From: a virus
Direction: 5' to 3' (one strand)
IMG/VR virus record: IMGVR_UViG_3300035211_000070
Span: 1 to 48,879 of that record
Length of the DNA stretch: 48,879 nt
The notes below the pieces were generated by a model. It saw nothing but the letters and a program-made list of their open reading frames with translations, did not search any database and was not told where the DNA came from. Below, piece by piece: positions 1 through 48,879 of the stretch; positions within the stretch are counted from its first letter, which is position 1, and every line of letters begins with the position of its first letter. The position numbers and the translations under genes are program-made.

Positions 1-177
1 CACAATTACGCCATTTCCCCCAGCATCCATAATCTTCGTGCTTTTCATCCATCCCTGACTTTTACTTGATGCCTTACATAGAAGTATCCACATATCGGGG
101 TCACCAAATATTTCGACGTCCTTAGTTTTATTCTTTAGGCTTTCAGAATTTGTGATATCCAGGGGCTTCTTTTCCAT
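1..177 (-). CDS. Phage protein of unknown function, N-terminal part (cut by window edge)
   Basis: The reading frame starts with ATG at 177-175 behind a good ribosome binding site (AAAGAGGT) and stays open to base 1, giving 59 residues. It contains the segment DMWILLCKASSKSQGWMKS. From memory, this resembles a small family common in phage genomes whose members share a K-L-L-x-K-A-S-S core and have no known function. The matching C-terminal part seems to be at 48792-48879, in another frame relative to a direct end-to-end join. The gene was therefore probably intact on a circular genome and some bases are missing at the window ends. The start is well supported and the function is unknown. Confidence 0.7.
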   Translation of the reverse strand, partial: MEKKPLDITNSESLKNKTKDVEIFGDPDMWILLCKASSKSQGWMKSTKIMDAGGNGVIV

Positions 178-350
178 GGTTACCTCTTTTTATGAAAAGA
201 TAGTTGTAGGCGACCTCATACGAGGCGTGCCGGTTGAGGGCAAAATACGGAGGGAGGGTTGGTTAGGTCCTCCCCCCGATTCGCTACTACGTCAAGCGAC
301 CTAACCCGAGCAGGCAAGGAAAAAACACGCCCGGCGCTTGACGCATGCGA
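178..350. other. Intergenic region with inverted repeat and a leader-like element
   Basis: No convincing gene is present. It holds a 9-bp perfect inverted repeat (GGTTAGGTC at 261-269, GACCTAACC at 298-306, 28-nt loop). It also holds an 18-bp element (224-241) with an adjoining small hairpin, which recurs near 48448. On the minus strand the element lies about 50-65 nt upstream of the ATG at 177, so it would be in the 5' leader of that gene. A T-run (minus strand, near 319-324) follows GC-rich sequence just after the gene ending at 351, but I could not build a clear terminator stem there. Confidence 0.45.
224..241 (-). repeat. Leader-like element, left copy
   Basis: On the plus strand this reads GGCGTGCCGGTTGAGGGC. 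It matches 48448-48464 except for one extra G. Immediately beside it is a hairpin CCTC-atac-GAGG (214-225). The right copy has CCGC-aaa-GCGG at the same relative place, so the stem sequence differs while pairing is kept. That suggests a structured RNA element upstream of minus-strand genes. Two copies are too few to be sure. Confidence 0.4.
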
Positions 351-578
351 TCAATCCGGCTTCCTGATGTAATCATCACACGAGCCGCTACGTCTTATAT
401 AACCAGGCTTCTTTGAACAGACGCCGGAACGCTTGGTTGCATTCCACGCTCGCCGGATAGTGTCAAAGAAACCACCCTTAACCCGCTGGTAGAGTGAGCA
501 CTGACGGCACCGCTGTTGCACCGGAGCGCCACCCTTGGCCGGGTTGCGTCTATCCTTGTAACGGAAGGTCTTTTTCAT
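351..578 (-). CDS. Small cysteine-containing basic protein, unknown function
   Basis: This 75-residue, strongly basic protein has C24-x-x-C27 and further cysteines at 54 and 67, a spacing that could bind one zinc ion. Its ATG (578-576) overlaps the TGA of the upstream gene in an ATGA arrangement, and GGGGAG lies just upstream, so it is translationally coupled to the gene at 575-772. It is the last small gene before the intergenic region at 178-350. I do not recognise a family; a nucleic-acid-binding role is only a guess from charge and cysteines. Confidence 0.6.
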   Translation of the reverse strand: MKKTFRYKDRRNPAKGGAPVQQRCRQCSLYQRVKGGFFDTIRRAWNATKRSGVCSKKPGYIRRSGSCDDYIRKPD

Positions 579-772
579 GCATTGTCTCCCCTCTGCCTCA
601 ACAAAGCCATTCTATCCCCATACCGAGTCCTAAATTCTCTAATACCGAAGCCGACACCTCTATTGGTCAAAGCACGCATAATCTCGCACGCCCTGGATTC
701 AGTTATGACTCCAACAGAGACAGCAACCTCTAAGTTGCCCCAAATAATCAAACATAATTCATAATACGTCAT
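575..772 (-). CDS. Small protein with TYxExC N-terminal motif
   Basis: This is a 65-residue protein beginning MTYYELC. The start is set by GGTGGAG upstream and by an ATGA overlap with the end of the nuclease gene at 769. The N-terminus matches the pattern T-Y-x-[ED]-[FL]-C, with an A and a G-[VL]-[IL] following, that is also found at the start of the proteins at 34059-34184 and 40905-41276. The three may be distant relatives or share a short interaction motif. No enzyme motif is visible and the function is unknown. Its position in the nuclease/annealing operon may indicate a role with DNA metabolism. Confidence 0.6.
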   Translation of the reverse strand: MTYYELCLIIWGNLEVAVSVGVITESRACEIMRALTNRGVGFGIREFRTRYGDRMALLRQRGDNA

Positions 773-2007
773 CGCTCCACCTTCTTGATCGGCCCGAACT
801 CTTCCCCACCAGTTTCGTCCACGCAGGTATCCAAAAGATACTCGGCGGTATCCGAATGCTCGGCGGGAAGTTTTTTTATGCCGGTTTTACTGACAGACAC
901 GGCCTTGGCCATGTCCTTAATGGGGATGTCTCGACCAAACATGACCGACAAGGCAAGCTCCACATCCACGGTCGATTTGGGTCTCATGCCATGCCATTTG
1001 CCGCCCGACTGAAAACACAGGCGGCCCGCCAATTCTTTGAGACGTGCGTTGACCTTGGTGGCGCCATTGCGCACATGAGCTATGCCTTGCTTGGCCAGGT
1101 CGGCTATCTCGGGTGTTATTTGGTCATCGGGAAGGCCAGCCAATATCATCCTGAATGCGCCAGCAACCCTACGTTCAGGGCCCATTTGCATAAGGAACCT
1201 TGTAGGGTCTGACGGCAGCTGAACATCATAATTATGAAATGGAACGATCTTTCCCTGTTCATTCAACGGGCATTCATTTCCCAGGAACGGGCACGGTTCA
1301 CCGTATAGGTTTTCACAGTGCTCGCCCGGATCGGGGAGTGGTTCCAACGTTTCGGCGTACTTAATTTTCTCCTTTAGATATGTGTAGAGATACCGTGAAT
1401 CGTGTTCCTCGTCGTCTATGAGCAACTTCGTAGGCCCACGGCCTTTACGTTCCCACCGATAGTGGAACCAGTCTATTTCCCCGGTTCGTACCCAATAACG
1501 GCCAAAAGAGATCTTTTTGAACTTCGGGTAATGCGCATGAGCTAACGCCACATAGTCGTGGCGCTCAAACACGTTGTCTGTCTGCCACCGGCCGGTTTTG
1601 TGATCGGGGATGTAAAGCGTGTCGTCAACTTCCGCTGTCACATCTAATATGCCGGTGAGCCAATCGTGTTGCGGCGCAGGGGACCGTTGCCCCTTTTTGT
1701 CTATGGCAAGGCTGACTTCAAGGCCGGTGATATCCGTAATCTCAATGGGTAAGTTCTCGATGCCCTGCTCAGCCAGTTCGTAAGCCTCTTCGGTTATGGG
1801 GACTTCGCATGTATTCAGATATCGTTCGGGGTTGTCCCACCCAAGTCTCTTTGCCAGCCCGTGCGCTATCACCGCATGTGTGGCGATACCCAACGCAGCC
1901 GCAGCGGTAGGCTTGTACGGAAGGCCCAGCTCATATATGGCGTATGCCAACCAGCGGCATATCCACAAAGTTCCGAGCTTGCTTTTTCTCCATGGAGGTT
2001 TGAACAT
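769..2007 (-). CDS. Cas4/AddB-like PD-(D/E)XK nuclease with Fe-S cluster cysteines
   Basis: This 412-residue protein carries the hallmarks of the RecB/Cas4-type exonuclease fold. It has G40 and H44 in an ALGIATH helix, E97, a GxLD motif with D122, and D135-H-K137 in the PDHKTG motif. One N-terminal cysteine (C17) pairs with a late cluster (C231, C239, C246), the usual arrangement of the 4Fe-4S cluster in AddB/Cas4 proteins. In that family these residues bind metal and cut DNA ends, giving single-stranded tails. It lies directly downstream of a putative annealing protein, 2 nt after its stop, forming a recombination pair. The C-terminal third (after about 255) is unlike core Cas4 and unassigned. 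A CRISPR role is unlikely because no array or other cas gene is present. Confidence 0.82.
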   Translation of the reverse strand: MFKPPWRKSKLGTLWICRWLAYAIYELGLPYKPTAAAALGIATHAVIAHGLAKRLGWDNPERYLNTCEVPITEEAYELAEQGIENLPIEITDITGLEVSLAIDKKGQRSPAPQHDWLTGILDVTAEVDDTLYIPDHKTGRWQTDNVFERHDYVALAHAHYPKFKKISFGRYWVRTGEIDWFHYRWERKGRGPTKLLIDDEEHDSRYLYTYLKEKIKYAETLEPLPDPGEHCENLYGEPCPFLGNECPLNEQGKIVPFHNYDVQLPSDPTRFLMQMGPERRVAGAFRMILAGLPDDQITPEIADLAKQGIAHVRNGATKVNARLKELAGRLCFQSGGKWHGMRPKSTVDVELALSVMFGRDIPIKDMAKAVSVSKTGIKKLPAEHSDTAEYLLDTCVDETGGEEFGPIKKVER

Positions 2008-2009
2008 AC

Positions 2010-2747
2010 TTATCTCCTCTTGCTGAGGTAGTCGGCATCTACGGTGTAACCAGCCTCATGGAGATATTTAGGCACCAACTCTGTCAGGAAATGTTTGGCC
2101 TTACCGATCTTTTGGGGGTCAATGTCTTCAATGTTTTCCATTTTCCAGGAATCACAGAGCCGTTTAATTGCAGCCGAGCAGCCGTCTTCATCCAGACCCA
2201 TCTTTTCAAATTCGCGGGCCATCCAGTCTATGAACTGAGCAACCGCTTTATCTAATGGAGGGGTGTCGCCCTCTTTCGGGAAAACCTTATCGGGCGGCCT
2301 TGGGCTACTTGACTCCCGCCGGGGCTGTCGCGGGCCAGTTTGCGATTGTCGTGAGCGTTGGCCGGTCGGTCCGTTATCAGATAAATGGCTCAACTCTTCA
2401 GCGGAACAGAACTCTACGCCAATACCTGCAAAACGCGCCGCTCTGGCGATTGACCTGCTTTCAGCAAGTTCTATTAATACATCACCTAATCGTTTGTCTC
2501 GCTGAGAAGATGCAGTTCCAGTACCATCAAAAGATCCCTTGGAGGTTATTATGGTTGTTTTAACAACAGCAAAATCCGGTTCTAATTTAACGCCCTCAGT
2601 TTTAATAGACAACTGTTCTTCTTGATCATGAAGAACCCGCAACCGACCGCCTAGGTTTGGCGAATATGTTGTTGACCAATTGCCATCCTTGTCTTTAAAG
2701 CGGTAGGGGATCATTTCTTCATCACGGAATATGGAATCTATAGTCAA
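2010..2747 (-). CDS. Putative single-strand DNA annealing (recombination) protein
   Basis: This is a 245-residue protein, probably starting at TTG (2747-2745) seven bases after AAGGAG. Residues about 30-115 contain a core rich in beta strands. It is followed by a segment reading ELAESRSIARAARFAGIG and then an acidic EEL. In Rad52/DdrA-like and related phage annealing proteins, a similar E-x-R-A-x-x-R-A-L-x-x-x-G helix follows the sheet. A proline/serine/arginine-rich linker (about 125-155) leads to a helical C-terminal domain. The neighbour is a Cas4-like nuclease, the classic exonuclease-annealase pairing. The family assignment is inference from pattern and context. Confidence 0.55.
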   Translation of the reverse strand: MTIDSIFRDEEMIPYRFKDKDGNWSTTYSPNLGGRLRVLHDQEEQLSIKTEGVKLEPDFAVVKTTIITSKGSFDGTGTASSQRDKRLGDVLIELAESRSIARAARFAGIGVEFCSAEELSHLSDNGPTGQRSRQSQTGPRQPRRESSSPRPPDKVFPKEGDTPPLDKAVAQFIDWMAREFEKMGLDEDGCSAAIKRLCDSWKMENIEDIDPQKIGKAKHFLTELVPKYLHEAGYTVDADYLSKRR

Positions 2748-2860
2748 TGCTTAACTCCTTTCAATAAAGTGGATGGGCGGTAAGTGTAGAGTTTCACGCT
2801 GATATGCAATCACACATCTAGGGGAATGAGTTTTATGTGATGGGCCGCCCATCCAAATCG
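2748..2860 (-). promoter_or_regulatory. Leader with mutually exclusive hairpins upstream of the annealing protein
   Basis: The 113-nt gap between two minus-strand genes holds three pairing segments. GATGGG-CCG-CCCATC (2839-2853) forms a tight hairpin. The segment 2845-2854 (CCGCCCATCC) is also perfectly complementary to 2771-2780 (GGATGGGCGG), a 10-bp long-range stem. The two cannot form together. The distal arm ends about 12 nt before the AAGGAG that drives the TTG start at 2747. This geometry could regulate translation or termination; no T-run follows the small hairpin. Confidence 0.45.
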
Positions 2861-3208
2861 TTATCTATTCATTGCCTCTTCAAAGGTTTGCAGCATAAGC
2901 TCCTTTGTCTTTGCGTCCTTAATGTCTCGTTGATGAGCGTGATATGATCGTTCCGCTTTTTTGTACGCGGCTTCAACCATGTCTCTTAATTGATCCCTCG
3001 TGTAAAGCCTCCGATTAATCGGCGGCTGGGGGAACATTTCCGGTTGTTCCGGGGGCTGCTGGTCGGGCTCATTGCCAGGCGGAGCATCGTCAAATTTAAC
3101 CTGATAAGTTCCAGGGCATTTAGGGTCTTCACACTTTTCACCAACTACCTTGGGGTGGTTTGGCAGCGGCAACCTTCCGCACTCACTACACTCCAATATT
3201 ACGCTCAT
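2861..3208 (-). CDS. Zinc-ribbon protein with helical C-terminus
   Basis: This 115-residue protein has an N-terminal four-cysteine zinc ribbon (C7-x-x-C10, C26-x4-C31), a proline/glutamine-rich linker (about 42-65) and a charged helical tail. The ATG overlaps the TGA of the HTH regulator gene (ATGA at 3205-3208) with AGGAG upstream. The pair is therefore co-translated from the promoter at 3459-3486. The zinc ribbon suggests nucleic-acid or protein binding; no closer assignment is possible. Confidence 0.65.
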   Translation of the reverse strand: MSVILECSECGRLPLPNHPKVVGEKCEDPKCPGTYQVKFDDAPPGNEPDQQPPEQPEMFPQPPINRRLYTRDQLRDMVEAAYKKAERSYHAHQRDIKDAKTKELMLQTFEEAMNR

Positions 3209-3426
3209 CTTTCACTCCTGATATATTCACATACTTCTAGTATTTCGCTTCGTGTTAGGCCGATCTTTTTGCCGAACTTGATTAGATCAATAGCGTTAGG
3301 AAGAACGTCCGGTGTCTTCGTCCATCTATAGTAGACACTGGGCTCAATGCCAAGGCTTATGGCGAACGCCCGTTTGCTCATTCCGGCAGGACGCTTCGCC
3401 TCGAAAAGATCTCCGATGGATCGCAT
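3205..3426 (-). CDS. Cro/C1-like HTH regulator
   Basis: This is a 73-residue, single-domain DNA-binding protein. Residues about 15-45 form a helix-turn-helix of the lambda-repressor type, with KRAFAISLGIEPSVYYRW as the HTH core. There is no C-terminal dimerisation or protease domain, as in Cro-type proteins. It is the first gene behind a TTGACA/TATTAT promoter whose -10 is covered by a palindrome. The same 24-bp sequence occurs at the only other clear leftward promoter (33579-33607). This protein is therefore the best candidate to bind both sites and repress itself and the accessory operon. Binding is inferred. Confidence 0.75.
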   Translation of the reverse strand: MRSIGDLFEAKRPAGMSKRAFAISLGIEPSVYYRWTKTPDVLPNAIDLIKFGKKIGLTRSEILEVCEYIRSER

Positions 3427-3442
3427 TTTCCCCTCACGTAAT

Positions 3443-3466
3443 TGTGTTGCGTATTGCCATAATACA
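3443..3466 (-). promoter_or_regulatory. Operator, copy 1 (core GTATTgccatAATAC)
   Basis: A 24-bp sequence here is identical to 33563-33586. Its core at 3451-3465 is a 5-bp inverted repeat with a 5-nt centre and overlaps the -10 element of the leftward promoter, as repressor sites usually do. An identical 24-mer at two promoters 30 kb apart is not expected by chance. The likely binder is the HTH protein encoded just downstream. Confidence 0.75.
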
Positions 3467-3486
3467 ATGCCGCCCCCCTATGTCAA
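3459..3486 (-). promoter_or_regulatory. Leftward promoter for the repressor/recombination operon
   Basis: Read on the minus strand, a perfect -35 TTGACA (3486-3481) and a -10 TATTAT (3464-3459) are separated by 16 nt. The first gene starts at 3426. The -10 lies inside the palindromic operator, which indicates negative control. Confidence 0.75.
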
Positions 3487-3500
3487 GCTTTTTAAGTTAA

Positions 3501-3592
3501 TATAATAGGCAACCATATCAAGCACATGTGCGTATGTGCCCAAATAATATCAAAAAAATAATTTGACTAAGTTCTGTCAGCTCTGCTTTAGA
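3501..3592 (+). promoter_or_regulatory. Candidate rightward late promoter region with palindrome
   Basis: Upstream of the late operon there is a perfect -10 hexamer TATAAT at 3501-3506 with only a weak -35. There is also TTGACT (3563-3568) followed after 18 nt by TTTAGA (3587-3592). Between them lies an inverted repeat GCACAT-gtgcgt-ATGTGC (3522-3539), containing the perfect palindrome GCACATGTGC, a possible activator or repressor site. Which element starts late transcription cannot be decided from sequence alone. Confidence 0.4.
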
Positions 3593-3646
3593 GTCTAGCC
3601 GGGTGCGAAAGTTAACCAAATAGGATAACTTAACCTGGAGGCTCTA

Positions 3647-5860
3647 TTGGCGTATTTCCAACCCGCTGACGACCCGTTCGATGTAATGCCTCAGCAACCG
3701 GGGCTAATGGGTGAAGAATCTCCTGAAGCCTCTTTAGAAGAGCCTCAAACACATATCGCTATCAAGCCGATAGGCCCCCCTCTCAAGCCCCCCTCTCATC
3801 TGTACAAAGCCGCAAAAGATTGGGGCCCAAAGTTCTTTAAGTCCGGGAAGGAATACATCGACGAAAAACGGCAAGCGTGGGCCAGGCTCAAGCGCATGAT
3901 GACGAATGAATTACCTTTCGACGCATGGTATTGGCCTGAGAGCGAAATAGATACATACATTAAACAACGAAGTTATGGAATAGACGAAGAGCCTCTCCGC
4001 AAACGCACCAACGAAACCATAAGCATAGCGCAATATGTCCACCATTTCGCAGAAGGAGCCTTTCAGGCGGTCTTTCAGAGTGAGCCATGGTTTTCTATCA
4101 CCGCTGAGGCCACGGTAGACGAGCCGTCCGTTGAAGATCTTCGATTTAGCACGGCGCAAAAAATGGAAAACCTCATGGCCAGATACTTCCGCAAGGCGTT
4201 TTTTAAGGAGGCGGCGTATCAGGTCTTCCAATGGGTGGGGTTGCTCGGGTCATGCGGCGGGATGGTCCGCTGGCACGAGAAGTCTGTCCGACAGTATTTT
4301 AAGGCCGTAGAAGTGGACCAATTCGGCAACGCTAAAGGTGACGCCAAGGTTTTTTCTGAAAACAAGACCGTGTGCGCTGAGCCTCTGTTCGATGTGCTCC
4401 CTCCCGATAAGGTATACGTTGATCCAACAGCAACAACCAGTGATGTACAGAAGTGGTACGGCGTAGGGACATGTTCTAAAATTACCCGAGCCGAAGTGAT
4501 GGCCCGTTTTGAGTCCAAGGTGTTCACCCTGAACGAAAAGGAATTCAAAAAGCGGTGGGGTGAGCCTGGATCGGCCGGAGGTAGCGACCCCACAAGCGAA
4601 GATATTGCGTACGATAACGACCGGAGCGAGCTGGACGAGGCCATAGACAATCTGAAAATCTGGCAGTACCACGGGTTAATACCAACCGACAAAGGCGACA
4701 TTGAATCAGTCGCCGTGTGGATAACTGAAAAGGGCGCGGATAATTGCGATGATGGCGTTCTGGTGAAACTCCACGAGGGAACCGCCCTGCACTGCGGCCT
4801 AAGACCGGCGGTCTGGGCCCAATACACTCCATGGGTAGGGCCGTATGGTCTCGGAACGGTCCAGCCGCATTTCTCTAAAGTGTGGATGATATCGCACCTC
4901 CAAAACCTTCTAACCGACTGCCTGGAGCTGGTAGTTAACCCACGATATCAAATAGTTGAAAACAGTGTAGCGCATCGCAGCCTTATGGAAAAAGACGGCG
5001 ACGTCGCTTATCCCGGTCAAAATCTTCTTGTAGGCCAGATAGATAAAGAGGTCAAATCGTATCCGTTAGCTCAAGTTGATCTCGGCGCTCTAAGCGCTCA
5101 CCTGCAACAGCTCAGGGGCGAATTCCAGATGGAAACAGGCGTTGACGACAATACGCTGGGTGTTTCCAATCGGGAAAAGACAGCCACGGAAGTAAGCCGT
5201 ATGACCCAACAAGCGGCGGGTCCGTTGTCCGTACGCTTAGAAATGCTGGGAGAAACGTTCCTTGATCCCACGTGCACCTTGTTCCTGAACACCGTTCAAC
5301 AGTACGAGCTGTCAGACCAGGTCATTTCCGTCATAGATGGTCAGGGCATGCCCACTACGGTAACGCTCACGGCTGATGAGCTGAAGACCGGCAAGTATCT
5401 TATCCAGAGCGTAATCACTTCCGAAGACACCAACAGGATAGCCGTAATACAGTCCCTTGAAAGAATCCTGCCTCAGCTTCCGAACTTAAAACAAATGCTA
5501 AATAGTGAAGGATACGACCTAAAGCAGACCCCCATAGTACGAGAATATTTTGGTAGGAACCGAATCCCTCGACTCGCTCAAATTATAACGCCGTTGCCTC
5601 CACAGCCCGAGCAACCGATGGGGCCTGACGGTATGCCGATGGATGGGCAAGGGGCTATGCCGCCGCCTGGGATGGAGGGGCCGCCTATGCCACCAGGCGC
5701 CGGACCGATGGGTCCGCCGATGCCGGCACAGGCCACTGCGCCTACCGGCAGTTTGAACGATTTCCGGGGGCCCATGGGTGACGGCTCTGACGAGGACATG
5801 TTGTTTAAACAGCTACAAGACGTCGCGCGTATTGCGGAAGGGATGTCAATGCAGCAATGA
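3647..5860 (+). CDS. Portal protein
   Basis: This 737-residue protein starts at TTG (3647) six bases after GGAG. Size, position at the head of the structural operon and sequence character fit the P22-type portal family, the dodecameric channel for DNA entry and exit. Supporting segments include WGPKFFKSGKEYIDEKRQAW near the N-terminus, the conserved FDVLPPDKVYVDP stretch in the middle, and a GVDDNTLG...KTATEVSR segment typical of portals of this size. A proline/glycine/methionine-rich tail (about residues 645-705) is low in complexity and probably disordered. No terminase lies beside it, which is unusual. Family assignment is by recognition. Confidence 0.85.
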   Translation: MAYFQPADDPFDVMPQQPGLMGEESPEASLEEPQTHIAIKPIGPPLKPPSHLYKAAKDWGPKFFKSGKEYIDEKRQAWARLKRMMTNELPFDAWYWPESEIDTYIKQRSYGIDEEPLRKRTNETISIAQYVHHFAEGAFQAVFQSEPWFSITAEATVDEPSVEDLRFSTAQKMENLMARYFRKAFFKEAAYQVFQWVGLLGSCGGMVRWHEKSVRQYFKAVEVDQFGNAKGDAKVFSENKTVCAEPLFDVLPPDKVYVDPTATTSDVQKWYGVGTCSKITRAEVMARFESKVFTLNEKEFKKRWGEPGSAGGSDPTSEDIAYDNDRSELDEAIDNLKIWQYHGLIPTDKGDIESVAVWITEKGADNCDDGVLVKLHEGTALHCGLRPAVWAQYTPWVGPYGLGTVQPHFSKVWMISHLQNLLTDCLELVVNPRYQIVENSVAHRSLMEKDGDVAYPGQNLLVGQIDKEVKSYPLAQVDLGALSAHLQQLRGEFQMETGVDDNTLGVSNREKTATEVSRMTQQAAGPLSVRLEMLGETFLDPTCTLFLNTVQQYELSDQVISVIDGQGMPTTVTLTADELKTGKYLIQSVITSEDTNRIAVIQSLERILPQLPNLKQMLNSEGYDLKQTPIVREYFGRNRIPRLAQIITPLPPQPEQPMGPDGMPMDGQGAMPPPGMEGPPMPPGAGPMGPPMPAQATAPTGSLNDFRGPMGDGSDEDMLFKQLQDVARIAEGMSMQQ

Positions 5861-6114
5861 GTAATCCGGTAATAACAGTGATTGAGCAGGCGATGGAAGA
5901 TGTGAACGGTCAGCTCAGTGAGCTTTTGATTAATGCTCGGGTGTATCGGGCGTTCAGGCTGATGGCCGAATTTTTGGAACTGGAAGCGGCGTTATTGAAG
6001 ATACGGCGGTGGGAGTCCACGGACCCCAACGACATAATAGAAGTGAAAGCGACAGATTTATTGGCGAATAAACTGAGGTTTAAAGCGCCTCAACTCGACA
6101 AAGAAAAGAGGTAG
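5857..6114 (+). CDS. Small helical protein between portal and scaffold
   Basis: This 85-residue protein's ATG overlaps the portal stop codon (ATGA), so it is translationally coupled to it. The sequence is predicted almost entirely helical and charged, with no cysteine cluster, signal peptide or membrane segment. Genes here in related podoviruses often encode small head-assembly or portal-associated proteins, but no family is recognised. Confidence 0.65.
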   Translation: MSNPVITVIEQAMEDVNGQLSELLINARVYRAFRLMAEFLELEAALLKIRRWESTDPNDIIEVKATDLLANKLRFKAPQLDKEKR

Positions 6115-6116
6115 AC

Positions 6117-6944
6117 ATGCCGGAACCAAATCAGAACATAGATGAACCGTTAGTTGGGACTCCACAGCCCGAGCCAGATGAGCCTAGCGCAGCTCCCGAA
6201 GGCGCATCGCCCGAACCTGATGAGCCCCCGGCTCCTTCTGGGTATCAGGTTCAAGACCCTGAATTTAAGCAGTTAATAGAAGAGGTTGGCGAAGACAACC
6301 TTAAGGGGATCGTATATCAACACGCTCAATTGATGAAACAGCAAGAGGAAGAACAACGGCAGCGGGCGCAAGAAGAATGGCAAAAGGCGCAGGCCGGACA
6401 GCGCAATGCCTGGAAGGAAGCTAGAGACCAAGAATATCAACGGATCATGCGGGAACGGCTAAGCAAGGGGACTCCACCCAGTGAGCAGGCCTTGTCTCAA
6501 CTCCAGTATGAGGCGATGGACGAGGCTAACTTGATTATCCAAGACCGGATGGCTGAAGAAAAGTCAGCTCGGACCTTGGGACAATACCTAGAGCAGGAGC
6601 GCCAGACATCGGCCATCAAACAACAGATATACGATAAACATCCCGAGCTGCACCCTTGGTGGAACCTGGTCGAAGACATTGTGGACAACGACAACGTTTC
6701 AGCCCAGGGAACGGTGGCCCGAGTCAAGCAGTTCATTGAATACGGGAAGCGACACGGGCTTATCAGCGGAGCTGCACCAACGCCCACACCAGACTACCCA
6801 ACGCATCAAAGCTTACGACAAATGGGACCGGTGAGCGGCAGGGGCGGGCATTTGCGTGTGGTGGGTGACGACAAAGAAGAAGAAAAGAAATTTGAGAAGG
6901 CTGTAAAAAACGAGTTAGACAGATATTACGGCAAACAAACCTGA
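6117..6944 (+). CDS. Scaffolding-like protein
   Basis: This 275-residue acidic protein has an N-terminal proline/glutamate-rich disordered stretch (about 1-45). A long glutamine/glutamate/arginine-rich coiled-coil region follows (about 70-175), and the C-terminus is basic and charged (about 245-275). This composition, and the place directly between portal and major capsid gene, match capsid scaffolding proteins, which guide procapsid assembly and leave the head. Start ATG at 6117 follows AAAGAGG. No protease motif is seen. Confidence 0.75.
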   Translation: MPEPNQNIDEPLVGTPQPEPDEPSAAPEGASPEPDEPPAPSGYQVQDPEFKQLIEEVGEDNLKGIVYQHAQLMKQQEEEQRQRAQEEWQKAQAGQRNAWKEARDQEYQRIMRERLSKGTPPSEQALSQLQYEAMDEANLIIQDRMAEEKSARTLGQYLEQERQTSAIKQQIYDKHPELHPWWNLVEDIVDNDNVSAQGTVARVKQFIEYGKRHGLISGAAPTPTPDYPTHQSLRQMGPVSGRGGHLRVVGDDKEEEKKFEKAVKNELDRYYGKQT

Positions 6945-6971
6945 TAACAGGTTAATGGGGAGGGAAGAAAA

Positions 6972-8222
6972 ATGGCTGACGCAATCGGATCAATCAACTT
7001 TCTAAAGCTCTGGACCCAGTCCGATTATGACTACAAGCTGAAAAAGTATGTGGAAATGGGATTGGACAGGAGAATCATTGAAAGTTCCGGGGTGCTGAAA
7101 AAACTTGAGATCGGTAGACCAACGAGTCATCCCGAGGTGCAGTGGTACGAACAAGAGAGTTACGCGCATGCCGTGACGGCGACGTTGGCGTCTACCACCA
7201 TGACATTTTCAGGAACATTGATGGGGACATCGCTTGCCAGTGTTACTACTGCCGGCACCCAACAGTTAAAAAACATCATTCGAGTAGGGACCATTCTTGA
7301 AAGGCCAAGCGACGGCGTTCAGGCCAAGGTGACGGACATTACGAACCTAAGCGGCGCCGGCACGTATAACGTCACGGTGGTCGCTTACGGTAACACCTCG
7401 TTATCGAATGATACCTCCGCTGTTAGCTGGGAAATCCTTACCGAGCCGTGGAAAGACGCTACGGACATGAACCAGCCACGGGCCTTGGATAGAGAACGGC
7501 GAAAAGTGGGGACCGAGATATTCGCCGAAGGTTTTGAAATCGAGAAGACCAGAGAAAATACGTCGATGGAAGTTGTTGGTGATGAGATTAAGCACCAAAC
7601 GATGGAGCTCATCGACAAACTGAACATACAGCTTAGTCGAGCTGTCATTAGGCAGCGGCCGTACTATAGCTCCGGCTTTAAATACGGTCTTTCGACTCAA
7701 GACCCTACGTTGTGTGGTCTGTCAATCTGGCCGGAGATTGTCCAGGCGGAGGCGTCAAATCCAGCCGTGTATGTCAATTTAAGCTCCGCAAACTTGACCA
7801 AGAACAATCTTGACACACTCGTCAAAAACATGTGGCTGACCGAAAACGCCGACTTCGACACCGGTAATTGGTCTATAGTGTGTCATCCGAACACGTACCA
7901 ATATATGCAAAACTTTGATATCGCATATATGAGGGAAACCCAGGATTCAAAGAAGATCGGAATTTCAAAGACTATTTTCCATTCCAAGATCGGTAAGGAC
8001 TTTCCGATTATCTCTGATCGGCATATGCGAGAATCCGAATTGTTAGTGGTGAACTTCACCAAGTGCAAATACGGCTACTACAAAAACGACCGACTGGACA
8101 TCAAGGAACTGCCGACCAAGGGCCGTTATCGACAATGGCTCATATCCTTCCAGGCGTATGGAGTTGTAGCCCGTAATCCGAGAGCGAACATCGGTAAAAT
8201 TTACGGCATCAGCAACACATAA
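6972..8222 (+). CDS. Major capsid protein (HK97 fold, SU10/DUF5309-like)
   Basis: This 416-residue protein follows the scaffold gene behind a strong site (GGGAGGG). It resembles the SU10-type/DUF5309 major capsid proteins. The N-terminal helix region is followed by a beta-rich insertion (about 70-150, Thr/Gly/Ala-rich). A long spine-helix segment (RRKVGTEIFAEGFEIEKT and following) comes next, then a C-terminal axial domain ending in a short VVARNPRANIG motif. It would form the icosahedral shell. The assignment rests on pattern and gene order. Confidence 0.85.
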   Translation: MADAIGSINFLKLWTQSDYDYKLKKYVEMGLDRRIIESSGVLKKLEIGRPTSHPEVQWYEQESYAHAVTATLASTTMTFSGTLMGTSLASVTTAGTQQLKNIIRVGTILERPSDGVQAKVTDITNLSGAGTYNVTVVAYGNTSLSNDTSAVSWEILTEPWKDATDMNQPRALDRERRKVGTEIFAEGFEIEKTRENTSMEVVGDEIKHQTMELIDKLNIQLSRAVIRQRPYYSSGFKYGLSTQDPTLCGLSIWPEIVQAEASNPAVYVNLSSANLTKNNLDTLVKNMWLTENADFDTGNWSIVCHPNTYQYMQNFDIAYMRETQDSKKIGISKTIFHSKIGKDFPIISDRHMRESELLVVNFTKCKYGYYKNDRLDIKELPTKGRYRQWLISFQAYGVVARNPRANIGKIYGISNT

Positions 8223-8233
8223 AGGGGGCGACC

Positions 8234-9676
8234 ATGTTTCAAACGATTAACACACCAAGTCGCCTCGTTAAGAGGAACCTGTCTTCAGCCACTACGCTGG
8301 GGATAAACGACTTGAAGGAACGGGGGCTACTGACCGTTGACACTTCGTCGGCGCCGGTGATCCTCACCATTCCTTCACCACAAGAGGCGTTCGACGGTTG
8401 GGGATTCGCCGTCTTTAGCGACGGGGACGGTTCCGGCAACGCTGCGGTGCTTTCATGCACTAACGGATTCGCAAATGATGGCGACAGCTATTCCGTCTCT
8501 GATGGACAGCTTGTGCTTATTGGATGCAAAAAAGACAGCGGCGGAACCTATCGGTGGATACCGCAGGCGACGCCCGATCTGACGAAAATAGAGCGGCAGA
8601 CGTACACACCAACGTTTTCGTGGACAACCGCCACTCCGACGCTTACGAGCACAAACTATGAGTTCTGGATCATCGACGGAAAATTTGTGTTGTTCATCCT
8701 GAACTTTTCGACAGCAGACGGCGGTGGGGCTTCAGCCGTTACGATCACACCACCGATATTGCCGCCGGATATTGATGTGCTTGTTCCTATAAAGGCGTCA
8801 ATGACAGTAGACGGGACCGCCACCGATGTGTGGGGATATTTGGACTGCACGCAGGCCACCGCTGAAGACAGGCTCATAAAGCTGCACAACTTTCAAGCGT
8901 GGACGGATGACAAGGCGTGCTCGGCCAGGATCATAGGATTCTATCCGATCAAGGCCGCAGACTGGGCCGCAGCTGAGACCTATGCGACCAACAGCGTAAC
9001 TGAGAATGCGGATGCTTGGACCTGGGGAGATGTCGGCTTTGCGGTCGGTTCGTGGAATGATACCGACTCCGACGCTGCGGCGACGTTTAGTTGTGTCCTT
9101 CCGTTTTGCGGGACTCCTGACAGGGATGGCTATATGCCCGCTCTCATTCATGAGATATCCGGCGCGGGCGGCGTAACCAGGACCAACGCCAAGGGGTTTA
9201 TTGACCTGGCCAATGCGGCAAGCGCAAGTAGAGCCATTGGATGTAAGGACTACACGGCGCCAACCGATGGTCAGGCGTGCCGGATTGACCTTGCCGCATT
9301 CTTTGAGCTTGGCGGGTGGAAGACCTGGACGCCCACCCTGACATTTGACGTAGATCCGGCGAGCATCACCAAGGCTGGGTATTACAAGATCCAGGGCGGC
9401 TTTTGCCTGGGCTGGGCATATTTCACCTCGGCGGACGGAAATGACGCGGCCACACTTGAAATAGACCTGCCGGCCGTGCCAGCGTATCAGGCCAACCGGG
9501 TGATACCTGTTTGGGGCTATCAATTACAAAATGCGAGCCACTACCTGCCGGACCCATACATACCGGCCAATCAGGCGGCGGCGGCTGATAGGCAGAAGAT
9601 TAGTTTTGATAACTTCCAGGCTGCAACGGACACAGAGACAGTCACCGGATATGTGGCGTTTATCTTCCCGGTGTAG
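8234..9676 (+). CDS. Capsid decoration or fibre-like protein with repeated beta modules
   Basis: This 480-residue protein lies 11 nt after the capsid gene. An N-terminal domain (about 1-110) is followed by at least two related modules starting with Y/W-T-P-T (about 120-240 and 370-480). Each has a Y-x-[IV]-x-[DG]-G-x-[FC] strand, a TADGG/SADGN turn, and a strand ending in a phrase like IGFYPI or VAFIFPV. A middle module (about 255-360) looks like a weaker third copy. Such tandem beta modules are typical of head fibres, decoration proteins and tail fibres. Position right after the capsid gene favours a head-exposed protein. Exact role unknown. Confidence 0.6.
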   Translation: MFQTINTPSRLVKRNLSSATTLGINDLKERGLLTVDTSSAPVILTIPSPQEAFDGWGFAVFSDGDGSGNAAVLSCTNGFANDGDSYSVSDGQLVLIGCKKDSGGTYRWIPQATPDLTKIERQTYTPTFSWTTATPTLTSTNYEFWIIDGKFVLFILNFSTADGGGASAVTITPPILPPDIDVLVPIKASMTVDGTATDVWGYLDCTQATAEDRLIKLHNFQAWTDDKACSARIIGFYPIKAADWAAAETYATNSVTENADAWTWGDVGFAVGSWNDTDSDAAATFSCVLPFCGTPDRDGYMPALIHEISGAGGVTRTNAKGFIDLANAASASRAIGCKDYTAPTDGQACRIDLAAFFELGGWKTWTPTLTFDVDPASITKAGYYKIQGGFCLGWAYFTSADGNDAATLEIDLPAVPAYQANRVIPVWGYQLQNASHYLPDPYIPANQAAAADRQKISFDNFQAATDTETVTGYVAFIFPV

Positions 9677-9691
9677 TCGTAAGGAGCAACC

Positions 9692-9976
9692 ATGTGGACC
9701 GATAAAGAATGGTCACAACGACGGCTTGATAAGGCGGCCCTTGAGGCGGAGCTGAATGAACTTGATATGACCGTGCACGGCTGGTGCAACCGTAAGCCGG
9801 ACGTCGTCAGAGACGACGGTGAGCCGGTTGACTGGGACGAAGTGGAGAAGATTGCCTGGCGGCTATTCCTTACGCCGCCTAAACAATCTAACGCTGTGAA
9901 GGAAGAGAAACCGGAAATCAAGGATGAGCCAAAACCCAAGCCGAAAAAGAGACGGTCGAGATCAAAGAAAAAATAG
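9692..9976 (+). CDS. Small protein with lysine/arginine-rich tail
   Basis: This 94-residue protein begins at ATG 9692 behind AAGGAG. The N-terminal 60 residues are acidic and helical. The last 30 residues alternate KPKPKK with a terminal RRSRSKKK block, a likely DNA- or capsid-binding tail. It sits in the virion structural operon between two beta-rich proteins. No family is recognised. Confidence 0.6.
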   Translation: MWTDKEWSQRRLDKAALEAELNELDMTVHGWCNRKPDVVRDDGEPVDWDEVEKIAWRLFLTPPKQSNAVKEEKPEIKDEPKPKPKKRRSRSKKK

Positions 9977-9987
9977 AGGAGTAGGTA

Positions 9988-10320
9988 ATGTCGATTTTAC
10001 CTTTCCGGAGAGACGACGACGGTAAGCCGTTATACGGGCACGGTTCACGGACCATTACATACAGATGGGCCGACGTGGATTCGGACGGCCAGGACATCTC
10101 GTTCCCCGTAGACGTTAAGTCATGCTTTGTTCATATAGAGGGGGCCACCATATTATTTACGGTGACAGGCTCTCATGATGACTCTGAGGCGATCAATATT
10201 ACGGTGGACGGGACCACTATTAAGGACATAGACATTGCCGTTGCGGCAGACGAAACAATAGTTAATGTCGCAGCCCCTACAGGGCAAACCATAAACGTGT
10301 CTGCAATGGGTTGGGGGTAG
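9988..10320 (+). CDS. Small beta-rich structural protein
   Basis: This 110-residue protein has regularly alternating hydrophobic residues and aspartate-rich turns, suggesting a beta-sandwich domain. It has a strong ribosome binding site (AGAGGAG) and a TAG stop. With its neighbours it is likely part of a set of decoration or baseplate-like proteins. No close family is recognised. Confidence 0.6.
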   Translation: MSILPFRRDDDGKPLYGHGSRTITYRWADVDSDGQDISFPVDVKSCFVHIEGATILFTVTGSHDDSEAINITVDGTTIKDIDIAVAADETIVNVAAPTGQTINVSAMGWG

Positions 10321-10323
10321 AGC

Positions 10324-11640
10324 ATGGATGTCATACCGGGGGGGATATCTCCACTTGCAATACAAGACCAGGGGCGATTGTTCGTGCCCCCGGCTTATTA
10401 TCAGGTTGCGTCCGATCAGGCATATCAATTGAACGCTGCGGCGGATTGGATAGCACAGAAGATTGTCCCTGAATGCGATTTTGAGCTGTCCAGTATAGCG
10501 TGGTACGTGACCGCGGTTGGGACTCAAGGGGTGGCGGCTATCGAGCTATACAGCCACGACGCTACCAACGACCAGCCCAATGCGAGCCTTGCGACACTGG
10601 TGGCGGCTTCCGATAGTGGGGCCGCTGCTGACGCTTGGATTGCGGAAACCCTTGCAACAGCTCAACAGCTCTATAACGGAAAAGAAGGCTGGATAGTAAT
10701 AAAAGGAACAGACGGAGATGACTTTTCCGTGTCTACTCGACGGTGGAATACGGCTCAAGGGTCTATGTTCCCTGATTCGATGCCAAGCGCAAAATATACA
10801 ACCGATAGCGGATCGACGTGGAGCGCCTGCACTCAGGATTCAAAGCCAGCAATAATGAACATCATCTTGAATCCGGTAGCGACTAAACTGGTTCCGAATC
10901 TGTATTACGGTAGATCAACCGGTAAATACACGATTACTACAGCGGGGCTCGCTGAAATACCAGTTGAGGGGATTTCGCTTGATTGTTCAACGCTCACCGC
11001 AGATACGCTCTATTATGTATATCTTACCACAGCCCTTGCTTTGGAAGCCACAACTACGACATGGACCAAAGACAGTAACGGTCTGATGGTTAAAACAGGG
11101 GATACCACAAAGAAGCTAGTTGGCTTAATCTACCCAAAAGACGTGCTCGGTGGTGGTGATCAGGCGCCGGTTGACTGTATGGATAGGCGACTAATAGCAT
11201 ATAAAGGACGAAAAGGCACATTTGGGAAATTGTGCCCTTTTGCTAGCACAACAAGTAAAACTGTTTCAGATAATGATTGGAATACGTTGACCAGTGGATC
11301 AACAGACTATCGCATAGAAGCTGTTTTTTGGGGTGATGAAATTATACATATTGGATTTCATTGCATCTCTAGTGAGGAGCTAGCTGTTACCTGGGGGGTT
11401 AATGAGCTGACACGATCTGAGGTTAGCAATGACGCGGGGAATAGGGGAACCAGCGCCTCTTTTCATTTTATGCGATCCAGCGAAATGACGTTATATACGT
11501 TAGCCGGTTTTAACTATTTTATACCATTGGCACGTCGGATAGACACTGATGATACCCCGACCATTTTAGCATGGGGGGCTGATCAAAGTGGGGCCGGTTA
11601 TCACGACGAACGACTGGCAATATTTGGGCATATATTATGA
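10324..11640 (+). CDS. Beta-rich virion protein, possible fibre
   Basis: This 438-residue protein is rich in Thr, Ala, Ser and Asp. Residues about 50-180 resemble a carbohydrate-binding-like beta-sandwich, with the phrases VAAIELYSHDATNDQP and GWIVIKGTDGDDFSVS. The second half is also beta-rich and includes a long glycine/threonine stretch. There is no signal peptide. It overlaps the next gene by ATGA. A surface or fibre role is inferred from composition and operon position only. Confidence 0.6.
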   Translation: MDVIPGGISPLAIQDQGRLFVPPAYYQVASDQAYQLNAAADWIAQKIVPECDFELSSIAWYVTAVGTQGVAAIELYSHDATNDQPNASLATLVAASDSGAAADAWIAETLATAQQLYNGKEGWIVIKGTDGDDFSVSTRRWNTAQGSMFPDSMPSAKYTTDSGSTWSACTQDSKPAIMNIILNPVATKLVPNLYYGRSTGKYTITTAGLAEIPVEGISLDCSTLTADTLYYVYLTTALALEATTTTWTKDSNGLMVKTGDTTKKLVGLIYPKDVLGGGDQAPVDCMDRRLIAYKGRKGTFGKLCPFASTTSKTVSDNDWNTLTSGSTDYRIEAVFWGDEIIHIGFHCISSEELAVTWGVNELTRSEVSNDAGNRGTSASFHFMRSSEMTLYTLAGFNYFIPLARRIDTDDTPTILAWGADQSGAGYHDERLAIFGHIL

Positions 11641-12065
11641 GTATGCTTGAAGATGAATTAAGGGCCTGTGATATTATATGTGTAGGAATCAATGAGACTG
11701 TTCCTCTACTAAACCCTCCATACGATCAACTTTCATCCGGTGAGCAAGCAATAGTTGACGCTTGTATTGCGGCTCACGGCCAGGCATACGGCAGTCAACC
11801 GACAATTGACTTGAATCAAAAATTAACACAAGACCAGAAGGACGCATATGTAAGAGTGCGGAACATGCCGTATTGGATAGCCCGGATGAAAAAACTAGGA
11901 GAGGGGCTTGACTTAGGATCTGGAATTGACAGCGGCGACGTAGCAAACGCAATCCATTGGCTTTACCACAACGATCAAAAAACAGCAGAGGATTTGGAGA
12001 CTGCGATATCAGCCGTGTGGACTGAGATACCATTATGGACACAAGGGAATACAGATTATGAGTGA
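11637..12065 (+). CDS. Hypothetical structural-operon protein
   Basis: This 142-residue protein has an ATG overlapping the preceding TGA. It is mostly helical, with a conserved-looking stretch (about 60-85, QKLTQDQKDAYVRVRNMPYW) and no membrane segment or cysteine cluster. It may work with the beta-rich protein encoded just upstream, for example as a fibre chaperone or assembly factor. That is speculation from coupling. Confidence 0.55.
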   Translation: MSMLEDELRACDIICVGINETVPLLNPPYDQLSSGEQAIVDACIAAHGQAYGSQPTIDLNQKLTQDQKDAYVRVRNMPYWIARMKKLGEGLDLGSGIDSGDVANAIHWLYHNDQKTAEDLETAISAVWTEIPLWTQGNTDYE

Positions 12066-12363
12066 TTTGTGGGAAAAAGAATACTTGACCAAGGACGATA
12101 TTGCCGAATGCCTCAAGACCAAGGAAGGCAGGCGGGAGCGGGTTACACATGGACTGGCTCACGTGTTTGCCCATCTGGGGATTATGCCGCCGTCGGCTGA
12201 AAAGCAAGAGGAGATCTGCGCTATTATGTGGGACACGCTGTTCAGAAAGCCGGTGTGGGAACTATTGGAAGAAAAGGAACTGGCGCAGTCATGTAAAGAA
12301 GCTGGCGTTAAGCCGGTCTGTATGGATGAGCTTTATCACATGAGGGTGAGGGGAGAAGCGTAA
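12058..12363 (+). CDS. Hypothetical helical protein upstream of the lysis genes
   Basis: This 101-residue protein overlaps the previous gene by 8 nt and the next by 1 nt (TAATG). It is charged and helical, with a central segment LAHVFAHLGIMPPSAEKQEE. There is no membrane segment or recognisable motif. Its place between fibre-like genes and the lysis cassette gives no firm clue. Confidence 0.55.
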   Translation: MSDLWEKEYLTKDDIAECLKTKEGRRERVTHGLAHVFAHLGIMPPSAEKQEEICAIMWDTLFRKPVWELLEEKELAQSCKEAGVKPVCMDELYHMRVRGEA

Positions 12364-12683
12364 TGGCAATGAATGAAATAGACCTTCACAGTGCCATGAC
12401 CGCCGGGTTTGCACGGATCGAAGATAAATTGGAAAAACACCGCACCGAGCAACGTGAAGACACGAAGGAAATATGGGAGGCGATACGGCAGGATCGCAAC
12501 CGATGCGACAAGGTTCACGCCGAGGTGAATAAACAGCTCGACGGGGTATGCGGCAAAGTAGCCGTAATGAACGGCATGAGCAAGGGCAGTAACAGGGTCC
12601 AGACTATCCTGTGGTCCGTTGTTACCGCAATAGGGACATGCGTCGCCGGAGGTGCGGCGTATTACGGCTTGATAAAGCCATGA
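12363..12683 (+). CDS. Tail-anchored coiled-coil membrane protein (XhlA-like, lysis-associated)
   Basis: This 106-residue protein has a charged helical/coiled-coil N-terminal part (about 5-70) followed by one C-terminal membrane helix (about 80-102, ILWSVVTAIGTCVAGGAAYY). This layout matches XhlA-type haemolysin/holin accessory proteins and similar phage proteins encoded beside holins. It directly precedes a two-TM protein and a peptidase gene, so a role in host lysis is likely. Other tail-anchored proteins have the same layout. Confidence 0.6.
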   Translation: MAMNEIDLHSAMTAGFARIEDKLEKHRTEQREDTKEIWEAIRQDRNRCDKVHAEVNKQLDGVCGKVAVMNGMSKGSNRVQTILWSVVTAIGTCVAGGAAYYGLIKP

Positions 12684-12693
12684 GAGAGAGGAC

Positions 12694-13005
12694 ATGAAAA
12701 AGGACACCGAATTATCTCCGTCACAAAAATCAGGCATAGTCAACATTGTCGGACTTATCATCCTGATTATCCTTATATTCTCTTACTGTTGGCTACCCAG
12801 AGGATCGTTGGCGTATGGGATACTGGAACGTTTATGGCGGGGGATGATCGCATCGACGGCGTTTACGCTGATTGCAGTAAATTTTATCCACAGCATCGAC
12901 TGGACTACGCTAGGAGAGTGGTTTGAGTTTAACGAAGACACTGCAAAAGCCATTGTGTTGGCTGCTTGTATCCTTGGCATTGCTTCTGTGTTTATCGCTG
13001 GGTGA
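12694..13005 (+). CDS. Putative holin, multiple membrane helices
   Basis: This 103-residue protein has membrane segments at about residues 13-32, 45-63 and 84-102, with a charged N-terminus. A small multi-spanning protein immediately before a muralytic-type peptidase is the classic holin position; holins permeabilise the inner membrane at the timed end of infection. Its last 83 nt overlap the start of the peptidase gene in another frame. No sequence family was recognised; the call rests on topology and context. Confidence 0.6.
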   Translation: MKKDTELSPSQKSGIVNIVGLIILIILIFSYCWLPRGSLAYGILERLWRGMIASTAFTLIAVNFIHSIDWTTLGEWFEFNEDTAKAIVLAACILGIASVFIAG

Positions 13006-13654
13006 TCGGATCATCGCTGGTGGTCCCCAGAGAATAGACAGTGAGCTGGACATTTCCGTCAGAAGCGCCGGAGATAGGATAAAGGAACGGGCTGAGGTGA
13101 CTGGCTATGTCGGAGTCACGGCCAAGTGGAGTGGTCTGCCGACAGCTAAAAATACAGATATCGCCGTTACGGTTGGCTCAAAAGGGAAATGGGACAAATG
13201 GGATTGGGACGCAAAGTGGACCGCAAGGCCTAATCGTAATGGCATAAACAGGACCGCTGAGAGCATATTCTGGGATAGCATAAGGTGGTTTACCAAAGCC
13301 GACTTTATGGCAAAAACCAAAGGCCCATACTACGGCAAAGACGTGATAGACAGAAAACTCGTCAGGCTGTTGGATCATATCCGTACCACTATCGGTAAGC
13401 CGATGAATATAAATTCAGGCACACGCAATCCGGGCCACAACAAAAAGGTTGGGGGTGTTTTGAACAGCGCACATATTCCGAAAAACGGGACGAGCTATGC
13501 TGCGGACGTGAGGTGTGTCGATTCAAGAACTAGATTCCAAATCTTGCACCTATCGAATCAATGCGGCATTAAGCGTATCGGGGTGGCGAAATCATTTATC
13601 CATTTGGACACAAGTCCATATTTACCAAATAGAGTTGTGTGGTTATACAAATGA
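12923..13654 (+). CDS. Membrane-anchored M15-type peptidase (endolysin)
   Basis: This 243-residue protein starts at TTG (12923) behind TAGGAG, inside the holin-like gene. Residues about 11-30 form an N-terminal membrane or signal-anchor helix. A lysine/tryptophan-rich linker follows. Residues about 135-243 match the M15_3 D-Ala-D-Ala peptidase group: SGTRNPGHN, then H184 and D195 (SAH...AAD) and H227-L-D229 (FIHLD), the expected zinc ligands and catalytic residues. Such enzymes cut peptidoglycan cross-links. The anchor suggests export by the host secretion system, possibly as a signal-anchor-release endolysin. Confidence 0.8.
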   Translation: MSLTKTLQKPLCWLLVSLALLLCLSLGDRIIAGGPQRIDSELDISVRSAGDRIKERAEVTGYVGVTAKWSGLPTAKNTDIAVTVGSKGKWDKWDWDAKWTARPNRNGINRTAESIFWDSIRWFTKADFMAKTKGPYYGKDVIDRKLVRLLDHIRTTIGKPMNINSGTRNPGHNKKVGGVLNSAHIPKNGTSYAADVRCVDSRTRFQILHLSNQCGIKRIGVAKSFIHLDTSPYLPNRVVWLYK

Positions 13655-13818
13655 AGGTCGTGGAGCTGGATGACTATCGAGATATTTGCGAGCCGTTTCT
13701 TTGTGTATGCGTTAACTGTTGCGCTGAGTTTTACTCGCAATGCCCGGAGGGGACGAACAAGAATATGCTCGAATGTCCTGAGTGCGGCTGTCTAACGGCC
13801 GGGAAGGTTGGTGATTGA
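13651..13818 (+). CDS. Small zinc-binding protein
   Basis: This 55-residue gene starts at ATG 13651, overlapping the peptidase stop by ATGA, and ends in TGA overlapping the next start. It has eight cysteines: C13, C18, C20, C23, C24, C31, C41 and C44-x-C46. The C-terminal CPECGC knuckle with an upstream C-x-x-C indicates a zinc ribbon. Perfect coupling on both sides supports it as a real gene despite its size. Function unknown. Confidence 0.65.
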   Translation: MKVVELDDYRDICEPFLCVCVNCCAEFYSQCPEGTNKNMLECPECGCLTAGKVGD

Positions 13819-13985
13819 TGCCTTGGGGAATAAGGAAATGTAAAGACGGAGGAAGCGAAGTTTACAAAAAATCTACGGGAAAAACTATCAAGGGCGGCAA
13901 ACATCCCGACAGAGCGTCAGCCTTAAAGCATCTACAAGCCATAGAGATCAACTACTATGGCAAGAAGAAAGGCGGCAAGAAATGA
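13818..13985 (+). CDS. Small basic protein (phage HP-x-R-A-x-A-L type)
   Basis: This 55-residue basic protein is coupled to both neighbours (TGATG at 13816-13820, ATGA at 13982-13985). It contains GGKHPDRASALKHLQAIE, which resembles a widespread tiny phage protein with an HPTRAKAxAQxRAI pattern and no assigned function. The lysine/glycine-rich end (YYGKKKGGKK) may bind DNA or protein. Tight coupling supports reality. Confidence 0.65.
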   Translation: MPWGIRKCKDGGSEVYKKSTGKTIKGGKHPDRASALKHLQAIEINYYGKKKGGKK

Positions 13986-14272
13986 TTCGTAAAATACTCG
14001 ATTGGATCGTAAGCCTGCTTCTCAGGCTCTACAACTCCCCTATCGCCAGAGAAATGGCGATGACCACCTTGAAGATTGCAGCCGGGGAATTCAAGGACGC
14101 ATTAGCCAAAACCCTGGAGGCCGTCAAAGAAGCCAACGATAAGAATATGACGGGGACTCAGAAGAAGAACTATGTGCTGAAAATACTTAAAGCTGAGTTT
14201 GGTGATATACCCAAGAGCATGGCGAACTATCTTATTGAGTCAGCATTGGCGATGATCAAGCAAGAGGATTAA
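13982..14272 (+). CDS. Helical protein with amphipathic N-terminus
   Basis: This 96-residue protein's N-terminus (about 3-17, RKILDWIVSLLLRLY) is hydrophobic/amphipathic and may contact membrane. The C-terminal half (TGTQKKNYVLKILKAEFG) recalls the tail region of LLH-type phage holins, but no full transmembrane helix is evident. It follows the lysis genes and may belong to them, or be a structural protein. The assignment is open. Confidence 0.55.
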   Translation: MIRKILDWIVSLLLRLYNSPIAREMAMTTLKIAAGEFKDALAKTLEAVKEANDKNMTGTQKKNYVLKILKAEFGDIPKSMANYLIESALAMIKQED

Positions 14273-14273
14273 T

Positions 14274-14939
14274 ATGGCGTTACTTGGACCGGCAGGCGAC
14301 ATTCAGGCAAGCGTATTGAAGCGATTCAACGATAAGGGCGCTGCGTTCTTAACGGACGATGGCATGCTCGATACGCTGAATGAGGTTCACCGGCTGGTTG
14401 CAAAAGAGAGCGTCTTTAGGGTGACCGAGACTTTTGACTCCGTTTCGGATCAATATATTTATGATCTCTCTTCCGTACTCGATGAAGATTATATACAGCT
14501 TATTGACCTTACGTGGGAGGGCGACACCAACAGCGAGCCAATGAGGGCTATTCCGAACGTGCTCAGATTCAAAGCCATACGACGCCAGACCATTAGGGTT
14601 CTTTCAACAAGTAGGCCATGCATTTACACCGTCGATGGGTTTAACCTGAAAGTGTGGCCTGCCCCAAGCTCAAGCGCTTCAGACGCCTTTGAAGCCGATT
14701 ACGCCTACATGCCGGGTGATATCGAAAATGACGCAGGGTATGAATTCCCAAGCCCAATTAATAGGGCGTGGTATCCGGTGTATGTGAATGGAGCCTTGTG
14801 GATTAGTTACGAAAAATCAGCGCCTTCGCAAAAGTCAAAGGCCATGATTAAAGAAAAGTACGCGTTGTTTCAGGAAGGCGTCCACGAGTTGTGGAGCGCC
14901 ACATATTTGAGCGGTAGTATCACTGTCAGGCCGGGTTAA
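14274..14939 (+). CDS. Head-completion/tail adaptor protein
   Basis: This 221-residue protein looks like the adaptor class (P22 gp4/T7 gp11-like) that joins the portal to the short tail. It has an N-terminal helical part (FNDKGAAFLTDDGMLDTLNE) and a central beta hairpin with YDLSS and the phrase LTWEGDTNSEPMRAI. It continues with LKVWPAP and PGDIENDAGYEFPSP and ends in a helix. It directly precedes the nozzle-type gene, the usual order of short-tailed phages. Assigned by pattern and position. Confidence 0.65.
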   Translation: MALLGPAGDIQASVLKRFNDKGAAFLTDDGMLDTLNEVHRLVAKESVFRVTETFDSVSDQYIYDLSSVLDEDYIQLIDLTWEGDTNSEPMRAIPNVLRFKAIRRQTIRVLSTSRPCIYTVDGFNLKVWPAPSSSASDAFEADYAYMPGDIENDAGYEFPSPINRAWYPVYVNGALWISYEKSAPSQKSKAMIKEKYALFQEGVHELWSATYLSGSITVRPG

Positions 14940-14942
14940 TGA

Positions 14943-17900
14943 ATGAATGGCGACGCAATACTCAGATTAGGCGACTTTTCGGCGGGCATGAGGAACCGGG
15001 CCGCAAGCCCTTTGAATTCCATACCGAACGCCTTAACCGCCGGGGAGAATATCACCCTTGAAAATCGTATTCTCGAAACTCGTCCGGGATATGAGGTCTA
15101 CAGTTCCGGCTCCCTTCCAAACAGCATAGTAAAATACCTCGAACAGGTCAGATTTCCCACCAATGAAACGTCCTTCCTTGTGGCTCAGGTCCAGGTAGAC
15201 CAGCGCCAGGGTGGTGTTGAACGGTCCAATCATTGCGTGAACTACTATGATGGCAAGCTCTACATCTGGGGTGGATCGTCCACCACAATGGATATCTACA
15301 ACTGCGCAACCGGCGTTTGGAGCACAGGGACGTCTGGCGGGACGGCCCGTTATGGAAGCACGGGCACAGTATACAACGGGAAGATATACTACTGGGGTGG
15401 ATATTCAGGTGGCGCCCTTAATAGTGTTGACATCTATGACCCCACAGACGGTGAAGGCGGATCTTGGTCTACTGGAAGCGCTGGGGGCACTGCTAGGTGG
15501 TGGCATTGCGCAGAATACTATGACGGCAAAATCTACTTTTTCAATGGCTTCACTACTACCGTAGACATCTACGATCCAACGTTGGACAGTTGGGATACCG
15601 GCGCCTCCGGCGGGCCTGCCGACACCAACAGCATGGCGTCCTGCATCGTGGGAGATGTGGTCTACCTCTGGGCCGGGCAGGGTGAGGGATATTGGAACAC
15701 GATGTATTCCTACACCATCGGGACCGACACATGGGCCACGTTGGCGTCAGGGGGCACGGCGAGAGCCGGCCATACCATGGAGCATTACGACGGTGTGATT
15801 TATATGTGGGGAGGGTGGTCCGGTTCCGGTGACCCGCTCAACACGATGGACGCCTATACGATTAGCACAAACACGTACACAACCGGGGTGGATGGAGGCA
15901 ACGCCAGAAAATATCATAACGGAGCGTACGACGGCAGCCGCTATTGGTATCAACACGGCGGTGTAGACGCTGAAGACGAGAATATTAATCTGTTGGACAT
16001 TTTTGATTTTCTCAACATGGCGTGGATCACCGGTTCCTACGGTGAGCTGTACGCTGCGCTGGACGATGGGAGCCCAGCCTTTGAAAAGATATACGATTTG
16101 GGGACGGCGCCGGGTGTGGTAAGCTGCGCCGTGTTGAATGACGTGGCCGTGATTACCGAAGGGGTGGAAAAACGCCCGCTTTGGTGGGCCGGGTGTCTGT
16201 CTGATGACGGGAGCGATTGGACTAACCCGTTGGCGGTATTAATTTCCCAGGATGGAGACAACTGGTTTGACATATCGAGTGAAGTGCTGGACAAGGATTC
16301 CGAGAGATACGCCATATTGACCGGCGGTGTTTCGGCCCGTGGCGCCTTACTCGTACGGTCCATGGTTCCATATGTGAAGGGATTCGCCGTATGGCTCCAA
16401 ACATATAACACGGACATAGGGGTTGATTCAGCGTCCGACGTGACCGCTGTGTTCGATAGTTCCGGTGATGTCAATCGCAAGGATCTAAAAGAAGACATTC
16501 TTTACTGGAAGCAAGATTCCGGCGCTACCGGACATTTTGAAGGAGAAACTCTTAATCCTGACGTTGCGGCGGCGGTTGATAAGGGCGGCGGGCTGGTGGG
16601 AATACCCTGCACCGGCCAGCCGTATTCGACCGGCAATATCATCGAGATACGGAACTCCACGTACTACACTGGCACGTTTACCGTGGATGCGACGAGCGGC
16701 ACGGATGAAATCGTTATAACGGCCACGTACAACGCCGAAACATTTACCGGCGCTGAAACAATCAACCAACGCATAACGCTTGGCGCCGGAAATGACGCCC
16801 CTGACATAGAAGAGGGTCTCACCATTTATTATTCTGGCGGGGATTTATCCATATTTTCTATCACGGATGATGGGGAAGCGAACGGAGAGGTTGAGCTTAT
16901 CGGTGAGCTGGCTGATCAAACAGTCACTAGCATATACGGGCTTGTGATCGACTCACAAGGGCTTAGGCCCGAACCCAGCACGGGCAGCGTATTAGATACT
17001 GTCGACTATGCCCATACTACGGGAAGGACTGTCACTGTCGGGCAGATGTCTTATCGAATTGTGGTAGATTCGAGCTTTTTGACCGCCACAGCCGAACAGG
17101 TCCGGATTACGCTGTATTCCGGGGACACATCAACAAATCCGGGGATGCAGGTCAATAATGTTTCGATAGTTGAACGATCGGGATCTACGGAAAATGGCGT
17201 AACGACTCCGACTGAAATAAACTTTTCGAGCGCCTCACTCAACACTCTAAAACAGGGTGACCAATCAGCGACAAGCGCTTGGACGGATTTTTCTATTGAT
17301 CAGTCCAAAAGCTACTTAGTTATTATCGACCTAGCTTCAACCGCTACGTATAACGATATTACGAGAAGCAACCGAGTTGCTATCAACGCAGAATACGACA
17401 CGAACAAAAAGAATTACTATAAAGCCGACGCATCCAGCTATGATCAGCAAACGGTATCCGGCTTTCTTAACTCGTCATGGGCGAGACCGGCATTAATGCT
17501 GGAAGTGCGAGACGCCCCCGTAATTCCGACCACCGCCTTTGAAAGCACCACGGATTCAATATCCATCAATATAGGCGCCTATGACAGTTTCCTTGGTTTA
17601 ACCATAGACGCTGACGAGCCGAGCGGCTCCTATATCTATTATGCGCTTTCATTTACCGGCGGCACTGAGTGGCAAGTGTATCTTGATAGCGCATGGCAAA
17701 CCATTGTGCAGTTAGATGGGGCAACGTGGCAATATTGGGATGGGGGCAGCTTTCAGAATGCAACCGAAAACACCGAGCTTGGGGCACTGCACCAGGCGTT
17801 TGCGGACTCAGACAACCAAATGGTTGAAGCAGACGTAGAAGCCCTAACTGTTGATGAATTGGTGGGAACGGATTCGTTCGTGCCCGGCGTCACAACTACG

Positions 17901-19856
17901 TTGGGTATCGCCGTAAGCATGATAAGCGGAGGGACCTCTGAAACCATTCCGGTTTTAAGTAGTATTGCGGCCTTAGTCGAGGACGCCGGGTCAACAAAGG
18001 TAAAGGTCTGGAGAGACGGGGCGTGGCAAGACGAATCATGGACGGACACAACCCAAGACGGTGATGTTCCGTTTGCTCAAGATGGTTTGATAACCACGAG
18101 CGCAGATTACTCCGAAGCTGATTATCACGTTATAAACGGTGAAGCCGGCTACTGGTACATGCTCTCCTTTGTGAATGGTCTTACACCGGGGACGGCGATA
18201 ACTCGTATTCAGATGTCGGCGCCGTGTCAGCTTACGGCTAATATCGGCCTTGGCTGGGAAGAGATGCCCCTCGGATTCCTTTTCATGGACTACTCGGAAA
18301 GCTCCCTGAAGGATTTCACTGCCGAGGTGTCTGATTACACGGAAACTAATGATTCAGCGGCATATTTCTGCAATAATATTGCAGCGGAAACACCGGAGAC
18401 ACCAACTACGGACGATTATGCGCTGGTTGGAAATCCCGGTAAGTTTTCACAAATCAAGCTTACTGTTCACAAGCTTTATAATAATCAGCAAACTGCCACC
18501 ATGCTCGCCTATTACTGGAATGGCGCCGAGTATTCCGAGCTTACCATAGAAGACTCCACGGAAAGCGACAACGCCACATTATCGCACACGGGAACCATAT
18601 CGTTTAGCGTCCCGGACGACTGGGTTCAGCATATGCCGTTTGGCGAGTACCCGAGGGGGTACTGGATTAAGATCTCGTGGGACGCCGCCATAGACGTGGT
18701 GGGCATAACGGAATGCAGATTGCAGCCGGTTCCCGATAACTTGGCCAAGCATAAATTCGCCGCAGCGTGGCGAAACCGGGTAGTTATGGCGGCCCGTCCG
18801 GAGGCGTCCGATCAGGTTGATATATCAAGGGAGCTAGAGGAATATGGGTGGACCGGAGGAGATATCCATAGCCAGCGGATAGGCGGCCAGGACAACATAG
18901 TCGCACTGTTCAGCGCGTTTGATAGGTGTTTTGTTGTGAAACCCAACGACTGGTTTATGCTCACGGAAAGCTCAACCGGATTCAGTTTTGCAAGGCTGGC
19001 GTCTATCTCGGAAGCGCCGGTAAACAATAGGTGTATTGTCCATGCTCCCGCCGGTCCTATGGGGCAAGGGGCGTCGCCTGGGTTGTTTTTCCTGGGGCTC
19101 AACGGGGCATATTTGGTTACGGGAATTCAGAGTGATCTTGAGTGGGGCACGGGACAGATTCAGAAAATTAGTGATGGGGTGAACTGGTGGCAGTCATCAC
19201 CAACGGTTAGGCTTGATCTTGATTATCTGTATCTTTCAACAGGGATGTACTCGAGTACGCACCACTGTATTTTTTGGTCGGTCCCAATGATCACGGACGG
19301 GAGCACACCGCAGACCACGCCAAATTATTTGCTGGTTTACGACATCGGTCTGGGGTGTTGGTATCCGCCGTGGGATCTGGCGTTTACCGCACTGTGCAGT
19401 GGATTTGAAACGAACGCTAACGCCCCCGGTAAGCTCGGCCGACCGGTGCTTTACGCCGGTGACAGTCAAGGCAGAGTATTGAAACTCTTTGAGGCGACTA
19501 CGGACAACTCGGCGGAGATTGACGCATGGGCGGAAACGGGATTGTTGACGCCAAACATTGAGTGGCAGTGGCAATTACAGTCCGTATTCGCCGTCGCCAA
19601 GACAGACAGCGCAGACAATCAGTTGAACATGTCGGTGTATCTGAACGGAGCAACCAGCGGACCTAAGCCAATCCTCTTTGAAAAGGCCGGAGATGATACT
19701 TATTCGACCTATGAGGCGATCAACGATTTCGCCGGGGCTCAAGACGGCGCCCTGGCTAGATTTTTTAAATATAGGTTTGACATGTCCGGTCCATCCAAGA
19801 TATTCGGAGTAGACATAAAACACTGGGCGGACATCGAGGACCCTGACACGGAGTAA
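14943..19856 (+). CDS. Giant tail nozzle-type protein with Kelch propeller insertion
   Basis: This 1637-residue protein's first 80 residues (GDFSAGMRNR, NALTAGENITLEN, RPGYEVYSSG) and the region from about residue 1280 on (AAWRNRVVMAARP, DCFVV-type strands, LFFLGLNGAYLV) match short-tail nozzle/tube proteins built as beta-propellers. The N-terminal propeller strand ending SFLVAQV is interrupted at about residue 86 and resumes at about 366 with GELYAALDDG. Between them lie six Kelch-type blades (Y-D-G-K-[IL]-Y-x-x-G-G pattern and T-x-x-W turns). A Thr/Ser/Asp-rich middle part (about 500-1270) adds several beta domains, much longer than usual nozzle proteins of 600-900 residues. It would close the tail exit and perhaps bind host surface glycans. 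Confidence 0.75.
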   Translation: MNGDAILRLGDFSAGMRNRAASPLNSIPNALTAGENITLENRILETRPGYEVYSSGSLPNSIVKYLEQVRFPTNETSFLVAQVQVDQRQGGVERSNHCVNYYDGKLYIWGGSSTTMDIYNCATGVWSTGTSGGTARYGSTGTVYNGKIYYWGGYSGGALNSVDIYDPTDGEGGSWSTGSAGGTARWWHCAEYYDGKIYFFNGFTTTVDIYDPTLDSWDTGASGGPADTNSMASCIVGDVVYLWAGQGEGYWNTMYSYTIGTDTWATLASGGTARAGHTMEHYDGVIYMWGGWSGSGDPLNTMDAYTISTNTYTTGVDGGNARKYHNGAYDGSRYWYQHGGVDAEDENINLLDIFDFLNMAWITGSYGELYAALDDGSPAFEKIYDLGTAPGVVSCAVLNDVAVITEGVEKRPLWWAGCLSDDGSDWTNPLAVLISQDGDNWFDISSEVLDKDSERYAILTGGVSARGALLVRSMVPYVKGFAVWLQTYNTDIGVDSASDVTAVFDSSGDVNRKDLKEDILYWKQDSGATGHFEGETLNPDVAAAVDKGGGLVGIPCTGQPYSTGNIIEIRNSTYYTGTFTVDATSGTDEIVITATYNAETFTGAETINQRITLGAGNDAPDIEEGLTIYYSGGDLSIFSITDDGEANGEVELIGELADQTVTSIYGLVIDSQGLRPEPSTGSVLDTVDYAHTTGRTVTVGQMSYRIVVDSSFLTATAEQVRITLYSGDTSTNPGMQVNNVSIVERSGSTENGVTTPTEINFSSASLNTLKQGDQSATSAWTDFSIDQSKSYLVIIDLASTATYNDITRSNRVAINAEYDTNKKNYYKADASSYDQQTVSGFLNSSWARPALMLEVRDAPVIPTTAFESTTDSISINIGAYDSFLGLTIDADEPSGSYIYYALSFTGGTEWQVYLDSAWQTIVQLDGATWQYWDGGSFQNATENTELGALHQAFADSDNQMVEADVEALTVDELVGTDSFVPGVTTTLGIAVSMISGGTSETIPVLSSIAALVEDAGSTKVKVWRDGAWQDESWTDTTQDGDVPFAQDGLITTSADYSEADYHVINGEAGYWYMLSFVNGLTPGTAITRIQMSAPCQLTANIGLGWEEMPLGFLFMDYSESSLKDFTAEVSDYTETNDSAAYFCNNIAAETPETPTTDDYALVGNPGKFSQIKLTVHKLYNNQQTATMLAYYWNGAEYSELTIEDSTESDNATLSHTGTISFSVPDDWVQHMPFGEYPRGYWIKISWDAAIDVVGITECRLQPVPDNLAKHKFAAAWRNRVVMAARPEASDQVDISRELEEYGWTGGDIHSQRIGGQDNIVALFSAFDRCFVVKPNDWFMLTESSTGFSFARLASISEAPVNNRCIVHAPAGPMGQGASPGLFFLGLNGAYLVTGIQSDLEWGTGQIQKISDGVNWWQSSPTVRLDLDYLYLSTGMYSSTHHCIFWSVPMITDGSTPQTTPNYLLVYDIGLGCWYPPWDLAFTALCSGFETNANAPGKLGRPVLYAGDSQGRVLKLFEATTDNSAEIDAWAETGLLTPNIEWQWQLQSVFAVAKTDSADNQLNMSVYLNGATSGPKPILFEKAGDDTYSTYEAINDFAGAQDGALARFFKYRFDMSGPSKIFGVDIKHWADIEDPDTE
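15200..16037 (+). other. Inserted Kelch-repeat domain inside the nozzle gene
   Basis: This DNA encodes about residues 86-365 of the nozzle protein. Six blades of about 40-48 residues repeat a G-K-[IL]-Y-x-[WF]-x-G core, a [MV]-D-[IA]-Y strand, a W/Y-x-T-G turn and a GGTAR-like linker. Removing the block rejoins a normal nozzle strand pair (residues 78-84 to 367-376), so it behaves as a clean domain insertion. Kelch propellers usually bind proteins or sugars. Confidence 0.65.
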
Positions 19857-19859
19857 AGC

Positions 19860-20231
19860 ATGAAATATTTAGCTCTCGTTTTTATCGTAATCGTTATGGC
19901 GACAACGGCTTATGCTGGGCCTGTAGAAGACGCGCTGGTAACGCAGGGGTTTGAGCTTAACGGCAAGGCATACGTGCGGGTTGATAAACGGATGGCCGTT
20001 ATTGAGTCCATAGAAATAAAAATGATGACAGACAAGAAGTTTTTCTGTTATCGAATGACCAGCGCAGTTCTTGGCAACGCGGCGCTGTTTGTGGCTGAGA
20101 TTATGGATGAAAACAAGCTGGCCAGAAACATGAAACACAACTTGGCCATTGCCAGGCTGAAGGCATATAAGCTCATGCTTTGCCCTAAAGGCGGCAACTG
20201 CCCTAATACCAATGGAGCCACAGATGCCTAG
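19860..20231 (+). CDS. Small exported protein with signal peptide
   Basis: This 123-residue protein has a textbook signal peptide (MKYLALVFIVIVMATTAYA, likely cleaved after residue 19). It is followed by a helical, charged mature domain with four cysteines (C59 region and near the end at CPKGGNC). It is encoded inside the virion operon, directly after the nozzle gene. Export to the periplasm could mean a role in superinfection exclusion, envelope modification or lysis timing; the sequence alone does not decide. ATG at 19860 follows GGAG. Confidence 0.65.
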   Translation: MKYLALVFIVIVMATTAYAGPVEDALVTQGFELNGKAYVRVDKRMAVIESIEIKMMTDKKFFCYRMTSAVLGNAALFVAEIMDENKLARNMKHNLAIARLKAYKLMLCPKGGNCPNTNGATDA

Positions 20232-21129
20232 TTATAATGACCCTATGGAGTCGGCGCCAAACGATCAAAATTGGTGGGACACCTTGAAAAAGGCCGGGAA
20301 CACTGCGCTCTGGTTAATGGATAGACCTCAACAGGCCATATTCCGTGGGGCTCAAGCGGGCTCGAAGGACTTTGAAAAGAGCCTGCACCGTGGACATGAC
20401 CCCTTCAGCGCAGCTATCGGTTCGTTGCCCAATATGGCAAGCGGCATGTGGCAAGGATTGACTGGAGATGTCAGGGACGTTCGTGGAAGAGACCTAGTTG
20501 AGGGGTTAAGCCAATTCCATGAGTGGGCCCCTGAAGAGTTAATCGGCACAGCGCTTGACATTACAGCCAGCCCTACTGACGTGGTGTCACCGTTTGGGAA
20601 ACTGGCCAAACTGGGGTTGGTTAGCCAATTAGCAAAAGGGCGTAACCGGAGATTATTACAACTGGAGCGTGGATTGCAAAGAGCCCCGGAAACAAAGCTT
20701 TGGCAATCTCAAATAGGTAACTTGGTTTGGTCGCCGGAAGGCGTGAAATATGGTGGGAAGGGAATGCCGAGCACGTATTTCAGAACTGCTTCAGAAGCGA
20801 GAGAGGCCGCAAAAAACGCAGCGATAACGGCTTCTCAGCAACAACAAAAAGCTGCGTCCATGGCTCATGCCGACGCCTTGAACGCTATAAGGCAGTCGGT
20901 TCCCAACTATGACTTCATAGAAAAGATACCGACAAGCCCAATAGGCATGGGTAGACGTGCGATGACGTACGGAATGCTGGGTGATAATCCGCTCCCTCCC
21001 GAGTATGAGAACAGCAGCGGCAGTCGGTCTGGGGCGCCATTTCCCTATAGATGGGAGCCCAGGCCAAAAGTGGGTGACGAGACATTATACGCCAGCCAAA
21101 CAAGCGGATATCGACCGTGGGAAGAATAG
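20224..21129 (+). CDS. Probable internal virion protein 1
   Basis: This is a 301-residue protein. I chose ATG 20224 because GGAG lies seven bases upstream; the earlier ATG at 20212 has no ribosome site. Start overlaps the exported-protein gene by 8 nt. The N-terminal half has glycine/alanine-rich helices (KAGNTALWLMDRPQQAIFRG) and a segment SPTDVVSPFGKLAKLG typical of phage proteins that enter the host with the DNA. The end is proline/glycine-rich and polar. It begins a block of five large, low-cysteine genes (to 28770), so an ejection or internal core role is likely. Confidence 0.55.
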   Translation: MPSYNDPMESAPNDQNWWDTLKKAGNTALWLMDRPQQAIFRGAQAGSKDFEKSLHRGHDPFSAAIGSLPNMASGMWQGLTGDVRDVRGRDLVEGLSQFHEWAPEELIGTALDITASPTDVVSPFGKLAKLGLVSQLAKGRNRRLLQLERGLQRAPETKLWQSQIGNLVWSPEGVKYGGKGMPSTYFRTASEAREAAKNAAITASQQQQKAASMAHADALNAIRQSVPNYDFIEKIPTSPIGMGRRAMTYGMLGDNPLPPEYENSSGSRSGAPFPYRWEPRPKVGDETLYASQTSGYRPWEE

Positions 21130-21138
21130 GAGGAGATC

Positions 21139-21810
21139 ATGCCACCATACGTAAATCCATACAGTATCAAAAATAGGGAAGCGCTGGGCAAACAGCACCC
21201 GGAGTTTGGCCGGAAAATCGGCATGTATCCGAAGAAAAAGGCAGGCAAGGGTGAGCTTACCCTGGAAGCCATACTCAAAGCCATTATGGGCAGACAACAG
21301 CGGCGATTCAAGAAGAGCTTGGCAAAACAGCCGTACCGCAAGCGTGTCAGCCGCATGACAGACCCGATGGGCGAGCCGAACCTGCCCCCAGAAGAGCCGG
21401 CGAGCTTTGGTTACGCCGGTGGCGTATTGGGTGGGACAGGGGCGCCCCCGGGGGTCCCAAGTCGTATCTATTCCGATATTGCAGGCATAGGCCAACATTC
21501 AGCTACTCCGTTGGATTTTTTTGACAGAGCCGGTGAGCTCAACATGCCGGACGCTTCCGGATTCCGGCCGAGCGACATGGGCGGGATTGTGGCCGACCAA
21601 CGAGCGAGAGACCTGGCGGCGTTATATCCGACTCCTCAAGGGCCTGGATATATGCCTATGAGCACGGCCCCTATGCGCCCACAGGCTCCTCAGCCGTCAT
21701 CAGATTGGGGGGGGGAGCCGCCGTATTCATTGAGCGATGTCCCATATCCGATGGATCCATCAAGCAAACTGTTGCAAGAACTTGTGAACAAAGAATTCCG
21801 CTATAGGTAG
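21139..21810 (+). CDS. Proline/glycine-rich virion-associated protein
   Basis: This 223-residue protein has a basic N-terminal helix region (about 15-70, RKIGMYPKKKAGKGELTLEA) followed by a long proline-, glycine- and methionine-rich, probably disordered part. Strong GGAGGAG site. No enzyme motif. It is flanked by other probable internal virion proteins and is likely packaged with them. Function unknown. Confidence 0.55.
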   Translation: MPPYVNPYSIKNREALGKQHPEFGRKIGMYPKKKAGKGELTLEAILKAIMGRQQRRFKKSLAKQPYRKRVSRMTDPMGEPNLPPEEPASFGYAGGVLGGTGAPPGVPSRIYSDIAGIGQHSATPLDFFDRAGELNMPDASGFRPSDMGGIVADQRARDLAALYPTPQGPGYMPMSTAPMRPQAPQPSSDWGGEPPYSLSDVPYPMDPSSKLLQELVNKEFRYR

Positions 21811-21817
21811 GTGAGCC

Positions 21818-22765
21818 ATGTTACAAACGCCTAATTATCAGACACCAAATTACGCTCAACCACAGCAACCGCAACGACCATGGGGTGGAGGCGGGAGTCT
21901 CAGGCCACCCGGCCAGAGCGGGCGGTCTACGGGGGGAGGGGGCTGGACCAATCCAAACCAAACTGTCCAGCCCCAAGTCGCCTACCGTGGATTAGGTCCG
22001 AATGTTGAAGGGCAAATTCAGCAGTTCAAGGACCAACGACAGAATCTCCGTGGTCTGATAGACCAGTATTCCGACCCGATGGCCATGTATGGGCGGGGTG
22101 GCTGGATGGGCGCCGCTATGGGGCCAATGGGCCCGTGGGAAAAAGCGCCGTTGCCGGACGATCCGTACGCCAACCAGTACCGGCAGCATGTTATGGGAGG
22201 ACAACGTCAGTCCGTAATGGATCTGGCCAAGAACCTCCGGCAGTCCAATGTAAGAGGCATGCGTGTCGCCGGTGGCGCTGACCCAAACAGCCAGGCTGTT
22301 AAGGACGCTTATGGCACGTTGGCTAGAGGATACTCCGACCGCTACGGACAGAGCATGGATTACGCCCGAGGCCGGGTGCAAGATGATAACGCGCAACGGC
22401 AGTTTCTTGCCAGGCTGGGCCTAGACAGCTCACAGGCCCAAATGTCGGCTTTAACCGACATGCTGGGACTTCAAAAAGAATACGCATTTGCCGATGAGGA
22501 CCGGAGGCGTAGAGATCAAGAGTGGGCCGATCATATGGCGGAGCGTGGACGCAGGTGGACGACTGAGGACCAAGCGTACCAGCAAATGCTGGCGGAACAG
22601 CAGCAACAACAGGATTACGACCAAATTAACCGAGCCCGTTATAACGCATGGGCGGGCAGTGGACCAAATACAGCCACCCAGTTAGCGAATTATTTCCAGG
22701 GACCTCCGACTCAGATGGGAAACCTGGGCTGGGGCGGATTACCGCAGTACATGACAGGTGCGTAG
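21818..22765 (+). CDS. Glutamine/glycine-rich internal virion protein
   Basis: This is a 315-residue protein. Residues 1-60 are Gln/Pro/Gly-rich and disordered, while about 65-275 are helical with heptad-like Ala/Gln/Arg patterns. A segment with NVRGMRVAGGADPNSQAVKDAYG is followed by a long QQQQQ-containing helix. This helix-rich type recurs among internal core proteins of short-tailed phages. Not assigned to a known family. Confidence 0.55.
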   Translation: MLQTPNYQTPNYAQPQQPQRPWGGGGSLRPPGQSGRSTGGGGWTNPNQTVQPQVAYRGLGPNVEGQIQQFKDQRQNLRGLIDQYSDPMAMYGRGGWMGAAMGPMGPWEKAPLPDDPYANQYRQHVMGGQRQSVMDLAKNLRQSNVRGMRVAGGADPNSQAVKDAYGTLARGYSDRYGQSMDYARGRVQDDNAQRQFLARLGLDSSQAQMSALTDMLGLQKEYAFADEDRRRRDQEWADHMAERGRRWTTEDQAYQQMLAEQQQQQDYDQINRARYNAWAGSGPNTATQLANYFQGPPTQMGNLGWGGLPQYMTGA

Positions 22766-25021
22766 ATGGCTGGATTTTCCTCATACGACCCCTGGCGAGA
22801 CCAGATGCTTGATACCTTACGGAAGGCAGGAAAGCCCGACGAAGATCAGCAGATGGTTAACCGCCTTTATGACGAGGCGTACGGTCCCGCAGTAAAGCGT
22901 ATGAGTAAGGCGTATAATAAGCGGTATTGGCGTGATGCGTACGAGCGAGGTCTGACGCCGGAGGAACGTAACACGTTACGCCCACCACAAGAGCCCGAAT
23001 TACTGGAGAAGCTGGGGAACATGTTTGCCCCCGCGCTTACCGATCAGATTACTACGGGAGGGCTGAACGAGCCAGATAAGTCACAGGTATTAGGGGACAT
23101 TGTAAGCTTCTTGGATTTCCCCGAAGCAGGACCGGCCAAGGTTGCGAGTACGGGCCTGAAAGAATTACTGCCGTATCTCGGCGTTACCATGTTCAAGAAA
23201 CGCCCCGAGGCGTTCAAGCAGCTCATCAAAAACATGGAGAGGGTTGCTCCTTCGGAGGCGAAAAGCTTCGCCAGAAAGTACAGCAAAGATATTCCGAGAA
23301 GTGTTCCGAAGGTCAGCTCTGAATTGATAGAAGACTATGGCAAAGCCATGGCGCCTGAGTGGGGTAAGTTCGGAATTGAGAATGAAGTTAGGTCGTCGGT
23401 AGAAGGGCACCTTTTTGGACCAAGATTTCACCGTATGTTGCCACCAGGCTTAAAACCTAAAGAGGAGCCTGCCTTGTCATTATGGGACCCCGATATAGCC
23501 CGATACCTTGCAAAACAAGCCCGTGAAAGAGGGCAGACATGGCAACCACAATGGCGCAACCCGGTAGAGATCGTGCATGAAAGTCCGATGCGTGGCCAGG
23601 AAGACCTGATTGAGTTCATTAAAAATCAAGCAAAGGAACTTGACAAGCTATCACGTGGCGGCAAGTATGGTGGTGGGCTCCATATTAGCCAATCATTTCC
23701 AGAACTTCACAGTGCTCCTGAAAGCATAGTGCCCCCATTGGCGTGGGAATACGCCATGTTTGAGCCGACCATATTCCCGCCAAGGGCTGTTTATAAACCT
23801 GGTGGCAGAGAACACGTTACTCCATTTATGAATTGGCTCAAAACGAGTAGCAAATACGAAAAAGTACTAACTCCTGACTTGGCTGGGAAAGACTACCGTG
23901 ACGCTATTCCTGGCATGAAATTCCAATCAGCTTTCAATCTCTCGCATTTACCGGCGGCGGAAGAGTTCAGGCGCATCGAATATCGTCCTTTCAGTTCATC
24001 GGAAAAGCTCAATCCCGAGGTGGCCGAGAACTTCGTATTACTTCAGAATATGCTGGACATGGCTCGAAGGGATCCGCAGAAATGGCCGGAATATCAAGAG
24101 GCGTTACCTAAACTATATAGAGAAGCAATTGAACCTCGCATGGCTCAGATATTGAGCCAGCAAAGGGGCTATGTGCCAGAGGGGATATCTGAAATATGGA
24201 GTCCATATGCAAACGGATTGCTTGAGCCCGAGTTTTATAGGCCACTGGAAGATATAAGGGTGAGGCGGCAGGCCGGACGGACAACTGAAGAACAGCCATA
24301 CACATTCAGAAGGCCTCCAGCGAGAGAGGCAACCCCCACCAGTTCAAGGGCTATTACCGAAGAACCTTCTTGGCTCCCGCAAGAGGGGAGTGAGCTCGAC
24401 TATGCTGTAAATTGGTACTTACGTAACCATCCGAGGTCAGGTGTAGATGAGCGTACTTTAAGGTCCTATCTTGAGAGGCAACTAGATGTAGACCTGTCAC
24501 ATCCAGGGGCAATATCGCGTGAGCAGGCCGATGAAATAGCCAACCTAAGCGCTAGAGCTAGATTCGATGAGGCAATGGGGGCAATTGAAAGAGGCGGCGA
24601 TGTTGTTAGGCGGGCCATTGCTGACGATCCAATGATTGAAGATTTATTACAAGCGGCAACTGAGCCAAGCGCTGGAGTATCAAACAGACGTGGCGCGTTA
24701 GGGTATTTATTCCCTGACGAAGAAACCGCAAATGTAATGACGTACCTCAAGAGCCAGGGAAGGATTGGACCATACGCACCTGGGTCACCTGAGTTGCAGT
24801 CTATTGAAGAGACCGGACAACAGATATGGGACCGTCTATCACCAGATGACAGGCTTAGGATTATTACGACATTACGAGATTATAGTAATGACACAACCAG
24901 AGATGTGCTGAATTATATATATAACCATCAGGGGCTAGAGACACGCTTAACCGGCCAAGAAAGAGGTATGTTAACAGACTTAATAGAACATAGAGGCATA
25001 CCTGTTACATCGAGGGACTAA
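22766..25021 (+). CDS. Large internal virion protein candidate
   Basis: This 751-residue protein starts next to the previous stop and shares one base with the next start (TAATG at 25021). It contains helical, charged sequence with a FLDFPEAGPAKVASTGLKEL segment resembling glycine-rich hydrophobic motifs of other phage internal proteins. A central part (about 280-340) holds GGKYGGGLHIS and later aromatic/proline-rich beta segments. No catalytic motif is certain. With the 1249-residue neighbour it probably forms the material ejected into the cell. Confidence 0.55.
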   Translation: MAGFSSYDPWRDQMLDTLRKAGKPDEDQQMVNRLYDEAYGPAVKRMSKAYNKRYWRDAYERGLTPEERNTLRPPQEPELLEKLGNMFAPALTDQITTGGLNEPDKSQVLGDIVSFLDFPEAGPAKVASTGLKELLPYLGVTMFKKRPEAFKQLIKNMERVAPSEAKSFARKYSKDIPRSVPKVSSELIEDYGKAMAPEWGKFGIENEVRSSVEGHLFGPRFHRMLPPGLKPKEEPALSLWDPDIARYLAKQARERGQTWQPQWRNPVEIVHESPMRGQEDLIEFIKNQAKELDKLSRGGKYGGGLHISQSFPELHSAPESIVPPLAWEYAMFEPTIFPPRAVYKPGGREHVTPFMNWLKTSSKYEKVLTPDLAGKDYRDAIPGMKFQSAFNLSHLPAAEEFRRIEYRPFSSSEKLNPEVAENFVLLQNMLDMARRDPQKWPEYQEALPKLYREAIEPRMAQILSQQRGYVPEGISEIWSPYANGLLEPEFYRPLEDIRVRRQAGRTTEEQPYTFRRPPAREATPTSSRAITEEPSWLPQEGSELDYAVNWYLRNHPRSGVDERTLRSYLERQLDVDLSHPGAISREQADEIANLSARARFDEAMGAIERGGDVVRRAIADDPMIEDLLQAATEPSAGVSNRRGALGYLFPDEETANVMTYLKSQGRIGPYAPGSPELQSIEETGQQIWDRLSPDDRLRIITTLRDYSNDTTRDVLNYIYNHQGLETRLTGQERGMLTDLIEHRGIPVTSRD

Positions 25022-28000
25022 TGCCTGAAACTTGGCAAGACATAATTGAGCAACTAAAAGCGGCTCGTGAATATGACCCGACGTACCGGGCTTCGGGCCA
25101 TGTAATGGGGTTGTTGTCTAAGCTGGACAAGCCCGATAACGTGTTACGTGCGTACGCGTACCACGCGTTAGCTAACGACGACATGGACTTGGTGGAACGC
25201 ATCAACCGGGCATGGCAACAAAAAGATGAATATTCTTGGGGTGACGTGCTTGGTATTCCTCGGCCTAACGAAGAATATTATAAGCGAGTGGGCGCTATCA
25301 ACCAAGCGCTGAAGGCTATGCCCGAAGCTGACCAGCCGGGCTTTAGACAATCCCTAATGAACGACGCTGAAGAATCCCGAGACTCTTTGCTTGACTATAC
25401 CCAAAAAGGTGGGGCCCGCCTGGGCTTGGACATGGTGTTAAGCGCCCTAAACATCTTGCCGGGGCTAGGTGTGGCGAAGGGTGGCGCTAAAGCGGCGCAA
25501 GGATTATCTAAAACAGCAAAGGCGGCAGAAGGAGTTAAAGGCTGGCGGGCCGGTAGGGGGTTCGTAGGAGGAAAGTTAGCTGGCAGCAAGTACATTGACC
25601 CGATCCTTCACTACGATGTAGGGAAACACATGCCCTGGCTGGATCGAGCCAAGCAGGCTACAAGCAAGGCCACTGGAAAGCTTGGGGAGAAGTGGGCGGC
25701 TTCTCCGACGGGCCAAGCTTTCGGCGGGCCGATGAGCGGGCGGTTCCAAGACCTTGAAAGTGGTTACCAAACCGCCGCCGCTCATGCCCAAGGGCTAAAA
25801 GAAGTGGGGATGGAGAAAGCGGCAACCGCTAAGAAGAAGTTAGATAAGCTCACGCGTGAGCTGAAGATAACAACGCCGAAAGCTAAAGAGGACTATTATC
25901 GACAGATCATACAGGCTATTGAGCGACCAGGAGAGCCTACTAACGTAGACCCGAGGGCCCTTGGTATCATGACTCCCCTACGGGTTCACGACCTTGAATT
26001 AGCAAAGATGTCACAGGCGGCTGGCAAACCGTATGGTCGTGAGATGTCATTGATACGAGACGTGCTGCAAGACCCTAACATGCCGGTCGGATATTATCCG
26101 CACATGTTGGGCCAGGAGGGAAGGGAGTTTTTCAAGAAGGGAACCGGCATCCCTGGTGTTGAGGCAAGCGCCCTTAGAGATGAGCCGCATAGGACATTAC
26201 AACGGTTGGTCGACCCTGAAGCACTTGAACACCGTCAACTTATGGATGTAGGTGACACCGTGGTGGGTAAGGTGTCTGATCCACGTACGGGTGTTATCAA
26301 GCGCACAGTTGACGGCAAGCAGCAATTGTTTAGGCAGGTTGGAGATGAGCTTGTTCCTGTAGAAGCTATACCGGCGTCACTAGAAGAGGCGACCACAGCA
26401 TACTCTCACCTTCAGGGGAAATTCATTGAAAAACCCATTGAAGCGTTTGCCTTGCACAGCCAGAAAGCGGCCGACAAAATCGGCCTATTCAACGCCCTAG
26501 ACGCCATGAAGAATACCACGATCAAGGTCAAAAAGGCTGAGATCGGACCGGGTGGGCAGAAGATAATGAAAGAGATTGATAGCCCGCTCCTGGTTCCTGT
26601 TGGGCCAAATATGCCGGAGGGATTCCGTCCGCTCAACGTGAAAGGGCTTGAAGGGTGGGCGACTCATGGGGTCCCGGCCAACAGGTTTGAGAACATAGCA
26701 CGTGGAAAAATGGACCCAAGCGCCATGATCGGCGCCCTTGACGCATCCATGAAAATGATGGAAAAGTCGCCCGCTGGTGAGTGGTTGGGACGTTACCGTA
26801 GGGCCTGGGCACGTAATGTTCTGGCCTTACACCCTGGATTCTGGACCGCCAATATAGCTACAGACCTATCCCTTGCTTACATGAGCGGAGTGAACAACTT
26901 ACCTATGCGTATAGGTGAGAGCACCGCCGTATTGAGTGGGGTAAAGCGTCCGGTTATTAAGGGGTTGCCAAACGAAGTGCTGGCCAAGATGGCTAGAGAC
27001 TACCGGGTAACAGGTTCGTCGTGGGCAGAGTCCATGCAGTATGGCGATATAGCCCGTGAGATCGAGCCTCGACTAGCCAGTCAAGCTAGGCGGTGGGCTG
27101 AAATGACAGGGGATCGTGTTGACAGGGCTATCGGTAGAGGGATTGAGAGGGTTGGCCATGGGTGGGAAGACCTGAATAACTGGGCGTTTAAGCACGGCAG
27201 CAAGACCAGTGACATGGTTCGTATGGCGGTATTTATCGACCAGTTGAAGAAAGCAAAGAAAGCTGGAAACATCCTGAGCGATGACGTGATAGCACGGGCG
27301 GCGCAGTATTCCAAAGAAGCCATGATTGACTACGGGGACCTGTCACATTTTACCCAATCCATGAAGAATATTGACCCGTTTATATCCTGGTATCAGGGCA
27401 TCATTAAACGGACGCTGAAAGATGTCATAAAGAAGCCCGAAAGACTTAACCGCGCAAGTAAATTCTTTGACTTTGTACTCGAGCCTATGGATCCTGAAAG
27501 CATGGAGGCGGCCCCGGAATATATAAAAGATATGAACCCTGTCACTGGTATTATGGGCCGATCATTTGGAGGGGGAAAGAACCCGCTTATGCTCGGTCTG
27601 TCTAGGTTTACGCCGTGGGGGACCCCTGAACAGCTTTACCGTGACCCTGTTGGGTCATTGTGGGAGACGGCGGCGCCATACATTAAAACGCCTATCGGAC
27701 TTGGCACAAATTATAATACCTTCTTTGGTCAAAACATTGACCCGCAGGCCCAATCGGGCGTAGGGGCCATGGTTAATCCTATGCTCGATCCGAGTGGTGA
27801 ATTCAACCAGTGGAGCGTGGCGTATCGTAAACCGTTCGGCTTGAACATGCCCGCTGCGTGGGACTATGCCTTAAGTAATTTACTACCACAGGGAAGGACA
27901 CTCAAAGAGGTAGAAACGCTGGGGCGGGCGTTCAGCAAGGCGATGGGTTATCCCATATGGCAAGACCCAGGGGCGCCGGAATTAACACCAAAGGCGGCGA

Positions 28001-28770
28001 CGGCGTGGTTTATGGGCGGTGGGAAACTCCACGAGTTCGATAAGGTTAAGGGATTGGCGAATCAGTATTACGACTTACAGGGCCGGATGCGGAAAGCTGC
28101 GCAGAAAAAGAATGAAGCTATCCGCAAGGGTGATGTTGAGCTCCAAAAGAAATATACGATACAAGAATACGCACTGAAGAAGCAGCGGGACGAGTTCAAA
28201 GCGAGATGGGACCATGAGCTTGAGGTATATAAACAGCAGGCGACGGAGCGCAAGGAAGAACGGAAAACCGCAAACGCCCTGTTGGGTGAGGACTATTACC
28301 GGAGATACAAACGGTCTCAGCTTACCGGAACCCCCGTCGAGAAATTGCCATCACGTAAATTCGATGAGCCTGTCAAAAAAGAGCCGACCATGGTTGACGT
28401 GCTCAAAAAATACATCGAGGAAAGCGGTTACACTCCCGAGGAGATCAAAGAGCTTGAGATGTCGCCGGACGACCTAATCACCTTTTTGAACATACCGAAG
28501 GGGGCATTACCGAAGGAAAAACAAAAGAAGTCAAAGCCCAAGAAGCCCTCAGTTGCGGAAGTAATCCAAGAGTATGCTGACAAAAGGGGCTGGACCAAGG
28601 ACGAACTGGAGGCGCTGGATTACTCCAATGAAGAGCTAATCAATATGCTTAAAATACCGAGAGGTGAGCTTAAGAAGGCCCGCAAGAAGAAAACAAGTCC
28701 CGGCTCTTTTCTGCGAAAGTTAGGGCTGTCTAAAGAGCAGGCCGAAGAGTTCACTGATAGATTGAGGTAA
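25021..28770 (+). CDS. Very large internal virion/ejection protein, polyvalent-protein-like
   Basis: This 1249-residue protein is the second longest in the genome. An N-terminal helical part is followed by Gly/Ala-rich hydrophobic helices (about 135-190, LSALNILPGLGVAKGG). The central region (about 595-760) includes NVLALHPGFWTANIATDLSL and a later AMIDYGDLSHFTQSMKNIDPF segment. It resembles domains in 'large polyvalent proteins' and internal virion proteins carried with phage DNA. The C-terminus has two related SAP-like helical repeats: DVLKKYIEESGYTPEEIKEL and EVIQEYADKRGWTKDELEAL. Each is followed by an N-x-P-[KR]-G-[AE]-L ending. A role in DNA ejection is inferred. Confidence 0.6.
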   Translation: MPETWQDIIEQLKAAREYDPTYRASGHVMGLLSKLDKPDNVLRAYAYHALANDDMDLVERINRAWQQKDEYSWGDVLGIPRPNEEYYKRVGAINQALKAMPEADQPGFRQSLMNDAEESRDSLLDYTQKGGARLGLDMVLSALNILPGLGVAKGGAKAAQGLSKTAKAAEGVKGWRAGRGFVGGKLAGSKYIDPILHYDVGKHMPWLDRAKQATSKATGKLGEKWAASPTGQAFGGPMSGRFQDLESGYQTAAAHAQGLKEVGMEKAATAKKKLDKLTRELKITTPKAKEDYYRQIIQAIERPGEPTNVDPRALGIMTPLRVHDLELAKMSQAAGKPYGREMSLIRDVLQDPNMPVGYYPHMLGQEGREFFKKGTGIPGVEASALRDEPHRTLQRLVDPEALEHRQLMDVGDTVVGKVSDPRTGVIKRTVDGKQQLFRQVGDELVPVEAIPASLEEATTAYSHLQGKFIEKPIEAFALHSQKAADKIGLFNALDAMKNTTIKVKKAEIGPGGQKIMKEIDSPLLVPVGPNMPEGFRPLNVKGLEGWATHGVPANRFENIARGKMDPSAMIGALDASMKMMEKSPAGEWLGRYRRAWARNVLALHPGFWTANIATDLSLAYMSGVNNLPMRIGESTAVLSGVKRPVIKGLPNEVLAKMARDYRVTGSSWAESMQYGDIAREIEPRLASQARRWAEMTGDRVDRAIGRGIERVGHGWEDLNNWAFKHGSKTSDMVRMAVFIDQLKKAKKAGNILSDDVIARAAQYSKEAMIDYGDLSHFTQSMKNIDPFISWYQGIIKRTLKDVIKKPERLNRASKFFDFVLEPMDPESMEAAPEYIKDMNPVTGIMGRSFGGGKNPLMLGLSRFTPWGTPEQLYRDPVGSLWETAAPYIKTPIGLGTNYNTFFGQNIDPQAQSGVGAMVNPMLDPSGEFNQWSVAYRKPFGLNMPAAWDYALSNLLPQGRTLKEVETLGRAFSKAMGYPIWQDPGAPELTPKAATAWFMGGGKLHEFDKVKGLANQYYDLQGRMRKAAQKKNEAIRKGDVELQKKYTIQEYALKKQRDEFKARWDHELEVYKQQATERKEERKTANALLGEDYYRRYKRSQLTGTPVEKLPSRKFDEPVKKEPTMVDVLKKYIEESGYTPEEIKELEMSPDDLITFLNIPKGALPKEKQKKSKPKKPSVAEVIQEYADKRGWTKDELEALDYSNEELINMLKIPRGELKKARKKKTSPGSFLRKLGLSKEQAEEFTDRLR

Positions 28771-28772
28771 CA

Positions 28773-29057
28773 ATGCAACTCGACCCAGAAGCACTCAAAA
28801 TGTTAATGATGAGCGGTCCGGTCCGTGACCCCAACGACCCAAGGATATACGAACGGGGCCAGCAGATGATACAGGGGATGCCGTCAACGAGGCTGGACGA
28901 TCCTATGCAAGCGGCTCCTGCGCAACAGGGTATCAGTCCCGAACTCATACAGGCCTTAATTATGTATCTGAAGAAGCTGGAAATGCAGGGGAATGGTCCG
29001 GAAGGTCAAAACGTGCCGTTTTTAGGAGGGGGGCCGGTGTTACCCAGCCCCCGGTGA
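28773..29057 (+). CDS. Small proline/glutamine-rich protein ending the late operon
   Basis: This is a 94-residue protein with ATG behind GAGGT, 2 nt after the giant gene. It is rich in Pro, Gln, Met and Gly and probably flexible, with one short helix (SPELIQALIMYLKKLEMQ). It is the last rightward gene; its stop (29055-29057) lies only 2 nt from the stop of the convergent gene at 29060, leaving no room for a separate terminator. Function unknown. Confidence 0.6.
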   Translation: MQLDPEALKMLMMSGPVRDPNDPRIYERGQQMIQGMPSTRLDDPMQAAPAQQGISPELIQALIMYLKKLEMQGNGPEGQNVPFLGGGPVLPSPR

Positions 29058-29059
29058 AC

Positions 29060-29260
29060 CTAGTTAATCTCCACGTGGGGTTCAATACTGTAGCCTCGCA
29101 GGTTATTGATGAGTTTGTCTTGGAATTGTGAGATCGCCTCTCTCTGTATCATGTCATACGTTGCGATGCATTCCTGAGAGCAGAAAGCGTGCCCGTCGTG
29201 CTGAATCAACTCTGATATATTCCCAAACGGGAATCCGCAGATTAAGCATTCTTGGTCCAT
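29060..29260 (-). CDS. Small zinc-binding (MYM/FCS-like) protein
   Basis: This 66-residue protein has C5-x-x-C8 and a later H25-x-x-C28-S-x-x-C32, so HAFCSQECIATY reads like a treble-clef or FCS-type zinc finger. It has a GGAG site before ATG 29260. It is the last gene of the leftward accessory operon. Likely binds nucleic acid or protein; no precise role. Confidence 0.65.
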   Translation of the reverse strand: MDQECLICGFPFGNISELIQHDGHAFCSQECIATYDMIQREAISQFQDKLINNLRGYSIEPHVEIN

Positions 29261-29270
29261 GGTATTCTCC

Positions 29271-29756
29271 TTATACGCACACCAGTCTTGTTATCTCACG
29301 GGGTTCTGTAAATGTCCCGGTCCCAACCACCCTACATAATTCTGAATTCTCAATGTTGGCATAAACAGAAAGTCTCTTGCCGTTGCCCCAGAAGTCGTAT
29401 ATGGCAGCGCCCTCATACTCACGTGAGACCTCACTTGATAACCCATGTTTTTCTATGAGCGGCTCTATGTGTTCCTCCAAAAATAAAAGGACTTCCCATG
29501 AAATCGAATCGCTGGGGCCAAGGTATAAATTGAGGACCACGGAGTTGAGGTACCAATAGTCATCAGAGCTATAATGAACACTAACGCACCGCTCCTTGAT
29601 CCCGGCTTCCTGCTCTACTTCACTCCATCCACATGAGGCAAGGATGGCATCCAGGAGGAGTTCCTTGCTTCGCTCCCAATTAGCCCGTATGTGATTAATT
29701 TTCTTTTCCATCCTGTCCCTATGCAAGGACATTCCAAGCGTTGTCTCCGTTTCCAT
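29271..29756 (-). CDS. Hypothetical protein next to the recombinase
   Basis: This 161-residue protein has ATG 29756 behind GGAGG. It is a mixed alpha/beta protein with one long helix at the N-terminus (MEKKINHIRANWERSKELLL) and several beta strands after it. No recognised family, membrane segment or metal site. It begins 4 nt after the recombinase stop, so they are co-transcribed and possibly related in function. Confidence 0.6.
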   Translation of the reverse strand: METETTLGMSLHRDRMEKKINHIRANWERSKELLLDAILASCGWSEVEQEAGIKERCVSVHYSSDDYWYLNSVVLNLYLGPSDSISWEVLLFLEEHIEPLIEKHGLSSEVSREYEGAAIYDFWGNGKRLSVYANIENSELCRVVGTGTFTEPREITRLVCV

Positions 29757-29760
29757 ACGA

Positions 29761-30444
29761 TTAACCTCCGATCATATCCGGCCATTTTGGAGCCCACACC
29801 TCGCCGTTCCGGGGGAAGCGTGAGCCTGGGATTGATTGTTGGTACAGGTTGGCGGTCATTTCAATGTTGGCGTGCCCTAGCTGCCCTTGTAGATCCTTCG
29901 GAGTGATGTAGCGGGCTACCCCGTTTGCGTCGGGGAAGGGGATCTTGGGGGCGTAGGTAGCAAACGATCGTCGTCCCGTGTGAGTTGGTAGATGACGAAT
30001 CCCCACGGCTTCCAACACTTCATGCCACCAGTTGTCGGCGGTTTTGGGAGCTATACACGTATAGTTTGGCCATTTAGATTGACCGGCAAACATGTACGGA
30101 TTGGCGTGCTCTTCACTGCTCCATCCCTTGCGGTGCTCTTCGATGCGTTTTATGAACAGGGGCTCAAATTGTGGGAGCATTTCAACCTCACGGGGCCTAT
30201 CGCCTTTGCCCACCACATAGATCAGCGGCACGGGGAACGTGGTGCAGTGCTCCAGTCTGACCTGACGAGCTTCAGACATGCGTAGCCCCGTGCATAGTAT
30301 CAACCCCACGTAGAAAGCACGGTAGTACCAGTCCTCATCGGTCCAGTGCTCGTTGAACCACGCCCAGAATTGGCACAGCTCGTCGTCAGTGAAGATGAGC
30401 TCGTGTATGGGCTTATGGTTTTTCTTATTGCGCTTCTTAGCCAT
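29761..30444 (-). CDS. Catalytic-domain-only tyrosine recombinase
   Basis: This 227-residue protein has the full active site of the tyrosine recombinase family: R55 (CTGLRMSEA), K80 (VVGKGDRP), H155-x-x-R158 (HTGRRS), H191 (LGHANIEMT) and the nucleophile Y201. Family members cut and rejoin DNA at specific sites. Usual phage integrases are 320-400 residues and carry an N-terminal core-binding and arm-binding domain; both are missing, as only about 15 residues precede the catalytic fold. No attachment site or excisionase is visible beside it. It could resolve genome multimers or invert DNA rather than integrate the phage. Confidence 0.85.
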   Translation of the reverse strand: MAKKRNKKNHKPIHELIFTDDELCQFWAWFNEHWTDEDWYYRAFYVGLILCTGLRMSEARQVRLEHCTTFPVPLIYVVGKGDRPREVEMLPQFEPLFIKRIEEHRKGWSSEEHANPYMFAGQSKWPNYTCIAPKTADNWWHEVLEAVGIRHLPTHTGRRSFATYAPKIPFPDANGVARYITPKDLQGQLGHANIEMTANLYQQSIPGSRFPRNGEVWAPKWPDMIGG

Positions 30445-30453
30445 GTGATGATC

Positions 30454-30921
30454 CTATAACGACCCACTTAACAGGTGAATTAGCGCTCCGTAGTTGTGAT
30501 CAAGCTCATCAGGTATCCCGCACCGAGCACACGCCTTAAAGAAAGCCTGTAAAAATGCCCCCCTTATCGTTGGGCTGGGATCATGTAAGTCTGTAAGTTT
30601 TAGGTATGCAGCTTCATACCTTGCTGCAACTCTTATCCCCTTCCCTAGTTGCTCGCATTGTTTTTCCAGCCATTCTAAAGATGGACTGGACGGTGATCCA
30701 TGATGAGCGCAGTCGAAGCCATATTTCATGCTACCGTCTTTCTGTTTTTGGGCATACGTTATCCCCCCATGTACGGGGGCCCATGTAAGGATGCCGCCAT
30801 AGCCCCTCTCTTGGGTGGGCCGTACGGGAAAAGTCACATACCCACAATAATGGCCATAATCGACTATTTCAAAAGTCAGTCCATCTTTCTCCCAGACTTT
30901 GATTATTTTGGAAGCTTTCAT
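30454..30921 (-). CDS. Conserved-type phage protein of unknown function
   Basis: This 155-residue protein resembles a common phage family of unknown function with a HYCGYVTFP beta segment and a GFDCAH motif (about residue 67-72), possibly metal-binding or catalytic. ATG 30921 follows GGAGAG. It lies between the recombinase gene and a coiled-coil protein gene in the leftward accessory operon. Confidence 0.65.
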   Translation of the reverse strand: MKASKIIKVWEKDGLTFEIVDYGHYCGYVTFPVRPTQERGYGGILTWAPVHGGITYAQKQKDGSMKYGFDCAHHGSPSSPSLEWLEKQCEQLGKGIRVAARYEAAYLKLTDLHDPSPTIRGAFLQAFFKACARCGIPDELDHNYGALIHLLSGSL

Positions 30922-30930
30922 AACTCTCTC

Positions 30931-31371
30931 CTACAGGTCAATATCCAGCGCCCGTTTCCATTCCTTGCGCCGGTCATTCTGGCGTTTACGCAGGATGGTT
31001 GTCACCTTTTCTGCGTCCTGGCAATCTTCCTCCATAATGCGTTCCATCTCTTCCAAAGAGTTGGCCCATCGAGCTTGAGCGTCAACCATCTTCTCTTGAA
31101 AATCTGTTAACTTACGCTGAAAATAGCCACCTGATCGCATGGTTAAGCCATTCTCTTCTTTTTCTGGTTGCTCGGCTGAAGGTGATTCCTGTTCACATGA
31201 TCCAGCCTGTATTTCATCAACGTCTTGCTTCGTTTTGTGCATGGTTGTGCTCCATTGTGGCGTGCCAATTGCCGAGTCATTGAGTTGTGGGCCTTGGGTT
31301 GAGTCAACGATTACCTGCTCTACTGGAGCGGGCTTGGTGTTATTCTTCTTGGTCTTGTCTTTGGCTGGCAT
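30931..31371 (-). CDS. Coiled-coil protein
   Basis: This 146-residue protein has a basic, Lys/Pro/Thr-rich disordered N-terminal half (KDKTKKNNTKPAP) and a helical, charged C-terminal half (about 80-140) with Gln/Glu/Arg heptads. No family recognised. Start follows GGAGG and the gene is 5 nt upstream of the next in the operon. May act as an oligomerising or adaptor protein. Confidence 0.55.
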   Translation of the reverse strand: MPAKDKTKKNNTKPAPVEQVIVDSTQGPQLNDSAIGTPQWSTTMHKTKQDVDEIQAGSCEQESPSAEQPEKEENGLTMRSGGYFQRKLTDFQEKMVDAQARWANSLEEMERIMEEDCQDAEKVTTILRKRQNDRRKEWKRALDIDL

Positions 31372-31376
31372 TAGTC

Positions 31377-31577
31377 TTACTCCTCCCCTCTTAGCGTTCC
31401 GGCTTTGCTGTGTCTTAAGTTAATTAGGGTGGTGAGAGTGGCGCTGAGCGCCTGATCACGCGTAGCGAGTTTAATGTCAAGAAGGGTGGCCCCGTTTAGT
31501 GAGACCTGAGCTGAATAGTTATCTGAACCAGATTCAGCCTGTCCTATAGTTGCCATGATTGTTTCATTGGCTGGCAT
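31377..31577 (-). CDS. Small hypothetical protein
   Basis: This is a 66-residue protein. I place the start at ATG 31577, where GAGGAGGTAACC precedes it, instead of an upstream ATG at 31634 that would overlap the next gene by 53 nt. It has alternating beta strands and a helix (ATRDQALSATLTTLINLR). Its first residues resemble the N-terminus of the protein encoded at 30931-31371 (MPA-K/N). Function unknown. Confidence 0.55.
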   Translation of the reverse strand: MPANETIMATIGQAESGSDNYSAQVSLNGATLLDIKLATRDQALSATLTTLINLRHSKAGTLRGEE

Positions 31578-31581
31578 TAGG

Positions 31582-31962
31582 TTACCTCCTCGCTTTGTTT
31601 TGGGCCCACAGGTCGTGAGCGATTTTAATGGCATGCTCCCTATCGGTTGCCCAGCATTGCGCCCCCCATCTCGACTGTGCTTTCCCGAAACGAGATCTTA
31701 CGTATTCTATCTCGGCTGGACGAGGGAACCGGTCAGAGATGGCGCTATCCACGTCTAAAATATTCCCGTCATCATCAAGGAACACTTTCCAGAACAGCTT
31801 GTTTTCGGTTGCTGGACCTGGGAAGTCCAGACCCCACTCTTCAATATAGCCCCCTAAGCAACAATGGTCCCTGAATCGTTCTGCATTTTTCTTTGTGGAG
31901 AATACTCCGTATATTGAATAATCAGAGTAATCCCCGTCAGTCACAATGTAGATGGTTGCCAT
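31582..31962 (-). CDS. Phage protein of the Y-x-V-T-x-G-x-Y-S-D-Y type
   Basis: This 126-residue protein uses the ATG at 31962, which overlaps the TAA of the upstream gene (TAATG). It contains TDGDYSDYSIYGVFSTKKNA near the N-terminus, a pattern I know from many unrelated phage genomes where the function is unknown. The conserved Asp/Ser/Tyr core may form a small catalytic or binding domain. It is part of the leftward accessory operon. Confidence 0.7.
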   Translation of the reverse strand: MATIYIVTDGDYSDYSIYGVFSTKKNAERFRDHCCLGGYIEEWGLDFPGPATENKLFWKVFLDDDGNILDVDSAISDRFPRPAEIEYVRSRFGKAQSRWGAQCWATDREHAIKIAHDLWAQNKARR

Positions 31963-32738
31963 TATAATGTCCCTTCCCACACTATTTCTGCCTTTGGGCC
32001 AGCATGGAGCCTCCACATTTTACCATCGTATGATGGGACAAGACCTGCTTCCCATAGCGTGGCTGCACACAGGAACGGGTTCTCAGTGACCCTTTTTGAG
32101 CCTAATTTCCATTGTTTCAGCTCAAAAAAACTGCCTATATATGCCCCAACGCTGGCCCTAACGCTGTACCAAACGCTGGCCCTAACGCTGTCCCAAACGC
32201 TGTCCCAAACGCTGTCCCAAAGGCTGTCCCAAACGCTGTCCCAAAGGCTGTCCCAAAGGCTGGCCCCAACGCTGGCCCTAACGCTGGCCCTAACGCTGGC
32301 CCCAACGCTGTCCCAAAGGCTGGCCCCAACGTTGGCCCCAACGCTGTCCCCAACGCTGGCCCACTCCCTTAAAAGCGCCAGTTCTTCAACTGTAACCTCG
32401 CCGTGTCTCTCAACCTCAAATGGGTTAATGATCTGCTTTATTACCAGTTCTGGAATGATCGTCTTGAAATCTAATTTTAGCAGTTTTTCCCCCACTTGGG
32501 CAGAGTCGTCCTTTGTATTGATCTGGTCTATGGCAAACGTTTTGGACAGTGGATTGAACTCGTATTTGTTCAGGGTGTCTTCTTTGCTACCACCGAATCC
32601 GAAATAGTCTGCAATGCTGGAATGGCTATCCGGTTCGTAGTTTTTAGGGTTGTTTACTCTCAGTGCTGCCCGATGTTTTGCGTCGAAATAAAGCAGCTTA
32701 CCTCTGCCGTTAGAACAGCAGGAAAAAAATGTGCACAT
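31962..32738 (-). CDS. Phage protein with tetrapeptide W-D-S-V/R-A-S-V repeat domain
   Basis: This is a 258-residue protein. I chose ATG 32738 with AAAGGAG upstream over an earlier start at 32837 that would overlap the neighbour. Residues 1-120 ([34 protein letters not shown]) match a known type of phage protein of unknown function. Residues about 125-200 consist of some 18 four-residue repeats ([16 protein letters not shown]), encoded by 12-bp DNA repeats. A C-terminal domain follows (about 205-258). Repeat arrays like this form solenoids that often bind DNA or proteins, sometimes mimicking DNA. Copy number likely varies by slippage. Confidence 0.7.
32147..32362. repeat. 12-bp tandem repeat array (about 18 units)
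   Basis: Units of AACGCTGTCCCA and variants (ACG/AGG, GTCCCA/GGCCCT/GGCCCC) repeat about 18 times without interruption, each encoding four residues on the minus strand. The array leaves several other frames open on both strands, which is a by-product of the repeat period. Likely length-variable by slippage or recombination. Confidence 0.85.
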
Positions 32739-32757
32739 AGTCTCTTTACTCCTTTCT

Positions 32758-32773
32758 GGGGCCTGGCGGCCCC
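32758..32773 (-). promoter_or_regulatory. GC-rich hairpin upstream of the repeat-protein gene
   Basis: Perfect stem GGGGCC-tggc-GGCCCC (plus-strand reading) lies just after the gene ending at 32782 and about 20 nt before ATG 32738, next to the AAAGGAG site. There is no T-run, so it is not a typical intrinsic terminator. It may serve RNA stability or processing between the two genes. Confidence 0.45.
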
Positions 32774-32781
32774 GTGGTGTG

Positions 32782-33042
32782 TTATAACGGATAAGTATCA
32801 CCAGTAGGCGCAAACCACTTGCCATGCTCACGGGCAAACTCTACTTTATCAATGAGTTCATCCCAATTGCCAACCACCACCTCAACGTCCATGGTCCCGT
32901 ATTGAGTCGGCACTAAAAAATAGACAAGCTCAACCATCCCCCGCCACCTGTTGTTTCCCAGGAACTGTTCAAGCTCTTCAAATGTCTCAAACGATTTTTC
33001 TGCTGTGTCGCTTGCCTGTGCTGTCAATTTGTACCGCTGCAT
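32782..33042 (-). CDS. Small hypothetical protein
   Basis: This is an 86-residue protein with ATG 33042 preceded by GAGG. It has an alternating strand/helix pattern, with two clear helices (TFEELEQFLGNN and WDELIDKVEFAREHG). No recognised family. Part of the accessory operon between the HTH-SWIM gene and the repeat-protein gene. Confidence 0.55.
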   Translation of the reverse strand: MQRYKLTAQASDTAEKSFETFEELEQFLGNNRWRGMVELVYFLVPTQYGTMDVEVVVGNWDELIDKVEFAREHGKWFAPTGDTYPL

Positions 33043-33133
33043 GTTTGCCTCATTTCGATTAAGCCGCGATAGCTACAAAGCCCGCGGGCTTGGTGTTATT
33101 TACCCCCACTGGCTTGCACCGGTGAGGCGCAAC

Positions 33134-33544
33134 CTAAGACTGAGCCATAACTGCTTCGATATGTTTGCAGCTCCGACCGTGTTTCCCCGCCGGACAATCG
33201 CAGTGCATGCCACCGCCATACTCAGCGTCCTCGTACCCGGCATCCCATACATGATATGTGTTTCCGGAACTGCTTACGACATCCCAACTATCTTCGCTAG
33301 TTTCCGTGATATTCAGGATTGTGTTTTTCTGTTGTCGTTTGCGGGGTTTGCGCTGTTTAGGTCGCGGATGGACTCTCGCATATTCAGCCGCTTCTGCTTC
33401 GATTCCCATATCAATTACGCGGGAGGCACGGATAACCGAGATACCTAACAGTTTAGCTATTTCCCGCTTTCTATCTCCAACACCAGGCCCCCAGCCTAGC
33501 GCCCTCAATTCCTCTACACGCTGAATGAGTTCTTTGTTTGTCAT
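33134..33544 (-). CDS. HTH-SWIM zinc finger protein
   Basis: This 136-residue protein uses ATG 33544 behind AAGGAGGG; an upstream start would run into the promoter. Residues about 24-45 (DRKREIAKLLGISVIRASRV) form a helix-turn-helix. Residues about 60-75 are a basic Arg/Lys linker. The C-terminal part has the SWIM motif C115-x-C117-x8-C126-x-H128, a zinc finger seen in transposases, Rad51-associated proteins and nucleic-acid binders. It is the first gene behind a promoter whose -10 overlaps the operator shared with the Cro-like regulator. It is likely itself a regulator or a DNA-handling protein. Confidence 0.75.
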   Translation of the reverse strand: MTNKELIQRVEELRALGWGPGVGDRKREIAKLLGISVIRASRVIDMGIEAEAAEYARVHPRPKQRKPRKRQQKNTILNITETSEDSWDVVSSSGNTYHVWDAGYEDAEYGGGMHCDCPAGKHGRSCKHIEAVMAQS

Positions 33545-33562
33545 AACATTTCCCTCCTTGTG

Positions 33563-33586
33563 TGTGTTGCGTATTGCCATAATACA
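33563..33586 (-). promoter_or_regulatory. Operator, copy 2 (core GTATTgccatAATAC)
   Basis: Identical over 24 bp to 3443-3466. The palindromic core is at 33571-33585 and covers the -10 hexamer of this promoter. It links expression of the accessory operon to the Cro-like regulator operon. Confidence 0.75.
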
Positions 33587-33607
33587 CAATTAGTCCCCCC
33601 GTTTCAA
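33579..33607 (-). promoter_or_regulatory. Leftward promoter of the accessory operon
   Basis: Read on the minus strand: -35 TTGAAA (33607-33602), 17-nt spacer, -10 TATTAT (33584-33579), first gene start at 33544. The -10 is inside the operator. Confidence 0.7.
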
Positions 33608-33816
33608 CAAAAGTTTCCAAATAAAATGTAAGTTAGTCGAAACACCAAGGAACATCAAGCACATAACTCCCCGCACGCCTCCTACAAACACGAACATAAT
33701 ACGAAGAAATTGTAAAAAGTTTGTAAAAAATGAAAAGCGAGCACAAAATGGCAGGCCCGCATAATAGCAGCTTATATTCAAGAAAGGAAATACAACAACA
33801 AGACTAACAAGTTATA
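33608..33816. other. AT-rich intergenic region upstream of the accessory operon
   Basis: About 210 nt between the gene ending at 33817 and the promoter. It is AT-rich with several T-runs on the minus strand (for example TTTTTTACAAACTTTTTAC) and no strong hairpin. A 63-residue minus-strand frame (33590-33781) lacks sensible composition and covers the promoter, so I do not call it. Confidence 0.4.
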
Positions 33817-34053
33817 TCATCCTTTGTACGCGCTCGGTGCGGTTTCGGCGCACTTGCTACAGGGCAGCTTAGAACCATGTGTCTCACACCAATCGCCCGT
33901 CGTTACATCATCGGCAAATGCGTAGTATTCAAACCATTCATCACGAATGAAATCATAGCGGGACATGCCATACTGATGACACACTACACGAGCATTATCT
34001 GCTATTGCTGCCCAGGTTTGCTTCGGCCACTCCATGAAGCGGAGAGAAAGCAT
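33817..34053 (-). CDS. Hypothetical protein, possibly part of a frameshifted gene
   Basis: This 78-residue product includes a C-terminal C-x-x-H and C-x-x-C pair (CETHGSKLPCSKC), a possible zinc site. Upstream of its ATG the same frame stays open with plausible sequence (HQAINYWSEGYLTIDQ), but the stretch has no start codon with a ribosome site. The gene at 34059-34184 runs in another frame across the same DNA. The two may therefore once have been one protein. Confidence 0.5.
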   Translation of the reverse strand: MLSLRFMEWPKQTWAAIADNARVVCHQYGMSRYDFIRDEWFEYYAFADDVTTGDWCETHGSKLPCSKCAETAPSAYKG

Positions 34054-34058
34054 TTGAT

Positions 34059-34184
34059 CTATAGTGAGATATCCCTCCGACCAGTAATTGATAGCCTGAT
34101 GAATTCGCCTTCATCTAGAACCCCATGTTGATGAGCCTTAAGAAACAAATCGCCTAACTCCCGACAAAATTCAACGTATGTCAT
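34059..34184 (-). CDS. Small TYxEFC-motif protein, possible N-terminal half of a broken gene
   Basis: This is 41 codons with a GAGGAC site before ATG 34184. It begins MTYVEFCRELGDL, like the starts at 575-772 and 40905-41276. The frame ends in TAG at 34059-34061. Shifting by two bases near 34101-34105 (around GGCGAATTC) gives a frame that continues smoothly into the protein at 33817-34053. That makes a frameshift mutation, sequencing error or programmed shift possible. A short independent protein is also possible. Confidence 0.5.
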   Translation of the reverse strand: MTYVEFCRELGDLFLKAHQHGVLDEGEFIRLSITGRRDISL

Positions 34185-34203
34185 TTAGTCCTCACAAAAA
34201 AGG

Positions 34204-34231
34204 TTGACAATCCCATGGAAACCAGTATACT
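34204..34231 (+). promoter_or_regulatory. Near-consensus promoter, antisense to the local genes
   Basis: TTGACA (34204-34209), 16-nt spacer, TATACT (34226-34231), pointing right in a region where all genes are on the minus strand. If active it would make RNA antisense to the genes at 34236-34705. Confidence 0.5.
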
Positions 34232-34235
34232 GTCT

Positions 34236-34394
34236 CTATTGCAACAAATAACTCCCGGAGGCGTTCTCCGGAAAGGGCGCTTCAGGATCAGGAGCCCAAG
34301 CAGCGGGCCGTATCTCTACAACCCTCTTGTCCCTGTTATACCGCCACTCATAATCCCGAGACGTAATCCAACCGTCTTTGGTGAAGAAATCCAT
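34236..34394 (-). CDS. Small hypothetical protein (52 aa)
   Basis: This 52-residue frame has ATG 34394 behind AGAAAGG and stop TAG at 34236. It is rich in aromatic and charged residues (DYEWRYN, WAPDPEAPFP) and predicted compact. It lies in the series of small genes on the minus strand, starting 18 nt after the previous short frame. No relatives recognised. Good start signals support it. Confidence 0.5.
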   Translation of the reverse strand: MDFFTKDGWITSRDYEWRYNRDKRVVEIRPAAWAPDPEAPFPENASGSYLLQ

Positions 34395-34412
34395 CGTGTT
34401 TATCCTTTCTGT

Positions 34413-34466
34413 TTACCCATAACTCTTCTGGCGCATTATACCCTGGATTTCCTGCTCTATGGTCAT
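34413..34466 (-). CDS. Very small open frame (17 aa)
   Basis: ATG 34466 follows AAAGGAG and encodes only 17 residues, ending before the next gene. It could be a leader peptide that couples translation of the next gene, or a decayed gene. Support is the ribosome site and spacing only. Confidence 0.3.
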   Translation of the reverse strand: MTIEQEIQGIMRQKSYG

Positions 34467-34468
34467 GG

Positions 34469-34705
34469 CTACTCCTTTGACAATGTCACGTGTATACGCT
34501 TGCCACACTCAGGGCAGTCAAAACCGTGCTTGGCCTGGGCTGTAACCTTGTCGCCAATCACCTCCCAATCGCATTGAGTGATATCGAAGGCATATATTGA
34601 AAATGTTGAGAAATGGCCCTTGTTTACATTTTTACAGACCTTCCAAGCTTTACGCCGGACAGCCTTGCCCTCTTCAACAGCCCTCATCGCTTCGTGGAAT
34701 TTCAT
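34469..34705 (-). CDS. Tad2-like (DUF2829-like) protein with zinc knuckle
   Basis: This 78-residue protein begins MKFHEAMRAVEEGKAVRRKAW, and the DITQCDWEVIGD segment follows around residue 41-52. This is the pattern of the DUF2829/Tad2 domain, members of which sponge the signal molecule of the Thoeris defence system. A C-terminal C63-x-x-C66 (CPECGKRI) adds a possible zinc knuckle not needed in Tad2. ATG follows GGAGG. The domain occurs in many phages with roles other than anti-Thoeris, so anti-defence function is a hypothesis. Confidence 0.6.
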   Translation of the reverse strand: MKFHEAMRAVEEGKAVRRKAWKVCKNVNKGHFSTFSIYAFDITQCDWEVIGDKVTAQAKHGFDCPECGKRIHVTLSKE

Positions 34706-34779
34706 TGTGTTCCTCCAGGTTAACAGTTGTTAATGTATGGGTGTTGCCCCAACGTGATAATATGTTTAAGACACTAAGG

Positions 34780-34965
34780 TTAATGAGCGTTCAGTTTGGC
34801 AACTTCCCGCCGTAGCCCAACCAAAAATAGCGACAACGGATGCCAATTGGTCAAATCTTTTGACTGCTTTGTTAATTTGTCTAGGATTGCCTCTGCGTTA
34901 CCGAGGGTTAACTCACAAACAATATATACCCCGTATTGTCGATCGCGCTTAGTGAAGACTACCAT
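34780..34965 (-). CDS. Small hypothetical protein
   Basis: This is a 61-residue protein with GGAGAG before ATG 34965. A beta hairpin (QYGVYIVCELTLG) is followed by helices (AEAILDKLTKQSKDL and a last helix). It overlaps the upstream gene by 7 nt. No recognised family. Confidence 0.55.
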   Translation of the reverse strand: MVVFTKRDRQYGVYIVCELTLGNAEAILDKLTKQSKDLTNWHPLSLFLVGLRREVAKLNAH

Positions 34966-35162
34966 GTTTGCTCTCCATACTCACAAGGGAAAAAATATCT
35001 CTTACATACAGGGCACCTCCGCTGTTTATGCCCTAACCTGGCCTGGCCTTCAGCCCACTCATGCCAAGCAATATACGGAAGACCAACAGGCGTGTGCCAG
35101 TTGCAAACCGTTGGGACAAGTAAGCTTGATTTATGTTTTCCCCTTCTCTTTTTGTTAGACAT
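34959..35162 (-). CDS. Small zinc-binding phage protein (CPVC type)
   Basis: This 67-residue protein has C20, H23, a WHEWAE core and C50-x-x-C53 (RRCPVCKRY). It matches a widespread small phage family that has a His/Trp-rich region and a C-terminal zinc knuckle and no known function. ATG 35162 follows AGGAGA. Confidence 0.65.
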   Translation of the reverse strand: MSNKKRRGKHKSSLLVPTVCNWHTPVGLPYIAWHEWAEGQARLGHKQRRCPVCKRYFFPCEYGEQTW

Positions 35163-35222
35163 GTTGTCTCCTGATATTGGGGTGTTATTGGGTATATGGT
35201 CTGCCCATTGTTGGTGTTAACA

Positions 35223-35492
35223 TCATGAATGTGTTGAGGTTTCCTGTGTGTCAGGTGCGCCGCTCTGTGCTGGTAAGTGAGTGTCACTAACCTGAGTTAC
35301 AGAGAAGAACCTATTATCTGTCATGGTGTAAATAGTCCCAGCGATATTACTAAGATACCGCACAGTGGCATACACCCCCACCCCCTCGCCCCCTACCCAG
35401 ACTATAGGGATTCCGTCCGTTGTGGCTCTACGTTGTCCTGGCTGCGCTGGTTGCCCCATCTCTATAGGTTGCTGTTTAGATTGATGTTTCAT
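35223..35492 (-). CDS. Hypothetical protein
   Basis: This is an 89-residue product. ATG 35492 has AAGGAG at the right distance, unlike the earlier ATG at 35519. A disordered Gln/Pro-rich N-terminus leads to several short beta strands (GIPIVWVGGEG, VYATVRYL, IYTMTDNRFFSVT). A small GC-rich and TA-rich stretch lies upstream. No relatives recognised. Confidence 0.5.
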   Translation of the reverse strand: MKHQSKQQPIEMGQPAQPGQRRATTDGIPIVWVGGEGVGVYATVRYLSNIAGTIYTMTDNRFFSVTQVSDTHLPAQSGAPDTQETSTHS

Positions 35493-35693
35493 GCCGCGCA
35501 CTCCTTGTTTGGCTGCCATACCCCCACCCCCCGGTCACCCATGCCCCCCGGGGGAGCCCCCCTGCGTGTTTTTTATATATATATACCAGTGGGGCCCCAA
35601 AGCCACATTCCTGCCACGACCGTTTTTCAGTCAATACTAATGACCGTTGTTTTTCCCTTCGTGTTCATCTCTGGTCATGGAGTCTTCCCCTTT
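35493..35693. other. Intergenic region with GC-rich palindrome and TA run
   Basis: About 200 nt without a convincing gene. It contains CCCCCGGGGG (35545-35554) followed by a second C-run, then a T-run and a TATATATATATA stretch (about 35574-35585). The mixture could hold a leftward promoter -10 or a rightward terminator, but neither is complete. Confidence 0.35.
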
Positions 35694-35885
35694 TTACTCG
35701 ATTATTATCACGTTTTCGTCGGTTCTTATTTCGTCCCCAGTTTTTGGGTCAAAATCAAGTGTAACAACCAGTCTTGAGTGAACGTTTGTGACGTTGATAA
35801 TTTCTCCTGGCCCAAAGGATGTTTTTATGATTGAGTCATCCTGTCCACACTTCTCTAGGTATTTAATTAGCTCTTTTTTCGTCAT
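35694..35885 (-). CDS. Small hypothetical protein
   Basis: This 63-residue protein begins at ATG 35885 behind GGGAGG; a longer frame to 36038 lacks a site. N-terminal helix (MTKKELIKYLEKCGQDDSII) then beta strands. No family recognised. Lies in the series of small genes. Confidence 0.55.
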   Translation of the reverse strand: MTKKELIKYLEKCGQDDSIIKTSFGPGEIINVTNVHSRLVVTLDFDPKTGDEIRTDENVIIIE

Positions 35886-35943
35886 TTTTCCTCCCTTAGA
35901 TAGTATGCCATTAGCAGCATTTTCGTGAGTTCTCTGACTGTTA

Positions 35944-36354
35944 TCATAGCCCTTCCTTGATCCAGTGTCTATTGGTTGCTTTTCCGTATCTAAATGGGAA
36001 CAGGGCGCAGTTTGGTGAGCAGCATTGTGACACGTCATGTGTTCCGAGGCATTCCTGGCATTCTGCCCGTATTGTTTCGAGTATGCCGTTTTTGTTTAGT
36101 TCTTTCTTCAGATTTCCGTTTTTGTCTTTCCTGGTAGTTCTGCATACCCCTCCCCTCAAACTTTGGAATTTACACTCCGGAGCAAGATGTAAACATTGGT
36201 TCTGTGGTAAGATACCATAGCAGTCTAGGCAGAATTGTTTTATTGCGCGAAGGAGGTCTTTTCTTGTGAACTTTATTTTTCTTACTCCACCTAACTGTCT
36301 CCATTGTTTTAGTCCCTCCTGTAGTTTGTCTCGGGTCGTTGTAGCCCCACTCAT
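35944..36354 (-). CDS. Cysteine-rich zinc-binding phage protein
   Basis: This 136-residue protein has cysteines in two groups: C42, C45, C54, C61, C71 (FCLDCYG, CLHLAPECKF, VCRT) and C97-x-x-C100, C109-C110, C114 (CQECLGTHDVSQCCSPNCAL). The phrase ECQECLGxxxxxxCxxxxCALFPFRYG is common in phage proteins thought to bind zinc; function unknown. ATG overlaps the upstream TGA. Confidence 0.7.
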   Translation of the reverse strand: MSGATTTRDKLQEGLKQWRQLGGVRKIKFTRKDLLRAIKQFCLDCYGILPQNQCLHLAPECKFQSLRGGVCRTTRKDKNGNLKKELNKNGILETIRAECQECLGTHDVSQCCSPNCALFPFRYGKATNRHWIKEGL

Positions 36355-36689
36355 GCCGTCTCCTTTCTTGTTCCCACCCTACCGCCTTTGGTCTCGTTGC
36401 GCTTCTGACGATATTTTATTACGGCTTTGTGAAGCTCTTTTGCGATAATCAAAACCGGGTCTGTTGGTTCTTGGCAACCACCTGGTAGTGGTCCCCATGC
36501 AACATATCTAAAGTCCCTCATGAAGGTCTTACAAGCGCGGGTGTCGCCATTTCTTAGGGCCATTCTTGCTTCTTCTCTAAGTTGGTTTCCCCATTTGTTT
36601 TTCCAATAGTGTTTTTTGTGTTTCACTCTTCCCACCCTACCGCCCTTGGTCACGTTGTCTGTGATTGGCACCTGCTCATACGGCCTCAC
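36351..36689 (-). CDS. Hypothetical basic protein with repeated TKGGRVG motif
   Basis: This 112-residue basic protein starts at GTG 36689, nine bases after AAGGAGG (an ATG overlapping the site is the alternative). It contains the motif TKGGRVG twice, near residue 14-21 and near 101-107. These are encoded by two copies of a 25-bp DNA repeat (36371-36395 and 36629-36653) of which a third copy lies at 37038-37062. Function unknown. Confidence 0.5.
   Translation of the reverse strand: MRPYEQVPITDNVTKGGRVGRVKHKKHYWKNKWGNQLREEARMALRNGDTRACKTFMRDFRYVAWGPLPGGCQEPTDPVLIIAKELHKAVIKYRQKRNETKGGRVGTRKETA
36371..36395 (-). repeat. Dispersed 25-bp repeat, copy 1
   Basis: Plus-strand sequence TTCCCACCCTACCGCC then TTTGGTCTC. 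It matches copy 2 at 36629-36653 with two differences (a T for C and a T for A), and further over four bases. It encodes the TKGGRVG tail of the local gene. Confidence 0.7.
36629..36653 (-). repeat. Dispersed 25-bp repeat, copy 2
   Basis: TTCCCACCCTACCGCC then CTTGGTCAC. This is the most typical copy. About 35 nt to its right lies a 22-bp repeat (36688-36709) that also sits to the right of copy 3. Confidence 0.7.
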
Positions 36690-36709
36690 TGGGCATCACC
36701 TCCTTTCCT

Positions 36710-37024
36710 CTACTGTATCTCTGTTGCATTTTTATTTCTTGCCTCTTCGTATTCCCATCGTTCAATCATGTTGTGGACAATTTTGTAGGGGTCGTTTGCA
36801 GCGTTACGAACGTCTTTGTCGTCTGATAACTGGAAACACGCCGCTAGTATTTGGTAGAGTTGGTATGTGGCGCTATTCGGTGACATTTCTGCCCATGATC
36901 CGTATTCGGCGACTAGTGCGTCTTCGGAACAAAAGGAGTGGTATAGCTCTATTAGTAGCGCTTCAGCCTCTTCGTCATCTATAAAGAAAGCTAACTTCCC
37001 CGGTTCTGGTCTATCCCATTTCAT
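36710..37024 (-). CDS. Acidic hypothetical protein
   Basis: This 104-residue acidic protein has ATG 37024 behind AAAAGGAG. An N-terminal beta strand (KLAFFIDDEEAEALLIELYHS) is followed by helices rich in Asp, Glu and Ala. It may mimic DNA or bind a partner, but no motif shows it. Member of a run of small genes at 36.3-39 kb. Confidence 0.5.
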   Translation of the reverse strand: MKWDRPEPGKLAFFIDDEEAEALLIELYHSFCSEDALVAEYGSWAEMSPNSATYQLYQILAACFQLSDDKDVRNAANDPYKIVHNMIERWEYEEARNKNATEIQ

Positions 37025-37037
37025 GGTTTATCTCCTT

Positions 37038-37062
37038 TTCCCACCCTATCGCCCTTGGTCAC
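37038..37062 (-). repeat. Dispersed 25-bp repeat, copy 3
   Basis: Matches copy 2 (36629-36653) with one difference. A 22-bp companion sequence follows at 37106-37127 (CTAGGCATCACCTCCTTTCC and flanks), as after copy 2 at 36688-36709 (one difference). Confidence 0.7.
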
Positions 37063-37069
37063 TAGTTGT

Positions 37070-37414
37070 TTACGGGTCAACCTTTCTTCTTCTTGGCGAT
37101 CCGGCACTAGGCATCACCTCCTTTCCGAAGAGCGTCGACTGTTCAGCTTCGCAAAGCGCCTCGACAATATAACGCCTGCCCGGTCCTGCTGTAGGCGCAC
37201 CCTGAAGCAGCAGTTCGTGATGAATTAAATCATATAACTTCATAAAGTCTTTTTGGTGTTGTTCTTCATGCTCACAAAGGGTTTCGATAAGCTCTAAGGC
37301 TTCTTCTAGGCTCTCCACATATAGTCTCATGGAGGATATTTGGTTGTCCGGGTTTTGTATGGCTCTCCAGAAGCTCCACAGCTCGCTTACTTTTTCTTCT
37401 GTTTGTTCGTCCAT
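37070..37414 (-). CDS. QKDFMKLY-family small protein 1
   Basis: This 114-residue protein starts at ATG 37414 behind AAGGAGGG. It is helical (about 1-60) and then carries the motif QKDFMKLYDLIHH with a downstream EAEQSTLFGKE. The same two-part motif occurs in the proteins at 37522-37749 and 38620-39051, so the three are paralogues. The last 15 residues (MPSAGSPRRRKVDP) may be an extension created by a duplicated start region. Confidence 0.6.
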   Translation of the reverse strand: MDEQTEEKVSELWSFWRAIQNPDNQISSMRLYVESLEEALELIETLCEHEEQHQKDFMKLYDLIHHELLLQGAPTAGPGRRYIVEALCEAEQSTLFGKEVMPSAGSPRRRKVDP

Positions 37415-37521
37415 TATCCCTCCTTGAACACCTTCCACATCGCTCGAATAATAAAATAGGCTCCTATAAGATCAACCAACAAAAAAACGACGATCACCAC
37501 ACTTAAAATAATCCCGAACAT
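37414..37521 (-). CDS. 35-residue single-membrane-helix protein
   Basis: ATG 37521 follows GGGAGG directly after the previous TAA, and TAA 37414-37416 overlaps the next ATG. The product has one hydrophobic stretch (about 3-25, GIILSVVIVVFLLVDLIGAY) and a basic end, typical of tiny phage membrane proteins. Coupled on both sides, so likely real. Role unknown. Confidence 0.55.
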   Translation of the reverse strand: MFGIILSVVIVVFLLVDLIGAYFIIRAMWKVFKEG

Positions 37522-37749
37522 TTAATCCTCCCTGAAGAGCGGTGACTTCCGTGCCTCATCCAGCGCCTGGCCTAGATAGGTGTCGCAACAATGGGAATTT
37601 GCAGTGTCTACAGCGTTGAACAGTTCCATAAAGTCTTTCTGAGCTATCAGTTCCGAGTAGTAAGACACGACCTCTTTGTTTATTTCAATATCCAAAACAT
37701 CAAGACTTATTCCGTCCGCGCCTTCGATTCCAAACATCGGTCTTCTCAT
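37522..37749 (-). CDS. QKDFMKLY-family small protein 2
   Basis: This 75-residue protein's ATG 37749 overlaps the previous stop (TGATG) behind AAGGAGG. The second half carries AQKDFMELFNAVDT and ALDEARKSPLFRED, the shared motif pair of three small proteins in this region. Helical. Function unknown. Confidence 0.6.
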   Translation of the reverse strand: MRRPMFGIEGADGISLDVLDIEINKEVVSYYSELIAQKDFMELFNAVDTANSHCCDTYLGQALDEARKSPLFRED

Positions 37750-38057
37750 CACTCCACCTCCTTTCTTGAAGAGTAGTGTTCTAGTCTTCGCCAAGCTTCT
37801 ATGGTCCTCATTTCGTTTCTTAGTCTGAGGGTTTCAACTTCATGCCACCGCACATAGTCAAATGGTTTTGATTCGTAATGATATGTGACGTGGCAAACCA
37901 CCTCGATTTCTCTTCCGCAACCTCCACATTCTATTATTTCGCTATTATCCTCCGGAATATTAAGCTCGTAGCTGCAATCGTCTTCATAGCCACAATAAGG
38001 ACAGATGTAATTGTCCTTGTTCCACGTGTAATCTTCGACTCCTAGTTCGTTTTTCAT
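37749..38057 (-). CDS. Zinc-ribbon protein
   Basis: This 102-residue protein has CPYCG (residues about 19-23) followed by a partner CGGCG (about 44-48), a complete four-cysteine zinc ribbon. A helical C-terminus is rich in Arg and Glu. ATG overlaps the TGA of the previous gene (TGATG). Probably nucleic-acid-binding. Confidence 0.65.
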   Translation of the reverse strand: MKNELGVEDYTWNKDNYICPYCGYEDDCSYELNIPEDNSEIIECGGCGREIEVVCHVTYHYESKPFDYVRWHEVETLRLRNEMRTIEAWRRLEHYSSRKEVE

Positions 38058-38419
38058 CACTCCATCTCCTCGGTTATGTCGAACAGGGCCTTGAATTGAT
38101 AGTGTCTGCCCTCCAGCGCTTCTTTGCAGGCTTCCAGGGTTTGGAGGACACGTTTATTTTTCTCGTTGCCGTGTTTGGCTTTTTCAATCATGCGTTGTAA
38201 ACGCTCAGAATCCGTGATGTCGTTATAAGCATACATGTTCAAATTCATGCTTTCTTTGCGCTGCTTATTGTTTTGGATGAGCTTTGGGGTTCCATGCGTT
38301 GATGCGATGAGCACGGTTTTGCCCGAACCGGATTTTTTGGGTCTGACCTTGAGATCAACGTGGATGTGTAGGATGTCGTTTTCGTCGATGTCATAGGGGC
38401 AGTTGAAAGGTTCAGCCAT
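38057..38419 (-). CDS. Phage protein of the VDL-x-SGSGKT type
   Basis: This 120-residue protein contains HVDLKVRPKKSGSGKTVLIA at about residues 20-39. A similar phrase (VDLSKRFGPSKSGKSIxIAST) is widespread in phage and archaeal virus proteins and is not a true P-loop. The C-terminal half is helical. ATG overlaps the upstream gene by 8 nt. Function unknown. Confidence 0.6.
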   Translation of the reverse strand: MAEPFNCPYDIDENDILHIHVDLKVRPKKSGSGKTVLIASTHGTPKLIQNNKQRKESMNLNMYAYNDITDSERLQRMIEKAKHGNEKNKRVLQTLEACKEALEGRHYQFKALFDITEEME

Positions 38420-38627
38420 TTTTTTCGTCCTCGTAAATCTCTATGGTTGTATCGCCACTTAGGGTAATGCTTTTACAGTGTATCGCTATCCCCTCGTGGC
38501 TGGGTGACACCTGGACATCGGTTATTTTTACCAGGTGGGGGCCGTTTGGGTCTTGGACCACAAATGTCTCCCCTATTTCGGGAAGCTTTGCTGGTGTGAA
38601 CTGTTTAAACTCTTGTTGATTAGCCAT
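38412..38627 (-). CDS. Small hypothetical beta-rich protein
   Basis: This is a 71-residue protein with mostly short beta strands (GETFVVQDPNG, LVKITDVQVS, GIAIHCKSITLSG). It overlaps both neighbours by 8 nt. Both overlaps have the same structure, in which D-E-x-N-G at the end of one gene contains the start of the next. No recognised family; an OB-like or SH3-like fold is possible. Confidence 0.55.
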   Translation of the reverse strand: MANQQEFKQFTPAKLPEIGETFVVQDPNGPHLVKITDVQVSPSHEGIAIHCKSITLSGDTTIEIYEDEKNG

Positions 38628-39051
38628 TCTCTTCGTCCTTGGCCTTCTCAAAGTAGATGTCTAACGCTTTCAAATAGAGCTTACAAAGGTTGCGCGATGT
38701 CCTGTGCCAAAAAGAAGCGTCGGTGATTAGATAATCGTCGAGTTGTTTAACCATCGCTTTCAATTCTTTCCTGACTTCGTTTTCAGCTTTTAGTAGGTCC
38801 GGTTTGGTCATTGATAGCTCCTCGTTGTAGAGTGGTGATTGTTGGGCCTTGTTTTTCATAATAGTAAACTTTTCTAACTGCCCCACAAGTAGGCCTTGAT
38901 CTTCGGACTTGTAAATGTCATTGATGATGTGAACAGCCAAACCATACAGCTTCATGAAGTCTTGTTGGGCTTTCTGTAGCACTATAAATTTTGGGAATCC
39001 CGCTTTTTTTGACTTCTCCAAAAATAGGCGATATAGGTCCAATACATCCAT
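38620..39051 (-). CDS. QKDFMKLY-family protein 3
   Basis: This is a 143-residue helical protein with ATG 39051 behind GAGG. It carries QQDFMKLYGLAVH and NKAQQSPLYNEE, the motif pair shared with the two smaller proteins nearby. It has additional N- and C-terminal helices. It is encoded immediately after the replication initiator gene. Confidence 0.6.
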   Translation of the reverse strand: MDVLDLYRLFLEKSKKAGFPKFIVLQKAQQDFMKLYGLAVHIINDIYKSEDQGLLVGQLEKFTIMKNKAQQSPLYNEELSMTKPDLLKAENEVRKELKAMVKQLDDYLITDASFWHRTSRNLCKLYLKALDIYFEKAKDEENG

Positions 39052-39059
39052 GTTCCACC

Positions 39060-40121
39060 TCACTCATAGATACGCTTGTAAGCGTCTGTTTCGGAGATCT
39101 TGAGTTGTATATCATAGCCAAGATCCGATGGCTTTAGTGTTGGGTTGTCTTTCTTCAGTAGGTCTTTTGCATAGTCTGTTAACGCTCTCCGTTCGTGCTC
39201 ATCAAGATTAGCTATCAGGTCCCGTGTGCGGTTGTATTCGGCTTTCTCTTGTTCGGCTTGTCGGTCTTCTGGGGATGGACCCGGTGATGGTTTGTCTACG
39301 AGATATGGGTTGGGCCGCTCCCCGTGGAACCTGATGTCGTTTCTGCAATAAGTGTGGAGGGTCAGGGGGATTGAATAATAATCTTTGCTCGAGACATGTG
39401 TCTTTGCGGCCTCATCGAGAGTTGCGTGCATGATAAGCAGGCCTAAAATGTCCTCAACATAGACGCCCTTTGGTCCGTATGTTTCTCGATAGGGTTGGAG
39501 GTCGATCGCTTTGGCGTCCAAGATAAATTTATCTGGATCACGGTACGGAGATTTTTTGGTTTTTGTTTTTTTCGTGTTCTTATTCTTTTCTTTTCTTATA
39601 TATTCGGGTGACATTTTTGTCACCCCTGACATGGGTGTCACATGTTTGCTACTTTGGCCTCTCTGGCATTGGACAAGAGGAACCACATTTTCGGGGTAGG
39701 TGACATTTTTGTCACTAGTGACATGTACGTCACATGTGACATGGGTGTCACCATTATTGGGACTATCAAGTCTGAGATTGACTCTATGGTGATTGTAGTA
39801 TGTGACATCAGTGTCACCATTATTGAAATGGGCTAGTGTGGATGCTGCTATAATGGTCTTTGTTTTTTCGTTCTTTTTTGTGAACCTTCTGATGTATTTT
39901 TTATTGTTCAAAGAGTTCAAAATCCTAATGGTCTGGCGAAGGGACATGCCAAGTAGATTCGACAACTTAACCGTCCCAATCCACACCACACCCTTTTTAA
40001 GGTATGTGTCCTTGTCCGGGAGGTCAAACGAGAGCAAGATAAAAAGACAACGAAACTCCGCCGGAGACAGGTTGTCGTCAGCTACCAGGGAAAGCGGTAT
40101 GTAACAGAAGAGGTTTGTCAT
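39060..40121 (-). CDS. Replication initiator protein (winged-helix, lambda O-like in layout)
   Basis: This 353-residue protein starts at ATG 40121 behind AAGGGA; a 5'-extended start at 40193 would overlap the neighbour by 59 nt. Residues about 8-95 form a winged HTH as in phage replication initiators (SLVADDNLSPAEFRCLFILL, IGTVKLSNLLGMSLRQTIRI). Residues about 98-185 contain repeated H-V-T / D-V-T groups encoded by a run of palindromes. The rest is helical, with a SPYRDPDKF start. As in lambda, the origin would lie within the initiator gene, so the protein binds its own gene. Confidence 0.7.
   Translation of the reverse strand: MTNLFCYIPLSLVADDNLSPAEFRCLFILLSFDLPDKDTYLKKGVVWIGTVKLSNLLGMSLRQTIRILNSLNNKKYIRRFTKKNEKTKTIIAASTLAHFNNGDTDVTYYNHHRVNLRLDSPNNGDTHVTCDVHVTSDKNVTYPENVVPLVQCQRGQSSKHVTPMSGVTKMSPEYIRKEKNKNTKKTKTKKSPYRDPDKFILDAKAIDLQPYRETYGPKGVYVEDILGLLIMHATLDEAAKTHVSSKDYYSIPLTLHTYCRNDIRFHGERPNPYLVDKPSPGPSPEDRQAEQEKAEYNRTRDLIANLDEHERRALTDYAKDLLKKDNPTLKPSDLGYDIQLKISETDAYKRIYE
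39606..39817. other. Replication origin candidate: six GTGACA-N4-TGTCAC iterons
   Basis: Six palindromes lie at 39606-39625 (8-bp arms), 39627-39640, 39700-39715, 39718-39733 (one mismatch), 39736-39751 and 39802-39817. Neighbouring centres are 18 bp apart in two clusters (two, then three copies), and the outlier is 66 bp further. 18 bp equals six codons and explains the six-residue T-H-V-T periodicity of the encoded protein. Repeated palindromic binding sites within an initiator gene are the signature of phage origins such as lambda ori. Confidence 0.75.
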
Positions 40122-40134
40122 ATGGTCCCTTGGA

Positions 40135-40863
40135 TTAACTAGCTGTTGTCCTTCCCGTAAGGCGGTCATGGTCTCGTTTTTCGAGCCTGGCAATCCTCTC
40201 TGCTAAATCATGATGGCTGTGGGGCATTACGTTAAAGCATGACGCCCTGTCGGTAAGCGCCTCTAACTCTTCTGCTCTGTCGTTGTGAGCCCTCATCAAT
40301 AAGGCAACCGTTTCATCAAGATGAATGAGCCTTGCCTGTATCTCCTCAGTTAGGACCCTCTTTTTATGCTCTTCCTCTTCTAGCTTCACCTGGATGGCCG
40401 ATTTTGGCGACTCGCCCCAATTATTAAACTGCTCTTTCATTTGATTGATCTCTTCCCTGAAAACTCCCTGCACTTTGAGGGCCGCCTTGACATCATACTC
40501 AAGGTCACGAATTCTGGCCACGATTGAATGTATCCGTGTTGAGCTCGGAATGTCCGCCCATGCTTCCGAAGCGGTTGTGGGGCCGGTAGTTTTTGGCGGC
40601 TCGACTTCCTCCACTTTTTCAGGGGATTTTGAGTTATAGATGGTTTTCCATAAATGGTCGTGATAAACGGTTGTGGGGCCGGCCGTTTTGGGTGTCTCAG
40701 CCATAATAATCTTCTTGCTCAGTATGTCCAAAAATAACTCAATATTCTTGGTAGTTTGCCAGTTTATATGGCCTTCCGTCATATTAAACCACTCTCTCAA
40801 GTGTGAGAGTAGCTCTTTCGCCTTCCCCACATCCGTCACCTTGATCTCAATTCCTTGGATCAT
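40135..40863 (-). CDS. Coiled-coil protein with repeated PKTxGPTT motif
   Basis: This 242-residue helical protein has ATG 40863 behind GGGGTG. It contains PKTAGPTTVYHD and PKTTGPTTASEA (about residues 57-101) and long coiled-coil heptads (about 110-230, Gln/Glu/Lys-rich). Placed directly upstream of the replication initiator; it could be a loader or structural partner, but no motif supports this. Confidence 0.55.
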   Translation of the reverse strand: MIQGIEIKVTDVGKAKELLSHLREWFNMTEGHINWQTTKNIELFLDILSKKIIMAETPKTAGPTTVYHDHLWKTIYNSKSPEKVEEVEPPKTTGPTTASEAWADIPSSTRIHSIVARIRDLEYDVKAALKVQGVFREEINQMKEQFNNWGESPKSAIQVKLEEEEHKKRVLTEEIQARLIHLDETVALLMRAHNDRAEELEALTDRASCFNVMPHSHHDLAERIARLEKRDHDRLTGRTTAS

Positions 40864-40904
40864 ATTTCACCCCTTTACAATCCCGAGTTGTTTCATGGTT
40901 TGTC

Positions 40905-41276
40905 TCATCTCAAAACAAAACGTTCTTTATGTTTTCTGTGTGCGAGTTTTGTCGGCAACAGAATTTTTGTGTTTTCCAGATACCTTGCCTCTTTTTCGGT
41001 CGGCCACTTTACATTGCGGAGAGATCGGAAACACTTAAATAATACCACAGAGAAGTCTTGATCTGACGTTTTGATTTGTTCCCCGTTGTCTTCTCTCTTA
41101 AAACCATGCCAGCTCTGACCAAACTTCGCCTCATCAATAATGTCGTCAAATTCAATCGGTCTGTGTCTGCCCTCATCAACAACGTCAGCAAGTTCAAACG
41201 GACTAATTAGCCCGCTTGTTACAGCTTCGTCCAACAGGTCAAACAACCGCCTACAAAAATCGGTGTATGTTTTCAT
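40905..41276 (-). CDS. Hypothetical protein with TYxxFC N-terminal motif
   Basis: This 123-residue protein uses ATG 41276, which overlaps the upstream TGA (ATGA). It begins MKTYTDFCRRLFDLL, sharing the T-Y-x-[ED]-F-C pattern with 575-772 and 34059-34184. The rest is helical and charged with a basic end (HRKHKERFVLR). Function unknown. Confidence 0.55.
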   Translation of the reverse strand: MKTYTDFCRRLFDLLDEAVTSGLISPFELADVVDEGRHRPIEFDDIIDEAKFGQSWHGFKREDNGEQIKTSDQDFSVVLFKCFRSLRNVKWPTEKEARYLENTKILLPTKLAHRKHKERFVLR

Positions 41277-41455
41277 TTCTCCGCCCGACACCACCGCTTG
41301 ATTTCATCTATTCTGGCGTGAGCCTGATGCGCATACTTGAAAATCATTTGCCATTGCCTATCTTGGGGCTTGGCAAGATACAGCTCGATCATGGCGGCAT
41401 CTTGCTTAACGCCATCCAAGAGCTTACGGATTACTTTGGTGCGTTTTTCGTCCAT
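41273..41455 (-). CDS. Small helical protein
   Basis: This is a 60-residue protein, ATG 41455 (TGATG overlap) behind GGAGG. It is entirely helical with Gln/Arg/Ala content and a C-terminal RWCRAEK. No family recognised. Confidence 0.55.
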   Translation of the reverse strand: MDEKRTKVIRKLLDGVKQDAAMIELYLAKPQDRQWQMIFKYAHQAHARIDEIKRWCRAEK

Positions 41456-42138
41456 CACAACCTCCTAAAATACCCTAAGTCCGGCAGTTTATCAGCCTTG
41501 CTTCGTGGCTCCAGTTGCTTCGCCAACATGAGAGCGGCATACACATACGCTGTTAGTAGGGGGTGACTGCGGCCACGCTTAAAGTCTTCCCGGTTCAAGT
41601 GTTTGATCTTGACACATGAATCATGCTCCAACATGACCTGTCGTTTGATAAGGCTCTGGAGTTTTAGCACATTGGAATCGAATTCTTCCAGAATGTCGTC
41701 GTGCACGGCCAGGAGGCTTGCCGTTACGTCCCTGCCACGAAAATGGTCCCAGTACGACGGGTTGTGAACATAGAAATCTCTGCCCGATAGAGACCCCTGC
41801 CGTTTGCGATAATGCGTTAAACCATCTGCGTTGGACAGCCTAAGTCTGTTCGATTCATAATTCATGTCCAGGTAATATCGGCCGAGTAACAGCCGATCCT
41901 TCATATCAATAGCCGCTGTTATCAGGTCGTCAAATTCACCGACAAACTCAGCGATGGCGTTTAGATGGTCATCTGTCTGGAGGCCTACCACGGCGATAGC
42001 GTTTAACCCGTAGTCACCGGACTCCGAAGGATCGCCGTAACCAATTCCACCGGCGATGTCCTTGAACTCCCGTTTGTCGTCGGATCCGGTAACAATCCAT
42101 AGATCGTCTTTCTTTTCAGCTCTGAGGGTGGTTGTCAT
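41455..42138 (-). CDS. Hypothetical protein
   Basis: This is a 227-residue alpha/beta protein with GGIGYGDPSESGDYGLNA near residue 30-47 and a charged helical second half. No membrane segment or metal-binding cluster. Start ATG 42138 after GAGG. Lies in the DNA-metabolism arm between small genes; no family recognised. Confidence 0.55.
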   Translation of the reverse strand: MTTTLRAEKKDDLWIVTGSDDKREFKDIAGGIGYGDPSESGDYGLNAIAVVGLQTDDHLNAIAEFVGEFDDLITAAIDMKDRLLLGRYYLDMNYESNRLRLSNADGLTHYRKRQGSLSGRDFYVHNPSYWDHFRGRDVTASLLAVHDDILEEFDSNVLKLQSLIKRQVMLEHDSCVKIKHLNREDFKRGRSHPLLTAYVYAALMLAKQLEPRSKADKLPDLGYFRRL

Positions 42139-42142
42139 TTCC

Positions 42143-42421
42143 TCACCTTAGGTTTACCTTCCCAAACCGCGTACAATACTCACAAATGAACCTATCCAAG
42201 GATATTAACGCCCAACACACAGACTCAGGGACATTCCGAATATTCCCACAACATGAACACGTTAAAGTTTTTAATGGGCGTCCTTTCCAGTTTACCGACG
42301 GCAACTTGGCGACCTCAAACGTTCTGAACATGAATTGTTCGGGCCACTCTACTTGAAAGTATTCTTTTGCCGTATTAAGTTGCCTAATGTCACGGGACAA
42401 CGTACTGGACAATCTACTCAT
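42143..42421 (-). CDS. Zinc-binding protein with two CxxC pairs
   Basis: This 92-residue protein has CSCCGNIR (about residues 54-61) and CEYC (about 80-83), a four-cysteine zinc site near the C-terminus. The ATG overlaps the preceding TGA (ATGA). It follows the helix-turn-helix protein gene and may be its partner. Confidence 0.55.
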   Translation of the reverse strand: MSRLSSTLSRDIRQLNTAKEYFQVEWPEQFMFRTFEVAKLPSVNWKGRPLKTLTCSCCGNIRNVPESVCWALISLDRFICEYCTRFGKVNLR

Positions 42422-42621
42422 TGCCTCACCCACCCTTCAAAATATTCATACCCTGCGGCCTTGCTGAGCCTATTCAACCAAACATGGTTGTATTTAAAAC
42501 CCGACTCTTCACAGAACCGCCGCAATTGACGAATAGTGAACGTGTCACGGGACCGTATCCAGTCAAGGATTCGTTTCTGGTTTTCTTCACTAATCATAGG
42601 TTGTGGTCCTCGTTTAGCCAT
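42418..42621 (-). CDS. Small winged-HTH-like protein
   Basis: This is a 67-residue protein with ATG 42621 behind AAGGAGG. Its core (about 15-55, DWIRSRDTFTIRQLRRFCEE followed by NHVWLNRLSKAAGY) reads like a compact winged helix or homeodomain-like HTH. It is a plausible regulator of the arm. It overlaps the deoxyribosyltransferase-like gene by 8 nt. Confidence 0.6.
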   Translation of the reverse strand: MAKRGPQPMISEENQKRILDWIRSRDTFTIRQLRRFCEESGFKYNHVWLNRLSKAAGYEYFEGWVRQ

Positions 42622-43066
42622 GTTTCCTCCTTTCTGTTCTCGTCTTGTCACGCTTTATCAGAAAGTTTGCTATTTCCGAGTTTGTACAACCCTTCTCCGC
42701 CGCCTTTCGTTTGCAGTAAGCATCCCACAACGCAATCTCCTTAATGCTGTAAAAAATCGGAATCTGCGATTTATTGGCAATCGCCACCTCTTTCCGTGTT
42801 CCTTTTGATTTCTCCCACCCCTCAAGCAAAAGTACAGCATCGGCTTTCACTAGCCATGCCATGCTGTTTTCTTGATATATCTTCACATCAAGAAGCCCTC
42901 TGCTGATTACACTCAAAGAGTCTAGCCACGGGCAATACGGAGCAAGGCCCAGCTTCAAAAGCTCATGAAAAGCATCAACTCCTTTGTGAATGTTCTCTAG
43001 TACATCAAAAGGCCTCTCCGCCGACGAATAAGGCCCAGCTATGAAAACTCTCTTTCTAATCTTCAT
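42614..43066 (-). CDS. Nucleoside 2-deoxyribosyltransferase-like protein
   Basis: This 150-residue protein begins with RVFIAGPYSSAERP (residues 6-19) and contains ADAVLLLEGWEKSKGTRKEV (about 75-95). These are the hallmark pair of the nucleoside 2-deoxyribosyltransferase/DUF4406 group (IAGPYS and D-A-V...G-T-x-x-E). Such proteins exchange nucleobases on deoxyribose or hydrolyse nucleotides, providing or altering DNA precursors. The catalytic Glu is probably the one in the RKEV segment. Might also act in a nucleotide-based defence or counter-defence. Confidence 0.75.
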   Translation of the reverse strand: MKIRKRVFIAGPYSSAERPFDVLENIHKGVDAFHELLKLGLAPYCPWLDSLSVISRGLLDVKIYQENSMAWLVKADAVLLLEGWEKSKGTRKEVAIANKSQIPIFYSIKEIALWDAYCKRKAAEKGCTNSEIANFLIKRDKTRTERRKHG

Positions 43067-43111
43067 GTTCAGCCTCGCTTACCATCCACATCCAAGCTAT
43101 AGGTGAAGGGT

Positions 43112-43285
43112 TTATCCGCTTATTTCGTGATACCTCATGCATTCCAATGTTTCTATCGCCTCTTGTCTACTCTGCCTAAACCGCTCACCTCCGCATAGCG
43201 GGCAGATCTCCGGGTGCTCGTCCGAAAGACCCCACTCCCACCACTCGCAACAAAGGCAGGACCATATGACGGTGGCACTTTTCAT
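43112..43285 (-). CDS. Small zinc-ribbon protein
   Basis: This is a 57-residue protein with CLCC (about residues 10-13) and CPLCG (about 28-32) near a tryptophan-rich loop (EWWEWG). ATG overlaps the upstream TGA (ATGA). Rubredoxin-like spacing of the cysteine pairs. Function unknown. Confidence 0.6.
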   Translation of the reverse strand: MKSATVIWSCLCCEWWEWGLSDEHPEICPLCGGERFRQSRQEAIETLECMRYHEISG

Positions 43286-43494
43286 CTTATCCCCATAGAT
43301 CCGCAATTCTGGCGGTAGCGCTCGCCGTTGCAATTAGAGCAGTGCCGCACTCTGTCCGGGAACCATGACTCAAATAGCTTGCCGCACTCCATACATGGGA
43401 TCATCTTAGGGACTATCGGAGCCATGCCGTTGGCTCGCCTGCATTGGTTAATGTCATTAATTTCATTTTTCGTATCATAGATGGTATTGGACAT
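43282..43494 (-). CDS. Small zinc-binding protein
   Basis: This is a 70-residue protein with CMECGKLFESWFPDRVRHC-x-x-C (about 34-55), a complete four-cysteine zinc site with a conserved aromatic. A second partly similar CxxCxG feature follows near the end. Site GAGGGG before ATG 43494. Part of the cluster of small zinc proteins in this arm. Confidence 0.6.
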   Translation of the reverse strand: MSNTIYDTKNEINDINQCRRANGMAPIVPKMIPCMECGKLFESWFPDRVRHCSNCNGERYRQNCGSMGIR

Positions 43495-43496
43495 AA

Positions 43497-43694
43497 TTAA
43501 CCCCTCGGTCTTTTAACATAGTCTTGTGTCGTGCATTGGAGCTTGCCTTCAATATTTTCCAGTACGTCAAAAATCCGGTCCATCCTATTGACGAGCAACA
43601 AGATTGCCGCAGTCTCCGGATCGAATATACAATCTCCCCGTTCATTCTGTCGTATTAACCGCACCGCTTCTTGTAATGACCGCACGTCAGTCAT
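43497..43694 (-). CDS. Small helical protein
   Basis: This is a 65-residue protein with ATG 43694 behind GGGAGG; a longer frame to 43973 overlaps a real gene in another frame and is unlikely. Helical heptads (SLQEAVRLIRQN, LLLVNRMDRIFDVLENIEGK) suggest a small coiled coil. No family recognised. Confidence 0.55.
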   Translation of the reverse strand: MTDVRSLQEAVRLIRQNERGDCIFDPETAAILLLVNRMDRIFDVLENIEGKLQCTTQDYVKRPRG

Positions 43695-43764
43695 AATTAA
43701 CCTCCCTGGTAAACTGGGGAGCCTCATCATCGCCAGGCCTAAACGCAAGGACTGGCTCCCACAT
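43687..43764 (-). CDS. Very short frame with ribosome site (25 aa)
   Basis: ATG 43764 follows GGGGAG and encodes 25 residues; its TGA overlaps the next start by 8 nt. It has no recognisable motif. Reported because of the start signal and coupling; could be spurious. Confidence 0.3.
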   Translation of the reverse strand: MWEPVLAFRPGDDEAPQFTREVNYD

Positions 43765-43780
43765 GCGCTCCCCATGTCGG

Positions 43781-44113
43781 TTATTCCGGCTTTCGCCTCA
43801 GCCACAAATAAAGCGACCCGCCCCCACTGAATAGAGGCATAAGCGCCCCAACCAATTGCCCCAACGCCCCAATGACGTCCGCCATTTGTGACCACCATGT
43901 CGTTTTCGTGGTGGCAATGAGTTTTTTGGGGACGGCGCCACGTCGGAATAATCTGGGGTGATCCTTTTTCCATTTCGGTTCATCAGGGTCTTTTGCAAAA
44001 TGACGATGGTAGATACGCAGTTCCTTTTTGCCGGAGACCACAGGATACGTGACCCATAAAGCCGAAGCGGCCCCGACAGCTATCAACAGCAGGATGATAA
44101 CAACGTTTTTCAT
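43781..44113 (-). CDS. Membrane protein with N-terminal anchor and C-terminal helix
   Basis: This 110-residue protein has an N-terminal hydrophobic segment (about 4-22, VVIILLLIAVGAASALWV) and a second one near the end (about 80-100, ADVIGALGQLVGALMPLF). Between them is a basic, proline-rich stretch. Layout could fit a spanin, holin or exclusion protein. ATG overlaps the preceding TGA. Located away from the main lysis genes. Confidence 0.55.
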   Translation of the reverse strand: MKNVVIILLLIAVGAASALWVTYPVVSGKKELRIYHRHFAKDPDEPKWKKDHPRLFRRGAVPKKLIATTKTTWWSQMADVIGALGQLVGALMPLFSGGGSLYLWLRRKPE

Positions 44114-44409
44114 AAATCCTCCAGTCCAAGCTCATCCATTGCGCTCGGGGGTAAGGTGGCCATTAAGTACCTCCCTCTTCGTCTAAGCGCTTGATTTACC
44201 CCATTTCGTTGTTGAGCCTTCTTTCCACATTCCCGGCACTGAGTGACGCCCCCATATAGTAATTGGGCCCCTTCTACATCTCGGTTATTCCCGCACTCAC
44301 ACTTACACGGCCATACATAATTGCCCTTTTTACTTTTACCTACAGGGTATCCAACTACAGTTAACTGACCAAAAGTCTTGCCAAGCAAATTATGTCTCGC
44401 CCCGCCCAT
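44110..44409 (-). CDS. Zinc-binding protein (HNH/AP2-associated ribbon type)
   Basis: This 99-residue protein contains LLGKTFGQLTVVGYPVGKSK followed by CKCECGN (about 36-42) and CRECG (about 58-62). The LTG-x-x-FG-x-LTV-x...W-x-C-x-C-x-CGN...C-x-C pattern is common in phage and homing-endonuclease-associated zinc proteins. There is no HNH active site, so nuclease activity is unlikely. TGATG coupling to the terminase gene upstream. Confidence 0.65.
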   Translation of the reverse strand: MGGARHNLLGKTFGQLTVVGYPVGKSKKGNYVWPCKCECGNNRDVEGAQLLYGGVTQCRECGKKAQQRNGVNQALRRRGRYLMATLPPSAMDELGLEDL

Positions 44410-46322
44410 CAGAACCCCCCACTTTTAGCCCGCGGCAGAAGCCGTGGGTTTTTGAGAAGACTATCCAGACAAGGCCATGCCATAGCTGCACTCATGACCT
44501 CATCGTCGTGGCATCGCCGTGTTAACGGGTCGGGGAATTGTTGCACATAGTCATTCTTTTCAGGGTCCCAATAAAAACCCTCATGCTCGTCATATGTCCT
44601 GCCCGAATGAAAAATTATCCGCTCTTCCATGATATACTTTTGTTGGTCATGAAGTATTTGGCTTTTTGACTTACGGTTAGTGTTCCACCCAATACGCTCA
44701 GTTTCTTCCTTGTCCTTTTCTATTTGCTTCGTCTCATAGTAGAGATAAGGATACCCGCCCCATGTCGCCTCCATTTGGCTGATGCCGTCCTGCAATCCAC
44801 GGGTGGTTGATTGGCCGGGGTTGTTCCGTTCAACAAGGATAAGCGCCCAGTTGTACCATTGCCCCATCATGAAGCAATGGATAGCGGCGTCCAGAGGATT
44901 TACGTGATTATTGTAATAGTGAGCGACCTGTTTGAGGATGATGTGAGATGCGAATTTTACGACACGCCACACATGGATGACCGAGAAGTTAGCGCCGACT
45001 CCTTCGCCAACGTCCATGCTGATTAGGTAGTCTTCGTCGTAATCCGGCTCCTCATAGACTTCAATGTAGAAATATTTACCCGGCAAGTCTTCACGCAGTA
45101 GCTTGGTGGGTAGGACGGGGCAGCCAGGGTAGAGCCGTGATGTTAATCTGCGTGATGTGCAATTCGGGCATGCTTTAGGCCTTTCTGCTTCTTTAAAAAA
45201 ACCAGACCAACCGCAGCCTTCATCCAAGTATCCCTTTTTAATATCAAAAGCACTTGCGCACTCCACCTGCTGTGCAAATTCCAGGCTGACTAAATATTCG
45301 GGGGCTCGCTCGTGCGTGCGGCGCAACTTCTTTAACGTCTCTAAGTTGAACCACGCAGACCCCTCCTGCATAAAAGCGACTTCTATTGATATCGGAAATT
45401 CTTGGTTCAACGATGCAAAGTTTCCGTTATACTCATCAAGCTTGGCCTGTATCCACTTCATTTGCTCTGGCGTAAGTAGGTCCTTGTGTTTGTTGTAGTA
45501 GCGCTGTTCAGATTCGTTGAGCGCTAACTTTTCACCAGGCGCAAACGGAATAAAATAATTAGGAAACTCATGCTTTACGTCTGGGAATGACAGGAATATC
45601 GGTGTGAGATTGTTCTTCCCGGCTTCGGCTTGCCTCCACAGCCCCTTAAACTCCGTGCCTTGGCCCATCTTTGGGGGAGTGGATTCCCATATTTTCAGAT
45701 TGCCGGGTAAAGGATGCACAGCGGCATCTACGCCTTGGCGGTTGTCTACCAGATATGGGTAAAAGGCTGCTTCAGATCCGTGATAATATTGTAATGTGTC
45801 TCCTCGTCCAGTGTCTTTGTCTTTGGCTGTTTGTAGGTATAGGTAGCTATCATGAGGCGTCTGGAAGACCAGTTCCGCCGCTTTAGGATTAGGTGTGGTA
45901 AGGGGCCGTGACCGCCTATAGCTATCTGGCAGGTTTTTGTAAAAGATCTTACATATCTCGTACAGTCTCTTTGTTAAAATATCCTTGTTCGCCGTTATAA
46001 GCGCACGACGATTCGAATGCATAAACAGAAGGGCGGTAATAACACCGTCAATTAACGTTGAACAACCCAGCTGACGTATCTTCATAATTATGAAAAACAT
46101 CGGGCGATTATTCAGGTAATCATCCAAGATATGATGCCATATGATCTCTTGGGCGGGGTTCATGATGAGGCTGGTCTTCTTGCCGTCAGCCTGGATAATA
46201 AAGAACTTGTTTTCGATCAGGTCTTGGAAATCAAACTCCTCCTCCGGATCTCCTTGGAAGAACAACTCACGTTCATATGAGCGCACCTGCTCGATCACAT
46301 CATTTGGGTTGATTTTTGGCAC
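44409..46322 (-). CDS. Terminase large subunit (packaging motor)
   Basis: This is about 637 residues from GTG 46322 with AGAGGT upstream; an ATG at 46388 (659 residues) lacks a site and overlaps the neighbour by 89 nt. It cleaves concatemers and pumps DNA into the procapsid. The N-terminal ATPase half carries a Walker-A-like MKIRQLGCSTLI, a SEAAF acidic segment of Walker-B type, and a coupling motif WESTPP. The C-terminal half has the RNase-H-fold nuclease acidics: D in LISMDVGEG, E in LILVERNN, and D in RRCHDDEVMSAA. A Cys-rich insertion (CGWSGFF...CPNC) lies between the halves. It is encoded in the leftward arm away from the portal gene. Confidence 0.85.
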   Translation of the reverse strand: MPKINPNDVIEQVRSYERELFFQGDPEEEFDFQDLIENKFFIIQADGKKTSLIMNPAQEIIWHHILDDYLNNRPMFFIIMKIRQLGCSTLIDGVITALLFMHSNRRALITANKDILTKRLYEICKIFYKNLPDSYRRSRPLTTPNPKAAELVFQTPHDSYLYLQTAKDKDTGRGDTLQYYHGSEAAFYPYLVDNRQGVDAAVHPLPGNLKIWESTPPKMGQGTEFKGLWRQAEAGKNNLTPIFLSFPDVKHEFPNYFIPFAPGEKLALNESEQRYYNKHKDLLTPEQMKWIQAKLDEYNGNFASLNQEFPISIEVAFMQEGSAWFNLETLKKLRRTHERAPEYLVSLEFAQQVECASAFDIKKGYLDEGCGWSGFFKEAERPKACPNCTSRRLTSRLYPGCPVLPTKLLREDLPGKYFYIEVYEEPDYDEDYLISMDVGEGVGANFSVIHVWRVVKFASHIILKQVAHYYNNHVNPLDAAIHCFMMGQWYNWALILVERNNPGQSTTRGLQDGISQMEATWGGYPYLYYETKQIEKDKEETERIGWNTNRKSKSQILHDQQKYIMEERIIFHSGRTYDEHEGFYWDPEKNDYVQQFPDPLTRRCHDDEVMSAAMAWPCLDSLLKNPRLLPRAKSGGF

Positions 46323-47100
46323 GCTTACCTCTGTACCATCTAGCTTTGTGCTTGTACCAGTCTTCCAAAAACGCTTCTGGTGTGTCATAGGCTAGGTCAC
46401 GGCCTTCAGACTGTTTTTTGTAGAACCACTTTTTGACACTGTTTTCAAAGGCCCTGTAAATCCCTGGCCATTTCTTTTTAGATATCTCATGGACATGTGG
46501 TGACTTAAACGGACAACACACGCACCCAAGACGGTCAAACCCCTCATCATAGAGCGAACAGTAAGTTAAGTTCCTCCATTCTATATATTCCCACACGTCT
46601 AGTTCGGTCCATTTTAGAATGGGGTAAAGATAGGTTTGATGTTTCTTCCAACTGTCAACCCTGGAATAGTTTCTTCTTCGCTTACTTTCTTCGGCCCTAA
46701 TCCCAAGAATGAGCGGATAAAACTGTTTGGATTCTGGAGAGGAATCATGTTTCAAAACTGCGCAACACCATCTAGCCGTAGGTAGTGGTGGGGCATATTG
46801 AACGATCTTTTTAAAAAACTTATGCTTTGGATAAAAAAACCTCACCTCTGGATGATGGGCCCTGATAAAACGCACAATTTCAGGTGGGTCTATTTGGGTG
46901 GCGTGGTAGAAAGCTGTAAAGTCTAGTCCTGTCCTCTTCATGAGTTCCATAATCACCACGGAGTCTTTGCCGCCAGAAAACCCAAGGCCTATGTTTGAGG
47001 AGGCTGAACATTTTTGGACTATAAAGCTAATCGCCTCTTCTTCTAAAGATTGTATAGATAGTTGTTTGAACAACCGTTGTTGATTATTTTTTGGCGGCAT
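46300..47100 (-). CDS. PAPS-reductase-like / DndC-like sulfur-transfer-type protein
   Basis: This is a 266-residue protein of the adenine-nucleotide alpha-hydrolase fold. It has the ATP-binding SGGKDS motif (residues 42-47) and a WCC pair at 111-113. A GCVCCPF cluster at 192-198 shows the four or five cysteines typical of iron-sulfur versions related to PAPS reductases and DndC. Such proteins may help DNA sulfur modification, reduction of sulfate or tRNA thiolation. It lies between a possible small and the large terminase and overlaps both, so its role may be tied to packaging or DNA modification. No other modification genes were found. Confidence 0.75.
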   Translation of the reverse strand: MPPKNNQQRLFKQLSIQSLEEEAISFIVQKCSASSNIGLGFSGGKDSVVIMELMKRTGLDFTAFYHATQIDPPEIVRFIRAHHPEVRFFYPKHKFFKKIVQYAPPLPTARWCCAVLKHDSSPESKQFYPLILGIRAEESKRRRNYSRVDSWKKHQTYLYPILKWTELDVWEYIEWRNLTYCSLYDEGFDRLGCVCCPFKSPHVHEISKKKWPGIYRAFENSVKKWFYKKQSEGRDLAYDTPEAFLEDWYKHKARWYRGKRAKNQPK

Positions 47101-47512
47101 TCTTCTCTATCTCTGCCATGACCTTGTTGTAGAGCTTAGGGTTTTCTTTCTCAAGCATTTCCATCATGGTCTTATGTTTGGTTGCAAAGTCATCAACGAC
47201 TTCTCTCATGATAGTCGGTTCTTCCTTGTTAACAAAGCGCTCGTAATGTTTAGACACGCCGTCAAGCGCCTGTAACATTGCCTTGAGCCTCGGTAAGTCC
47301 CCCTTGGTGTATCCGAGCATAAGGTAACAAAACTCATACTGTTCGAGGATGTCCAGCGAGTCCTTTATTTTGCCAAGAGCGCCCTGCTTGAACAGATGGT
47401 GGAGGCGTTGCTTGACCTGCCCATCTTCAACGGCCTTGATAGCTTCAACCAATTCCTTCGGCGGTTCCACCTTGTCGAGCACTTCAGTCTGTGGTGGTTT
47501 TTTGCGTGACAC
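47084..47512 (-). CDS. Candidate small terminase subunit (helical protein)
   Basis: This 142-residue protein starts at GTG 47512 behind GAGGGG; the longer frame to 47773 crosses another real gene. It is helical with charged heptads (about 25-140, including QVKQRLHHLFKQGAL). An N-terminal segment could hold a DNA-binding helix pair. Its place before the large terminase, with only one gene between, fits a small terminase that recognises the packaging site, but no known family was recognised. Overlaps its neighbours at both ends. Confidence 0.4.
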   Translation of the reverse strand: MSRKKPPQTEVLDKVEPPKELVEAIKAVEDGQVKQRLHHLFKQGALGKIKDSLDILEQYEFCYLMLGYTKGDLPRLKAMLQALDGVSKHYERFVNKEEPTIMREVVDDFATKHKTMMEMLEKENPKLYNKVMAEIEKNAAKK

Positions 47513-47837
47513 TATGCCCCCTCGGTTTGCCAGCACTATCCTGTTTAATCTTCCATTCATGGTGTGGCACTGGATAAGAACACCTTCTCTTTCCTGTATA
47601 CCCGCACTCTTCACATCCAGAGCCAACATAACAACCGGCCTTCTCGTCATATGGATAGTTTTGAGCGAGGCCCATATATTCTCCACCCTCAAAACAACCA
47701 GAACAGGATGTAGTAAAATGAGATTCAAAACAGACCTCACTGCCCCATAAAAAATAGCGCCGCCTTCTATCAATCCTTTTACCGGCGAGCCTCTCGGCTT
47801 CTTCTATTCTCAAATACTGTCTGTTTTTATTTATCAC
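47484..47837 (-). CDS. Zinc-ribbon protein with acidic/aromatic region
   Basis: This 117-residue protein has CSGCFEGG and GCEECGYTGKRRC (about 45-48 and 74-86), a complete zinc ribbon as in DnaJ-like or primase-like proteins. GTG 47837 follows GGGGAAG. C-terminus is basic (KPRGHSVTQK). Lies between the RuvC-like gene and the possible small terminase. Likely nucleic-acid-binding. Confidence 0.6.
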   Translation of the reverse strand: MINKNRQYLRIEEAERLAGKRIDRRRRYFLWGSEVCFESHFTTSCSGCFEGGEYMGLAQNYPYDEKAGCYVGSGCEECGYTGKRRCSYPVPHHEWKIKQDSAGKPRGHSVTQKTTTD

Positions 47838-47859
47838 TTCTTCCCCGTAAGACTGGTCA

Positions 47860-48324
47860 TTACTTATCCGCTCCCGCCAGCACGCCGTGATAACATGCGT
47901 CGTGTACGTCCTGGTCTACGTCTTTCGGTATGCCCAAGGCTATGGATATCATTGTCGCCTCTTCTTTGGGGACCCGGCCCTTGTTTACTAGGGTGATTTT
48001 AGGATATGCCCCACCAAATGTTTCGAGCTTCGCCAACAGGTAATAGGTGAGTTGATTTAATTTCCTCACGGAGTATTCCCGTTCAGCCGGTACATACTTT
48101 ATGAAGTCTTCAAGGATAATCTCTGTTAACGACTCAGGCTGGTATTCAAGGATTGCTTTTTGGATAATCCAGTCCTGGATCTCCGCCCACCTTCTGCGGC
48201 ATCGGTCAAGAGTTGACATCCCCTTTGGGAGCGGCTTTTTGAAGCACATCCAGTCTACTGGTTTCCCGCCACGCCACAACACGACACCGGTCTTTGATAG
48301 TCCTTGATCAATTGATATTTTCAT
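47860..48324 (-). CDS. RuvC-like Holliday junction resolvase/nuclease
   Basis: This 154-residue protein has the RNase-H-fold acidics of the RuvC group: D6 in SIDQGLSKTG, E72 in EIILEDFI, and D139/D142 in QDVHDACYHG. Family members cut four-way DNA junctions produced by recombination or replication. Length fits RuvC-type phage resolvases. It acts logically with the annealing protein and Cas4-like nuclease and may debranch DNA before packaging, since the terminase genes follow. ATG 48324 after AAAGG. Confidence 0.75.
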   Translation of the reverse strand: MKISIDQGLSKTGVVLWRGGKPVDWMCFKKPLPKGMSTLDRCRRRWAEIQDWIIQKAILEYQPESLTEIILEDFIKYVPAEREYSVRKLNQLTYYLLAKLETFGGAYPKITLVNKGRVPKEEATMISIALGIPKDVDQDVHDACYHGVLAGADK

Positions 48325-48346
48325 AGAGTCGCCTTTCAGTTGGGTG

Positions 48347-48370
48347 GCCCCGGTTCCCTCATGCCGGGGC
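48347..48370 (-). promoter_or_regulatory. GC-rich hairpin upstream of the RuvC-like gene
   Basis: GCCCCGG-10 nt-CCGGGGC forms a 7-bp stem about 25 nt before ATG 48324. There is no T-run behind it on the minus strand, so it is not a standard terminator; it may affect mRNA processing. Similar hairpins sit just before the genes at 32738 and 2747. Confidence 0.4.
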
Positions 48371-48447
48371 TTTCCTTGGGTCGTTCATATAATATTCGCC
48401 GTTTTTACTTGATAGATGACTGACTATGTAATCGGCTTCCGCAAAGC

Positions 48448-48464
48448 GGCGTGCCGTTGAGGGC
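48448..48464 (-). repeat. Leader-like element, right copy
   Basis: Matches the left element (224-241) except for one missing base, with an adjoining small hairpin CCGC-aaa-GCGG (48439-48449) whose stem differs from the left one but keeps pairing. It directly follows the stop of the gene at 48464-48745 and lies about 125 nt upstream of the RuvC-like gene. Confidence 0.4.
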
Positions 48465-48745
48465 TATTTATGCCGCCATTGTCCGCAACAATGGTCTTCT
48501 GGTGATTTTTTTATGATACGATCACTTTCTGGGTGGGTTGACACTTCAACATGGATGGGCCCACACGTGCAAAGTAGGAACCTACCTGACGTGTCTCCAT
48601 ACCGACAGGTGTTGCAACAATGTTCTTCTTTTTTGATGCCCCCGTTTGCTTCGTTTGGTTCACAGGATTCCTTGTACATTGTTTGTCTCCTTTCAAATTG
48701 TCTCACTGCGTTTTTAAGATCTCTCATGTTGGTTCTGTAGCTCAT
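48464..48745 (-). CDS. Cysteine-rich small protein
   Basis: This 93-residue protein has HCCNTCRYG (about 42-50), then CTC and a later HCCGQW (about 85-90). Seven cysteines and two histidines give at least one zinc site. ATG 48745 follows AAAGGAG. The DNA after the stop codon (TAG) continues with an open frame for 34 codons, which may be a former C-terminal extension or chance. Function unknown. Confidence 0.6.
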   Translation of the reverse strand: MSYRTNMRDLKNAVRQFERRQTMYKESCEPNEANGGIKKEEHCCNTCRYGDTSGRFLLCTCGPIHVEVSTHPESDRIIKKSPEDHCCGQWRHK

Positions 48746-48791
48746 GTTTCTCCTTTATAAGAAACACACGAAACGGCTATCCGTTTGGGGG

Positions 48792-48879
48792 CTATTTCAA
48801 GCCATAATATTTTGGGCGCTCTCTGTGAGTAAATTGATGTATTTTAGCGTCGGGGACATGTGTAATTGCTTCAGCACAG
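48792..48879 (-). CDS. Phage protein of unknown function, C-terminal part (cut by window edge)
   Basis: Read from the right edge on the minus strand, frame two gives 28 residues (CAEAITHVPDAKIHQFTH and further) ending in TAG 48792-48794. In the family suggested for the gene at 1-177, the C-terminus carries an A-E-A-[IL]-x-F-V-P-G-V phrase that resembles AEAITHVPDA. Joining the two ends directly gives a frameshift and a quick stop, so some bases are missing between the window ends. Confidence 0.5.
   Translation of the reverse strand, partial: CAEAITHVPDAKIHQFTHRERPKYYGLK

Follow-up and report, generated by a model that had tools for sequence, protein, structure and literature searches.

A likely lambda-type replication origin formed by six GTGAC dyads inside a phage initiator gene

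Introduction

Six copies of a palindrome lie within the coding sequence of a gene resembling those of phage replication initiators, which raises the question of whether this array is the replication origin of the virus that carries it. The stretch of DNA analysed in full, here called the window, comprises 48,879 bases and is a virus record without stated completeness. The array was examined for what selection maintains it, for the DNA and protein domain on either side of it, and for its recurrence in other phages. Coordinates of all features are given in Table 1.

Table 1. Features of the initiator gene and the dyad array in the window
Feature	Position	Strand	Details
Replication initiator gene	39060..40193	-	377 aa from TTG; phrog_270, E=1.3e-8
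N-terminal winged-helix DNA-binding domain	39831..40094	-	residues 34-121; AlphaFold2 and fold matches
Recognition-helix core SLRQTIR	39924..39944	-	residues 84-90; Arg-x-x-x-Arg
Dyad 1, GTGACATCAGTGTCAC	39802..39817	.	codon phase 1
Dyad 2, GTGACATGGGTGTCAC	39736..39751	.	codon phase 1
Dyad 3, GTGACATGTACGTCAC	39718..39733	.	5-bp arms; codon phase 1
Dyad 4, GTGACATTTTTGTCAC	39700..39715	.	codon phase 1
Dyad 5, CTGACATGGGTGTCAC	39626..39641	.	one mismatch, C for G, at the left end; codon phase 0
Dyad 6, GGGTGACATTTTTGTCACCC	39606..39625	.	8-bp arms (39608-39623 extended); codon phase 0; nearest the AT-rich tract
AT-rich candidate unwinding element	39549..39603	.	encodes the lysine-rich linker YIRKEKNKNTKKTKTKKS; least stable 55 bp by nearest-neighbour energy

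Results

The initiator gene and its neighbours

Comparison of the encoded protein with PHROG profiles gave a match to phrog_270 (replication initiation) spanning residues 6-216, further matches to phrog_428 (1.7e-5) and the DnaD-like phrog_186 (3.5e-5), and weak matches to the O-like phrog_678 (5.7e-5) and one other O-like profile (4.6e-4). Judged by these profiles the gene belongs to the phage replication initiators, and its original description as a winged-helix initiator-like protein is borne out by phrog_270 and phrog_678. No Pfam family was significant, HTH_36 reaching just E=0.17, and neither Phage_rep_O (PF04492) nor RepA_N (PF06970) matched at E<=1. The start codon is uncertain, since an ATG at either codon 9 or 25 could serve instead of the TTG.

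A structure model of the initiator was built with the aid of 66 other dyad-bearing ORFs and gave AlphaFold2 block means mostly between 70 and 97 across residues 31-110. The model contains a confident winged helix at approximately residues 34-110, a disordered middle that corresponds to the part encoded by the dyads and the AT-rich tract, and C-terminal helices. A fold search with this model returned MarR/LexA-type winged helices as best matches, none at E<=0.001. In the helix aligned with SLRQTIR, arginine occupies position 7 in 54/55 and position 3 in 52/55 proteins, the window's own included.

Close relatives of the initiator were found neither in viral contigs nor in phages or plasmids, and those of the terminase were likewise absent from viral contigs, with phage matches below 60% identity (24-30% among the matches listed). 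The next gene downstream (38620-39063) had no helicase-loader match to Pfam or PHROG profiles, and no P or DnaC-like helicase loader was matched among the several neighbouring ORFs scanned. The early region also encodes a PAPS reductase (46300-47100, minus strand; phrog_424, 7e-37) and a nucleoside 2-deoxyribosyltransferase-like protein (42614-43066, minus strand; phrog_355, 2e-16). A minus-strand ORF at 31962-32837 contains a long run of SVGAS/WDSVWDS repeats, in a tract that also lacks stop codons in further frames of both strands.

The dyad array is constrained as DNA

Six GTGAC-N6-GTCAC dyads, one with a mismatch, were located at 39608-39817 on the ORF, confirming the predicted palindromic copies within the initiator gene, including those with 8-bp arms, 5-bp arms and a mismatch. 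The array follows directly on the winged-helix domain of its gene and lies approximately 370-590 bp into the coding region; across all 48.9 kb, TGAC-N6-GTCA occurs outside it just once, at 7810. An 18-bp distance between centres, predicted for two clusters, holds within them (39608/39626 and 39700/39718/39736), the sixth dyad (39802) being 66 bp beyond.

Synonymous-codon shuffles of the initiator gene were taken as the proper null for the dyad count, and six or more dyads appeared in 0/20,000 shuffles (mean 0.49, maximum 4). A scan of the window allowing three mismatches found 21 dyads where 17.7 were expected and was discarded as uninformative.

The four phase-1 dyads encode DxxVT (DTDVT, DTHVT, DVHVT and DKNVT) and the two phase-0 dyads, at 39608 and 39626, encode VTxMS. 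Since one DNA word is read in two codon phases, selection keeps the word and not the protein: the dyads are constrained as DNA, and the protein tolerates the constraint. A periodic H-V-T peptide had been proposed, with protein and DNA each constraining the other. The peptide is found at the four phase-1 sites but not at the other two, and, as selection acts on the DNA word, it is a by-product covering part of the array; the mutual constraint likewise stands for the DNA, whereas the protein merely accommodates it.

A comparison within a related family was made using two proteins with 74% identity (L085 and L339), the second of which had been found by its protein domain and not by its dyads. All 30 arm bases in three dyads were kept, against 75% identity elsewhere, and the N6 cores differed while the arms stayed. 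Conservation of the palindromes above that of the coding sequence, as originally anticipated, was thus seen in this related pair, not in the window's own lineage.

The array adjoins the least stable DNA of the window

The AT-rich tract adjoins the array on its 3' side, in the orientation of the gene. It is the least stable 55-bp stretch of the 48,879 bases (-61.0, against a mean of -77.3 with a standard deviation of 4.9) and holds the window's highest-AT 50-mer (80%). A turning point of GC skew expected near 39.7 kb was absent; the changes track gene orientation, near 4 kb and near 29 kb, and the rise seen at 38-40 kb is small and local. Skew is uninformative for such a genome.

GTGAC dyads in other viruses

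At least 119 IMG/VR stretches contain GTGACN6GTCAC in tandem, compared with 1 for a control palindrome matched in composition. Host ORFs no shorter than 130 aa were obtained for 94 stretches among the IMG/VR matches listed, 66 of these ORFs being non-redundant. Their dyads fall 88 times in phase 0, 118 times in phase 1 and never in phase 2, which would place a TGA stop in frame; phases are mixed in 43/66, and the spacing distribution has maxima at 18 and 21-24 bp. When the window's initiator was added, 54 of the resulting 67 proteins matched phrog_270 and 51 matched HTH_36. The 40-bp stretch richest in AT is on the 3' side of the array in 49 genes and on the 5' side in 6 (P=6e-8, kinship ignored), and dyads followed by AT-rich DNA are the general order in such phage initiator genes. 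For a profile search of viral contigs, the winged-helix alignment offered no sufficiently conserved stretch.

GTGAC dyads in bacterial genomes and alternative readings of the array

Winged-helix ORFs with GTGAC arrays occur in genomes of Actinomycetota, Pseudomonadota, Fusobacteriota, Campylobacterota, Omnitrophota, Verrucomicrobiota and Acidobacteriota. One such ORF lies on a Thermoplasmatales-binned contig (L225), from an archaeal virus or a misbinned phage.

Further arrangements of the word were noted outside these ORFs. A goat-rumen Bacteroidaceae MAG, RGIG3537, carries tandem palindromes of the GTGAC-TTTAAA-GTCAC type on at least 19 contigs (JAFSWM01...), genome-wide and outside winged-helix ORFs (L131, L144, L147, L157, L163 and 14 further loci). 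Rhodobacteraceae genomes contain a 32-bp element of two abutting dyads, GTGACN6GTCACGTGACN6GTCAC, also outside winged-helix ORFs (L130, L137, L161, L173, L194, L197, L223, L234). In clostridial genomes (L138, L143, L150, L205) a TATAAT-like box separates two GTGACC-N4-GGTCAC dyads, a layout resembling a promoter with paired operators.

On genome contigs, 27/117 GTGAC stretches lie inside a winged-helix ORF and 90/117 outside, so the bare dyad pattern is unspecific for origins. This distribution, together with the genomic dyads that flank TATAAT-like boxes, favours a reading in which the dyads are operators through which the initiator or a separate repressor controls early-operon transcription, with no origin function. 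That reading is nevertheless unlikely for the window, whose array lies inside a coding region beside the least stable DNA and whose N6 core is unlike that of the operator-like sites; by winged-helix profile, moreover, viral arrays are mostly inside initiator ORFs (85 among the 119 stretches listed).

Extra iterons in plasmids act as negative control sites, as is textbook knowledge, and the array could by the same token be an initiator-bound copy-control, incompatibility or enhancer site, the strands opening elsewhere; the AT-rich tract beside the window's array, and the AT-rich DNA on the 3' side of the arrays of most relatives, make this very improbable. Selection on a repeated linker peptide (H-V-T or V-T-P), to which the GDxxVT and VTxxSP repeats of the relatives' consensus sequence would point, is ruled out by the mixed codon phase, in which one DNA word yields different peptides in the window gene and 43/66 others, and synonymous shuffles fail to reproduce the six dyads.

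Other palindromes in homologous initiators

To obtain a sample blind to palindromes, 69 non-redundant phrog_270 homologues from Pseudomonadota and Actinomycetota were chosen solely on their profile matches. A palindrome in three or more copies was present in 25/69, against 2.5 expected, and in 1 of the neighbouring control genes, against 1.4 expected; 51% of the palindrome spacings in the homologues were 17-26 bp, against 12% under the null. In-gene palindromic iterons are, on this excess, common in the superfamily, though undetected in part of it. The GTGAC word itself occurred in just 1/69, and since other words stand in named relatives (TACCCC in Arthrobacter phages, GCATAG, CACAG and TGCCA in enterobacterial relatives, TCCCTC in lambda), it is one word among many.

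Arg-x3-Arg in the recognition helix is shared by nearly all proteins of the GTGAC class and absent in the enterobacterial relatives with GCATAG, CACAG and TGCCA dyads. As a sufficient code for GTGAC it fails, the word being present in 1/11 Arg-x3-Arg proteins and 0/58 others of the unbiased set. A Fisher test gave P=2e-4 when four loci chosen for their palindromes, omitted from the preceding counts, were taken in; because this value depends on them, the link from helix to word is offered as a hypothesis only.

Discussion

The proposed origin

The array is very likely a lambda-type replication origin inside the initiator gene, in a virus without close relatives found. The original prediction of an origin is supported by the initiator profiles, by the position of the array between the winged-helix domain and the least stable DNA, and by the recurrence of the same layout in many phage initiators. 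The six dyads are very probably docking sites of the virus's own initiator protein. The winged-helix domain would bind them within the gene that encodes it, each dyad probably taking up a dimer, and the bound initiator would assemble an O-some-like complex that strains and then opens the adjacent AT-rich tract, where a helicase of host or phage could be loaded. Binding, strand opening and helicase loading are modelled here on lambda O (PMC7466680) and on RepA_N plasmids (pSK41 Rep, PMC5703833).

Palindromic iterons as a wider property of phage initiators

Of greater interest than the window's origin itself is the enrichment of repeated palindromes across initiator genes: such dyads are approximately tenfold more frequent than coding accounts for (25 against 2.5 of 69) and often stand in more than one codon phase. 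No description of this enrichment was found in open-licence PMC text. We regard as evenly balanced the broader proposition that many phrog_270/HTH_36 phage initiators carry their origin as palindromic iterons in their own gene, the palindrome being lineage-specific and matched to the recognition helix, with GTGAC-N6-GTCAC a widely shared word in phages and prophages of at least seven bacterial phyla. If it is true, phage origins and their cognate specificity could be read from sequence alone wherever an initiator ORF contains repeated palindromes in mixed phases. Dyad enrichment offers a simple means, open to testing, of finding the origins of metagenomic phages, and the initiator-site pairs are a large natural set for learning how winged helices select the DNA word they bind.

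Comparison with known origins

Bifidobacterium phage PMBT6 (MK932884) carries two exact GTGACACCCATGTCAC dyads and degenerate copies in a winged-helix gene, the product of which is annotated merely as 'HTH domain-containing protein' and is not closely related in sequence to the window's initiator. In the RepA_N plasmids pSK41 and pTZ2162, Rep boxes lie centrally in rep and are bound by the N-terminal domain, the ori-encoded middle of the protein being a linker (PMC5703833), and RepA_N iterons are semi-palindromic (PMC7145576); these initiators are, however, a different family from the window protein, which has no RepA_N Pfam match.

The lambda ori has four annotated iterons, imperfect inverted repeats spaced at 20, 24 and 23 bp. 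Every iteron in lambda and lambdoid phages is an inverted repeat (PMC7466680), so the dyad form of the sites, originally regarded as distinctive, is not. The window differs from lambda in having six GTGAC dyads in place of four TCCCTC-N5-GAGGGA iterons, in lacking a Pfam Phage_rep_O match and in having no recognised lambda P-like gene beside the initiator. Six iterons within gene O are found in the Stx lambdoid phages P27 and 933W (PMC7466680), which share this number of in-gene iterons with the window, whereas their iteron sequence class is that of lambda and not GTGAC. In both lambda ori/O and the window, iterons in the form of inverted repeats, imperfect in lambda, lie in the middle of an initiator gene whose product has an N-terminal DNA-binding domain (PMC7466680), and in both the iterons come first, with AT-rich DNA 3' of them in gene direction.
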